Shown piece by piece: positions 1 to 64,000 of a stretch of 64,000 bases of DNA. Location: the NCBI GenBank assembly GCA_935421135.1, contig OW285193.1, positions 1,984,001-2,048,000 of the forward strand. The letters are read 5' to 3'. The notes beneath the pieces were generated by a model that saw only the letters and a program-made list of their open reading frames with translations, was not told where the DNA came from and did no database searches. Source of the stretch: Bugulina stolonifera (Eukaryota > Bryozoa > Gymnolaemata > Cheilostomatida > Bugulidae). Numbering within the stretch: position 1 is the first letter of the stretch; every line of letters begins with the position of its first letter. The translations under genes and the position numbers were made by a program.

Positions 1-2835
1 TATACTTGTACACTGTATATGTACTTGTACACTGTATATATACTTGTACACTGTATATATACTTGTATACTGTATATGTACTTGTATACTGTATATGTAC
101 TTGTATACTGTATATGTACTTGTATACTGTATATATACTTGTACACTGTATATACTTGTATACTGTATATATACTTGCACACTGTATATACTTGTACACT
201 GTATATGTACTTGCACACTGTATATGTACTTGTATACTGTATATGTACTTGTATACTGTATATATACTTGTATACTGTATATATACTTGTATACTGTATA
301 TGTACTTGTATACTGTATATATACTTGTACACTGTATATACTTGTATACTGTATATATACTTGCACACTGTATATACTTGTACACTGTATATGTACTTGC
401 ACACTGTATATGTACTTGTATACTGTATATATACTTGTATACTGTATATATACTTGTATACTGTATATGTACTTGCACACTGTATATATACTTGTATACT
501 GTATATATACTTGTATACTGTATATGTACTTGTATACTGTATATATACTTGCACACTGTATATACTTGTACACTGTATATGTACTTGCACACTGTATATA
601 TACTTGTATACTGTATATATACTTGTATACTGTATATGTACTTGTATACTGTATATGTACTTGTATACTGTATATATACTTGTATACTGTATATATACTT
701 GTATACTGTATATATACTTGTATACTGTATATGTACTTGTATACTGTATATATACTTGTATACTGTATATGTACTTGTATACTGTATATGTACTTGTATA
801 CTGTATATATACTTGTACACTGTATATACTTGTATACTGTATATATACTTGCACACTGTATATACTTGTACACTGTATATGTACTTGCACACTGTATATG
901 TACTTGTATACTGTATATGTACTTGTATACTGTATATATACTTGCACACTGTATATACTTGTACACTGTATATGTACTTGCACACTGTATATATACTTGT
1001 ATACTGTATATATACTTGTATACTGTATATGTACTTGTATACTGTATATGTACTTGTATACTGTATATATACTTGTATACTGTATATATACTTGTATACT
1101 GTATATATACTTGTATACTGTATATGTACTTGTATACTGTATATATACTTGTATACTGTAGATATACTTGTACACTGTATATGTACTTGTATACTGTATA
1201 TGTACTTGTATACTGTATATGTACTTGTATACTGTATATATACTTGCACACTGTATATACTTGTACACTGTATATGTACTTGCACACTGTATATATACTT
1301 GTATACTGTATATATACTTGTATACTGTATATGTACTTGTATACTGTATATGTACTTGTACACTGTATATACTTGTATACTGTATATATACTTGTATACT
1401 GTATATGTACTTGTATACTGTATATATACTTGTATACTGTATATGTACTTGTATACTGTATATGTACTTGTACGCTGTATATATACTTGTATACTGTATA
1501 TATACTTGTATACTGTATATGTACTTGTATACTGTATATGTACTTGTATACTGTATATATACTTGTATACTGTATATATACTTGCACACTGTATATATAC
1601 TTGCACACTGTATATGTACTTGTATACTGTATATGTACTTGTATACTGTATATATACTTGTATACTGTATATATACTTGTATACTGTATATATACTTGTA
1701 TACTGTATATGTACTTGTACACTGTATATGTACTTGTATACTGTATATATACTTGTATACTGTATATATACTTGTATACTGTATATGTACTTGTATACTG
1801 TATATGTACTTGTATACTGTATATATACTTGTATACTGTATATATACTTGTATACTGTATATATACTTGTATACTGTATATGTACTTGTATACTGTATAT
1901 GTACTTGTATACTGTATATATACTTGTACACTGTATATACTTGTATACTGTATATATACTTGCACACTGTATATACTTGTACACTGTATATGTACTTGCA
2001 CACTGTATATGTACTTGTATACTGTATATGTACTTGTATACTGTATATATACTTGTATACTGTATATGTACTTGTACGCTGTATATATACTTGTATACTG
2101 TATATATACTTGTACACTGTATATGTACTTGTATACTGTATATGTACTTGTATACTGTATATATACTTGTACACTGTATATACTTGTATACTGTATATAT
2201 ACTTGCACACTGTATATACTTGTACACTGTATATGTACTTGCACACTGTATATGTACTTGTATACTGTATATGTACTTGTATACTGTATATATACTTGTA
2301 TACTGTATATGTACTTGTACGCTGTATATATACTTGTATACTGTATATATACTTGTACACTGTATATGTACTTGTATACTGTATATATACTTGTATACTG
2401 TATATGTACTTGCACACTGTATATGTACTTGTATACTGTATATATACTTGTACACTGTATATGTACTTGTATACTGTATATGTACTTGTATACTGTATAT
2501 GTACTTGTATACTGTATATATACTTGTACACTGTATATACTTGTATACTGTATATATACTTGCACACTGTATATACTTGCACACTGTATATGTACTTGCA
2601 CACTGTATATGTACTTGCACACTGTATATATACTTGTATACTGTATATGTACTTGTATACTGTATATGTAATTGTATACTGTATAACATGTACCTGTATA
2701 CTGTATATATACTTGTATACTGTATATATACTTGTATACTGTATATATACTTGTATACTGTATATATACTTGTATACTGTATATGTACTTGTATACTGTA
2801 TAACATGTACCTGTATAATGTATAATTATGTACTT
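1..2835. repeat. 19-bp minisatellite (17-bp variants)
   Basis: About 150 head-to-tail copies of a unit of the form TATATGTACTTGTATACTG, with A/G and T/C variants (TATATA or TATATG; TTGTATAC, TTGTACAC or TTGCACAC) and interspersed 17-bp units lacking one TA. The array runs off the left edge. Because the unit has no stop codon on the + strand and 19 is not a multiple of 3, all three frames stay open for hundreds of codons; these are not genes. It lies just upstream of an exon at 2967 and so is intronic. Confidence 0.95.
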
Positions 2836-2966
2836 GTACAGGTACATGCACATTGCATATACATGTACATGTATATGTGCTTATATTCAGCATGAAGCAT
2901 AATTTATTCTGAAGATATCAATTTAACACAAACTATTCACGCTTACATAATATCTTGTTGTTGTAG

Positions 2967-4919
2967 ACTGTCCCAGTACGGCCAATACGGCCTACCGTGT
3001 AGAACGTTTTGGTGCACGCTGCATTCATTTATCTGCCGGCACTCAAGTAGCCGAAGGAAATGAAGCAAAATGTAAAGAGATCTTTGGGGAATATGGCAGA
3101 GGTTTAACCATGGAGTCTCAAAGAGCAGAGGATACTTTTATTGACTTCCTGACTAGGTAGATATATTTATGTACTCTTTTGATTCTCTGTATTCACGGAG
3201 TGAATCGTGCTCTTGGTATAATCTAATACATCAACCCGTGTCTAATGATTTAATACTTACAATGTATATACAGTGTACGCATACTTACACTGTATGTACA
3301 CATGGACTTACACTGCATATACTTACACTGTATGTACTCACACTGTATGTGCTTACACTGTGTATACTTACACTATATGTACTTACACTGTGTATACTTA
3401 CACTGTGTATACTTACACTGTGTATACTTACACTGTATATACTTACACTGTATGTACTTACACTGTGTATACTTACACTATATGTACTTACACTGTATGT
3501 ACTTACACTGTGTGTACTTTCACTTAATGTACTTACACTGTATGTACTTACACTGTGTGTACTTACACTGTGTGTACTTACACTGTATGTACTTACACTG
3601 TGTGTACTTACACTGTATGTACTTACACTGTATGTACTTATACTGTATGTACTTACACTGTGTGTACTTTCACTTAATGTACTTACACTGTATGTACTTA
3701 CACTGTGTGTACTTACACTGTGTGTACTTACACTGCATGTACTTACACTGTGTGTACTTACACTGTATGTACTTACACTGTATGTACTTACACTGTATGT
3801 ACTTACACTGTATATACTTACACTATATGTACTTACACTGTATGTACTTACACTGTGTGTACTTTCACTTAATGTACTTACACTGTATGTACTTACACTG
3901 TGTGTACTTACACTGTGTGTACTTACACTGTATGTACTTACACTGTGTGTACTTACACTGTATGCACTTACACTGTATGTACTTACACTGTATGTACTTA
4001 TACTGTATGTACTTACACTGTATGTACTTACACTGTATGTACTTACACTGTATGTACTTACACTGTGTGTACTTACACTGTATGTACTTACACTGTGTGT
4101 ACTTACACTGTATGTACTTATACTGTATGTACTTACATTATGTTTCTTGCCTTTAGCTCATCAATATACTCAGCCACAGACACCTACTGGATTGGTTTAA
4201 CTAAAGGTACTGACCAAGTACGGAGATGGGCAGACGGTGAGTCATTGGATGACTCAGGATGGGCTCGCTGGTATAAGTAAGTTTAGACATTTCCTCAGTT
4301 ACATGGTACCTCATACTATGCTGTAGAATATTAGCAGGTATCACCATGGTTCCTCATACTATACTGTAGAATAGTAGCAGGTATCACCATGGTTCCTCAT
4401 ACTATACTGTAGAATAGTAGCAGGTATCACCATGGTACCTCATACTATACTGTAGAATATTAGCTAGTATCACCATGGTACCTCATACTATACTGTAGAA
4501 TATTAGCTAGTATCACCATGGTACCTCATACTATACTGTAGAATATTAGCAGGTATCACCATGGTACCTCATACTATACTGTAGAATATTAGCAGGTATC
4601 ACCATGGTACCTCATACTATACTGTAGAATATTAGCAGGTATCACCATGGTACCTCATACTATACTGTAGAATATTAGCAGGTATCACCATGGTACCTCA
4701 TACTATACTGTAGAATATTAGCAGGTATCACCATGGTACCTCATACTATACTGTAGAATGTTAGCAGGTGTCACCAATGCACTATTTCTACCCGTAGCTT
4801 GAATGAACCCCAGGATAAAATCTACACAATGATCAACTGTGATGAGACATCCGATAGCTGTTTATGGACAACACAGTCTGCAGGTGATTTGGCTAAACGG
4901 GGATGTGAATATCATGTTG
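2967..4919 (+). CDS. CTLD module 1 (three exons)
   Basis: Exons 2967-3156, 4157-4276 and 4798-4919 (432 nt, 144 codons). The first opens with DCPST after a TTGTAG acceptor and contains GARCIHL and AKCKEIF; the second holds the YWIGLTKG core and a W-A-D-G turn; the third carries NCDETSDSCLW and ends near GCEYHVG. Donors are GTAGAT, GTAAGT and GTGAGT. The intron between exons 1 and 2 contains a 15-bp repeat and the next one a 43-bp repeat. Confidence 0.88.
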
Positions 4920-7900
4920 GTGAGTGGAGACCTTTAATAAAGAGTGCAGCACGGGGGGGGGGGGGGGGGGGGAGTGTTGCCAGCTCTCCTCTTGTATTCA
5001 TCCATTTGCAAATCAAGCTTTTATAATTGGGTTTCACGTAGCTAAACAATATCGGGCCTTAGAGGGTTAAGCCATTTTTTATATCCGATGTTTTTTATGC
5101 AAGGAATTTATCTTTAAGAGCAGTCAGAGACTTGTTTTAAATCCATGAAAATACTAGTCCCTGACTGGGGTTTTAACCAAGTTTTAAGCGAAACAAGTCT
5201 CTGACTGCTCAAAAAGATATATCCCTTCCATAGAAAACATGACATAGCTAAATGTGCCTGTGCTGCAGGCGGTTGTGATACATTGAATAACGGTCGTGTT
5301 TTACTAAACTGCTTTCCACTTTGTACATGTAACTACAGTGTAATGGAAACAGCTTTCCACTTTGTAACTACAGTGTAATGGAAACGCTAGGTTGTTGTAC
5401 ATAGGCGATGATTATATAATTTTAGCGCATCATACATCAATATACCTTTACCATACATTATGTTTCATTAATAATTTTCTGTTTTATGTTAATCATTGTC
5501 ATGGTGTTTATTCCTCAGCCACGCCTACGTATGGTGCTTGGGAAGACTGGGCAGCTTGTAGCACTGGAGTGACTCATTGTCAAGGTGCTGCCTACGTGTC
5601 CTACAGAACAAGGACATGCTCTGGTCTAGGCAATTCATGTAAATACTTTGACAGCGAAACTCAAGCAACACTATTGGGTAATAATTACTGTATATCTTCT
5701 CCAGTTTACCTGCAAGTAGATAGAATGTAGATCGTTTTATTCGTTAGTATTCACCAGTTTAATTCAATCAACAACATTACAGTCATGTAGGTAATATCTA
5801 CTTATTATGCATTCATACATACTTTAGTCCTTAACCATTCATTATATAATATTATTATACATTGTTTTGACGATCCTATCACTGGAATCACAGTAACAAT
5901 TCAGGCAACCATAATGATAAACACAGTTTTAGTATCCGATGCACATGTACAACTTACTGGATTATAATAATCTTATTGTGGTTCACGGTCATTGCTAATG
6001 CTGGTCTCTGGTCAGCAGCTGGTCTCTAGTCAGCAGCTGGTCTCTGGTCAGCAGCTGGTCTCTGGTCAGCAGTAGAGAAAGGGGCGATTGATTAAAAAGT
6101 GTGATCTCACATGACTTCTGAAATATATTAATTTATAATCAAGTAGGAATGCGTGATGGCCACAGTTTATACAATGGATGTCCTCTGTTACTCTGTCAAT
6201 TCAATTGAAGCTATTAATATTAGAGAGATTCTACAAACAAAATCACTGATAGTTTGTGAGTAAAACTTTTGATTAGCAAATTCAGTTTGCAAAAAGGGTT
6301 TATGGAAATCTATGGGAATTGTGCTTCCTTGACCTTACCTCATTACTGTAAATAAGGTATTCTAGTCTGAATTCTTGTACATGTTTCCTGTACCTGCTTC
6401 TTGTACCTGCTTCTTATACCTGTTTCCTGTACCTGCTTCTTGTACCTGCTTCCTGTACCTGCTTCTTGTACCTGCTTCTTGTACCTGCTTCCTGTACCTG
6501 CTTCTTGTACCTGTTTCTTGTACCTGCTTCTTTTACCTGCTTCTTGTACCTGATTCTTGTACCTGCTTCTTGTACTTATATTTATATAGAAAATCTTCCT
6601 CCAACTGGTTTACCTCCCTTTCTTGAGTTGTGGACTTTTTTTGTGTGGCTGACTAACCTGGAATTCATGATTGTTGAATCTACAATTGTATTCCTGAATA
6701 TAAGTAAATAGTACGGGAACCGTGGTTCTGGGCCCAGGGGACTAACAGGTAGTGAGAAAAGATTGAGTGCTCCTGTAAGCAGGGCCCACCACCTTCAGAA
6801 GGCTTCCTAAGTGGTATCGTTAGTGCAGATCTGCACTGTCTCCTACAAACATTATCAACCTGGCAGGGTAAAACACCCACCTTTAGAACTGATGAAAACA
6901 GAAACAGCTTAAGCAGACTGGATGTAACTCCCCGCTTACACCATTTGTCGACCCAATGAAAATGAAAACAAGTCCTGCTGATAGACTATAAAGCCCCGAA
7001 GAAACTAATTGCAGCATGAAAAAGTAACAGAATAAACATTTATACTATATTTTATACTGAAGTGTTTTGTATGGAGTGTGTTCATGTATGATTCAGAGAC
7101 GTGGACGTTACAGAAAAGCAGAATTGAGAAGAATTGAGGCGTTTTGAGATGTGGGTATGGAGGAGAATGGAGATCAACTGGATAGAAAAGGTTCATGATG
7201 AGAATGTTCTAGAGAGAGTGTGAGAACCTCGAAAATTGGTGGAAACTATCAGGTTAAGAAAGAAGCGATGGGTGGGGCATGTATTGAGACATGAGGGCTT
7301 AGTGAAGGATGTCATTGAAGGAAGGATGGAAGGGAAACGACCCAGAGGGAGAAAGAGAATGATGATGATGATAGATTATATACGAATTGGAAAGAAATAT
7401 CATAGTTTGAAGAGGGAGGCAGAAAATAGAGAATTTTCGAGAGGAGCAGAATGAGGGACAGAATACACACTAATTTGATTATGGATATACAGTAAATGTG
7501 AACATGAATGTAGATTTTGGTATGGCCATGCAGAGTGTCCAAGTGGAGTCCACAAAGTCACCACAAATGTAAAATAGTTTTTTGTTTGCTAAACGAATTG
7601 AAAGAACTGGCTGAAGTTTTAGGTTTTCCGATCTATTTGCTACTGGCATCCATTTTTGCTCTCAGCTGATATATTTTGCCAAGTTCTCCGCCTCCTGCTA
7701 CATTACCATTAAATAGATGCGATCATGCGACCTCTTGGGACAGGCAGACCATCGTATGACCTCTTGGGATAGGCAGACACCAGTGTGTTAGTGTTCTCTC
7801 GTGTTTCGATCATCAACAATATTAGAAATTTTTACCAGTGATATATTGTTCAGACTATCAAACTATGGAACTTGTAGTGAGAATAATAATTCTAAGTTAA

Positions 7901-10900
7901 TAAGTCAAGTTAACTGGTGACTGCTAAAATTTGGTTTGAAGTCATAAAAAATTCACTTCCATAATATATAATTATCAGTGATCTTCTTTTGCAAACTTGA
8001 CCCTTGGTTGTAATTGGGCAGAGATCAGTGAGAAGAAATAATGAAATGGTAGAGATTCGGTGCTACATGTTGTGGATCGTATGATTTAGACATTTATGTT
8101 GTCATTCGGTGGACTGGTTTACTGCTTCTTCACTCATTGTTAGGAGACTTGCTTTAGATCTTTACTAGCGATGGGTACTCTGTTACTGGGGTTGAGGCTT
8201 GCCAGGTAAAGTAGAATACCCACCCCTCTCTCCCTCTCCCAAAAAGTCTACCTACAGCTACATGTACCTAAATAATGGAGAATACTTATAATTCACAGAG
8301 TATTTATTTCCATATCCAATAATATCAAGCCAGAACTGTCATTTATGAAACATGTTTTTACTGCACAGAGTAATAAAAGATTAGAGTAATGAGTTCAGTT
8401 AGTAATATGGGTCATTTAGCTGCTCTTCTACCAAAATATTGATGGTTCGTTAATATAGACAATAGACTAGTTTGATTTTCAGCAGATCTGAAATTTTGAA
8501 CTATTTAGGCTCTCAATAGCACAAATACTGAATGGATTTACATGTAGCTGTCTAGCCACATTTAGACAATTTGGCTGTCAAAATCTTGATATGCACGTAC
8601 ACATATAGACCTGTTAAAGTGCAGGAACTACACGTACACATATAGACCTGTTAAAGTGCAGGAACTACATGTACACATATACAATGTAGATCTGATAAAG
8701 TGCATGGCCTACAACTTATTAGTAACCATTCATTATTGTCTACGGGATACCCTCCTGTGCTGAGGAAATTGAGGGAAGTGAATACACATGTAGATGTATT
8801 CCACATAACAGGCTCCTATTCCACAACATGACAATTTGGCCATTTTGTCAACGACTTGGGTCACCATTTGTAAAATACTTCCATCCAATATAGTCTAGTA
8901 TTTAATGTTTCTGTTCGTCATTCTAATACTTGTTGGCAACCGTAACGAGCAACCAGCAACCAGTAACGAGCAACCAGTAACGAGCAACCAGTAACGAGCA
9001 ACCAGTAACTGTGAAGTAGATTATAAGAACAGTCAGATATGTGATATTATTCATATTTTTATATATTTCCAGTTTGCCCTTCAAATACACACATGCTCAA
9101 TGCTGACAGATGTGTTTGGAAAACTTCCTCATCGCAAGGGTTTGATGATGCAATAGCAAGCTGTCAGACTACAAAGGCTAGTCTGGACACAACCGGTATA
9201 ATCATAGAATCTGAGGCTATATTTGATGAACTCGTTGGTCTCATAAGCAAAACGTAAGTCAGTCTTAATGAGTTGAGAGGCATTTGCCGATGTATCCATT
9301 TATAATATAGGCTAACATTGAATTAGAGGCATTGATGTCTGACTTGGTTACATTGCTAACACCTGAGGTCTACCGGTGGCTCAGTAGGACAATGTAGTTT
9401 GCTGTATAAAAGCAAGGAGCACACAGCCGCTGGCAGCTATAATAGCGTTGGCTTCCAACCAGCGTGGTTTCCCTATGCTATGTCATACAACTCTGTGAAA
9501 CACTACAATATGGTGCGCTGCAGTGTGATGTTGGGTGTTGTGGTATGGTATAGTGTTATGTTGCGATACAGTGTGGTACAGTGGGGTATAGGATGGTGTG
9601 GTGTGGTGTACTATTTCAGTGGCATAGCAGAGTAGATACATGTATACTATACTAGACTATTATAGTAGAATCATATAGCAGGTAGTAACATACAGATTAA
9701 AGGACCCCTCTCACCGTTTTTGTTTACACTTTGAGACACCCACGTGCTCGCTAGAGCGAACGTCATGATTGGTTACTTGCACTGTACTATAATTGGCTAA
9801 CTAAATCGCATGTGGATGTACACGTGTGGGAAAATCCATCGGGTGATCGATGGGAATCAGTTGACTGTGGACAGAATAGAATATAGTATTTTGCTTTTGC
9901 CAAAATGAAATTATTGTTGCAAGATGAAAATACTATCGAGAGATGATACGATACAAGGTATATGGCAAGCATAGCAAAAATTGCAATCAAATCATTGAAA
10001 GTACTTTGTTTTCTTTTTGATTTTAATTTAATTTTTAATTTTAATGTACTATCTATGTCACAGACTCACAGTGTAATTATTATTAAACAAATATCTATAC
10101 ATGTGAATATAGCAATGATGATTATTGTTATTTACCCCTTGCTCACATTGATACATAAGTGATTTGTTAAAATAACATGCTAGTTACTTATGGCTAATTA
10201 TATTATACATCATTCATATATCATATTACATGTTCTTTACTATTTTAAACTCTACTAAAATGGATAAAATGCAAATTCACGAAATTGGAAATAAAATATT
10301 GGGATTATAATATTAACTTTATTAACTAGGATTGTTGCTGTCTACATATATGTAGGCCTATATGCAGTACACTGATCAAAAATTTAATTTATTGAATTTC
10401 AAAATAATTGCATCATTTGATTGCAGCCGTAAGTAAAATAAACTTTTGATGACACTATATTCAACTCATTTTCTTTCTCTATTGTAATAATAATACTATG
10501 ATGACTAAAATGTGTGTAATGAATGCTTCTTTTTAGTAGTTTGTCAAGACTATGACCCAGGAATGTGAAGTCCCATCAATCGCAACCTCTTAAAGCCATA
10601 CTTGAGTGACGAGTATTGTACCTTGGACACTAAGTTGACTCGTTTTACATAGGTATACATAAGGTAAGTGCATCATACACTTTCAAGATTCAGCAAAGTT
10701 TTCACTGTCAACACTGCTGCATGTACATATTACTTTCCTGTACTGTGGTTTTTGGAATGTAGCCTAGCAAAATCAGCGTCGGTTTGATTTGTATTCATCA
10801 TTTTCAATCTAGTACATTGTACCTAGCAGTTATATTCTGTTGCTTAGTGTGGGCTGATTTTAGGTACCATCTGTTGACGTTAATATACTTTTAGGTGATC

Positions 10901-13900
10901 CAATAGTATGATCACATGTTCACATAATGTTGTAGAAACATCTACCAAGCAACATGCTTGAACTGACGTACTTACCAACAATTTGAGCAGCTAAATCAAT
11001 CGTGAGGTTTGTAAAGTATTGACTGGTACCTTCAAATATTAATATTCTGACACAATTGGAATTTTTTTCATTTATATATGTATTAGTAGTTGGCCTGATA
11101 CTTCATGTATGATCTTTCAGTAAATAGAATTTCTATGAGTACAGTACATGTTGTATTTGATGTCTGTGATAGCCAATTCTAGTTTGATTTTGTCTATATT
11201 GTGCAGTTACCTTAATGATCTTTTCTATTTATTAATTTGATTGTTACTGCCACGTTTCAAGTGATCGTAATCCACAAGCTTTAATGTTAACAAGAACTAA
11301 TATTATCCACTCATGGTTATTTGCAATTAGCCGAGTAGAGTTAGCTTGTTCCAAGATGTCATTATTTTGAATTCCAAGATTACTCATTTATTGTATGTTA
11401 AACATTTTTATGTGTTTGCAGTCATAGTCAATTGAAAATACACGCGGCTCAAAATTTATACTTTATAGAATATTGTATTCGATTTGACATGTATTTTGTG
11501 CTATTTTTCTTATCTTTCCCAGTCTTTAGGGAGGGTTTATTTTACTAGATGAAACCGCAATTTTCCATTTGTAAATACATGTAAGTGCTGTTGTTATGAA
11601 CATTAATTTACTGATTATCTACCAATACAAACTCTAGAAAAATTTTATTGCCCTCTACGTTTTATGACACTGAGCTATGATTGCAAGATTATTTTAGGCC
11701 TGCTAGTATACTTTTGGCAAAGTGCTGGAGACTAAAATCAATAGCCATGGAATCACGTGTACATGTATAAATCCGCCTGACTATGATGCATGCACATTTC
11801 AACAAAAATGTTTGAAATGATTTGGTCTGTCGTACTCTCTGAAAATGTAATCGTCATTCTTAGTTATTAAATATGAAAACATCAAATGACTATTCAACTT
11901 CAATATCTTGAAACATTTATTGTTGATTTACGTTATCTGTTTATAACAAAATACAACAATGAAAACAGCGGAAACCAGGGTAAAATACATGTGTAAAGTA
12001 TTGAACATGAACAGTGTATGTATAATATACATTGTGGGCAGAAGTCATAATGAGATACACAGTCCATGTAGGGCGCCAGCAGAAGTTTGTTTTCAATCGT
12101 AATCGTTCATCTTGAATGCTGAGGCACTATAACGCTTCACCTTTTACATGTATATAGTTACTTGATGAGGAAACCTCTTGGAGTACGGGTGAAATGTACA
12201 TTTAGAACACTTCTTTTGCAATCCAATATGTATTATCTGCAATTCAAAATGTAGAGCATTTTATTAAGAAAAATGGTTGTGACCCTCACCAAAATTATAT
12301 TGCTATTCCAAAGAAAAAACATCAATGGTTGGGTTCAACTTCCACAACAGAATTTCCCACCCTGTTGAATAGCTGATGCCGGAGTACTAGTACTGATAAC
12401 CAAGTTGATGTACATAACATATTACTGCTACAACACTTACCTATGCTTTTTCCAACACTGAAGATAAAGATGATATAGTGCAAGCTGTAGAATAGTTTGA
12501 ATTTCCACACCAGTGTCTGGTAGCATGGAATTGGTCTAGCTAGGTTTCCCTTCTTTCATACAGCTTTGGAATCTCACTGTGCTAAAAAATAATGATAGCA
12601 ATATAATATTTATGGCGCCAAACACAATTCTTTAACGTGGCTGCCCAATAGCAGAGCTAGTCGAGGGGCCTCCATGGCTCCTAGAGCTGGATATTATTAT
12701 AGTTCGATATGGTACAGAAGGAAGACCTTCTTCGGAATTAAAACCTCCTAAATCTCATAGGTTGTCGGTTTTGTTAGCTAAAGCATGATTGTGTATTTCA
12801 CATTTTGCAAGAATAGACTGATGAAATCTACCTCAATGAGTTTATAAGTTTGTGCATAAATTTAATTCAAGAAGAAGGTTTTAGTGCTGTATTGTAATGA
12901 GCCTTATCGCTACATAACAAATTATAAACACCTACCAGTAGAAAGAACTGGATGTAGAAATTGAGATTGGCATTCGATTTACAAATTCTTCATCAAAGGT
13001 GAGTGTGCGTCTTTACCCTGCTCACCAGATCATTCCTTCCTTTCAGCAAACAATCAAATGCAACTATGTCTTTATCGATGTCAGGAAAGTTACTTGCTGA
13101 CAGCATTGGAACTAGTCTGTAATCAACACAGTGAGTACATCATAAGATACAAATACAATAAAAACATAAAATTCTTTAGAAATGAAGCGTGGCTGTTTTA
13201 ATCGAAAAGAAATTTTGACCATGTGGACATAAATAAAAGTACACTAGGTTAGCTCAGCTGCATTAGAGAGGTGAATTTGTGTCTAATGAAGTTAGTATCA
13301 GTCCCACCAACTTTTTAGATTTAGCCGGGGGGGGGGGGGGGAGGAGATTAAAAGAGTGAATAAACTAAATACAGTAATTCAAATATCTTGAATAGACCAG
13401 ATCAGTCAATTGATTATTTTAGAAATAAATTTATGATGGAATTATTGTTTGTATTTACATTCAAATTTTGCTTGGCTAAATGAATCAACTAACTATATTT
13501 TCGCAGAATATGTGTATTGTAAATTGTATTTGAATATGCATATTGTAGATGTAGAGACTTATTTTAAATTTAATGATTTAATACGGCAATTACCATACAA
13601 TAACTTCACATTTTTGTAAAGTTCATTGTCAAAACTCAATTGAATATTATATTCAATATTAAAATTTAGTTTCACAGTATTGTAATATAAATATTATGTT
13701 AAAATCATAATCACTTAGATTATTATAATTATTATTATATCACATCATATAGCCCAACTAATGTTATAATAATATGAAATATAATAATTATATGACTTAC
13801 TTTTTGTGTTAAAAGTTATCCAATTTTATTAATCATTTATTCAATATTTAATTTCAAACTTAATCATTTGTTTGTTTTTTAAACAAAATAAATAAAAAAG

Positions 13901-16900
13901 AGTACATATATTAAATGCTTAGCATGCTGAGTATTGTGATGGCTGACAATCTGGCCATAAACTAAGCTCATGCTCTTCAGAGAATGAAATTTATGAAATG
14001 AAAATCCAACTTTCGAATGCCATTCTTAGCGTTTCTGTGTACTATGAATTTTCAACTCAACCCATAGACATGAACGGAGATAGACAGTACAGCATCTTGG
14101 TACTTGCAATAACTCTGTGATCAATTGCATTGTAAACAAAATACCACGTGCAGACCGCTAGCATGGTCATGTGACTTTGTTTTGTTTATAAAATTTGATA
14201 TTAGTATGATAATCCATAGTTTCGAATAAACAATGGCAGCTATAAAAATAAAACTTCTTTCGAGAGTGTAATATAAATTGAAGGGTGCATGGTTGCAAGT
14301 AGTATATGCCCATGGATTATTTTTGCATATTTCAGGCTACTTTTGAAAATATTTGCAAAAAACTAAACCTCTCTCTATACAACTTATATAAAAAAAGTGC
14401 CGTTTAGGGTGTCTTCATCAAAAATTCGTCCTAGGGCAGCACTTTAGCGCATCGCGCGATGCATTATGGGAAGGAGAAATATGTTGAGAGCACAACTCTG
14501 AAACACATGACTTTGCTGCTGCCTTCATTTTGACACAAAACTAGATTTGCTGAGCAGGGTAATTAGTGAGAGGGATCCTTTAATGGAGAAAATCTTGTCT
14601 TAAACAAGTTTAAATATCTGGGTTCACCAACAACAACAAACTTGACACTGAACTCGAGATACGCATGTCCAACGCTTCAAAGGCCTTTGGCACTAGACCC
14701 AGAGATTGTGTGTGGTGCAATAAAGACCTACATGTAGCTATCAAGATCAAATGTGCAGTTTACAGAGCAATTGTACTATACGCTCTATTTAGTCTATTAT
14801 ATGGTGTGGACTTCTGGACTGTATAGTATAGTGTAGGACAGTGTAGTGTAGTGTGGTGTGGTGCGGTGTGGTGGGCTGTAGTACATTGTGTAGTGTAGTA
14901 CATTGTGTAGTGTAGTACATTGTGTAGTGTAGTACATTGTGTAGTGTAGTACAGTGTATAGTACAGTGTGTAGTGTAGTACAGTGTATAGTACAGTGTAC
15001 AGTACAGTGCATAGTACAGTGTATTACAGTATATACTGTATATGCAGTGGAACTTACTTAATTCAACCTCGGATAATTCAAAAACTTGGTTAGTTCAAAC
15101 TGTTAGCTTTGGTCCCTGCTGAGCACTATATAAATGGCTTCAAATAATTCAAATTTACCATCTGTAATTCAAACTTCTCGCAGCTTAGGCTCACACTGTT
15201 ATCAATGATAATACTATCACAGCCAGCATTAGACACCTAATAATCGTTGCTAGTAGTTAGTAGTTATTAGTAGTTACTACTGCAATATGTTTCTGCTCAA
15301 GCTAAGCTGGAAAAATCCACTAATTGCTTTCCTGTTCCTTAGTTAAATGCGTTTTTATACTGTTGTCCTGTACATGTGATGCATGTCGTTATATAAAATG
15401 AAGGATCACATAATTCAAACTCGGCCTAATTCAAACTAATTATGGTGGTCCCTTGGAGTTAAGCAAGTTCCACTGTATATATAAGTGTATAATGTATAGT
15501 GTATAGTGCAGTGCAGTAGAATACAGCGCGGTAGAATACAGCGCAATACGGTGTGATATGTATAGTATGATATTATAGTATAGTGCAGTGTGCTGTGGTG
15601 TGGTATGGTCTAGTATAGCATGGCGCATAGCACGTATAGCATGGCGCTTTGCATGTGTACCACGCCGCATTACATGTGTAGCATGGTGCATTGAATGTGT
15701 ACTATTTAGCACATTGCATGCGTAGTTATAGCACATTGTATGTGTAGTTACAGCACATTGTATGCATAGTATAGCACATTGTATGCATAGTATAGCACAG
15801 TCCATACTCGCAGTACTTGGGTTCTTTCAGGTCTGACTTGACGTTCCGGAACTATTGGATGGGAACTAAGAAAGCAGACGGAACATTCAAGTTTGTTGAT
15901 GATACTAATATTACGTGGCTTCCTTCGGGATCTGAGTAAGTGACAATACTTGCTATGGGCATAGCCAAGCGTTCACAATCGTTGATAACTTCAGGCGCTC
16001 CAGAAAATGCTTGAGGGCCATTCCATGGGGACTGACCAAATTTGCGTGCTGGCCCGGCTCAGATTCTTTTGAAAATGTGCAGGAAGAAAGAGCACCCTTG
16101 AATTAGTGGGAAACCACCAATTTTTTTTCTATTTGACCCCTGTGGTTCCGGCAGCAGCTTGTTAAAAAATGGGAAAATGTGGTGGGGACAACTCCAAATT
16201 GAATTTTTTGAAATTCTTAAACATTCAGATTATTACTGTGGCCACTGTATGATACTTTGAGCTGTAATTTTTGTTGCATAGATACTTCTATATTATGTAC
16301 TTCAGTTTCATTACTCATTCAAGCCTGTATGGTCAACATATTGAGGGTCAAAGGTCACCGAAAACACCTATCGGAGCTAGTTTGACCCAAATTCACTTAA
16401 AATCGACCAAATAGACACTGCTGGATCTGATGAAAAAAAGGTTGATATACAATAACTAAGTATTGAAGATGCTCAATACAAGGGTAAATGAATTTTTGAG
16501 AATAAAAAACACTTTCCAGACTAAACCATATGGCAACAGCGGCTCAAATTCAACATGGCCGTCGTCCGAGTTGGCGTTTTGAGGTGTTATTCAAGGCTAA
16601 ATCTACTAAACTTAGTAGTGAAAATGAATGGTGAAAATGTTGCTATATACACAATTCACACCTGTAGATTCTATTTCTGCAATAAAAACTTTGTCTTTTT
16701 GGGTCTAAAAGGCTGAATTCTCAGATTCAAATTTTACATACATTCGCTATAATATAGTGACTACATGGCCATGCAGTTAATTGGCTATGGCCATAGAAGT
16801 CAGTCAAGACTTAATTTGAGGTACAATTTGCGACTTGGCCTGGTTATACAACCTTATTGGTGAAGAAAAATAGGTGAAATCCTTTTTAATAGCACAAACA

Positions 16901-19900
16901 TGCAGTTTTGGTAACTTTACCATGACTCGTCCTTTCACACGTTTGTTAAATGAGGTAAGATAGCTAATCTAAGCAGTATTTCAAGGTGTGAGTTATACCA
17001 AGTATTGTTTAGTGAAAAAGAAGGTGAAGAAAGTGATGCTCCATGGAACGAAGGCATTTTTAATCAGTGGGTAAGGCTGAGGAGTTAAAGGTTATTTAAA
17101 CTAGCTCAAGACAAATTTTGGGGTCACCATTAGTTATCAAATTCTAATCAAATATATACATGTACATGTACATGCATAACTATAGCCACAGCCCTCAAAC
17201 AATAACTTTTAACAATTTTTATATATATTTACATGTAGCTGACAATTAAACCGGTGTTTGCTAATTAGCTCCAAAAATATCTTTTTGGTCCTATATAAAT
17301 GACCACAACTAAGGTAAGTGGTGCGGCATGCATTAACTTTTAATCAGCAGAGTAATCAAAAATATGAATATGGTTTTGTGAGACTTAGTTTAGTTGTACC
17401 TAGCAAGTTGAAATTATATTACAAGTGTTCGCTTGTTTCCAAAGGTAATAATGTTTAATGTACTTGCTAGCATCACCTCGCCAATTTTACCGTTCCTTAT
17501 ACCGACAACTTGATTTTTAATCGAGATAGTTTTGACCCTTCGAAAGACAAAACCACTTATCTGAGAAAAAATTATGCACAGTGAATAGGAGGAGAGCAGA
17601 TCTCACCTTTCTAAGTGCAGACAACCATATTGACCTGGCCATAATAATTGTTAATACTATGGACTGCTGAAATTCAATCGCTTCTAATAAATACTGTACA
17701 ACACTTATACACCGGAAAAGGAACTATTCACATATCATGAACAAAAACTATTTTTGAAGCTAATTAGTAAAGACTGGTTTAATTGTAAGCTAAATACATG
17801 TACATGTATATAAAATGTAAGTTTGTCAAAACTATTGTTTGTGGGCTGTGGCTATAATTTTGCATGTATATTTTTGATTAGAATCTGATTAGAATCTAAT
17901 GGTGACCATAAAAAAAGTCCCGAGCTAAAACACCACCTCACCCACTGATTAAAGAAGCCTTAGTTCTATGGAGCTCCTTCTTCTTCCCCTTCCTTTTCCT
18001 TAAACAATACATGGTTAAGTCTGACCTGGAAATACTGCTTAGCTTAGCTATTCTGCCTCATTTAACAAACGTGTGAAAGGAAGAGTAATGACAAAGTTAA
18101 CAAAACTGCATGTTTAGGCTAGTAAAACGGATTTCACCCATTTTTCTTCACAAAGTAGGTTGCATAACCAGGCCAAGTCTCAAATTGCACCTTAAATTAA
18201 GTCTTGACTGACCTTTATGGCCATAGCCAATTAACTGCATTGGTGATATAGTCACTATATTATAGCGAATGTAAAATTTGAATCTGAGAATTCAGTCTTT
18301 TAGACCCAAAAATACGAAGTTTTTATTGCAGAAATAGAATTTACAGGTGTGAATTGTGTATATAGCAACATTTCACCATTAATTTTCACTACTAAGTTTA
18401 GTAGATTTAGCCTTGAATAACGGCCCAAAACACCAACTCGGACAACGGCCATATTGAATTTGAGCCGCTGTCGCCATACAGTTCATTTTGGAGAGTTTTT
18501 TTTTGTTCTCAAAAATTTATTTATCCTTGTGTTGAGCACCTCTAATCCTTAGTTATTCTATATCAACCTTCTTTTCATCAAATCCAGTAGTGTTTATTTG
18601 GTCGATTTTTAGTAAATTTGGGTCAAACTAGCTCCGAGAGGTATTTTCAGTGACCTCTGACCCTCAGTATGTTGACCATACAGGTTTGAATGAGTAGTGA
18701 AACTGAAGCGTGTATATGAAAGTATCTATGTAACAAGAATTACAGCTCTAAGTATCATACAGTGGCCACAGTAATAATTTGAATGTTCAGGAATTTCAAA
18801 AAAGTCTATTTGGAGTTGTCTCCACTACATTTTCCCATTTTTCAACGAGCTGCTGCCGGAACCACAGGGGTCAAATAGAACAAAAATTGGTGGTTTCTCA
18901 CTAATTTAAGGGTGCTCTTTCTTCCTGCAAATTTTCAAAAGAATCTGAGTCGGGCCAGCACGCAAATTTGATCAGTTCCCATGGAATGGCCCTTGAGAGA
19001 TGGGAATACATTTTATAAATATCTGCATAAGTATAGGAACCGGTTTGTTTGAGATAAAACTAAAAGTAGATGACTTGTCTGTTTGGTCTGTATAATATTC
19101 CTTAACAATCAGACAGAGGCTCACTGAGAACTTGAAAGTTTAACATTTAAAAATCCACTAACTAGGAAATACTATCCATCGCACAACTAGGTAATACTGT
19201 AATGTCTTGTGGTTATGTATATGGTTGATAGACGACCTACTTGCACAAGTGAAGAGCTCATGAGTGGTGCTAGACCTTCTGCATTACATGAAAGACTGAC
19301 AGGTACTAGTAGTTATAGTGTTAACCAAGACGACCCATCTGGTCCTGAGTCAATGCTTATGTACTGTACTTGAGAAATAGTATGTTGAATCCTAGTAGGT
19401 TGTTCAGGCATCAAGGTTGTAAGACCTTATCAGCTGGAACTAACCTTAGCTACGGGAGAAGACTCTGCATAAGTAGTATAGATGTGTCTTTATTGCGATC
19501 CAAGCATAAACTGAGACAGTAACAGTATAAATCATTCGCTTCATATAGTTTTTAACTTCCAGAAAAAGGTTCCGGTAAACAGCCGACGTAGCGTGGAAAT
19601 TGCACAGCAAAATAGTGGCCGGAAGGCCGAGGCCTGAGCTAATATGGGTCAGCCACAACAAAATATGCTTAAAAGCATGCAAAACATATGTAAAATTAAT
19701 TACATCAAATTCTGAGACATCGGCCCCAGTTGCATGGGTGCAAAAACAAGTATTTACACTTAGTAATTATGATACATAGTTCAAGCGATGCATAACATAG
19801 AAATACATGAGCAAGTGTAGGTATATGCATGAATATACAGTAAGTACAGGAGTAATTGGATGAGTATGAGCTAAGCGAGACAACTCAGTGGCGGATCCAG

Positions 19901-22900
19901 GAATGGCGTAAGGGTGGTGCAAAATTGATAGTTGGGGCTTTTCCTTAAGGTAAAACTTCCGTTTCCATGTGTGGCGCGTTTCGTACCCTGTCACACTGCA
20001 TTGTAGCGTCCCTTCCAGCTGGGGGTTTGGGGGCGCTGTCAGCTCTCCAACGGGGTCCGGGGCAGCGCCCCGGCTGCGAAGCAAAATCCTGGTATCTGTG
20101 GGTCCAGAAAGACCTAAGAGCCAGTTCAGTTCATTGAGTTAAATGAGTTGGTGGCAAGCTGAGTTAGGTTGAATAGTAGTAACTAACCTACATTGTATAT
20201 AATTGTTTTGTTTTAAAGCAAAACATAAATGATAATAAATAATATATTTATCTAATGAACAATAGAATATAATTATATAAGCAAAGTGAATAAAAATATT
20301 TATCTTTTTATCTATTCTATGGACCGGCCTAGAAATATATAAAATAGATAAAAAGTTTATTGTGACTAAGATTTCTCCACTACTGCGCCTAACAGAGTGA
20401 CAATGGTGCTCATTCAACTCCTACTTATAAATGGCAATAATAGTTGGAATATTTATATGGATCAAGAAATATGATAACATAACACATGTTTTAGAACCCC
20501 TACGCATTACAAAAATATATTTTTGTGCTAGGTTGACACACACATTTGAATAATTAGCAAAAATAACCAACAAAACAAAAAAAATTAAAAATAAAAAAAA
20601 AGAATTTTTTTTGCTGAAATTTTCAGTGGTGCGAATGCACCACTTGCACCACCCCTGGATCCGCCTCTGCAACCACAGGCACTTAAGGTGAAATAATGTC
20701 CATCAGGTAGGCTGATCAGCCTACCTGATGGACATACATTACATGATAGCATACATTTATTAATACGGCCCCAAGGCCGTATTAATAAATGTCCTGACCA
20801 TTACAATACTATCATACAACTATGTAATACTATACATTACACTACTAGGAAATGCTATACGATATACAATTACATTGTAGGTAATACTATACAACTAGGA
20901 AGTACAATACATCACAATCTAGAGAAAAGGAATTGATCTAAAGTCTGTCTATTTATACCATTAGCACCGTGTCCTACATGTAATAGCAAGACATGCTTCA
21001 CACCTTGCTAGTATGTTGAATGGTAGGCAATTATTTACACGTACATGTATATTATTTGTTATGTCTGAAAAACTATGCATGTATTTTATCTTTGTCCCAC
21101 AGTACACTGGCAAACCTGTATACTGCCAATGATATACTCTACCTTTATGAGCCTTCCTCTGATAACCTGGTGTTTGGTGCAGCTTCAGATACGACCACCA
21201 TGCCTGCTCTGTGCATGTGGAGACCAGGTAAGGAGATGTACATAATACATGTACATGTTGCACATTTACCATCACATACTATAATATATATAATTGTGTG
21301 TTATTTGCACTGTTCAACGTCAGGCCACACATATAATTAACGTATATGTGACGGAAGTGACTGGAGTTTTAGTAACCAGCTTTCTTATCCCACTCTATAG
21401 GTCATGTGTTTGCTCTGCTGTGCAGGTATAATGGGTGCTTTCAGAGCTGAAATATTCACAGAAATACCAGGGATGGAAATACCAGGGATGGAAATACCAG
21501 GGATGGAAATACCAGGGATGGAAATACCAGGGATGGAAATACCAGGGATGGAAATACCAGGGATGGAAATACTAGGGATGGAAATACTAGGGATGGAAAC
21601 ACCAGGGATGGAAACACCAGGGATGGAAATACCAGGGATGGAAACAGTAGGGATCAGTTGCGAAAACTGAAGTGATTATAGAAGAAAATAATGAAATGCA
21701 TCCATAGCCATCTGCTGCCTGTGAACAATACTGTTTGGACAAATATTGGATTTTGATCTTAAAATTATATCAATATTGACAAAATTCCCATGTTCCTACA
21801 ATATGCCCGAAATTACTCCAAATAATCCCACATTGTTTATGAGTTATATTTAGTTTAAACATGCATGGCCTAACTGCATGTACATGATTGTCCCAACATT
21901 GGCCCAACACTCACTCAATATTTAGGTGTGATTTGGCCGTGTTCCCAAGGGGTTCTGTAACATAGCAGTGTTGGTATGTTACAAATTACATAAACAACGT
22001 AAAAGTCATGAGCTCATTTCCGACATCCATGTACCAGTGTTTTTTGGGGTAATTACAAAGTAGAAGAAAGTTTTTAAGTACCTGCATCCCTAGTCTATTA
22101 AAGGATTTGAATCCTCTCAACTCGAATGATATAATAAGTCATGGCATAGTAAGCATCGAGGGATAACTCTGACTTATGCAGTGTGACTAGAGAGTATAAC
22201 TCCAAATAAAGGCAAAATGGTGTGTCCAGTCAAATTAATATTGTTGATAACTTTCGGATGTCATTGGTTTACAATTTAGACAAACATTGTTACTCCCAAA
22301 GTGTTGTTATCAACTTACATGTAGAATAGTAGTAACTGAGTCAACCCGAACTTAAATGTAAAGTCTATTCACCAGTACATGAACAGATCAAACATGCGTA
22401 GGACTATAATACTAAGGTGTAGATAATCCTTGCATTATACTTTTTGTATAAGTGATGACAGTCTGTGTGATACTGATTGAATGGTGTATCTCTTCTCCCC
22501 ATAGATCCAGTAGACGGTGTATGGACCACTTGGACTGACTGGATACTGTGCCCAGGAAGTCCATGTACTGGTAGCTCAGTTATCCACAGAACTAGAACCT
22601 GTACAGATCCTGCTCCCAGAAATGGAGGAGCAGACTGTCCTGGAGATGAGCTGGAGCAGTTAGACTACGGTTTGTTGCTTCTCCTATCTCTTGGTCACAT
22701 GGTGCAGTAAATAGAATGCAGTGACTATTAGTACCACGTGGTATGAATCATGTACCTAATGCTACTGACTGATCTATCCCACCATATACATGTAAGGCTT
22801 CTACCAAATTAAAGGCAAGACGATCATGAGTTGGTAAGAGATTCTCATAAAGAATTGTTGCTCATACATATTATTTTGAAAATGAGGCTGTTTAGCAGAA

Positions 22901-25900
22901 GAATTTTCCTTTATTTTGAACCGAATCACAGTATTGTGACACAATTCAGATTCATCGATACAGAAGATCACTGTAAATCACATAAAATCTACATCTAGCT
23001 CTGCTGCAGTGTTATAACGCCGGTTTAAGGGTTGTCCTCTCGAACTGCAAGTGTTCGAGAATGAACAACTCTTAATAGTACTACTCTATAACTATTCGGG
23101 TATAGCAATATGGCCGCCTCTCTATTGCTAGCGCTGCAGATATTTCTCTCTATTGCTAGCGCTGCAGATACATGTATTTCTCTCTGTTGCTCATACATCT
23201 CCAATCTGTATCTCTCCCAGGATGCCACCCAAATGCAGAGACGCAGGTAGACATCAAGTCGACTATTATACATGATGGACAGTTCTGTTTAATGCTGCTA
23301 CAAGCTACAACAGGAAAGAGTTGTACTCAAGCCTTAGAATATTGCCAGAATGAACTGATTGTTGGGGGCCTCTCATCCGATGTCTCACTGTTTGACTCTA
23401 CTTCTGCAAGTGATGCGACTAAAACTGAAGTCTATGCTGCCATCACTAAGTAAGTTACAGCCTCTATGCTTGCTGAGAAACTCCAACAATTTTACCTCCA
23501 AGTGACTTATGGACTCGGGTCTAATTCAACAGACTATGCTACTTAATTCATACACAATATTACTATGTGATTACCAGCTATACATTGTATGCTTGTTTTC
23601 GCTCAACCCTTACAGCTGACATTTTGCATTTACATGTACTTCCTAGTGTTCTAGATTCGCAGCTTAAATTTTTTTCTAAGTGTAAATCAGAGCGATAATA
23701 ATGCTGTAGGATTGGAAGTTATGTTACGCTCTGTCTTTATTGGTTCAACATCACCGCCATATACATGTAGATTGATTCCATTTGAACTTTTTTATTCAAT
23801 TGCAAATATAAATCAATCAGATGAAGCCTGCTTCCTGTTTACATGTGCATGTATAATATACTCATAGGTTTTACACGGATGAGAATGAGGCTACGGCACA
23901 GGATGTATGGTTTGCGGGAACCAAAGGAATTCAGTGTAACAAAGATGGCTGCGTAGGATCTCCTTCAGTCACTGATTGTGCTACTCAGTCTCAACTGTTT
24001 CCATGTGTTTATGCAAAGTGTAAGTACTTTGTTTCCATGTGTTTATGCAAAGTGTAAGTACTGTGTTTCCATGTGTTTATGCAAAGTGTAAGTACTTTGT
24101 TTCCATGTGTTTATGCAAAGTGTAAGTACTTTGTTTCCATGTGTTTATGCAAAGTGTAAGTACTTTGTTTCCATGTGTTTATGCAAAGTGTAAGTACTTT
24201 GTTTCCATGTGTTTATACAAAGTGTAAGTACTTTGTTTCCATGTGTTTATGCAAAGTGTAAGTACTGTGTTTCCATGTATCTACTCCGGCAGCCTACTGT
24301 AATTGATGAGAATGTTGGTCCCTCAAATCTCCACTAATCCAAGTAATATATTATTCTACTTCTAAATTAATAGCTTTTGCAACAGTTTTATGAAATTACT
24401 AACAGAACTTTTTCCATTTCTAGTCCAAAGTAAGTCTTTCAACACCAGTTCAAATCCAGTACTACATGCGTAGACTGCAGACGAACTCCATCGATAATTA
24501 CTGGTCACAATCATGGATGACGCTATTCTAAGTAATTTGTTATAAATCTTATGTAGAGTTCATCCTTGCATGCCATTATGCAAAACTTGAGGTTGCCGGC
24601 TTATAGATAATATTATTGTAACTCTCGCTGTACTACAGTGGATGGAGGGTGGACAGATTGGGGTCCCTGGCTTTTATGCTCTGATCCAGCTGTTACCTGT
24701 GGTGATGCAAATTCAGACTATAAGAGAACTCGGACTTGTACTAGTCCCACCCCTTTCCTAGGAAGTAGCTGTGTAGGAGACACCGTTATGGAGTATGATC
24801 TAGGTACGTATACATAGTCATGCTGTCACATTAGATACGATTTGCTGCAGAGATACTTGGATACTTGGATGTCACCTGAGGACACTCTAATTACACATAA
24901 GCGTAGTTGTCAGTTGACCAAATTGTAGTTTACCCATGTTTCCAATGACGCACACCACTTCCTTAGCCTCCTATAATTATATTGTTGTGATGTCACTCTG
25001 ATTGTAGAATGTCACACACAGAGTGCTGAGTTGTACTACAAAGATGGCGTAGGGAAATGTATATTCTTTGGTTCAAGTGCGACAAGCGTAGATAAATATT
25101 ACAGAGATGTTAGATACTGTAAAGATACGTTCGGCCCTTCTGCTGCGAAACCGTCAATTGAAGAAGCTAATGACATCCTCTGGAAACTAGTGACGACAAA
25201 CATAGCTGAGTGAGTAGCCAAGCATACATGTAGTATTATTCAACCCAAAGGATTACCACAGTTAACAAAATTTTGTTGTGTTTAATGGGTGACCAGTTTT
25301 ATGTAGTTCTTCTCCATTGTCCAGTTGTCCCGTCTATTGGTGACTACTTTCTCACGTTGTCATGGAGGGATGATGATCGTATTGTTTAATAGCAGTGAAA
25401 GAAGGCTATCCTTCTCTACATACCCCCATGTTAGCTCAACCATTGCATGTACAATGTGGATTTCCACACTTTATATCTGTAGCACTGTGGACTATTGGCT
25501 AGGATTGTCTAGTGCATACAACAGCTACCAGACAATGCTGTGGGAGGATGGACAGACTATCTCATCCAATGATGGCAGATGGCATGAGTAAGTCTTGTCT
25601 CGATATAACACTGGAAATGCGTGACTCACCATACTTGGCTCTCTTCCAACCAGTGACTGACTTACTGACTGACCGACCGACCGACCGAATGACTGACTGA
25701 CTGACTACTGACTGACTGCACTATCTAATCATATAATGTACATATTTCAGCACACTGGATACTCAATCACTAGGACATGCTACAGTCAAATGTCAATCTT
25801 CAGACTGTAGAATCATAGCAGTAGATTCTGATCAAACTGCTCGACCAATCTGCATCTTTGATAAAAGTAAGTTTATTTACATGATATATTTGTGGACTAA

Positions 25901-28900
25901 TCATGTTAAGTTATGCGTAGTTTAGCTTAATTTGTCCACAGCGTCTTAGATAACAATGGACTAATCATGTTAAGTTATGCGTAGTTTAGCTTAATTTGTC
26001 CACAGCGTCTTAGATAACAATGGACTAATCATGTTAAGTTATGCGTAGTTTAGCTTAATTTGTCCACAGCGTCTTAGATAACAATGGACTAATCATGTTA
26101 TATTTTGTGCAGTTCAGCTTAATTTATTACCAACAAATAAATGTCAAGAAGGTATAAAACTTAGCCACCCAGTTTGGAGGTTGAGAGAGATTTCACTAGT
26201 TAATAGCATAAGGTCACTGCTGCCTTTTGTTATGTTGTTAGTTGATGGAGGTGGTGGAGCCTGGAGTACCTGGACAGCATGTGGTAATGGATGCACCGAT
26301 CCAAATGCTAAACTTACCCGCTCACGGTCATGTGACCTACCAGCTGAGTCATTCAATAATGGTGCTGCCTGTAGTAGCAGTGACTTGGTACAGGAGTCCA
26401 CAATAGGTGAGAATACCTTAATCATTAATATGCTGTAGATATGTCAGCTGACGTATATATGCATTGGCTACACAGATTGCTCGAGTACGTAGGATTTGTT
26501 CACTAGTATATATTAGGGAGTAGAACGAATGCAAACAAATTTTAAGACTGAAGGCATCTACCCACTAGAGCTGACTCCACCAATATCCTTGAATGGGGTG
26601 ACTAGTCTCATATATATTCATTTAGTTATCACAGACAATGTCGTTATCACACACAATGTACAGTAGTTAGTTACCTGTTTAGACGGATATCACTGCTAGC
26701 TTAGTAGGTGAAATCGCTGCCCAGACTAGATTAGACTGCAGCTATACATTGTACATGTAAGTGTTGTATGGTCGGCAGGTTGCACTCCTTCATTGACTCG
26801 CAATGTTTAAGATTGTAAATAGTTGTTATCAACCTCACTAACGGTTCTAGCACTACATAGCAAAGTGATGTCCAAGTATTCTTTCTGTAGAATGTCCACC
26901 TAACTCCTACCTCCTGCACTCCTGGCAGAAGTGCTACTACATCATAGAACAGGACTTGGCTGTCGGTGCTGTTGATGCTAAGTGTAAACTAGACTATGGC
27001 TCTGCTTCGGGTATCTTGGGAGTTACGACAACCACGCCCATGTTTGAACAAGTGGAAGTTGTTAAACATATTAAAACTCTTAGAGATGCCGGGTGAGTTC
27101 AAAACCTTAAACATTGTATCCTGAAAATAAATAATGGGCAATGGAGATGTATAACACATGGTGTAGTACTTGGTCCTGTCGCCTGTGTTAATTTTATGTA
27201 TTGATTCTGTTATGGAAAGATATATTGTATGTTGTATCTATTTTATAAGATTGTAGGTGGCTTAAATCTCATTCATACTAGCTTTAGATATAAGAATTTA
27301 TTCTTCTCCTATAATGGTCATTCACTTTCTGTTACTCCATATTTCTCTAGTCACTTCCATAACTTGAATGTAGAGTTCCACCCTTTCCCCCACCCCTGCA
27401 GTCCATTATGTAGACCGAGAACAATATCATTCATGCCAATAACTTGGAGGTGGTCACATTTTATGCTGTGTATAATTGTAGCACCCTTACTCGAGATGAG
27501 TTTTGGATTGGTACAGAGACTTATGCACACAAAACCAATGGCCTTATAAAGGATACCAGTGCCACTGCACTACGCGCTTATATTTGTCTAGTAGGAGACA
27601 GTAAGTTGTTCAGGAAATATTTCGTGAGTTCTCTGTGCAGCTTGCATGGCTTGTGTATCTACTGTATACACTCTTGATGTGCAGCTGACATGTGTATCTA
27701 CTGTATACACTCTTGATGTGCAGCTTACATGTGTATCTACTTTATACACTCTTGATGTGCAGAATACATTTAGACGCATCGTCCGAACTCTTTATTTGCT
27801 GTTCCTTGTCTGGCCTCTTGTTGATTCTCTCATCATACTACCTTGATTAACTCAATTACCATAGTCATTCACCATAACTAGTTAAAGAATCCCTAGCTAA
27901 AGCACATCTCATAATTCTTTTCATTCGACATTACTCACACAATTTTTATGACGGATTAGAAGTAGCCAATGATGGAGGTGAGTGCTGTAAACTCTGAAAT
28001 TGGCGTACCAAACTGGTTAGGGTATGAACCAGATGAAATTTTATATACAAGTTTATCTCATTCATCTCACTTCTAAATTTCGTACATCCATGGGTCCTCC
28101 CAAGTTTTCGGTCTTCTGTAAATGTTCACTTCATGCATTCCCGCTCTACACATGCATTGTATTTCCCTGTCTAGTTGACGGAGGCTGGACGCTGTGGGGT
28201 AACTGGGCAGATTGTAACTCTGGTTGTACTGATAGCAATGCTCTGTACACCAGAAGTAGAACCTGTACAAATCCCAAACCGTTTGCCAGTGGATCGAACT
28301 GTCAAGGAGACAGTGTACAGGAGTCAGCTCTTGGTAAGTAGGACAACGCAATCTCATGTATCATACATTTCAGTGACGGTGTTGGCAAATAGTTGCAGGC
28401 TCAAGCAATACAGAGTTGGTTCATCAGCACTTTTTGCTACATGTATGAGTTATTTTACAATTTATTCAATCATTGGTGAGGCTGGTGTGGTTTTTCGGGT
28501 TTTACATGAACATGTATTTAGCAAGTTCTTTCCTTAGATTTTAGCAGGAAAATTGCTTTACCCACTATATTATATGCATGAATGCATCAACCCGTTTGCT
28601 TTGATAACGAATGAAGATTTAAGGCTGCATGAAAATATCCAACATCATGCTCATCTGTCATAAGCAAGCGGTACAAAGGCATTGTACTGCAGTTTGTCAC
28701 TGTTATGTATTATTTTCTTTGTCGCCATGCAGTTTCTAGTTGGTGTATTTCATCTTATAGATTGTGACAACCTCAGTGTTGAACTAGACATTCATGAAGG
28801 AACTCACAGATGTATTGCAATAGGTACTTCAACTGAAACAGTGCGTACGAATAGCAGGAGAGTTAAAGCATGTTCTTCCTTATATGGTAGTCATGCAGAA

Positions 28901-31900
28901 CTCCTTATGCTCCCGGAGGCTGATACTGGTCTTTGGAGTTACGTCAAGTCACATCTTGAGGCGTAAGTTGAGGCACTTGTATCCATACCACTAATGGACT
29001 AGATATGTTAATTCAATCATTGTTCATGTCTGTCTTATGTTGCCATTCAAATTAGAGGTGTTTTCAAACCCAAGTTTTGTTAGCAGTTCAGAAAGAATTT
29101 TTTTCCTGATGCATTTTTCTGCGAGAAACTGAAGTGCGCCGATGGTCAACAGTTTGATCAAGCAAAATTCCTGGCCAGTATAATTTTTAGATTAGTTTGG
29201 GCTGTATCCTGGCAACTTTATCCGAGACCAAAGGGCCGCCATGACACCTTTTAGCTTACCATGTCCGTATACATGTACCTACAGTTGCCTGTTGTGAAGC
29301 AGTGCATAACTCCATGCCTCTATCTTGACATACACTTCATTAATACTGGTCACACTGCTGAATTATAAAGTACGATTCCTATGCTTGCCGTGTCTGTAGG
29401 TCAACTAACTACTGGATTGGAATGAACAGCTTTGGCAATGGGGTTGACTTTGCTTGGACTAATGGAGATGTGTTGACATGGCAAACGTAAGTTCAATCTG
29501 CCTGGCAGCGGATTTGGGATTTTGGAAATCTTTTGAGATGCATCTTCTATCACTACCATTACCATTACCATCACCATCCTAGTATTGGTAGCAATTGCGT
29601 TACACCTATGGTATCTGAGCTTGTGTTTGCAAATCGAGCTTGGCTAGTGGGTCAATTTTGAACTTGCAGTAGAATATACTATTATGTTGTTTGAAACTGA
29701 TTTTGCGCAAACTAACAATTTGGATCACTGTACGCTGTGCACAGCCTAATTGTTCTTTGAATAACTTATCAATGGTTGTTGGTATACCATCTAAGTACTG
29801 AAAACCTTTGGGATCTAATAGCAGATTAATTTATTTGTTTACTTATTGCTGTCTTTAAGGAATGACGCTACGTCACATCCATATGGTGGTATAACTTGTG
29901 ATACTAGTAAAAACTGTGTACTTGACTCTTACGAATATGAGGATGGGGCTGGTGTAAAGACTGAGGCAAAGCCAATTTGTACCTTCACCAAAAGTGAGTA
30001 ACATTGGCACTTTGTAATGGTTTAGTCAATGTGTATGACTAGATGCTCGTAGTTCAGCCTGTACTTTATTTTAATTAAAAAAGATAATATCTATGTTGCC
30101 AAACAAAATTATTTAGCATAGCTTCTCAATAGCAGAGCTAACGGTTCCTAGAGCTGGATATTATTATAGTCCAGTGTGGCATGGAGAGAAACCTTTGGGA
30201 CGAAAACCTCCAGGTTATTGGTGGGACTCCAACCCGCGTCCTAGCAGATGACTCGCACCATTGCTGCAAGACCAGAGAGACTATTTTCACACAGAGTTAC
30301 ATTATCTAATTATTACAGCATTTGGAATGTATGGAAGGTGGTAACCAAGTTACTTCATCTCTGTGTAGTTTGTATGGAATAGGACAAACTCTTTCAGTTT
30401 AAGGCTTCTATGAAGATGTACATGTACTCATTTTCCATTGTATTTCCTTGTCTAGTTGATGGAGGCTGGGCGCTGTGGGGTAACTGGGCAGATTGTAACT
30501 CTGGATGTACTGATAGCAATGCTCTGTACACCAGAAGTAGAACCTGTACAAATCCAGAACCGTTTAATGATGGATTAAACTGTCCAGGAGACAGTGTACA
30601 GGAATCAGCTCTTGGTAAGTAGTATAACTTGTATTTAATGGAATCAGTTATAACTTGGTGATCTGTAGTTTTGAGTCTTGTAGTTTCAAGAGCAACCAGG
30701 TCAGCTTTTGAGGGGTATGTGTGACGGATGTTTTAATGTTGTACAGATTGTGCTAAGCTCAGTACAGTGTTGGAAATATTCAATGGGACTCACAGGTGTA
30801 TAGCAGTCGACACTCCTGAGATTCATGTAGATATGGACACACAGACACTGGCTACTGCTTGTACTGATCTATACGGCGCTAGTTCAGAGCTCATCATCTT
30901 ACCAGAGAGCGAGAAAGCTCTATGGGACTACATAGTTAAACATCTAAATGCGTGAGTATCAACATATTACATCATGAAGAATTTATTTTATGGACACTTT
31001 TTCTAACTAAATGAATTTCCCAGTCTACTTTATTAGTACATATAGATATGTACACTATATTTCATTCCCAGATCAACTAACTACTGGATTGGAATGGATA
31101 GTCTTGCTGATGAGGCTACTTTCAAGTGGAGTGATGGAACCAGTTTAACTTGGCAGACGTAAGTGGTTGCCATTCAGTTCATGTGTTTACGGATAATACA
31201 ATGTATACATACGTGTAAGTCTTGTACCACGTGGAACTGCATTTATCTGTAATGAACACTGACCTCTGGTGGTATTGTTGATCGATGCTTACGTTGCTTA
31301 CTATCTAGGAATGATGCCTCAACACATCCGTATGGTGGAATCAGTTGTGCTAGTAATGGAAAATGTAGCCTAGATTCATTCGGATACAAAGACGGGTCAA
31401 ATATCCTATCAAAAGGACATCCAATCTGCAGTTTCTCAAAAGGTCAGTGAATCTTGAATCATTGTTTGTAGTCCTCATGCTGATTGTACATTTGGAGAAT
31501 GTTTAGAATGCTGTAGCTAGACAGCACCTCTCTCAATCACTGCTCTCCATATATTAGTGATAGTCTATGGCTATGTTGATCGTGTGAATCATAATATTCT
31601 CCTTGTTACAGTGGACGGTGCCTATGGAGACTGGAGTAGCTGGACAGCATGTACAACGGGATGTAGTCCAGGCTCACTGGTGAAGAGGCAGAGGTCATGT
31701 GACTCACCTTCAGTTGACCTTACTGGTAGTAACTGTGCCACGCCCACACAGACTACGGAGGCAATTTATAGTGAGTCACATGAAATCTCACTGTATATAC
31801 AATTATAAGACTCGGTTCATGAATGATGTCAATAAAATAATACACTATTTGTATTATACTACAGTGCATATTCCAGCAAGCAAAATAACGCTACTTAACG

Positions 31901-34900
31901 GTAGAAATGTTACACTGGACGTGTTGGTAAAATAACTCTGAGAACTTGTCAATATCTTTACAGCACTGGGAACCCATATTTTTTGACAATATAGTCACAG
32001 TGTTGGGTCAATGTTGCAACAATACCATATATCATTAATTTCATACCGTAACACAAAGCCTAAAATATTTGCCAACAATGCTTGTCACTTACAGTGCCGG
32101 CAATATTTCAACTACATGTATATCATGTGTTTATCGCTGAACTTGAGACGCTGTTTTTAGGGCCTCGGCTGAGTGGTCTTCGGATGAAATGCTAGCAGAC
32201 GTATCTCATCTCTATGCTGATCTTTTACCAAAGTCAACTAGTATAAGAACTGTGCTCTTTGGTATTAATTATGCATCCCTAACTTTCTACTACTACAGGT
32301 TGTCCTAGTAACACCTATTTGGTATATAATGGAGGTGGTAGTGATAGTTACTGCTTAGACTTCAGAGCTACTGAAGACTGTGTCAACATGGCTGCCTCTT
32401 GCAAAGCAGTTTACGGTGAAAACTCTATTCTCCTTCAGATAGTAGATGCTGATGCTTTCCTGGATGTGGCCAAAGCTTTAGATCTGTAAGTACTGCTACC
32501 TTAACATGTAAATCACTCGGCTACATATACGTGTATGTTGAGGTTGACAATATTTTACTCAGGGAATCATACATAATACAAATGTCCATATGTTAGCCTA
32601 TTAATACATACAGATATTCTCATTGAGTCAATAGCAGTTGTTGTGATATGCTCTGCTTGCAAATTGGCAGTCATAAAGTATGAGCATTTATACTGTAAAA
32701 GCAGCAGTTACATACTTTCTACTATTGATGGTAGAAAGTTGAACAGATTCACCAAAAACTGGTGTTAAACAAAACTTACACACCAAGGGTGGTAAAGCAG
32801 TGTGGCTATTACTTCTAGCCTCTCATTGCATTCTATCACGTCCCTGGTAGTGGAACACTGCAGACGTTTCAATCTCTCCCTCTTGGTCTCTTGGTCTTTT
32901 GGTCTGACAGCAGGAACAATCCTGATGGAGCTGTATTATAGCTTATGAAGGAGGAGATATTACTCGTATAAAAGTCTTCTGGCCATATCTCTCCCAATTA
33001 ATCAATTGGGCACTAAAACTAACCTGACGTTATACATGTATTTAGTGTGTCAAGTTTGTTCTCTATAAAAATACCTGGGAATTATTTGGCCATGATTGGC
33101 TGCAGCAGTAAATCATTAGAGAGGTATATTGCATACAAATATGTATGCTTGGTTCTAAATGTGTTTTCAATACCGCCAGTAGTTTATGAACATGCGATGT
33201 GGTTGATTATTTGAAATACAAATTACTTCAGAGAGTCACTTCTGGGCAGTGTGGAGGTGGTGGTTGGGCTGAAGAAGGAAGGTTCTACATTTGAATGGTT
33301 GGATGGAACTGCACTGTATACTTCTGGGAGATGGGACGGGTAAGTGGTGACGTCATACTCTCAAGACGTCTCTAAAAGTGACAGATAGTGTGCAGTACTC
33401 TACAGAAACGCATGTAGTAATCCATATTCATACTTCTAAAAAGTGTGAGGACTAGTTTGTCAATAAAAATAACTCTGTAGTTTATAAAAATCATTTAATG
33501 CTTCAAGACTTGTGTTGTTAATTTATTTTATTTCTACAATATTTGTTCAGAGATGATCCGGATGCTGGCCATACGACAGCAGCTGTCATATGCGCTGGCA
33601 GCACAGACACCTGTGTGCTGAAGAGTATATCTGGAACGTGTACCTCAAAACAGTTCGCCTGTCAGTTTGGTAAAAGTAAGTCAACTAATGTGCTTTTTAA
33701 GACATTCCACTAGTTAGACTACACTTAGATGCGAAAAGATATAAATAAACTATATTGCTAATACTACATAATTATTACTAATGGCCATGCAAGTGGATAA
33801 CTGTCCATCCATGACTGTCATTTTTACAACATTATTTAGGGATTCAATCGGCCTGTTGCCTTGTGATTGCATAGTAAATGCTGATTGACATGTGGTTGAT
33901 ATTCTCAATGTTATGCTGCTGTTTCTTCTTTAATCTCACAGAGATGTGATACTGTAATATTTCAGCTGATGGAATCTGGGGTGAATGGTCAGCTCTGAGT
34001 GCATGTAATGATGGTATAACAGCGTGTACAGAGGGCACTGGTGACTACACCTACGTACGTACAAGAACATGTGACAATCCTCAGCCCTACCTCGGTGGTG
34101 AAGACTGTCCTGGTGACGACACTCAGGTTACGAAAGCAGGTAGTTGAATAATCAGCGCACTTCTACTCTCTTCCCCTTCTTTCTCTCCTGATCTAATGTT
34201 CTTCTTTGACCCCTGCGCAGCTTAATGCACAAAAGAACTTGATTATTTTTTTTTAAATTGGGTTGTATGTAATTAATATACAACTAATAGATCACTCCCT
34301 GTACAAATACTCAGTAGATCTGCTACCATACACTTGTACATGCAGTGCTGTATTCACTGTGTATTCACTGTGTATTCACTGTGCATTCACTGTGCATTCA
34401 CTGTGCATTCACTGTGTATTCACTGTGCATTCACTGTGCATTCACTGTGCATTCACTGTGCATTCACTGTGTATTCACTGTGCATTCACTGTGCATTCGC
34501 TGTGCATTCGCTGCGCATTCACTGTGCATTCACTGTCTTCACTGTGTATTCACTGTGTATTCACTGTGCATTCACTGTGTATTCACTGTGTATTCACTAT
34601 GCATTCACTGTGCATTCACTGTGTATTCACTGTGTATTCACTGTGTGTTCACTGTGTATTCACTGTGCATTCACTGTGTCTTCACTGTGTCTTCAAGGTG
34701 CATCCACTGTACTGGTTATATTCAGACCCTCAGCATGCATTGTAAGGATTCCACAATTGCTGCAGTCATTGTCTTTATTATATCATATCAATATTCAACA
34801 AGGGGTTCATGATCGCTACAGAGGAGGATGTGCTGTATAGTATTGTATGATGACAGCAGATGTTAGTAGTAGGGTTCTATTAAATCACACAAATAAAATT

Positions 34901-37900
34901 TCTGTGAGGCTGAATATTTGCAGTCAGCCGTGCAAGTCAAACACGAGTCCTTGCAAATAGTCTGCCATTCTTGCATATGCCAGTCAACTGAGCCATCAAT
35001 GGTCTTCGCTTACAGACAATCGTGTCCTGCTTGACTCTTTAGGTTGGTATCCTGATATATATCAGTATCGACAAACTATCAATAACTTTGCATCTTATGT
35101 TTGCAGAGTGCTTAGCAGATACTACCATATGGCTCTCTGATGATGGGGAATTCCTTGGCTGTCTCTTTCATGGACCGACTGCAGATAAGACACATGAAGA
35201 TGCACATAGCCACTGTACAAGCACTTTTGGAGCCTCGGCTACTCTACTCCACATAGACAATGAGGAACAGCATACCTCACTCTTGGGTCATCGCAGGTTT
35301 GTACACTATTTGCTGTCCTAAACACATACAATGCATCACTGTGCATATTTATATGCATTAACACAAGTTTAGATGTATGGGATCGTGAAAGTTTTGATTC
35401 TTTTACGCGGTGGACATGTGTCTGTTAGCTTATGGTTGTAAAAGATTAATATGTGAAATATGAGTGATATATGCTCAACGTCTAACCTGACTCACTCACA
35501 AATATTGCTTTGCGCAGTGATTTTAGCCATTGATTGAAAATCCTGAAAGCCTGATATTATCTAGAAAAACTCCCTTCAGATCACCACACTTTCATTGTCT
35601 TGAACCTACACATACAATGACTTATATCAAAGCAGCTGAACAGTTACCATTTCCCCTGAAGCCTGGTAATCGTTTTTAACTTGTTGATGATATAGTTACA
35701 AATGCTCATGTTAATTACTTTGAACTCAACATTTTAATGTGATAACTACATGTACTTCTGTTGACTCTCACGGCATACTGTTATTCTAGAATCAACAGTA
35801 TCGCTGGTGCTTCATATTGGATAGATCTTCAGTTCAGTACTGATGAAAGTGCATGGCTCTGGCATTCTACTGGAAACAAAACGGCTGACTTCTTCGAGAA
35901 TTGGGACGGAAGGTAAGTGTAGTGGATCCAACAGTCCAATGCTATTCACCTTTGTACATGTAACTTGCTTCTACGTATAAGGTAGACATGTCAAACCTAA
36001 CTTCCTGCCACACTTTAGCCTCGTCTTTATTGCAATACTTCTTGCCGTCTGCTTTTCATATATAATATGCTGGTCAAGGGAGCAACAGAAAGTCAAACTG
36101 TGTCTGGCTGCCTACTATTATTGTGATAATATACCTAGTGCATTTGGCATTACAGCACTCCTCCTGTGTCTGGGTCTAATTATGGGTACATGACCTGTAG
36201 CAGTACAGAGGAATGTCTGTGGAGAGATTCCGCTGCCAGTAGCACATACTCCTGGATATGTCAGTTCTCTCAAGGTAAGTGTAAGGTCAAGTGTTGTCTA
36301 TAAAATCATGATAAAAATTCATAGTCTAATTGATTGGTAGCTGACGACCCAATAGAAAGGTTTGAGGATAGTAGGCGTCTTCAGAAACTGTACTGGTTCA
36401 TATAAGACTGTTTTTATTATCCAAACGCAGCTTGAGCGCTCAGGCGTGACTAATGCTTGTTCTGAAGGGGAATCACCCTTGTTAACAATAAATATTATTA
36501 CCATCCATGCCTAACCTTGCATTATAGCTAGCGCTATATTATTGAATGAAATAAATTGTTATTGCCACAGATTGCTATTATTTATAAGCTTGCACGGTGC
36601 AATATCTGAATATGCCTATTGTGTTCCTATATTGCTTGAAGAGTTCCTTTTAATGAAATACAAATCATGTGCCAGACAGGTGAATCCACTGCATAATGAT
36701 GACAATTTTCCGATTGAGAAAAAATGTCATCTGAAACAACCTAAAACCTTAAACATTCATAATGGCTGACTTTTAACTTCTTTCGCACAAAAGCAGTACC
36801 TGGAAAAAATGCTTGTGATGAGAATATGTTTTTGATTGACTCTGAACAAAACAGAACTTGTTAAGTAGATAGTACTGTTTAGACATAGTTATGTACATAA
36901 GAAGTGGTACCGCCTATATGTACATGCAGTTGGATAGTAGATGCTACCACCTACATACATATTCTATATCTGCATAGTATACATGCGGATACATTGTACA
37001 TTGTATGGTAACAGTTGATGGTATCTGGTCATCCTGGAGTGAGTGGGCTAACTGTACCCTCAGTGCTGACGGTAGTCACTGTAGTCCTAATGATAAGTTT
37101 ATCCGGAGTCGAACTTGTGACAACCCAGAGCCTAAGCTAAATGGTGAACCGTGTCCCAGCTATGGATTTATGACCACATTCCTAGGTACGGTGACATAAA
37201 ATTATTCTTACTCGTACACTATCCTGAGTGATTATGATTCTGTTTTGATGGTTGGTGTATTATTTTGAGTGACTATGTTCTGCTCTATATGTAATAGCAA
37301 ATCGTTGAAATTCCTGCTCAAGTCATGCTGAGAATGAATTCAACTAGCCAACTGCAAACTAGTGTGTGTTCACTACTGACCCTATTCCTCTAGACTGCCT
37401 GGAAGGAAGTTGGACAGCTGTTACATTCACCGACCAGAAGTGTCTGTACTTTATGGAGATTACACATGACTATGACGCAGCTCAAGCCGCTTGTCCTACA
37501 GAGACTGGGAGAGAGGACGCCCGGTTAGCTATCATAGAGAACTCTGAAATGTGGGATGTGTTTGAGGCTATAACAGAACAGTGAGTCATTACTAGTGATT
37601 AGTAGTCACAGAGATTTAGCTGTGACATATTGACAAGCAACACAGGACAGTGGAGTAGATGGTAGGGGGTGCTATAGTAACTTATAGCTCTTCATGTTTC
37701 TACTCGATTATCAGTCAGTGTGCTCCTTATTTGTATTATGACAATCAGATTTTAGTAGGAGTAGGATGTGGCTCAGTGGGTTAGAACGCCTGCCCTGAGG
37801 CACGGAAGCGCTGAAGGTTCAGGGTTCGAATCCCGCTGATGTCTACTGACTACTGGGTCTTTGTACCACAGGTGTGCTCCGACCTGCCTACAAACTGAGA

Positions 37901-40900
37901 GCAAAAAAACTTGGCGCAGCCATTGCAGCCTTGTATGTGTACCATCAATTCCATCGTCAGTGCCTGTCACTGAGTGATGATGTATGGTAATTTTAATATA
38001 TAAATTTAATATATAAATTTAAATTTAAAATTTAAATTTAATTTAAATTTAATCATTTTTGATCTTGATATTATAAACTATGTTGTGCACCGATACATTG
38101 CAGTGGAGATTTCACGGTTCAGACGGGTAACAACTATTATCTTGGACTCTACTATAACACCACAACCTCTGAGCGGGAGTGGGATCCACTGGTACCATTA
38201 AATTTCTCAAACTGGGCAAGCAGTCAACCATCAACTGAGCACTGTACCGCAGCTAATCCCACTAATTGGGAGTGGCAAACAGCTGATTGTACTGCTACAA
38301 AATACTCGGTCTGCCAGTATGGCATAAGTAAGTGTTGATTAGGTCAGCCAGTATGGTATAAGTAAGTGTTGATTATATCAGCCAGTATGGTATAAGTAAG
38401 TGTTGATTATATCAGCCAGTATGGGATAAGTAAGTGTTGATTATATCAGCCAGTATGGTATAAGTAAGTGTTGATTATATCAGCCAGTATGGTATAAGTA
38501 AGTCTTGATTAGGTCAGCCAGTATGGTATAGGTAAATTTTGATTAGGTCAGCCAGTATGGTATAAGTAAGTGTTGATTATATCAGCCAGTATGGTATAAG
38601 TAAGTGTTGATTATATCAGCCAGTATGGTATAGGTAAGTTTTGATTAGGTCAGCCAGTATGGTATAAGTAAGTGTTGATTATATCAGCCAGTATGGTATA
38701 AGTAAGTGTTGATTATATCAGCCAGTATGGTATAAGTAAGTGTTGATTATATCAGCCAGTATGGTATAAGTAAGTGTTGATTATATCAGCCAGTATGGTA
38801 TAAGTAAGTGTTGATTATATCAGCCAGTATGGTATAAGTAAGTCTTGATTAGGTCAGCCAGTATGGTATAGGTAAGTTTTGATTAGGTCAGCCAGTGTGC
38901 TCCTTATTTGTATTATGACAATCAGATTTTAGTAAGTGTTGATTATATCAGCCAGTATGGTATAAGTAAGTGCTGATTAGGCATGGCCGTAACTATCTAG
39001 GCGGCTCAGGCGGCCCTAGCCGCCTGAACTTTTTGTTAAAAGAAGAAAAAATTAAGCTAATATCGGAAGGTATAGTTACCGTGCCCCACATGATATAAAT
39101 ATACTCTAATGAAAATGATGCTACTATGTGTATCATTATATTGATGACTAATTTTCGCGTGAAGCCACTGTTGATTTGATAGCGTAATTGGTAGAGTGCT
39201 TGGTCTTTATGCATAGGGACACGAGTTCGAATCCCATTGAGGGACAATTCTTTTCATTTCAGTACTTCACTCAATTTGTTAGCTATACAATGACAATACT
39301 AATCTGTAAGATAGGATCACTGCATAAGTAATTCTGTATTCAGCAACAGGAAATGCCCTAAGATTGCATGCACAGTGTGCCCACCCACCTCATTTGTTCC
39401 ACTTCGAACACTGTTCTTCAGGGTTTGCGAACCCTAGAATACCACTCTCCATCTCTATCCATCAACTAAATTTGCACTATTTCCCCTCTTTTTAATGTGT
39501 GCACATTTTTGTGCCTAAGTCATGTAATGATGTAAAGGACTACAATGGTACGTCATGGCCAAGCCAAACAGAGAAACACTATTTTGCAGTATACTAATTT
39601 GAAGTTTACTATTTGCAGATTACTATGCAACATTTTGTACTTTTGTACCATCACGTATAGCTCAAATATGCATCAAACATGCATCAAAATGGCTGTTTTT
39701 GTGTGAATTTTCAAAAAGTTTCTTGTGGGAGGTGCCCCACCCTCCTTCTGCCCCCATCCCGCACACACCCTCCCACACCGCTACTGTTAGCCTGTCCAAT
39801 TTTGGCCGCCTCAACTTTTTCAGGAAAGTTACCCCCCTGTTAGGTCAGCCAGTATGGTATAAGTAAGTGCTGATTAGGTCCCTTAGTATGGTATAAGCAA
39901 GTGCTGATTACGTCCCTTAGTATGGTATAAGTAGTGCTGATTAGGTCCCTTAGTATGGTATAAGTAAGTGCTGATTACGTCCCTTAGTATGGTATAAGTA
40001 AGTGCTGATTACGTCCCTTAGTATGGTATAAGTAAGTGCTGATTACGTCCCTTAGTATGGTATAAGTAAGTCTTGATTAGGTCAGTCAGTATGGTATAAG
40101 TAAGTCTTGATTAGATCAGCCATTATGGTATGAGTAAGTCTTGATTAGGTCAGTCAGCATGGTATAAGTAAGTGTTGATTACGTCCCTTAGTATGGTATA
40201 AGTAAGTGCTGATTAGGTCCCTTAGTATGGTATAAGCAAGCGCTGATTAGGTCCCTTAGTATGGTATAAGTAAGTGCTGATTAGGTCCCTTAGTATGGTA
40301 TAAGTAAGTGCTGATTACGTCCCTTAGTATGGTATAAGTAAGTGCTGATTACGTCCCTTAGTATGGTATAAGTAAGTCTTGATTAGGTCAGTCAGTATGG
40401 TATAAGTAAGTCTTGATTAGATCAGCCATTATGGTATAGGTAAGTGTTGATTATATCAGCCAGTATGGTATAAGTAAGTGCTGATTAGGTCAGCCATTAT
40501 GGTATAAGTAAGTGCTGATTAGGTCCCTTAGTATGGTATAAGCAAGTGCTGATTACGTCCCTTAGTATGGTATAAGTAAGTGCTGATTAGGTCCCTTAGT
40601 ATGGTATAAGTAAGTGCTGATTACGTCCCTTAGTATGGTATAAGTAAGTGCTGATTACGTCCCTTAGTATGGTATAAGTAAGTGCTGATTACGTCCCTTA
40701 GTATGGTATAAGTAAGTCTTGATTAGGTCAGTCAGTATGGTATAAGTAAGTCTTGATTAGATCAGCCATTATGGTATGAGTAAGTCTTGATTAGGTCAGT
40801 CAGCATGGTATAAGTAAGTGTTGATTACGTCCCTTAGTATGGTATAAGTAAGTGCTGATTAGGTCCCTTAGTATGGTATAAGCAAGCGCTGATTAGGTCC

Positions 40901-42377
40901 CTTAGTATGGTATAAGTAAGTGCTGATTAGGTCCCTTAGTATGGTATAAGTAAGTGCTGATTACGTCCCTTAGTATGGTATAAGTAAGTGCTGATTACGT
41001 CCCTTAGTATGGTATAAGTAAGTCTTGATTAGGTCAGTCAGTATGGTATAAGTAAGTCTTGATTAGATCAGCCATTATGGTATGAGTAAGTCTTGATTAG
41101 GTCAGTCAGCATGGTATAAGTAAGTGTTGATTACGTCCCTTAGTATGGTATAAGTAAGTGCTGATTAGGTCCCTTAGTATGGTATAAGTAAGTGCTGATT
41201 ACGTCCCTTAGTATGGTATAAGTAAGTGCTGATTAGGTCCCCTAGTATGGTATAAGTAAGTGCTGATTACGTCCATTAGTATGGTATAAGTAAGTCTTGA
41301 TTAGATCAGTCGGTATGGCATAAGTAAGTGCTGATTAGGTCAGCCAGTATGGTATGAGTAAGTCTTGATTAATTCTGATAAATGAGCCACTAATTACAGC
41401 CAGCTACACACGTTGGTATGTCCGATTCAAAGGCGGATGTCATGACGTAACGTGACACTCGCATATACATGAAATGTAAAGTTTGGTAAACTTGCATCTA
41501 CATCTATGCTTACATTTGTACCTATAAATTTAATATGTTTGGGCTAACAGTACAATATACCAATGGTAGTACTAAAGAGATGTTCATGTAGAACAACTTT
41601 TATACTCATACACACCATGTGCACTTGTATAACATCTTTCTTGGTTTTGCCATACGACAGATTGTTCACTTCGTCTGCACTTTTCATCTACCATTTCAGA
41701 GATAATTCATGGAGGTTGGAGTGAATGGGGAAACTGGACAGAGTGTCCGGCAAACTTCTGCTCATACGCCAATATAACTCGGAACCGAACATGTGACAGT
41801 CCAGAACCTAAAAATGGTGGGCGGTACTGTGAAGGAAACATAACTGATATGACATGGTGCTACAACGACAGCTGCCCCAGTATGTCCAAGCATTCTATCA
41901 TAATAATAATTGATAACACCTACTGTATTTAAAGAATAACATACTAGTTTTTGACGGTAAATAATTGCTTTGGTTGCTAGGAATAGACGAGGTTCTCTCT
42001 ATTACTAGTTAAGTGTCTATTAGACACAAGGGCAACTTTATGATTGCATGCCGGTTGCTAGCTGATACTAGTAAAGCTGACAGGGTGGGGACGCACTGTG
42101 GAACCTCTCTACATATGTTACTACTCACTTGGTTATCCAGTGTGATCTCTCCAACATAAGGCATCCATCAATCAGGAGACCTTTTTAATTACTCGGACAT
42201 TTCAATATCTTTCAGTTGCTGGTAACTGGACAGCTTGGAGTGAGTGGTCAAACTGTACCTACTATTGTGAAAGAGGAAGATCTAGGGAGTGTACTAACCC
42301 AGTACCTCAGTACTTTGGTGACTACTGTGTCGGCTCTCACAATGACTCGGAGCGGTGCTGGGAGAAACCTTGTGATA
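2967..42377 (+). CDS. Giant modular C-type lectin-like / thrombospondin-1 repeat protein, 5' partial (38 exons)
   Basis: Thirty-eight exons splice into 5898 nt (1966 codons) of uninterrupted frame. The order is CTLD-TSP1 repeated ten times, then a second terminal TSP1. CTLD modules are recognised by paired cysteines, a WIGL-type core (YWIGL, YWLGL, FWIGT, NYYLGLY) and a C-terminal C-x-F/Y pair (ICTF, VCQYG). TSP1 modules show W-x-x-W and the R-T/S-R-T/S-C core followed by a PxP-NGG-type loop. Every module starts and ends in phase 1; introns inside CTLD modules are phase 2. The first exon needs one base from an exon left of the window, so the N-terminus and any signal peptide are missing. No CTLD keeps a clear EPN/QPD plus WND sugar-binding set. 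The domains imply an extracellular adhesion or recognition protein; that role is inference. No known gene name fits this combination. Confidence 0.9.
3255..4136. repeat. 15-bp minisatellite
   Basis: About 58 copies of TGTACTTACACTGTA with T/C and A/G variants, inside the first intron of CTLD module 1 and ending about 20 bp before the next acceptor. Occasional TTTCACTTAATG variants recur about every 190 bp, hinting at a higher-order duplication. The open frames it creates (LTLYV or YLHCM pentapeptides) are artefacts of a 15-bp period. Confidence 0.93.
4302..4775. repeat. 43-bp minisatellite
   Basis: About 11 near-identical copies of a 43-bp unit beginning CATGGTACCTCATACTATAC, in the intron between CTLD-1 exons 2 and 3. 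It starts about 25 bp after the donor at 4277 and ends about 20 bp before the acceptor at 4798, so it fills nearly the whole intron. Confidence 0.93.
4953..4972. repeat. Poly-G tract (20 G)
   Basis: A run of 20 G lies in the intron after CTLD module 1. A second run of 15 G lies at 13327-13341. Such tracts are prone to length error in sequencing. Confidence 0.95.
5097..5232. mobile_element. MITE-like inverted repeat, degraded copy
   Basis: Imperfect palindrome with arms containing GAGCAGTCAGAGACTTGTTT and its complement AAACAAGTCTCTGACTGCTC, and a centre built on CCCTGACTGGGG. The same arm sequence, better preserved, forms the element at 51552-51755, so this is a second copy of one family. 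Confidence 0.7.
5519..5677 (+). CDS. TSP1 module 1 (single exon)
   Basis: A 159-nt exon between a TTCCTCAG acceptor and a GTAATA donor. It shows W-E-D-W, four spaced cysteines and the YRTRTC core. Phase 1 on both sides. The next coding exon is 3.4 kb away. Confidence 0.85.
6001..6072. repeat. 18-bp tandem repeat, four copies
   Basis: Four copies of CTGGTCTCTGGTCAGCAG in the intron before CTLD-2. Confidence 0.9.
6371..6580. repeat. 13-bp minisatellite
   Basis: About 15 copies of TTCTTGTACCTGC with C/T variants. The small open frames rich in LVPAS are produced by the repeat and are not genes. Confidence 0.92.
7065..7450 (+). pseudogene. Decayed LINE reverse transcriptase C-terminal fragment
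   Basis: Conceptual translation in shifting frames gives the characteristic tail of LINE ORF2 proteins: a SETWTLQK-like segment, then E-M-W-x-W-R-R-M-like residues, and finally RKKRWVGHVLRHEGL followed by EGKRPRGR (open frame 7236-7454). Several stops and frameshifts interrupt it, so it is dead. It corresponds to the part of ORF2 directly downstream of that seen at 14584-14825. Confidence 0.8.
8596..8690. repeat. 36-bp tandem repeat, under three copies
   Basis: Unit contains ACACATATAGACCTGTTAAA followed by GTGCAGGAACTAC; the last copy is diverged. Confidence 0.85.
8945..9005. repeat. 14-bp tandem repeat
   Basis: About four copies of AACCAGTAACGAGC, 70 bp before the CTLD-2 acceptor. Confidence 0.88.
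9073..21227 (+). CDS. CTLD module 2 (three exons spread over 12 kb)
   Basis: Exons 9073-9253, 15831-15935 and 21103-21227 (411 nt, 137 codons). Exon 1 opens VCPSNTHML and contains DRCVWKT and ASCQTTK; exon 2 holds NYWMGTKKADG; exon 3 ends ALCMWRPG. Donors GTAAGT, GTAAGT and GTAAGG all fit. The two internal introns, 6.6 and 5.2 kb, are by far the longest inside any module here and hold nearly all the large transposon insertions. Confidence 0.83.
9701..14579. mobile_element. 4.9-kb TIR element flanked by TTAA, no intact transposase
   Basis: The ends AGGACCCCTCTCAC (from 9701) and GTGAGAGGGATCCT (to 14579) are inverted copies with one mismatch, and TTAA stands directly outside both (9697-9700, 14580-14583). 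This fits a cut-and-paste DNA element with a TTAA target duplication, although the TIR is not a piggyBac consensus I know. No frame over about 66 codons is open inside, so it is non-autonomous or decayed. The interior is AT-rich with no recognised gene. A repeat block around 12640-12760 is shared with 30117-30280. Confidence 0.6.
14584..14825 (+). pseudogene. Decayed LINE reverse transcriptase fragment
   Basis: Frame-shifted translation gives FKYLGSPTTT, then EIRMSNASKAFGTRPRD, VWCNKDLHVAIKIK and VYRAIVLYALFSLLYG. This is the typical region of LINE ORF2 just before the YGxExW motif. At least one frameshift separates the first part from the rest. It abuts the right end of the 4.9-kb TIR element. 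Confidence 0.8.
14826..15040. repeat. Degenerate TAGTGTAGTACA-type repeat
   Basis: Low-complexity purine/T-rich stretch built of TGTGTAGTGTAGTACAT-like units, about 17 bp. A related degenerate tract follows the MITE at 15480-15800. No gene seen. Confidence 0.75.
15045..15475. mobile_element. 431-bp MITE with CAGTGGAACTT termini
   Basis: Left end CAGTGGAACTTACTTAA and right end, reverse-complemented, CAGTGGAACTTGCTTAA form TIRs in a TA-rich context, as in Tc1/mariner or pogo-type MITEs. Internally it is rich in AATTCAAA. A partial copy in opposite orientation lies at about 51773-51857. Confidence 0.75.
16016..18991. mobile_element. 3-kb palindromic foldback element with 6-bp target duplication
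   Basis: The left half (16016 to about 17290) and right half (about 17720 to 18991) are inverted copies of each other for well over 1 kb, diverged by substitutions and small indels. The outermost match is GGCCATTCCATGG and its complement. CTTGAG stands immediately outside both ends (16010-16015, 18992-18997), a clean 6-bp target duplication. There is no coding capacity. It sits in the second internal intron of CTLD module 2. A truncated relative of one end lies at 49793-49965. Confidence 0.85.
19225..19748 (-). mobile_element. Solo LTR or LTR-like relic
   Basis: Read on the minus strand it starts TGTTTTTGCACCCATG, contains a TATA-like stretch, then CAATAAAGACACATC (polyadenylation signal), and further on AGATGGGTCGTCTT and CTTTCATGTAATGC. 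The order matches a second copy at 53960-54479, with low identity overall. TATA followed by AATAAA is typical of a retrotransposon LTR. The far boundary is approximate. No internal coding region is attached. Confidence 0.6.
19886..20669. mobile_element. 784-bp non-autonomous TIR element (GGCGGATCCAGG ends)
   Basis: The ends CAGTGGCGGATCCAGG (19886) and CCTGGATCCGCCTCTG (20669) are inverted copies with one mismatch. This terminal motif is widespread in animal DNA transposons; I would guess hAT or PIF/Harbinger but cannot decide. Minus-strand frames (19767-20084, 20421-20672) cross its ends and show no transposase motif. Confidence 0.75.
20696..20735. repeat. Perfect 40-bp palindrome
   Basis: Two 20-bp arms meeting at TGATCA, with no mismatch. 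Together with the hairpin 18 bp downstream it forms a pair of perfect inverted repeats in the intron before CTLD-2 exon 3. Confidence 0.97.
20753..20792. repeat. Perfect 18-bp-arm hairpin with 4-nt loop
   Basis: Left arm ACATTTATTAATACGGCC, loop CCAA, and an exact complementary right arm. Only 17 bp separate it from the palindrome at 20696-20735. Confidence 0.97.
21458..21655. repeat. 15-bp minisatellite (EIPGM-coding frame)
   Basis: Thirteen copies of GGAAATACCAGGGAT with minor variants, in the intron between CTLD-2 and TSP1-2. The period keeps one frame open as EIPGM repeats, but no splice sites join it to the gene. Confidence 0.93.
22505..22669 (+). CDS. TSP1 module 2 (single exon)
   Basis: 165-nt exon after a CCCCATAG acceptor. 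It shows DGVWTTWTDW, CPGSPC, HRTRTCTDPAPRNGG and ADCPGD, a textbook TSP1 core. Donor GTTTGT is weak but in phase. Confidence 0.9.
23221..24019 (+). CDS. CTLD module 3 (two exons)
   Basis: Exons 23221-23449 and 23868-24019 (381 nt, 127 codons). Exon 1 opens GCHPNAETQ and has GQFCLMLL and LEYCQNE; exon 2 contains the WIGL equivalent VWFAGTKG and ends FPCVYAK. Here the usual second and third CTLD exons are one. The 3' end of exon 2 with its donor is the seed of the tandem repeat that follows. Confidence 0.86.
23998..24280. repeat. 34-bp minisatellite duplicating an exon end and splice donor
   Basis: About eight copies of a unit that starts TTTCCATGTGTTTATGCAAA and continues through the donor GTGTAAGTACTTTG. 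The first copy is the last 22 nt of the CTLD-3 exon plus its 5' splice site, and the rest are in the intron. Each unit therefore carries a copy of GTAAGT. Confidence 0.95.
24639..24803 (+). CDS. TSP1 module 3 (single exon)
   Basis: 165-nt exon after TACTACAG. It shows DGGWTDWGPW, KRTRTCTSPTP and SSCVGD. Donor GTACGT. Confidence 0.88.
25008..25866 (+). CDS. CTLD module 4 (three exons)
   Basis: Exons 25008-25209, 25483-25587 and 25751-25866 (423 nt, 141 codons). Exon 1 opens ECHTQSAEL and has GKCIFFG and VRYCKDTFG; exon 2 holds DYWLGLSS and a W-E-D-G turn; exon 3 has KCQSSDC and ends PICIFDK. All donors are GTRAGT-like. Confidence 0.88.
25894..26110. repeat. 64-bp tandem repeat, 3.4 copies
   Basis: Unit begins GGACTAATCATGTTAAGTTA and includes a GTCCACAGCG segment. 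It occupies most of the intron between CTLD-4 and TSP1-4; the last partial copy is diverged. Confidence 0.92.
26242..26406 (+). CDS. TSP1 module 4 (single exon)
   Basis: 165-nt exon after TTGTTAG. It shows GGGGAWSTWTACGNGC, TRSRSCDLPAE and GAACSSS. Donor GTGAGA. Confidence 0.88.
   Translation: MMEVVEPGVPGQHVVMDAPIQMLNLPAHGHVTYQLSHSIMVLPVVAVTWYRSPQ
26891..27600 (+). CDS. CTLD module 5, short (two exons)
   Basis: Exons 26891-27092 and 27482-27600 (321 nt, 107 codons), about 30 codons shorter than its siblings. Exon 1 opens ECPPNSYLL and has QKCYYII and DAKCKLDYG; exon 2 holds EFWIGTETY and ends AYICLVGD. The W-x-D-G turn and the cysteine that normally precedes the last one are missing, so the long-loop region seems deleted. 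Frame and phases remain intact. Confidence 0.82.
27645..27770. repeat. 38-bp tandem repeat, three copies
   Basis: Unit contains ATGTGTATCTACTGTATACA followed by CTCTTGATGTGCAG. It begins about 45 bp after the CTLD-5 donor. Confidence 0.9.
28175..28333 (+). CDS. TSP1 module 5 (single exon)
   Basis: 159-nt exon after CCCTGTCTAG. It shows DGGWTLWGNWADCNSGC, TRSRTCTNPKP and NCQGDSVQE. It is nearly identical in DNA to TSP1 module 6, including intron sequence just upstream of the acceptor. Confidence 0.92.
28761..29993 (+). CDS. CTLD module 6 (three exons)
   Basis: Exons 28761-28962, 29400-29486 and 29860-29993 (423 nt, 141 codons). Exon 1 has GTHRCIAIG and KACSSLYG; exon 2 NYWIGMNSFG with a W-T-N-G turn; exon 3 SHPYGGITC and PICTFTK. 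Closest relative is CTLD module 7, with the same exon sizes for exons 2 and 3. Confidence 0.9.
30117..30280. mobile_element. SINE-like repeat block
   Basis: The segments AATAGCAGAGCTA and TCCTAGAGCTGGATATTATT recur at 12640-12700, so this is dispersed. On the minus strand GGGTTGGAGTCCCACC resembles an internal Pol III B box. I cannot define the ends. Confidence 0.45.
30456..30614 (+). CDS. TSP1 module 6 (single exon)
   Basis: 159-nt exon after CCTTGTCTAG, nearly identical to TSP1 module 5 (DGGWALWGNWADCNSGC, TRSRTCTNPEP). It marks a recent tandem duplication of a TSP1-CTLD pair. Confidence 0.92.
30747..31442 (+). CDS. CTLD module 7 (three exons)
   Basis: Exons 30747-30951, 31072-31158 and 31309-31442 (426 nt, 142 codons). 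Exon 1 has GTHRCIAVD and ATACTDLYG; exon 2 NYWIGMDSLAD with a W-S-D-G turn; exon 3 THPYGGISC and PICSFSK. Paralogue of module 6. Confidence 0.9.
31612..31770 (+). CDS. TSP1 module 7 (single exon)
   Basis: 159-nt exon after CTTGTTACAG. It shows YGDWSSWTACTTGC, KRQRSCDSPS and SNCATP. Donor GTGAGT. Confidence 0.9.
32299..33675 (+). CDS. CTLD module 8 (three exons)
   Basis: Exons 32299-32485, 33232-33339 and 33551-33675 (420 nt, 140 codons). Exon 1 opens SCPSNTYLV and has AASCKAVYG; exon 2 has VVVGLKKEG in place of WIGL and a W-L-D-G turn; exon 3 has VICAGSTDTC and ends FACQFGK. Donors GTAAGT and GTAAGT-like. Confidence 0.87.
33966..34139 (+). CDS. TSP1 module 8 (single exon)
   Basis: 174-nt exon after ATTTCAG. 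It shows DGIWGEWSALSAC, VRTRTCDNPQP and EDCPGDD. Donor GTAGTT. Confidence 0.88.
34345..34700. repeat. 11-bp minisatellite
   Basis: About 32 copies of ACTGTGCATTC or ACTGTGTATTC in the intron between TSP1-8 and CTLD-9. The open frames of 155-168 codons here are repeat artefacts. Confidence 0.94.
35107..36274 (+). CDS. CTLD module 9 (three exons)
   Basis: Exons 35107-35296, 35790-35912 and 36156-36274 (432 nt, 144 codons). Exon 1 opens ECLADTTIW and has LGCLFHG and HSHCTSTFG; exon 2 has SYWIDLQFS with an E-N-W-D-G end; exon 3 has MTCSSTEECLW and ends WICQFSQ. Confidence 0.87.
36275..37014 (+). other. Intron between CTLD-9 and TSP1-9
   Basis: 740-bp intron. I see no gene or recognisable repeat in it. 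Small open frames (36319-36504 minus, 36542-36769 plus) lack any domain signature. Confidence 0.7.
37015..37185 (+). CDS. TSP1 module 9 (single exon)
   Basis: 171-nt exon after GGTAACAG. It shows DGIWSSWSEWANC, IRSRTCDNPEPKLNG and EPCPSYG. Donor GTACGG. Confidence 0.9.
37394..38327 (+). CDS. CTLD module 10 (two exons), most canonical
   Basis: Exons 37394-37580 and 38104-38327 (411 nt, 137 codons). Exon 1 has QKCLYFM and AAQAACPTE; exon 2 fuses the two usual 3' CTLD exons and reads NYYLGLYYN, NFSNWASSQPSTEHC, WEWQTADC and VCQYG. This is the nearest to a full CTLD with WIGL, W and C-W-x-C-like spacing, but QPS replaces QPD and WQTADC replaces WND, so calcium-dependent sugar binding is doubtful. 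The exon end seeds the large 34-bp array downstream. Confidence 0.92.
37762..38056 (+). mobile_element. tRNA-derived SINE-like element
   Basis: Perfect Pol III internal promoter boxes: TGGCTCAGTGG (37769-37779) and GGTTCGAATCC (37823-37833). The flanks do not close into an acceptor stem and the sequence continues into an unrelated body and an AT-rich AATTTAAATTTA tail, as in a SINE. It lies in the intron inside CTLD module 10. Confidence 0.7.
38311..41372. repeat. 34-bp minisatellite copying the CTLD-10 splice donor, about 60 copies
   Basis: Unit of the form CAGCCAGTATGGTATAAGTA followed by AGTGTTGATTATAT, with a second subfamily carrying CCCTTAGTATGG and GATTACGT. The first unit is the last 17 nt of the CTLD-10 exon plus its donor, so nearly every unit repeats GTAAGT. 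Blocks of several units recur about 640 and 310 bp apart, showing higher-order duplication. An 858-bp transposon interrupts it at 38982-39839. Confidence 0.95.
38982..39839. mobile_element. 858-bp transposon inserted in the minisatellite
   Basis: The array is broken between two copies of TTAGG (38977-38981 and 39840-39844), a 5-bp target duplication. The ends CATGGCCGTAACT and, reverse-complemented, CAGGGGGGTAACT are imperfect inverted repeats, followed by GC-rich GCCGCCTGAACTTTTT-type segments at both ends. Inside (39180-39245) are tRNA-like boxes TAGCGTAATTGG and AGTTCGAATCCC. Non-coding; class uncertain, either a TIR element or a composite with a SINE head. Confidence 0.7.
41700..41879 (+). 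CDS. TSP1 module 10 (single exon)
   Basis: 180-nt exon after CATTTCAG. It shows GGWSEWGNWTEC, RNRTCDSPEPKNGG, RYCEGN and an extra pair WCYNDSC at the end, so it has the six cysteines of a full TSP1. Possible N-glycosylation sites NWT, NIT, NRT, NIT and NDS are visible. Donor GTATGT. Confidence 0.9.
42216..42377 (+). CDS. TSP1 module 11 (single exon, last certain exon)
   Basis: 162-nt exon after CTTTCAG. It shows GNWTAWSEWSNC, YYCERGRSREC, GDYCVG and ERCWEKPC, a six-cysteine TSP1. It follows TSP1-10 without a CTLD between. The donor GTATGT begins the tandem repeat downstream. Confidence 0.9.
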
Positions 42378-43175
42378 GTATGTATAATTGTATAATGTAT
42401 AGTTGTATAATGTATAATTGTATAATGTATAATTGTATAATGTATAATTGTATAATGTACAGTTGTATAATGTATAATTGTATAATGTATAATTGTATAA
42501 TGTATAGTTGTATAATGTATAATTGTATAATGTATAATTGTCTAATGTATAGTTGTATAATGTATAATTGTATAATGTATAGTTGTATAATGTATAATTG
42601 TATAATGTATAATTGTATAATGTATAATTGTATAATGTATAGTTGTATAATGTATAGTTGTATAATGTTTAATTGTATAATGTATAATTGTATAATGTAT
42701 AATTGTATAATGTATAATTGTATAATGTATAATTGTATAATGTATAATTGTATAATTGTATAATGTATAGTTGTATAATGTATAGTTGTATAATGTATAA
42801 TTGTATAATGTATAATTGTATAATGTATAATTGTATAATGTATAATTGTATAAACTATAATTGTATAATGTATAATTGTATAATGTATAATTGTATAATG
42901 TATAGTTGTATAATGTATAATTGTATAATGTATAATTGTATAATGTATAATTGTATAATGTATAATTGTATAATGTATAATTGTATAATGTATAATTGTA
43001 TAATGTGTAATTGTATAATGTATAATTGTATAATGTATAATTGTATAATGTATAGTTGTATAATGTATAATTGTGTAATGTATAATTGTATAATGTATAA
43101 TTGTATAATGTATAATTGTATAATTGTATAATGTATAATTGTATAATGTATAATTGTATAATGTATAGTTGTACT
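42378..43175. repeat. 15-bp minisatellite starting at the splice donor
   Basis: About 53 copies of TATAATTGTATAATG (some TATAGTTG). It begins directly at the donor of the last TSP1 exon and in the same reading frame, so read-through would add MYNCI/MYSCI pentapeptides for about 130 codons to a stop near 42764. Confidence 0.95.
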
Positions 43176-44369
43176 CTTATATTATATTATATACTTGTTC
43201 ACGCACATGCATAATCAAAATGCATTTTTATTGACTAAGTGTAGCTGTTTTTACATATGTAGAGAATTCTATGTGATAATATTGCGGAATCAATGGTAAA
43301 GGAAGGGGCCTCCTAGATTACTTGTCCATAATATTAGTTTTTATAAGTACATTTTAAACTTAATAACCTTCATTGAACCACATTCTAAGCAATTTACATG
43401 AAGTTCTTGGTGGTCGGAAATAGCAAAAGTTAAATTCTTCTTTGCTACAATAACTGTCTGCTGTAGCCTTTCAGCAACACAGGTAAATAGCTTTCATGTT
43501 ACTTCAGCGAAAGATCTCAATTTCATGGCTGTCAAGTTGATAACATTAAACTGGACATGTGAATGGTCAGGAGTCCCCTTCCTTTAACATAAATACAACA
43601 AATGTTAGCTAAGCACGTTGTCTGGGAATTTGCGACTATTCCAACAACTTAGTTAGAAACAGGAGTTTTCGGAAAATGTTCCTTTAGAAAACACCCATTT
43701 GGAAACTCTGACCCCAAAGCTCAGCTTTCAACTATTATTTTTTATTTTTACTAAAAAAATTTTGGTTTTTCCTGCTACATGTACTAACTTGTAGAACACT
43801 AAAAATAATTCACTGTCTGTGACTTGTTTTCTCCTAAATGTAATCTACACAGTTTTGTAATGGGTGTTTTCTAAACAATAGTTTTCGGGACGTCCTGTTT
43901 CTAACTGACATTTTCTAAATGTTCCTTTACTGTTGTCTGACTGTTTGATTATATTTTAGCTCTTTCTTCACAAGCATCCACTTTATCATAGTCATGGTAC
44001 GAGTCATAATTCACATAACGTCAGTGTCAGTTATCACACCTCATGCTGTGCCAATCTTCTCCAATTCCCTATCCTACAGCATACCTCATTCATCTCACTT
44101 CTATCAGCTGTTGAATGTATTGGTTTGAGTGAGGTGAATGCAGAATTGGTGAATGGTTTATCTGAAGTGACATTTTACTAAGCTGGTTTGCCACATGTAG
44201 TAGGAGAATGAATGGCAGTGGTAAAAGACGTGAGCGGACGTGAGAAGAGGATGGGGTGAGAGAAAAAGAAGACAACTCCAACTAAGCTTACTAACATTAG
44301 ATATCAAACTCTTGCTCACCCAAACCCCAACCAAAAGTTTTATTTCCGTCTAGCTCCTCCCTATTATAG

Positions 44370-44413
44370 GAATTCTAACGTTAGTTGGAGTTGCTTTCAT
44401 GCTCTCAGCATGA
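44370..44413 (+). CDS. Candidate terminal exon of the lectin-like gene (hydrophobic C-terminus)
   Basis: After the pyrimidine-rich acceptor CTCCTCCCTATTATAG, the phase required by the last TSP1 exon gives Arg and then ILTLVGVAFMLSA and a TGA stop. A short hydrophobic C-terminus would suit a GPI-type signal, though 13 residues is short. Support is only phase, acceptor quality and hydrophobicity. An alternative tail starts at 44756. Confidence 0.3.
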
Positions 44414-45684
44414 GACTGTGTGTGAGACTAGGTGTGAACTTAGTCTGTCAGGTAATCAGTGAGTGTGAATGGGTATGGATTGGAGAATCTCAGGAGAGAA
44501 GTCTTAGGTGAAAACCAACACCAGGAAGCCATGCTATGCATGCTATGCTTGATGGAACTTACCTCTGGTAAAGAACAGTGATGGGGTAGGATGGGAAGAC
44601 AGACGGGACTAGCAGTAAGTTACCATAATATCATATTACTGCATTAAAACCTCATGTCAGTCAGCATTGCCTTTTGCTAGAATTCTTAGAGACTGCACAT
44701 GAAGTCATCCATGCTAAAGTAGAGTCAATCGTTAAAACCGAGTTTGTTTGTTTCAGAGAACTGGGTATGGCTTCTATCCTCTACAAGAGGAACGAGGAGA
44801 GAGATACATGTACCTTGATACAAGTTGACAAGTCTCATATTTGTCATCACTTTGATTTGCTGTACAACATTAATTGGGCTTTATAAGCCAATACCTTAGA
44901 TACTGAATAATTAATTTTTGTGTCATGTTATGGTCAAAAGCGGCACACCAAGTGTAAACCTGGTTACCATGTTTTCTTTAAAATTTACCATCATATCTTA
45001 TACTCGTGCTTGGGCTTGAGTGTATTTAGTTGCAATTTGTTTAGTAAACAAGTTATTGTATACCCTGCTTTTGTCCCATGAATGGAATAAACATTAACAT
45101 AATGAAGTGGACATTTCAGCACTGATGTTGTAGTGTATATACAGTATGTGTATAAATCGTATCTTATTGCATGGTTATAACTGACCAACTGCCTACAATT
45201 GTTAACTTTTTATACTGTATGTATTGGCAATCTTTTACACTGTTTTGCATTATGCCCGGCCTAGGAAGTCCAACCCAGGCTCGGCTTTTTACTATTACAA
45301 TAATGTAAGTGCCGGAAGAGGAAGCCACCAGAAATAAATTTTGCATAAAAGTCGAACGCTTTCTGTACTAGTTCAGTTGTCTGCTGGAGCTCAATAAAGT
45401 CACATGTACATTATATTATATTATATCAAGAATACCGGAGTTAACTCTTCTAGACTAGCATACTCTCAGCTTCGGTTCCTGTAGGTGGCAGCAGTCCACA
45501 TATTTCTCACAGTTGCAATACAAATGTAGATGTAGAAGTGCACTGCACTAGACTAATATTAGTGAGTGGTATTCTGTGGGCTGACTATCAACAGTTTAGC
45601 CTTATCTCACTGCTTTACTGGTGGATTATATAGACTTGTGTAGTCATAGAAACCTAGGTTGGTGTATACTAATAGTTACTCACC

Positions 45685-45690
45685 TTTATT
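45685..45690 (-). promoter_or_regulatory. Polyadenylation signal AATAAA of the selenoprotein gene
   Basis: AATAAA on the minus strand about 390 nt past the stop codon and about 125 nt past the SECIS-like hairpin, so both would be in the 3' UTR. Confidence 0.5.
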
Positions 45691-45813
45691 CCACTAACTA
45701 GAAATAAAGTAATAAAATAATATTTAGATGGTTCAATTTCAAAGATTGTAAAGCAATATTGTAAGTACACGCTGTTAAATGTTTGGGTACGAGATAACAC
45801 AATCCCTAAATAG

Positions 45814-45886
45814 TAGCAGTATGGGTATCATCAGTGCCTAGCCTCAGTTCCCTGATGCAGCTGGGCACATCATTAATATACTGCTA
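45814..45886 (-). promoter_or_regulatory. SECIS-like element in the 3' UTR
   Basis: On the minus strand: helix I TAGCAGTAT pairing exactly with ATACTGCTA (9 bp); internal loop; 5' ATGAT facing 3' TGAT, which gives the U-U, G-A, A-G, U-U quartet of SECIS elements; helix II GTGCC/GGCAC, one C-A mismatch, then AGCU with GGCU pairing; and an apical loop starting 11 nt after ATGA. Helix length, quartet and position match known SECIS design. The conserved apical AA is not at its usual place (GCAT is there instead); an AA lies farther round in CAG-GGAA-CTG. It would direct selenocysteine insertion at the TGA at 48482-48484. Confidence 0.7.
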
Positions 45887-46074
45887 ATATCATAGAACTA
45901 TATCAACCCAAACCAAACATTCTGTTCTAAAACTAACATACAAAATATAAAGTTAACTCCATTTTGTATTATCACATAAATTAAATAAGGATACTAATAT
46001 ACACCTATAACCAGTAATGAGCATATCATGTGTATAAATATAGACTGCAGTGACAACAGAGAGTCAGGAGAGAG

Positions 46075-49000
46075 TTAATTGGATGCTGCAGCAGCACCTT
46101 CTGCAGAACTATCACCGTCTGCTGAAGATATACTCAGGGCCTTCAGTACATCAGATGGAGCCACATGTTCAGCAACATTCGTCTGTACAAAATTGAGCAA
46201 TACCTTTCCTCCCTTCTCAATTACAAGAGTTCCTCCATTTTGTAGCCCATCTCCTTTTAGGTCACCACCCAGTTTCTTTGACTGCAAAGTTCAATATTGA
46301 ACAACATATTTACATAACCAACAGTGTTCACCATGAGACGTTCTACTACTACTACCACTGCCACGACTACTACTACTACTACTACTACTACAGCCACTAC
46401 CACTACTACTACCACCACCACTACCACTACTACTACCACCACCACTACCACTACTACTACCACCACCACTACCACTACTACTACCACCACCACTACCACT
46501 ACTACTACCACCACCACTACCACTACTACTACCACCACCACTACCACTACTACTACATCCACTACCACTACTACCACTACTACTACAGCCACTACTACTA
46601 CTACTACTACCACTACTATTACAGCCACTACTACCACTACTACTACCACTACAGCCACTACTACCACTACTACTACTACTGCCACTACTGCCACTACCGC
46701 CACCACCGCCACCACCACCACCACCACCACTACTACTACAGCCACTACCACTACTACCGCCACTACCACTACTACTACCACCACCACTACCACTACTACT
46801 ACTACAGCCACTACCACTACTACTACTACAGCCACTACCACTACTACTACCACCACCACTACCACTACCACTACTACTACCACCACCACCACTACTACTA
46901 CCACTACAGCCACCACTACTGTTAACACAATGCCTATACTACTGATTCCACTTCTACTGACAACACTAACCTCACTGTATCTGTCCCGTGCCAGTTTGGT
47001 GAATAATTGTCCAATGACAGAGAAGAACGACATTCTGGAAATGTACAAGTAGTATTAATATTATACTTATTATAACTAAAGTATATGATCCTCGATCAAC
47101 TTTGATTAAACTTTCAGGTTACTGTCTCCGTGGGTCTAAGTGCACGTGCAGTGGCTGCATACCGGCTTTGAAAATGGCCTAGTGAGATAAGCTTCAACCA
47201 GACACAGTTAACTTGGAAATGGACTCTGACACCTCTACAGAGGTCTGAGAGAGCTACACAAATGTGCATTAGGTCTAACCAAGACAATGCCTATTACAGT
47301 ACACAGGTCCACTCCTTATGCACAGTGTACTCTTGGCTCTAACACTGAGCATAACTCCAAAGTAGTCAAGACAATGCGATATTGGGGTGAGATGTCGTGG
47401 AGGCCTAATAGTTCTGAAGACATTTGGGTTCAACGTAAGTTATTATTTCCTTCATCCTAATGTGCAGTGTATTTGGGGAGGGGGTATTACCCACAGTGTA
47501 TTTGGGGAGGGCGTATTACCCACAGTGTATTTGGGGAGGGGGTATTACCCACAGTGTATTTGGGGAGGGGGTATTACCCACAGTGTATTTGGGGAGGGGT
47601 TATTACCCACAGTGTATTTGGGGTGGGGGTATTACCCACAGTGTACTTGGGGAGGGGGTATTACCCACAGTGTATTTGGGGAGGGGGTATTACCCACAGT
47701 GTATTTGGGGAGGGGGTATTACCCACAGTGTATTTGGGGAGGGGGTATTACCCACAGTGTATTTGGGGAGGGGGTATTACCCACAGTGTATTTGGGGAGG
47801 GGGTATTACCCACAGTGTATTTGGGGAGGGGTTATTACCCACAGTGTATTTGGGGTGGGGGTATTACCCACAGTGTACTTGGGGAGGGGGTATTACCCAC
47901 AGTGTATTTGGGGAGGGGGTATTACCCACAGTGTATTTGGGGAGGGGGTATTACTCTAATTTTACTACATTGGGTGCTAGCAATATACTATCTACTAAGT
48001 ATTTACTATACAATGTATAAAAACACTAACCTGTTATACTGCATGTCTTTGTAGCACTGTTTCTTGGAATCAATATACAACTCTATAAAGTAAGAGAAGA
48101 TAACTACCATGTATCATATGTTGTACAATCATGGAAATTACAACCGTTTATCATGTCGGCTACAAGACAACACAACAGCAGCTCCAAAACACCTCCGTTG
48201 TTTAGATGAATTCCTAATCTAAGAGATGAGATTATTATTTTAGTTTCAAAAACTCTGTCATGTCATCGACAGTTGCCACTTTTTACTTAACTCATGCTCA
48301 TGTCAAACATACGCATGAATTGATCAACATAATGCACATCCTTACCTCCATCAAAGAACTTCCCATCAACAAATTCCTGGACACCGAGTTCCTCCAGCCC
48401 TATGCCTATCATACGCACGCGGTGAGCATCAAGCTGAGGTTTCAGCGAGCTCAACTCACGTGCGGATAGGCGACAGTATTGTCATCCAAATCTGCGTAGA
48501 AAGGTGATGACACAGGATGACTCCGCCCAGAAAGTTTCCAGTGGCACTTCCTGTAATTGGAATCTACTAGTTAGTGTTACATTTCACACATAACCAGGCA
48601 CAGTGTGTTCTGTTGTCTCTTTGTAAGCATGTGGAGTAAATAAAAGACAAGGATAATCAATAGATGGCGTTGGATATGACAACTGGGAAGACGCCTGATC
48701 AGCAGCAACAGGAATTGTCTAGCAATAGAAACATCAGGTACTTTAGGATCTTTCAAAGTTGTCTTCCCAGAACAAGTAACACATAAAAATCCAATGCAGC
48801 ATAAAATGACAATCTAGCATGCCCCCATTTAGTAGGAGTTGTGCTCTCGTGATAACTGTGAAATTAGGAGTTGTGTTCTAGCTGACAAAATTAGTACAAG
48901 GTAAGTGAAACTATCCTATAATGTCCAGTAACCAAGTGGGTGACCCAGTTATTACCTGTCATTATAATCACACAGGAACAATAAAGCTGGCAGATAAAAG

Positions 49001-49427
49001 TTTAATATATTTGATAGTGTTCATCCATTCTGAAACTAGTCAAACAATGGCAAGTTAGAAATAGGCGCATGAGTCCTATTATTGTCAGTAAATAAGCTGC
49101 TATGCTGAAAAATAATTTGGAGCGCAGGAGAATCCCGGAGAACGGCCACTTAATTGTTCTTAGATGACGGGCAACAGTAATTTCAACAATCCTTCTACTG
49201 TAACTACTCAATATTAGCGATTGACCCTGAACGTTCTGACAACAATGCTAAAGATCCAAAAGTGCCTGTTCTAGTACTTTTTCAGCAGACTGATGTAGAG
49301 TCCTAAATATTAGTGCAATAGATACCTACCATATAATCTAGTAACAGGTGATTGAGTTCGACCTTACCTGCCCTGTGACCACAGACTTCACGAGGTTCTT
49401 GCCGATCTTTGAAATTTTATCCGCCAT
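46075..49427 (-). CDS. Selenoprotein U / PRXL2B-like thioredoxin-fold protein (five exons, in-frame TGA = Sec)
   Basis: Minus-strand exons 49427-49368, 48550-48346, 48082-48031, 47034-46971 and 46281-46075 total 588 nt: 195 residues plus stop, close to the roughly 200 of vertebrate PRXL2B (prostamide/prostaglandin F synthase). Start MADKISKIGKNL; exon 2 has FLRRFG-TGA-QYCR, then ARELSSLKPQL, VRMIGIG and GVQEFVDGKFFDG; exon 3 ELYIDSKKQCYKD; exon 5 GDLKGDGLQNGGTLVI and GGKVLLNFVQ. All splice sites are GT-AG and phases agree. The TGA stands at residue 43, at the first Cys of the family's CxxC, giving UxxC. Peroxiredoxin-like 2 proteins reduce substrates through this thioredoxin-type motif; the exact substrate here is inferred. 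Standard annotation would break or truncate this gene at the TGA. I am confident of the family, and fairly confident of recoding because of the SECIS-like hairpin. Confidence 0.92.
46345..46920. repeat. ACT/ACC trinucleotide repeat
   Basis: About 190 triplets of ACT and ACC with scattered GCC, inside intron 4 of the minus-strand gene and ending about 50 bp from exon 4. Plus-strand poly-Thr and minus-strand poly-Val frames are repeat artefacts. The short hydrophobic run after the Thr stretch on the plus strand is the antisense of exon 4. Confidence 0.93.
47465..47955. repeat. 29-bp G-rich minisatellite
   Basis: About 17 copies of CAGTGTATTTGGGGAGGGGG followed by TATTACCCA, in intron 3 of the selenoprotein gene. 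Each unit has two G runs of four and five on the plus strand. Three open frames of 186-195 codons result from the 29-bp period and are not genes. Confidence 0.95.
48482..48484 (-). promoter_or_regulatory. In-frame TGA, predicted selenocysteine codon
   Basis: The codons around it read FLRRFG, TGA, QYCR; the frame is open for 22 codons upstream and 45 downstream in the same exon, and the conserved family residues continue on both sides. Confidence 0.85.
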
Positions 49428-51550
49428 CACCCTTCCGATTCTCTATATCAAAAATAGTGCATATACAAATCACAAACTCTTTTGTTATGGTAATAGTGAA
49501 GTTGGAAGATGGGAGAGCAGAGCCGCCACATGACAACTGTAGCAAGTGGATATCTAGACAGCTCACAAACACATTCGTAAAACATTTATAACCGGCACTG
49601 AACATTACCCTAGTTGCACTTTTCCACATTAGCTGAATAGAAAACACATCAACTTTCAAAGCTACCTGCTGCTTGAATAATAAGGGTCAACCGTCTAACT
49701 TATTTTCAAAATGAACTGTTAAAATGCTGACAATTATGACTATAGGATTTCCTGTGATATCGGCCCAATTGTCTTTACTATTGTATATTACAGTCCATTC
49801 CATGGGGAGTAATCAAATTTGCGCGCTGACCTGACTCAGATTCTTTTAGAAAGGCACTCCTAAATTAGTGGGAAACCAGCAATTTTTTTTTCTATGTTAA
49901 CCCTGAGGTACCAGTAGCAGCTCATTAAAATGTAGGAAAGTGTGGTGGGGCAACTCCAAACACAGTTTACAGTTTAGTCCTATGTAGTGGTAGAGCGTGG
50001 GCCTGGGAAAACTGGGCATACTAATCGATTTTCTTGCCTTGTGTGAATGCCTCTCAATGGCAGACTAGAATACCATGGTATTATCAATCTAACGGGTTAG
50101 CAATGTTCCACTTGATTGACAATCACCAACCAATACAGTCAAGCATTGAATAAAATTATAGCTTAAATATGGAAAGGTAGACCATTACGCGCTTCACATT
50201 AGTATCAGGGACACTACTGTGGTAAACAATACAGTACAAAGAAGAATTCAGATATTATCCAGTCTCTCAAGGCCTACTCACCATCACTATACCAGACTAA
50301 ACTGTACTTACTGATTTGTATAGACTAGTAGGCTTAACAAACAGGCTAGGGTGCTAGATGATTATAACTTTGTTGAAGAAGAGGATCGGCCAAGATTTCA
50401 GTAGTTCTCAATGATGCACAAGTCATCACCACATACCAGTAGTGGAGTACCACCTTTCATTTTGAGTGAGTCATCATTTAGCACAGGTCCCCTAAACATT
50501 ATAGCCAGAATGATCTTTCCCCATGTAAGGCATGGTATGGCAGGTGCAGTACAGTCCATCTTTAAGATTTTCAAATTTAGACTTAGATGTACATGATTCT
50601 GTTGATTTGGTACAAATAACAATTTTCCGATGTAAAAAATTTGGGTAGAAATCACAAGGTTTAGTCACACGCCTAATCGAGGACTCGGTGGTGAGATATA
50701 TTTTCTTCTATAACATGTGTTGCGCTTTATTTGCTGAAGAACATTCACATTTGTAACATTTTTTTATCTAAATTCATGTAGGGTTGCAGCATTCATAGCA
50801 GCAATAAGTTCAATGAGTAAGCATTGAAAAATATCACATTAAAATATTAACCTTGTTTTTAATATAGATGTTATACTAGCTAGACCGTTATATTGTATTG
50901 GATATAGTGTCCAGGACAGTCTTATAATATCATGCTAAATATTCTATATTTTACCTAGTTGTCAAATAATTATAGTTCTGCTAAGCTCTATCCCTCTAGT
51001 GCTGCTGTGACATTTCTGATAATATTATATACCAGTACTTGCGCATGTAGTAGTAGCATAGCTATAGCAGGAGTTGTTGCCCATAATTCAAGCAGTTATT
51101 GATGTGGTCAATAACTGATGTGTCTGATATAAGTCTAGGCTAACTTTTTGTATGACAGATTGCTACTTTTTGTTACTTAGAAGGCTGTTCTTTAGTAACT
51201 AGGCTTACACAACCTCGGTCTAACCCTCTTGTGAGTTCAATGTGTTATGGTCGAGCTACCACACTACCTCTGTAGGAGCAGACAGAACTAAAATCCGTGA
51301 CAATACTGTGTGCATGTATATGTTACTGGAAAATGGAGAGAGGGAGAACAGAGATGTATTGTAATACTCCATGTCACATTACACAGGGAAGCCCAGTGCA
51401 TAAAAATAATTGGTAGCACAGTGAACAGAACATGCTACCACTACACTTGAAAAAGGAAGCTTCACCAGTGAGTAGTAGACATGCTTTGAGCAAACTGCAC
51501 AGAAGGCACCCCTCCTATTATGGCCACCTTGCACCTTCTATGATGTTAGG
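49428..51550. other. Region upstream of the selenoprotein gene
   Basis: No recognised gene. It contains a foldback-element relic (49793-49965). A minus-strand frame at 50398-50655 ends ...GGTPLLVCGDDLCIIENY and could be a real 3' exon, but I do not recognise it and found no partner exons. Confidence 0.5.
49793..49965 (+). mobile_element. Truncated end of the foldback element family
   Basis: TCCATTCCATGGGGAGTAAT and about 170 further bases match the left end of the element at 16016 with many substitutions, including TTAGTGGGAAACCA and GTGGTGGGG. No second arm is present. Confidence 0.75.
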
Positions 51551-51551
51551 T

Positions 51552-51755
51552 GGTTTGGCCATTTGTATATGATGTATTTTTAGCAAGGAAATTATTTTTG
51601 AGCAGTCAGAGACTTTTTTCAAATCCATAAAAATACCTGACTGAGGTTTACCCCAGTCAGGGGCTGGTATTTTCATGGATTTGAAAAAAGTCTCTGACTG
51701 CTTAAAAATAATTTCCTTGCTAAAAATACATTATTATACAAAAAATGGCCAAACC
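51552..51755. mobile_element. 204-bp MITE-like near-perfect inverted repeat
   Basis: Starts GGTTTGGCCATTTG and ends with the complement CAAAAAATGGCCAAACC. Arms of about 90 bp contain TTTTTAGCAAGGAAATTATT and GAGCAGTCAGAGACTTTTTT and meet around CCCCAGTCAGGGG. Same family as 5097-5232. Confidence 0.85.
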
Positions 51756-51772
51756 CAATAATATTTATATAG

Positions 51773-51857
51773 TGCTCAGCAGGGACCAAGGCTAATAGTT
51801 TGAACTAACCAAGTCTTTTAAACATCCGAGGTTGAATTACACAAGTTCCACTGTACT
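51773..51857 (-). mobile_element. Partial copy of the CAGTGGAACTT MITE
   Basis: On the minus strand it reads CAGTGGAACTTGTGTAATTC, then ACCTCGGAT, ACTTGGTTAGTTCAAACT and CCCTGCTGAGCACTATA, colinear with the start of the element at 15045. The other end is absent. Confidence 0.8.
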
Positions 51858-51859
51858 CG

Positions 51860-53950
51860 CATATTAAGAATATTACATTCACTACATTAAATATTAGGCC
51901 TATATTATTATTATACAGAGATGCCAGACTCGAGTTAAAGACTCTCACTCGAGTTAATTCAAGCAACATTCTATGGCTCATTATAAAGACTCGTAACTTG
52001 AATATACAGCTGTCAAAAACTTGTAACTTGAATTGTAATTCAATTATGGCTATGATCAAAGACTCTCAACTCGCACATCATTATGTTGAAATATTCAATA
52101 ACTCGAGTTTTCATTGGGCAGTTGTGAATTGTAATGAATAGAAATAACAACAGTTATAACCACCAACCACAACCACAATTACAAAGCATTTGACACTAAA
52201 ACTGTGACATTTTGCTTTGAAATTTGAACTTCTAACACCATTTCCTAACAAAATTTCACCATAAGCGAAACAATAACTCAATAACTGTATAAAAAGACTC
52301 GAGTTAAACAAGCAAAGAATTGAATTGAAACTTGCTTGTAGTTAACTTGGATAACTTGACAAAAACTTGAGTTTCTGGGGACATGTAAACATTTAACTCG
52401 TAACTTGAAAGTTTTGATCTGTCACTGAAAGAATTGACTTGTAACTTGAAGAGTCACAACTAAGAATTGGCCATGAAAACTTGAGTTTCCAAAATAAAAC
52501 TTGCACACATCTCTGTTATTATATAATATATTGCATTATGATTATGATTATTTGAAGTTTGTTGACCAAAAGGCCACCAATAAAGGTTGGTTTCCATCAA
52601 AGTGCAGCTCTAATTATCATGGGTAAATAGAGATCGATCAGTCGATACCTTTATTGATTATTAAAAACAACTATAATTCATAGATAATAATTTTAAAAAA
52701 TATAGAATTATTTTATTATTACATTTGAATTAAATTATAACATACATAATAGTAAATTATTAATATGATATTAATTATGTTTAATAATTACATATAATAA
52801 TAATTATTATAATTTATATTTATAATTTTATATAAAATAATGATAATATATTATTTATATTATTATTATAATTATATTTTAATATTTATTATAATTATGA
52901 TAAATTATGATTATTTATTTTATTGATAATTGTGGTTAGAGTATGATGTGCCATGCATGGTTAATAAATTTAACAAGCTTTGTAAAATACCCCAAAAAAG
53001 ATAAATAACATTATTTATATTGACAGACGCTAATTTCGCGTGTACAACTTGACCACTATCTTTGAAATTGACTAAATTCCACCCAACAGAAGGGATGTCA
53101 CGTGGTGATCACGTTATATAACTTAGCTAAAAGACCTGAATTCATAACTGTTGAGAGATTACGTTGTCCCCTTGCTATTACAGTTGACAGCAGTTGGGAT
53201 CCACGACTATTTAAAAATACTTCGCCACTCAACAAAAGAGCCACAACTCCCAAATTATAAATATCCGTCTACAGTGTACATGATTGTAGTACGCTGTACT
53301 GTCCGCCTGTTAGTACGTGTGTTGCGTATAAATAGTGACAATTAGTATATTTAAGAGTTGTCCACTCTTGCGCACTTGAAACAGATAACTCCTCACTAAA
53401 ATTGATTGGCTGACTGTAGATAAGACAGGTATATAAAGGAGAGGAGTACCTACACTGTAGAGTAGTCTCAGTAGAGAGATAGATAGACATACACCTAGAG
53501 TAGACTGTGAAAATGAAGCATGGAGGGACAGAAGTATAGACTGTCGACATACCGGTAGATAAGTCACACAGTGACAAGAGTAGACGACTACATAGACGTT
53601 ACATGTTCATATTATACAAATGTATAAGCTAGTGGAAAACACGAGAATGAAAGAAAAAGTACAAAATAGAAAACCAAATAAAGACCAATAAAACACAAAA
53701 ACAAAAGCACTAAAAACTAAACTACAATAAGGTGGAGCGTGTGGAGCGTAGGTGGATCATAGGCTACCCTCAAATCAATGCGTGCTAAGGAGTAAGGATA
53801 TATGCGGAACAACTATCTCATTGTAGACTTTGGAATGGAGTCGACATCACCACATCCTAGACCACAGAACCAGAACCTACGCCACACAGCTTACTACATT
53901 GGAGATCAAGGTGCTGACAAAGGACCTGCAAAGAGCGTACTACTGTAATG
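51860..53950. other. AT-rich region without recognised gene
   Basis: 51920-52510 is rich in short ACTCGAGTT and TAACTTGAA motifs in both orientations; 52640-52930 is extremely AT-rich. Frames at 53151-53577 show no domain signature. I see no gene. Confidence 0.6.
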
Positions 53951-53959
53951 GTTTCTGTG

Positions 53960-54479
53960 ATTTGGTGCGGTCGTCCTTGGACGACTATCGACCCAGAAAC
54001 GAAGTGCCTATGAGTGGTAATAGGACTTCGCATTACATGAAAGATCGAGCGGTCTCAGTAGCCCAAATACTACCAAAGACGACCCATCTGATCTCAAGTC
54101 CGACCTTCAGACTACACCATGAAAGAGAAAGATCCGACCTAGTAGGCAGTTCGCTAAGCGAATGACCTGGCAAAAGGAAGTGAAGATCTCTGTATCAAGT
54201 ATTGATGTGTCTTTATTGAAAGCCAAGTGAAGACTGAGACAATGAACAGTAAAACAGTGCCCTTTATATAGTATAAGGACTTCCGGCCGACGTGACGTCG
54301 GGAAAAGACGACGTGTGGTCGTCCTAAAGTTGCGCAACAAGATGGCCGCCGGAAGCCCGACGGCCGACCCAAAATAGGTCGGGTTCTACAAAAGTTGCTT
54401 ATAATGGTCCAATTCATGTACAAAATGAATATCAATGGATTCTGAGAGGTCGGGCCTCTGTACATGGGTATAAAAGGCA
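53960..54479 (-). mobile_element. Solo LTR or LTR-like relic, second copy
   Basis: On the minus strand it starts TGCCTTTTATACCCATG, has the TATA-like ACTATATAAAGGGCACTG, then TTTCAATAAAGACACATCAA, then AGATGGGTCGTCTTTGG and CTTTCATGTAATGCGAAG. Colinear with 19225-19748. The far boundary is approximate and no coding region is attached. Confidence 0.6.
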
Positions 54480-54717
54480 TTAAAAGACTTAGATATAATC
54501 ATATAATCATATACAACAATATAGAAGTAAAGTACAAGCAGATATATACATGTATGCACGCAATAATGAGTGTCAGATGTAAGATACGACTTGGCGTACC
54601 ATCACACTACTACTACCTGCTACGTACAGCTGGTGAGTCCTAAGTACTTTGGCTCCAATTAAATGTTATAACTGACAACACCAAAACCCCCAATTTTAGT
54701 TATAACACGTGTCACGC

Positions 54718-55684
54718 TCTGGTAGCCATGTATATGCTGGAGATTCGATGGCAAAATGTGCTCACAGACATGACAATGTTCTGAACCGCGCCTCTCTACG
54801 GTAAATGTCCGTCCTGCATGTGACTGTTTCCACATCCTGGGGTTGCTCGGCTAGGTATTGGCGACGTCCCCGCTTTCCTAATGTGTTCCCGTGTTTATTT
54901 TACACCTATCCACTTCAGAATATAAAATCCCATGGGTTTGGTGGACACAGAAATAGTCCAAATCACCAGACTGAGATACAAGGTGTAGCTTACAGATTTA
55001 AAGGTAAGCGCGGAGGCTTCAGATAATAATTTATAGTGTCTGTGCCCTCACCAGCCTGTATCCAGACTGAATCTAGCAAATAGTGTGACAAATCGCACAG
55101 GCGATGGCCTACGGTCCAGACAGTGAGCTTCACTGCTGGTACTGTCATGATACCAAATAACATAATACAATACTAAACCCAGTTCAACCATGCATATGCT
55201 TCATAGGGCTGATTGAGGACCATTTTATTGGCGATGGTGTTTATACATGACTTACCCAAAGAGAGTCTGTTAATCCGTGTACTCTACGATACTGTATTCT
55301 CTGGCCAGTTTAATCATCATGGTTTCAATATAATAATCCAGCCGCCAGTGGAGGGCATACTAACTACAATGATATTCTTACTTTTTGGCATTGTTGACTT
55401 GATGCAGTTATTTGGAAGAAATGTAACAATTATTGTTTGATTAACGCGGCGTTTCCAAGCATAATAATATGTGACTGGTTGCGGAAACAGCGCTTGTACA
55501 TGAACGTAACTGGCAACTCGCTCATTGAGCATGTGTCTATGCAGGAGTTGTTTCAAGCAGTTGTGTGTGTAGGGCTACCGGTTCGGTAGGAGTTGTGTTC
55601 TCTATTCAAAGCTTGCCAATTTCAAAACGAGCTGTGCCAGACGCCAGTCACACGTACACTGGCGTAACCTGCACTCCCTCCTAG
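54718..55684. repeat. Divergent, deleted first copy of the 1.7-kb repeat
   Basis: Matches the unit that follows but with clearly more substitutions, an internal deletion of about 700 bp joining GCGCCTCTC directly to CGGTAAATGTC, and a 35-bp deletion near 55235. It marks the edge of the array. Confidence 0.9.
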
Positions 55685-58600
55685 GTACCCATGTATATGT
55701 TGAAGATTTGATGGCAAATTATGGTCACAGACATGACAATGTTCTGAACTGCGCCTCTCCGGATCTATTCACACTCGTTAGTTCTAAATAATTCCATTAT
55801 AACCATGACTAAATCCACCTGTACCGGAAGAAGTTTAAACTTGCTACCAGATATCTACATCTCTTCAGTTGCCCATCAAAATGTAATGCATTATACTATT
55901 ATACACGTAATATAACAGTAATACACTTCATCTGTAAGGAAATTGTTTTTTTTGAAAAGGGTAAATCTGTGAGATCATCTAGGCGTTAGCGTGGACGAGT
56001 CACATGTCGCCTACTGCCCTACAGTTCGGACAGTGGTGTCGCTGGTAGTACTCTGAAAATCCCAATATTCAACTCCCTATCTACGCACACACACACTAGC
56101 CGGTATTAATTCGCTCTTCTCAACAGTACGTAGATGACTCTTTCTCGCTAGACCTCGTCGTGTGTATAAATATTATTTGGCACAGTTCAAGTGACATTGT
56201 GGTTATAATGCGATCTGAAGTCTCCGTACGTCTCTGTCGTTGGTTGTTACGCCAAATATAGGATAACTTTACGCATCGGCCTGGCTGGTTCAAACCCATT
56301 ATATTTACCAGCAGCATTACTTGACTCGGTCGCTCGTTTCAGGAGGTGTACGGTGGTAGTTGTCTTCTCTTTTCTCCTTGTTCACACCTACATGTAGATT
56401 ACCTTAAGCATTCGCGAACATACTGGGGACGGCAATGACCAAGGTCACTTCACGGTAAATATCTGTCTTGCATATGACTGTTTCCACATCCCGGGGATGG
56501 CCGGCTAGGTATTGGCGACATCTCCGCCCTTGTAATGTGTTCCCGTGTATATTTCACACCTATTCGCTCCAGAATACAAAATCCCATGGGTTTGGTGGAC
56601 ACAGAAATAGTCCAAATCACCAGACTGAGATTCAAGGTGTAGCATACAGATTAAAAGGTAAGCATGGGGACCTCAGATAATATTATATTATCTGTGCCCT
56701 CACCTGCCTGTATCCAGACTGAATCCAGCAATTAGTGTTACAAATCGCACATGCTATGGCCTACGGTCCAGACAGTGAGCTTCACTGCTGGTACTGTCAT
56801 GATACGAACTAACATAATACAACTGCACTGAACCAAGTTCAACCATGCATATGCTACATGGGGCTGATGGAAGACCATGTTATTGGCGGATTCACCTATG
56901 CAACCCGGTGTTTTCGCTTAACAAATTCAATGGTGTTTATACATGACTTACCCAAAAAGAGTCTGTTAATCCGTATACTCTATGATACTGTATTCTCTGG
57001 CCAGTTCAATCATCATGGTTTCAATATAATAATCCAGCCGCCGGTGGAGGGCATACTAACTACAATGATATTCTTACTTTTTGGCATTGTTGACTTGATG
57101 CAGTTATTTGTAAGAGATGTAACAATTATTGTCTGATTAACGCGGCGTTTCCAAGCATAATAATATGTAACTGGCTGCGGAAACAGCGCTTGTACATGAA
57201 CGTAACTGGCAACTCGCTCATTGAGCATGTGTCTATGCAGGAGTTGTTTCAAGCAGTTGTGTGTGTAGGGCTGCCGGTTCGGTAGGAGTTGTGTTCTCTA
57301 TTCAAAGCTTGCCAATTTAAAAACGAGCTGTGCCAGACGCCAGTCACACGTACACTGACGTAACCTGCACTCCCTCCTAGGTACCCATGTATATGTTGAA
57401 GATTTGATGGCAAATTATGGTCACAGACATGACAATGTTCTGAACTGCGCCTCTCCGGATCTATTCAAACTCGTTAGTTCTAAATAATTCCATTATAACC
57501 ATGACTAAATCCACCTGTACCGGAAGAAGTTTAAACTTGCTACCAGATATCTACATCTCTTCAGTTGCCCATCAAAATGTAATGCATTATACTATTATAC
57601 ATGTAATATAACAGTAATACACTTCATCTGTAAGGAAATTGTTTTTTTTGAAAAGGGTAAATCTGTGAGATCATCTAGGCGTTAGCGTGGACGAGTCACA
57701 TGTCGCCTACTGCCCTACAGTTCGGACAGTGGTGTCGCTGGTAGTACTCTGAAAATCCCAATATTCAACTCCCTATCTACGCACACACACACTAGCCGGT
57801 ATTAATTCGCTCTTCTCAACAGTACGTAGATGACTCTTTCTCGCTAGACCTCGTCGTGTGTATAAATATTATTTGGCACAGTTCAAGTGACATTGTGGTT
57901 ATAATGCGATCTGAAGTCTCCGTACGTCTCTGTCGTTGGTTGTTACGCCAAATATAGGATAACTTTACGCATCGGCCTGGCTGGTTCAAACCCATTATAT
58001 TTACCAGCAGCATTACTTGACTCGGTCGCTCGTTTCAGGAGGTGTACGGTGGTAGTTGTCTTCTCTTTTCTCCTTGTTCACACCTACATGTAGATTACCT
58101 TAAGCATTCGCGAACATACTGGGGACGGCAATGACCAAGGTCACTTCACGGTAAATATCTGTCTTGCATATGACTGTTTCCACATCCCGGGGATGGCCGG
58201 CTAGGTATTGGCGACATCTCCGCCCTTGTAATGTGTTCCCGTGTATATTTCACACCTATTCGCTCCAGAATACAAAATCCCATGGGTTTGGTGGACACAG
58301 AAATAGTCCAAATCACCAGACTGAGATTCAAGGTGTAGCATACAGATTAAAAGGTAAGCATGGGGACCTCAGATAATATTATATTATCTGTGCCCTCACC
58401 TGCCTGTATCCAGACTGAATCCAGCAATTAGTGTTACAAATCGCACATGCTATGGCCTACGGTCCAGACAGTGAGCTTCACTGCTGGTACTGTCATGATA
58501 CGAACTAACATAATACAACTGCACTGAACCAAGTTCAACCATGCATATGCTACATGGGGCTGATGGAAGACCATGTTATTGGCGGATTCACCTATGCAAC

Positions 58601-61600
58601 CCGGTGTTTTCGCTTAACAAATTCAATGGTGTTTATACATGACTTACCCAAAAAGAGTCTGTTAATCCGTATACTCTATGATACTGTATTCTCTGGCCAG
58701 TTCAATCATCATGGTTTCAATATAATAATCCAGCCGCCGGTGGAGGGCATACTAACTACAATGATATTCTTACTTTTTGGCATTGTTGACTTGATGCAGT
58801 TATTTGTAAGAGATGTAACAATTATTGTCTGATTAACGCGGCGTTTCCAAGCATAATAATATGTAACTGGCTGCGGAAACAGCGCTTGTACATGAACGTA
58901 ACTGGCAACTCGCTCATTGAGCATGTGTCTATGCAGGAGTTGTTTCAAGCAGTTGTGTGTGTAGGGCTGCCGGTTCGGTAGGAGTTGTGTTCTCTATTCA
59001 AAGCTTGCCAATTTCAAAACGAGCTGTGCCAGACGCCAGTCACACGTACACTGGCGTAACCTGCACTCCCTCCTAGGTACCCATGTATATGTTGAAGATT
59101 TGATGGCAAATTATGGTCACAGACATGACAATGTTCTGAACTGCGCCTCTCCGGATCTATTCAAACTCGTTAGTTCTAAATAATTCCATTATAACCATGA
59201 CTAAATCCACCTGTACCGGAAGAAGTTTAAACTTGCTACCAGATATCTACATCTCTTCAGTTGCCCATCAAAATGTAATGCATTATACTATTATACATGT
59301 AATATAACAGTAATACACTTCATCTGTAAGGAAATTGTTTTTTTTGAAAAGGGTAAATCTGTGAGATCATCTAGGCGTTAGCGTGGACGAGTCACATGTC
59401 GCCTACTGCCCTACAGTTCGGACAGTGGTGTCGCTGGTAGTACTCTGAAAATCCCAATATTCAACTCCCTATCTACGCACACACAGACTAGCCGGTATTA
59501 ATTCGCTCTTCTCAACAGTACGTAGATGACTCTTTCTCGCTAGACCACGTCGTGTGTATAAATATTATTTGGCACAGTTCAAGTGACATTGTGGTTATAA
59601 TGCGATCTGAAGTCTCCGTACGTCTCTGTCGGTGGTTGTTACGCCAAATATAGGATAACTTTACGCATCGGCCTGGCTGGTTCAAACCCATTATATTTAC
59701 CAGCAGCATTACTTGACTCGGTCGCTCCTTTCAGGAGGTGTACGGTGGTAGTTGTCTTCTCTTTTCTCCTTGTTCACACCTACATGTAGATTACCTTAAG
59801 CATTCGCGAACATACTGGGGACGGCAATGACCAAGGTCACTTCACGGTAAATATCTGTCTTGCATATGACTGTTTCCACATCCCGGGGATGGCCGGCTAG
59901 GTATTGGCGACATCTCCGCCCTTGTAATGTGTTCCCGTGTATATTTCACACCTATTCGCTCCAGAATACAAAATCCCATGGGTTTGGTGGACACAGAAAT
60001 AGTCCAAATCACCAGACTGAGATTCAAGGTGTAGCATACAGATTAAAAGGTAAGCATGGGGACCTCAGATAATATTATAGTATCTGTGCCCTCACCTGCC
60101 TGTATCCAGACTGAATCCAGCAATTAGTGTTACAAATCGCACATGCTATGGCCTACGGTCCAGACAGTGAGCTTCACTGCTGGTACTGTCATGATACGAA
60201 CTAACATAATACAACTGCACTGAACCAAGTTCAACCATGCATATGCTACATGGGGCTGATGGAAGACCATGTTATTGGCGGATTCACCTATGCAACCCGG
60301 TGTTTTCGCTTAACAAATTCAATGGTGTTTATACATGACTTACCCAAAAAGAGTCTGTTAATCCGTATACTCTATGATACTGTATTCTCTGGCCAGTTCA
60401 ATCATCATGGTTTCAATATAATAATCCAGCCGCCGGTGGAGGGCATACTAACTACAATGATATTCTTACTTTTTGGCATTGTTGACTTGATGCAGTTATT
60501 TGTTAGAGATGTAACAATTATTGTCTGATTAACGCGGCGTTTCCAAGCATAATAATATGTAACTGGCTGCGGAAACAACGCTTGTACATGAACGTAACTG
60601 GCAACTCGCTCATTGAGCATGTGTCTATGCAGGAGTTGTTTCAAGCAGTTGTGTGTGTAGGGCTGCCGGTTTGGTAGGAGTTGTGTTCTCTATTCAAAGC
60701 TTGCCAATTTCAAAACGAGCTGTGCCAGACGCCAGTCACACGTACACTGGCGTAACCTGCACTCCCTCCTAGGTACCCATGTATATGTTGAAGATTTGAT
60801 GGCAAATTATGGTCACAGACATGACAATGTTCTGAACTGCGCCTCTCCGGATCTATTCACACTCGTTAGTTCTAAATAATTCCATTATAACCATGACTAA
60901 ATCCACCTGTACCGGAAGAAGTTTAAACTTGCTACCAGATATCTACATCTCTTCAGTTGCCCATCAAAATGTAATGCATTATACTATTATACACGTAATA
61001 TAACAGTAATACACTTCATCTGCAAGGAAATTGTTTTTTTTGAAAAGGGTAAATCTGTGAGATCATCTAGGCGTTAGCGTGGACGAGTCACATGTCGCCT
61101 ACTGCCCTACAGTTCGGACAGTGGTGTCGCTGGTAGTACTCTGAAAATCCCAATATTCAACTCCCTATCTACGCACACACACACTAGCCGGTATTAATTC
61201 GCTCTTCTCAACAGTACGTAGATGACTCTTTCTCGCTAGACCACGTCGTGTGTATAAATATTATTTGGCACAGTTCAAGTGACATTGTGGTTATAATGCG
61301 ATCTGAAGTCTCCGTACGTCTCTGTCGTTGGTTGTTACGCCAAATATAGGATAACTTTACGCATCGGCCTGGCTGGTTCAAACCCATTATATTTACCAGC
61401 AGCATTACTTGACTCGGTCGCTCGTTTCAGGAGGTGTACGGTGGTAGTTGTCTTCTCTTTTCTCCTTGTTCACACCTACATGTAGATTACCTTAAGCATT
61501 CGCGAACATACTGGGAACGGCAATGACCAAGGTCACTTCACGGTAAATATCTGTCTTGCATATGACTGTTTCCACATCCCGGGGATGGCCGGCTAGGTAT

Positions 61601-64000
61601 TGGCGACATCTCCGCCCTTGTAATGTGTTCCCGTGTATATTTCACACCTATTCGCTCCAGAATACAAAATCCCATGGGTTTGGTGGACACAGAAATAGTC
61701 CAAATCACCAGACTGAGATTCAAGGTGTAGCATACAGATTAAAAGGTAAGCATGGGGACCTCAGATAATATTATAGTATCTGCGCCCTCACCTGCCTGTA
61801 TCCACACTGAATCCAGCAATTAGTGTTCAAATCGCACATGCTATGGCCTACGGTCCAGACAGTGAGCTTCACTGCTGGTACTGTCATGATACGAACTAAC
61901 ATAATACAACTGCACTGAACCATGTTCAACCATGCATATGCTACATAGGGCTGATGGAAGACCATGTTATTGGCGGATTCACCTATGCAACCCGGTGTTT
62001 TCGCTTAACAAATTCAATGGTGTTTATACATGACTTACCCAAAGAGAGTCTGTTAATCCATATACTTCATGATACTGTGTTCTCTGGCCAGTTCAATCAT
62101 CATGGTTTCAATATAATAATCCAGCCGCCAGTAGAGGGCATACTAACTACAATGATATTCTTACTTTTTGGCATTGTTGACTTGATGCAGTTATTTGTAA
62201 GAAATGTAACAATTATTGTCTGATTACCGCGGCGTTTCCAAGCATAATAATATGTAACTGGCTGCGGAAACAGCGCTTGTACGTGAACGTTACTGGCAAC
62301 TCGCTCATTGAGCATGTGTCTATGCAGGAGTTGTTTCAAGCAGTTGTGTGTGTAGGGCTGCCGGTTCGGTAGGAGTTGTGTTCTCTATTCAAAGCTTGCC
62401 AATTTCAAAACGAGCTGTGCCAGACGCCAGTCACACGTACACTGACGTAACCTGCATTCCTTCCTAGGTACCCATGTATATGTTGAAGATTCGATGGCAA
62501 ATTATGGCCACAGACATGACAATGTTCTGAACTGCGCCTCTCCGGATCTATTCACACTCGTTAGTTCTAAATAATTCCATTATAACCATGACCAAATCCA
62601 CCTGTACCGGAAGAAGTTTGAACTTGCTACCAGATATCTACATCTCTTCAGTTGCCCATCAAAATGTAATGCATTATACTATTATACACGTAATATAACA
62701 GTAATACACTTCATCTGTAAGGAAATTGTTTTTTTTGAAAAGGGTAAATCTGTGAGATCATCTAGGCGTTAGCGTGGACGAGTCACATGTCGCCTACTGC
62801 CCTACAGTTCGGACAGTGGTGTCGCTGGTAGTACTCTGAAAATCCCAATATTCAACTCCCTATCTACGCACACACACACTAGCCGGTATTAATTCGCTCT
62901 TCTCAACAGTACGTAGATGACTCTTTCTCGCTAGACCTCGTCGTGTGTATAAATATTATTTGGCACAGTTCAAGTGACATTGTGGTTATAATGCGATCTG
63001 AAGTCTCCGTACGTCTCTGTCGTTGGTTGTTACGCCAAATATAGGATAACTTTACGCATCGGCCTGGCTGGTTCAAACCCATTATATTTACCAGCAGCAT
63101 TACTTGACTCGGTCGCTCGTTTCAGGAGGTGTACGGTGGTAGTTGTCTTCTCTTTTCTCCTTGTTCACACCTACATGTAGATTACCTTAAGCATTCGCGA
63201 ACATACTGGGGACGGCAATGACCAAGGTCACTTCACGGTAAATATCTGTCTTGCATATGACTGTTTCCACATCCCGGGGATGGCCGGCTAGGTATTGGCG
63301 ACATCTCCGCCCTTGTAATGTGTTCCCGTGTATATTTCACACCTATTCGCTCCAGAATACAAAATCCCATGGGTTTGGTGGACACAGAAATAGTCCAAAT
63401 CACCAGACTGAGATTCAAGGTGTAGCATACAGATTAAAAGGTAAGCATGGGGACCTCAGATAGTATTATAGTATCTGTGCCCTCACCTGCCTGTATCCAG
63501 ACTGAATCCAGCAATTAGTGTTACAAATCGCACATGCTATGGCCTACGGTCCAGACAGTGAGCTTCACTGCTGGTACTGTCATGATACGAACTAACATAA
63601 TACAACTGCACTGAACCAAGTTCAACCATGCATATGCTACATGGGGCTGATGGAAGACCATGTTATTGGCGGATTCACCTATGCAACCCGGTGTTTTCGC
63701 TTAACAAATTCAATGGTGTTTATACATGACTTACCCAAAAAGAGTCTGTTAATCCGTATACTCTATGATACTGTATTCTCTGGCCAGTTCAATCATCATG
63801 GTTTCAATATAATAATCCAGCCGCCGGTGGAGGGCATACTAACTACAATGATATTCTTACTTTTTGGCATTGTTGACTTGATGCAGTTATTTGTAAGAGA
63901 TGTAACAATTATTGTCTGATTAACGCGGCGTTTCCAAGCATAATAATATGTAACTGGCTGCGGAAACAGCGCTTGTACATGAACGTAACTGGCAACTCGC
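55685..64000. repeat. 1.7-kb tandem repeat array
   Basis: Units start (at GTACCCATGTATATG) at 55685, 57381, 59077, 60773 and 62468, spacings 1696, 1696, 1696 and 1695; the last runs off the window. Copies differ by only a few substitutions each. The small frames repeated in every unit (92, 79, 70, 65, 61 codons) show no domain. Each unit has an exon-like 85-bp segment (first copy 56573-56657) between a CTCCAG acceptor and a GTAAGC donor, and a short palindrome around AGATAATATTATATTATCT. I do not recognise an rRNA, snRNA, tRNA or histone gene. Confidence 0.95.

Follow-up and report, generated by a model that had tools for sequence, protein, structure and literature searches.

The PRXL2B-type gene (prostamide/prostaglandin F synthase, SelU3) of the cheilostome bryozoan Bugulina stolonifera is very probably a selenoprotein gene in which UGA codon 43 is decoded as selenocysteine (Sec) via a SECIS element in the 3′UTR. 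A chance TGA at this position is unlikely, because it is the sole inner stop of the gene and falls on the catalytic residue, the 80 nt that follow it fold more stably than all of 500 synonymous recodings, and a SECIS-shaped hairpin is located in the gene's own 3′UTR. A first-pass annotation of the sequence had likewise judged a random nonsense mutation unlikely, and the position of the TGA on the redox site and the RNA structure past it both agree with that view.

The gene is situated in a 64-kb window, the whole stretch of DNA that was analysed, corresponding to positions 1984001–2048000 of chromosome 7 (OW285193.1). It has five minus-strand exons extending from 49427 to 46075 of the window, all introns are GT-AG, and the exons join in frame to give 195 codons before a TAA stop (Table 1). 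Exon 2, whose limits coincide with those of the segment flagged by the first-pass annotation, translates as EVPLETFWAESSCVITFLRRFG*QYCRLSARELSSLKPQ..., with a single TGA and no further stop. Intron 3 contains a 29-bp minisatellite (47465–47954; 16.9 copies, 96% alike) and intron 4 an ACT/ACC-rich array of ~570 bp (46345–46920) that adjoins exon 4. Elsewhere in the window, a rightwards open reading frame piece at 42150–42390 (WTAWSEWSNCTYYCERGRSRECTNP) is thrombospondin type-1 repeat-like by eye and is followed by a repeat-derived frame.

Table 1. Features of the PRXL2B-type gene (positions are those of the 64-kb window).
Feature	Position	Strand	Details
Coding exon 1	49368..49427	-	ATG at 49427-49425; in frame, then gtaagg; MADKISKIGKNLVKSVVTGQ
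Exon 2, carries UxxC site	48346..48550	-	Borders ag/GAAGTG...ATGGAG/gtaagg
Codon 43: in-frame TGA, putative Sec codon (U-Q-Y-C)	48482..48484	-	Opposite the first Cys of the 9us9 CxxC motif
Stem-loop, proposed Sec redefinition element (SRE)	48404..48471	-	10 nt past the TGA; 80-nt window -39.0 kcal/mol
Exon 3	48031..48082	-	In-frame join, GT-AG
Exon 4	46971..47034	-	In-frame join, GT-AG
Exon 5	46075..46281	-	TAA stop at 46077-46075
Proposed SECIS	45814..45886	-	Helix I TAGCAGTAT/ATACTGCTA; quartet ATGA/TGAT; helix II GTGCCCAGCT/GGCTAGGCAC (9/10 pairs); apical GCATCAGGGAACTGA
AATAAA polyadenylation signal	45685..45690	-	3′ of the proposed SECIS, which sits between it and the stop codon

The spliced protein matches the Pfam family AhpC-TSA_2 with 73.3 bits (cut-off 27), and the only solved relatives found by a PDB search are two prostamide/prostaglandin F synthase chains, 9us9 (E 1e-44) and 9usa (E 2e-43), both alignable with it over residues 5–180. 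The domain and the full-length similarity to PRXL2B support assignment of the predicted protein to PRXL2B / SelU3. The UxxC redox motif is present as TGA-Q-Y-C, with codon 43 opposite the first Cys of CVVC (FGCVVC) in 9us9; 9us9 thus has CVVC, and 9usa SVVS, where the Bugulina protein has UQYC. The first-pass annotation had rebuilt a full PRXL2B-family protein from these exons, interrupted only by a TGA at the first Cys of CxxC and continuing with QYC; the AG/GT exon borders, the in-frame joins, the Pfam match and the alignment with 9us9 bear out both the reconstruction and the location of the TGA. The genome comprises 27 contigs and 234,951,659 bases (235 Mb). The PRXL2B protein has four matches in its own genome and, since all of them fall in this same locus, no second copy or Cys paralogue was found by this protein-versus-genome search.

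The genome contains genes for tRNA-Sec, SECISBP2, eEFSec, SEPSECS and SPS2, located exon by exon. The tRNA-Sec (77.1 bits; anticodon tca, UCA) is the sole match above cut-off among 19. SECISBP2 is represented by two exons (L028 and L033) on one strand and 1.6 kb apart, with the L033 peptide having SECIS-binding protein 2 (7zjw_B) as its best PDB match (E 3e-15; next best 5e-4), and eEFSec by an exon (L060) whose best PDB match is the Sec-specific elongation factor 5izk (E 7e-15; best EF-Tu 5e-8). The top three matches to the selB profile are of EF-Tu or EF-1A type by eye and were rejected as eEFSec. At the family cut-offs the selB and selD profiles have no match in the genome, which is expected because the matches are to single exons. 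SEPSECS has five exon matches at one place (E 3e-28). There are two selenophosphate synthetase genes, one reading LKG-TGA-GCK (L054, C1 ~11.106 Mb) and the other a Cys form reading LKG-TGT-GCK (L051, C3 ~14.855 Mb); the former, SPS2-Sec, is followed on the same strand, ~0.7 kb past the last matched exon, by a 32.2-bit match to SECIS (Rfam cut-off 35). A glutathione peroxidase (GPx) gene used as an in-genome control has a TGA before GLTDQNYKQL and a same-strand SECIS of 35.2 bits, above the Rfam cut-off. From the tRNA-Sec, SECISBP2, eEFSec, SEPSECS, SPS and GPx genes we infer that Bugulina stolonifera uses selenocysteine; the first-pass annotation would have given up its reading in a genome lacking this machinery, and the SECISBP2, EEFSEC and tRNA-Sec genes that it listed are all found.

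Several other loci in the genome are related either to the PRXL2B family or to Sec usage. A SelL-like AhpC-TSA_2 gene (L003 ~940–2134, C5, plus strand; Pfam 47 bits, exons joined by eye) has two in-frame TGAs three codons apart, HFA-U-LP-U-RDH, corresponding to UxxU, and a SECIS-like hairpin 3′ of its stop (L034 1674; apical bulge CAA) that comes from a noisy version of the scanner described below. Two close copies of a gene labelled PRXL2C/SelU2-like by eye are located at ~24.07 and ~23.99 Mb of C1 (L001 and L002); L001 has HFLCFTAKEYVEDLAKIPRE, in which the first CxxC position is Cys, not TGA, and the second is Ala. Four SECIS elements, three of them above the Rfam cut-off, are clustered at 23.036–23.077 Mb of C3 (L012–L014, L016), and a deiodinase-like C-terminus (by eye) is upstream of one of them; the Sec exon or codons of deiodinase-like genes were looked for in L045–L048 and not found. 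The Rdx family profile (PF10262; SelW/SelT/SelH) has no match in the genome, short exons being easily missed.

The 3′UTR of the PRXL2B gene contains a hairpin with the geometry of a SECIS carrying an AUGA/GA quartet. It has a helix I of 9 pairs, a 4-nt and a 7-nt loop flanking the AUGA/UGAU quartet, and a small top helix. The quartet, the length of helix II and the small top helix are common to this hairpin and the Rfam consensus for eukaryotic SECIS elements, and the spacing is that of the SECIS_1 consensus except that the loop separating the 3′ quartet from helix I has 7 nt (consensus 5). The apical bulge is GCA, not AA or, rarely, CC, a feature that is usual rather than invariant; UAAA occupies this place in each of the genome's four SECIS elements that exceed the Rfam cut-off. 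Vertebrate SECIS elements as described in PMC3316567 have apical AA nearly throughout, with CC instead in placental-mammal SelM and mammalian SelO, and the GCA of the Bugulina hairpin differs from both the typical and the variant forms.

The first-pass annotation had called for a SECIS search on the minus strand, and the outcome is divided: a SECIS-like hairpin is present in the 3′UTR, but it lacks the apical AA and Rfam SECIS_1 has no match in the PRXL2B gene region up to E 10, in the whole window, or in the hairpin alone, for which Rfam returns three weak non-SECIS matches far below their own cut-offs. The hairpin is retained as a SECIS candidate because Rfam also scores the SPS2 SECIS below cut-off and finds nothing at the SelL-like gene. 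A geometric SECIS scanner with the apical loop unconstrained, its thresholds fixed when the hairpin was already known from visual inspection, was run at five settings on both strands of the window (128 kb) and gives the hairpin (45886–45814) as the sole match at each setting; in the loci examined it recovers four of the eight Rfam SECIS matches and nothing else. An earlier scanner with too long a quartet-to-quartet distance missed the hairpin and gave seven other matches in the window, after which the range was corrected from the SECIS elements of the genome, and a looser version was noisy, with six matches in L034 and L035 together, one of them the Rfam-confirmed GPx SECIS.

A count of one match is unremarkable, because 120 shuffled windows average 1.05 matches each at the loose setting (helix I of at least 6 pairs; 0.06 with at least 9). 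Shuffled sequence totalling 15,360 kb yields two equally good matches (score at least 10.5, helix I at least 8), and the expectation of a chance match on the correct strand of the ~390-nt UTR is ~3 in 1000 at the loose setting and ~5 in 100,000 for one equally good. The proposed SECIS is therefore unlikely as a chance match by virtue of its place and quality, not of the number of matches. Its folding energy has a z score of -3.09, with none of 200 shuffles as stable, and the centroid structure is SECIS-shaped.

A second RNA structure lies within exon 2, where a very stable 68-nt stem-loop, closed at the base by GCCUAUC/GAUAGGC, is positioned a few nucleotides 3′ of the TGA, as in Sec redefinition elements. 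The 100 nt past UGA-43 have z scores of -4.82 against dinucleotide shuffles and -5.35 against synonymous shuffles that keep the protein and the codon set of the gene (0 of 150 as stable), and the corresponding values for the first 80 nt are -6.25 and -5.56 (0 of 500 as stable). Along the coding sequence, a sliding scan gives z below -1.3 only in windows starting at codons 33, 41, 44 and 49, and among 400 random 80-nt segments of the 64-kb window (repeat arrays excluded) none reaches -4, the lowest being -3.75. Similar structure follows the TGAs of GPx (z -4.1) and SPS2-Sec (-4.79) in the same test, whereas the SPS-Cys paralogue (+0.97) and the two TGAs of the SelL-like gene (+0.1 and +0.7) have no such stem-loop; a UGA-adjacent stem is thus present in three of the four Sec genes tested. 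When synonymous codons are resampled from a pool of 283, z is -5.62 for PRXL2B, -4.32 for GPx, -2.73 for SPS2-Sec (5 of 500 as stable) and +0.30 for SPS-Cys. It is this stem-loop past UGA-43 that speaks most strongly against a random nonsense mutation.

The very strong stem-loop, the apical GCA in place of AA and the lack of an Rfam match would also fit a gene whose SECIS has decayed, with the stem-loop after UGA-C driving Sec-independent readthrough by a near-cognate tRNA and insertion of an ordinary amino acid. Readthrough of this kind has been proposed for hymenopteran SPS1-UGA. According to PMC4561486, among SPS genes these structures are largest in the SPS1-UGA genes without a SECIS, and the SELENON SRE yields some Sec-independent readthrough. 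This explanation is improbable here, as the SECIS retains its helices, quartet and spacing to a degree beyond chance, the Sec machinery is present in the genome, the stem-loop is shared with the TGA-bearing GPx and SPS2 genes, and insertion of any ordinary residue but Cys would leave the enzyme without its nucleophile. Under the preferred reading of UGA-43 as a Sec codon, it is a tentative and rather doubtful proposal that the bryozoan PRXL2B decodes UGA with a SECIS from which the apical AA has been lost, and that the unusually strong UGA-adjacent stem-loop makes up for this loss. If this were true, the apical adenines would be dispensable given a strong SRE, and SRE and SECIS strength would trade off in evolution; the combination of an atypical SECIS with a strong SRE offers a natural test of the apical bases, whose exact role is given as unknown in PMC3316567.

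The in-frame TGA occupies a site where homologs have Cys, and the residues opposite codon 43 among 90 homologs are Trp (12), Cys (9), a gap (8) and a single Lys attributable to poor alignment (P0027). The remaining 60 start past codon 43. Of these, 14 do so at codon 44 or 45, but many of the 60 have a start much further along and may be truncated for unrelated reasons. The Cys forms are those of Patiria, Branchiostoma and seven insect entries. A late start or a gap is seen in, among others, Bugula neritina, Watersipora subatra, the molluscs Haliotis, Crassostrea, Mercenaria and Solemya, the nemerteans Lineus and Tubulanus, and the annelid Capitella. The Trp entries, considered as protein entries only, are most readily explained by translation of TGA under code 4. 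The Bugula neritina (identity about 84–88%) and Watersipora subatra entries start only at Met67, as if annotation pipelines had met the same stop. With a late start or gap in 68 of the 90 homologs, pipelines seem to shorten these genes or splice around the TGA, and the annotation of the PRXL2B redox enzyme is probably wrong in many invertebrates. The homologs with Trp at codon 43 or a start after it add to the support that the first-pass annotation had drawn from the family and the TGA position for reading this codon as Sec.

A TGA is one base from TGC or TGT, such that a pseudogene or a nonsense allele of a former Cys gene could arise by a single chance change. Such an origin is most improbable given that the gene is the sole copy found, its splice sites and 194 other codons are all intact, the TGA is exactly on the redox site, the RNA structure just past it is beyond synonymous chance, and 12 of the 90 homologs have Trp there while 14 start one or two codons later. 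A sequencing or assembly error in place of a true TGC or TGT can hardly be credited, since the assembly is described as HiFi-based with a QV of 55.5 (30 scaffolds, 234,982,697 bp; PMC10213821) and the Bugula and Watersipora entries begin as though the same stop were encountered.

Decoding of UGA-43 as Sec would, by analogy with known selenoprotein biology, proceed with SECISBP2 binding the AUGA/UGAU kink-turn quartet of the 3′UTR hairpin and delivering eEFSec and Sec-tRNA(UCA) to ribosomes that have paused on this codon. The stem-loop 10 nt downstream may slow the ribosome and disfavour termination. The predicted product has a thioredoxin-like fold with Sec43-Gln-Tyr-Cys46 as a UxxC redox pair, in which Sec43 would be the attacking residue and Cys46 the resolving residue (selenenyl-sulfide), and it probably reduces endoperoxides or peroxides, as its Cys counterparts do.

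SelL is reportedly a UxxU family, described in PNAS in 2007; the Bugulina PRXL2B has UxxC, scores 52 bits with the NCBIfam model SelL_rel_redox (below the cut-off of 120), and is distinct from the SelL-like UxxU gene of the same genome. The occurrence of Sec in SelU in some lineages, stated in the first-pass annotation, is published for invertebrates, with the subfamily to be specified as SelU3: Sec in SelU3 (prostamide/prostaglandin F synthase) of invertebrates was reported in 2012, with three of eight invertebrate SelU3 proteins being Cys forms (sea urchin, amphioxus and sea squirt) and the others Sec (PMC3473315). In vertebrates, all Sec-containing SelU proteins are placed in the SelU1 group (PMC3316567), and one selenoprotein SelU is listed for Schmidtea (PMC3828610). 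A bryozoan Sec PRXL2B, a GCA bulge and a UGA-adjacent stem-loop (SRE) in SelU3 were not found in a literature search that had most subscription journals outside its range. So far as found, Sec in SelU3 is already known, and the bryozoan case, the atypical SECIS and the strong UGA-adjacent element are new. With the Bugulina gene, the Sec form of PRXL2B extends to a further phylum, in line with the view that SelU3 of invertebrates outside the insects and deuterostomes commonly contains Sec. In kind, the stem-loop fits the elements described for SELENON, SELENOT and SPS2 (PMC8704476, PMC4561486, PMC9599142). The Bugulina gene shares its family with the SelU3 genes reported in PMC3473315, the six main species of which do not include a bryozoan, and differs from them as presented there in its SECIS without an apical AA and in the UGA-adjacent stem-loop described here.
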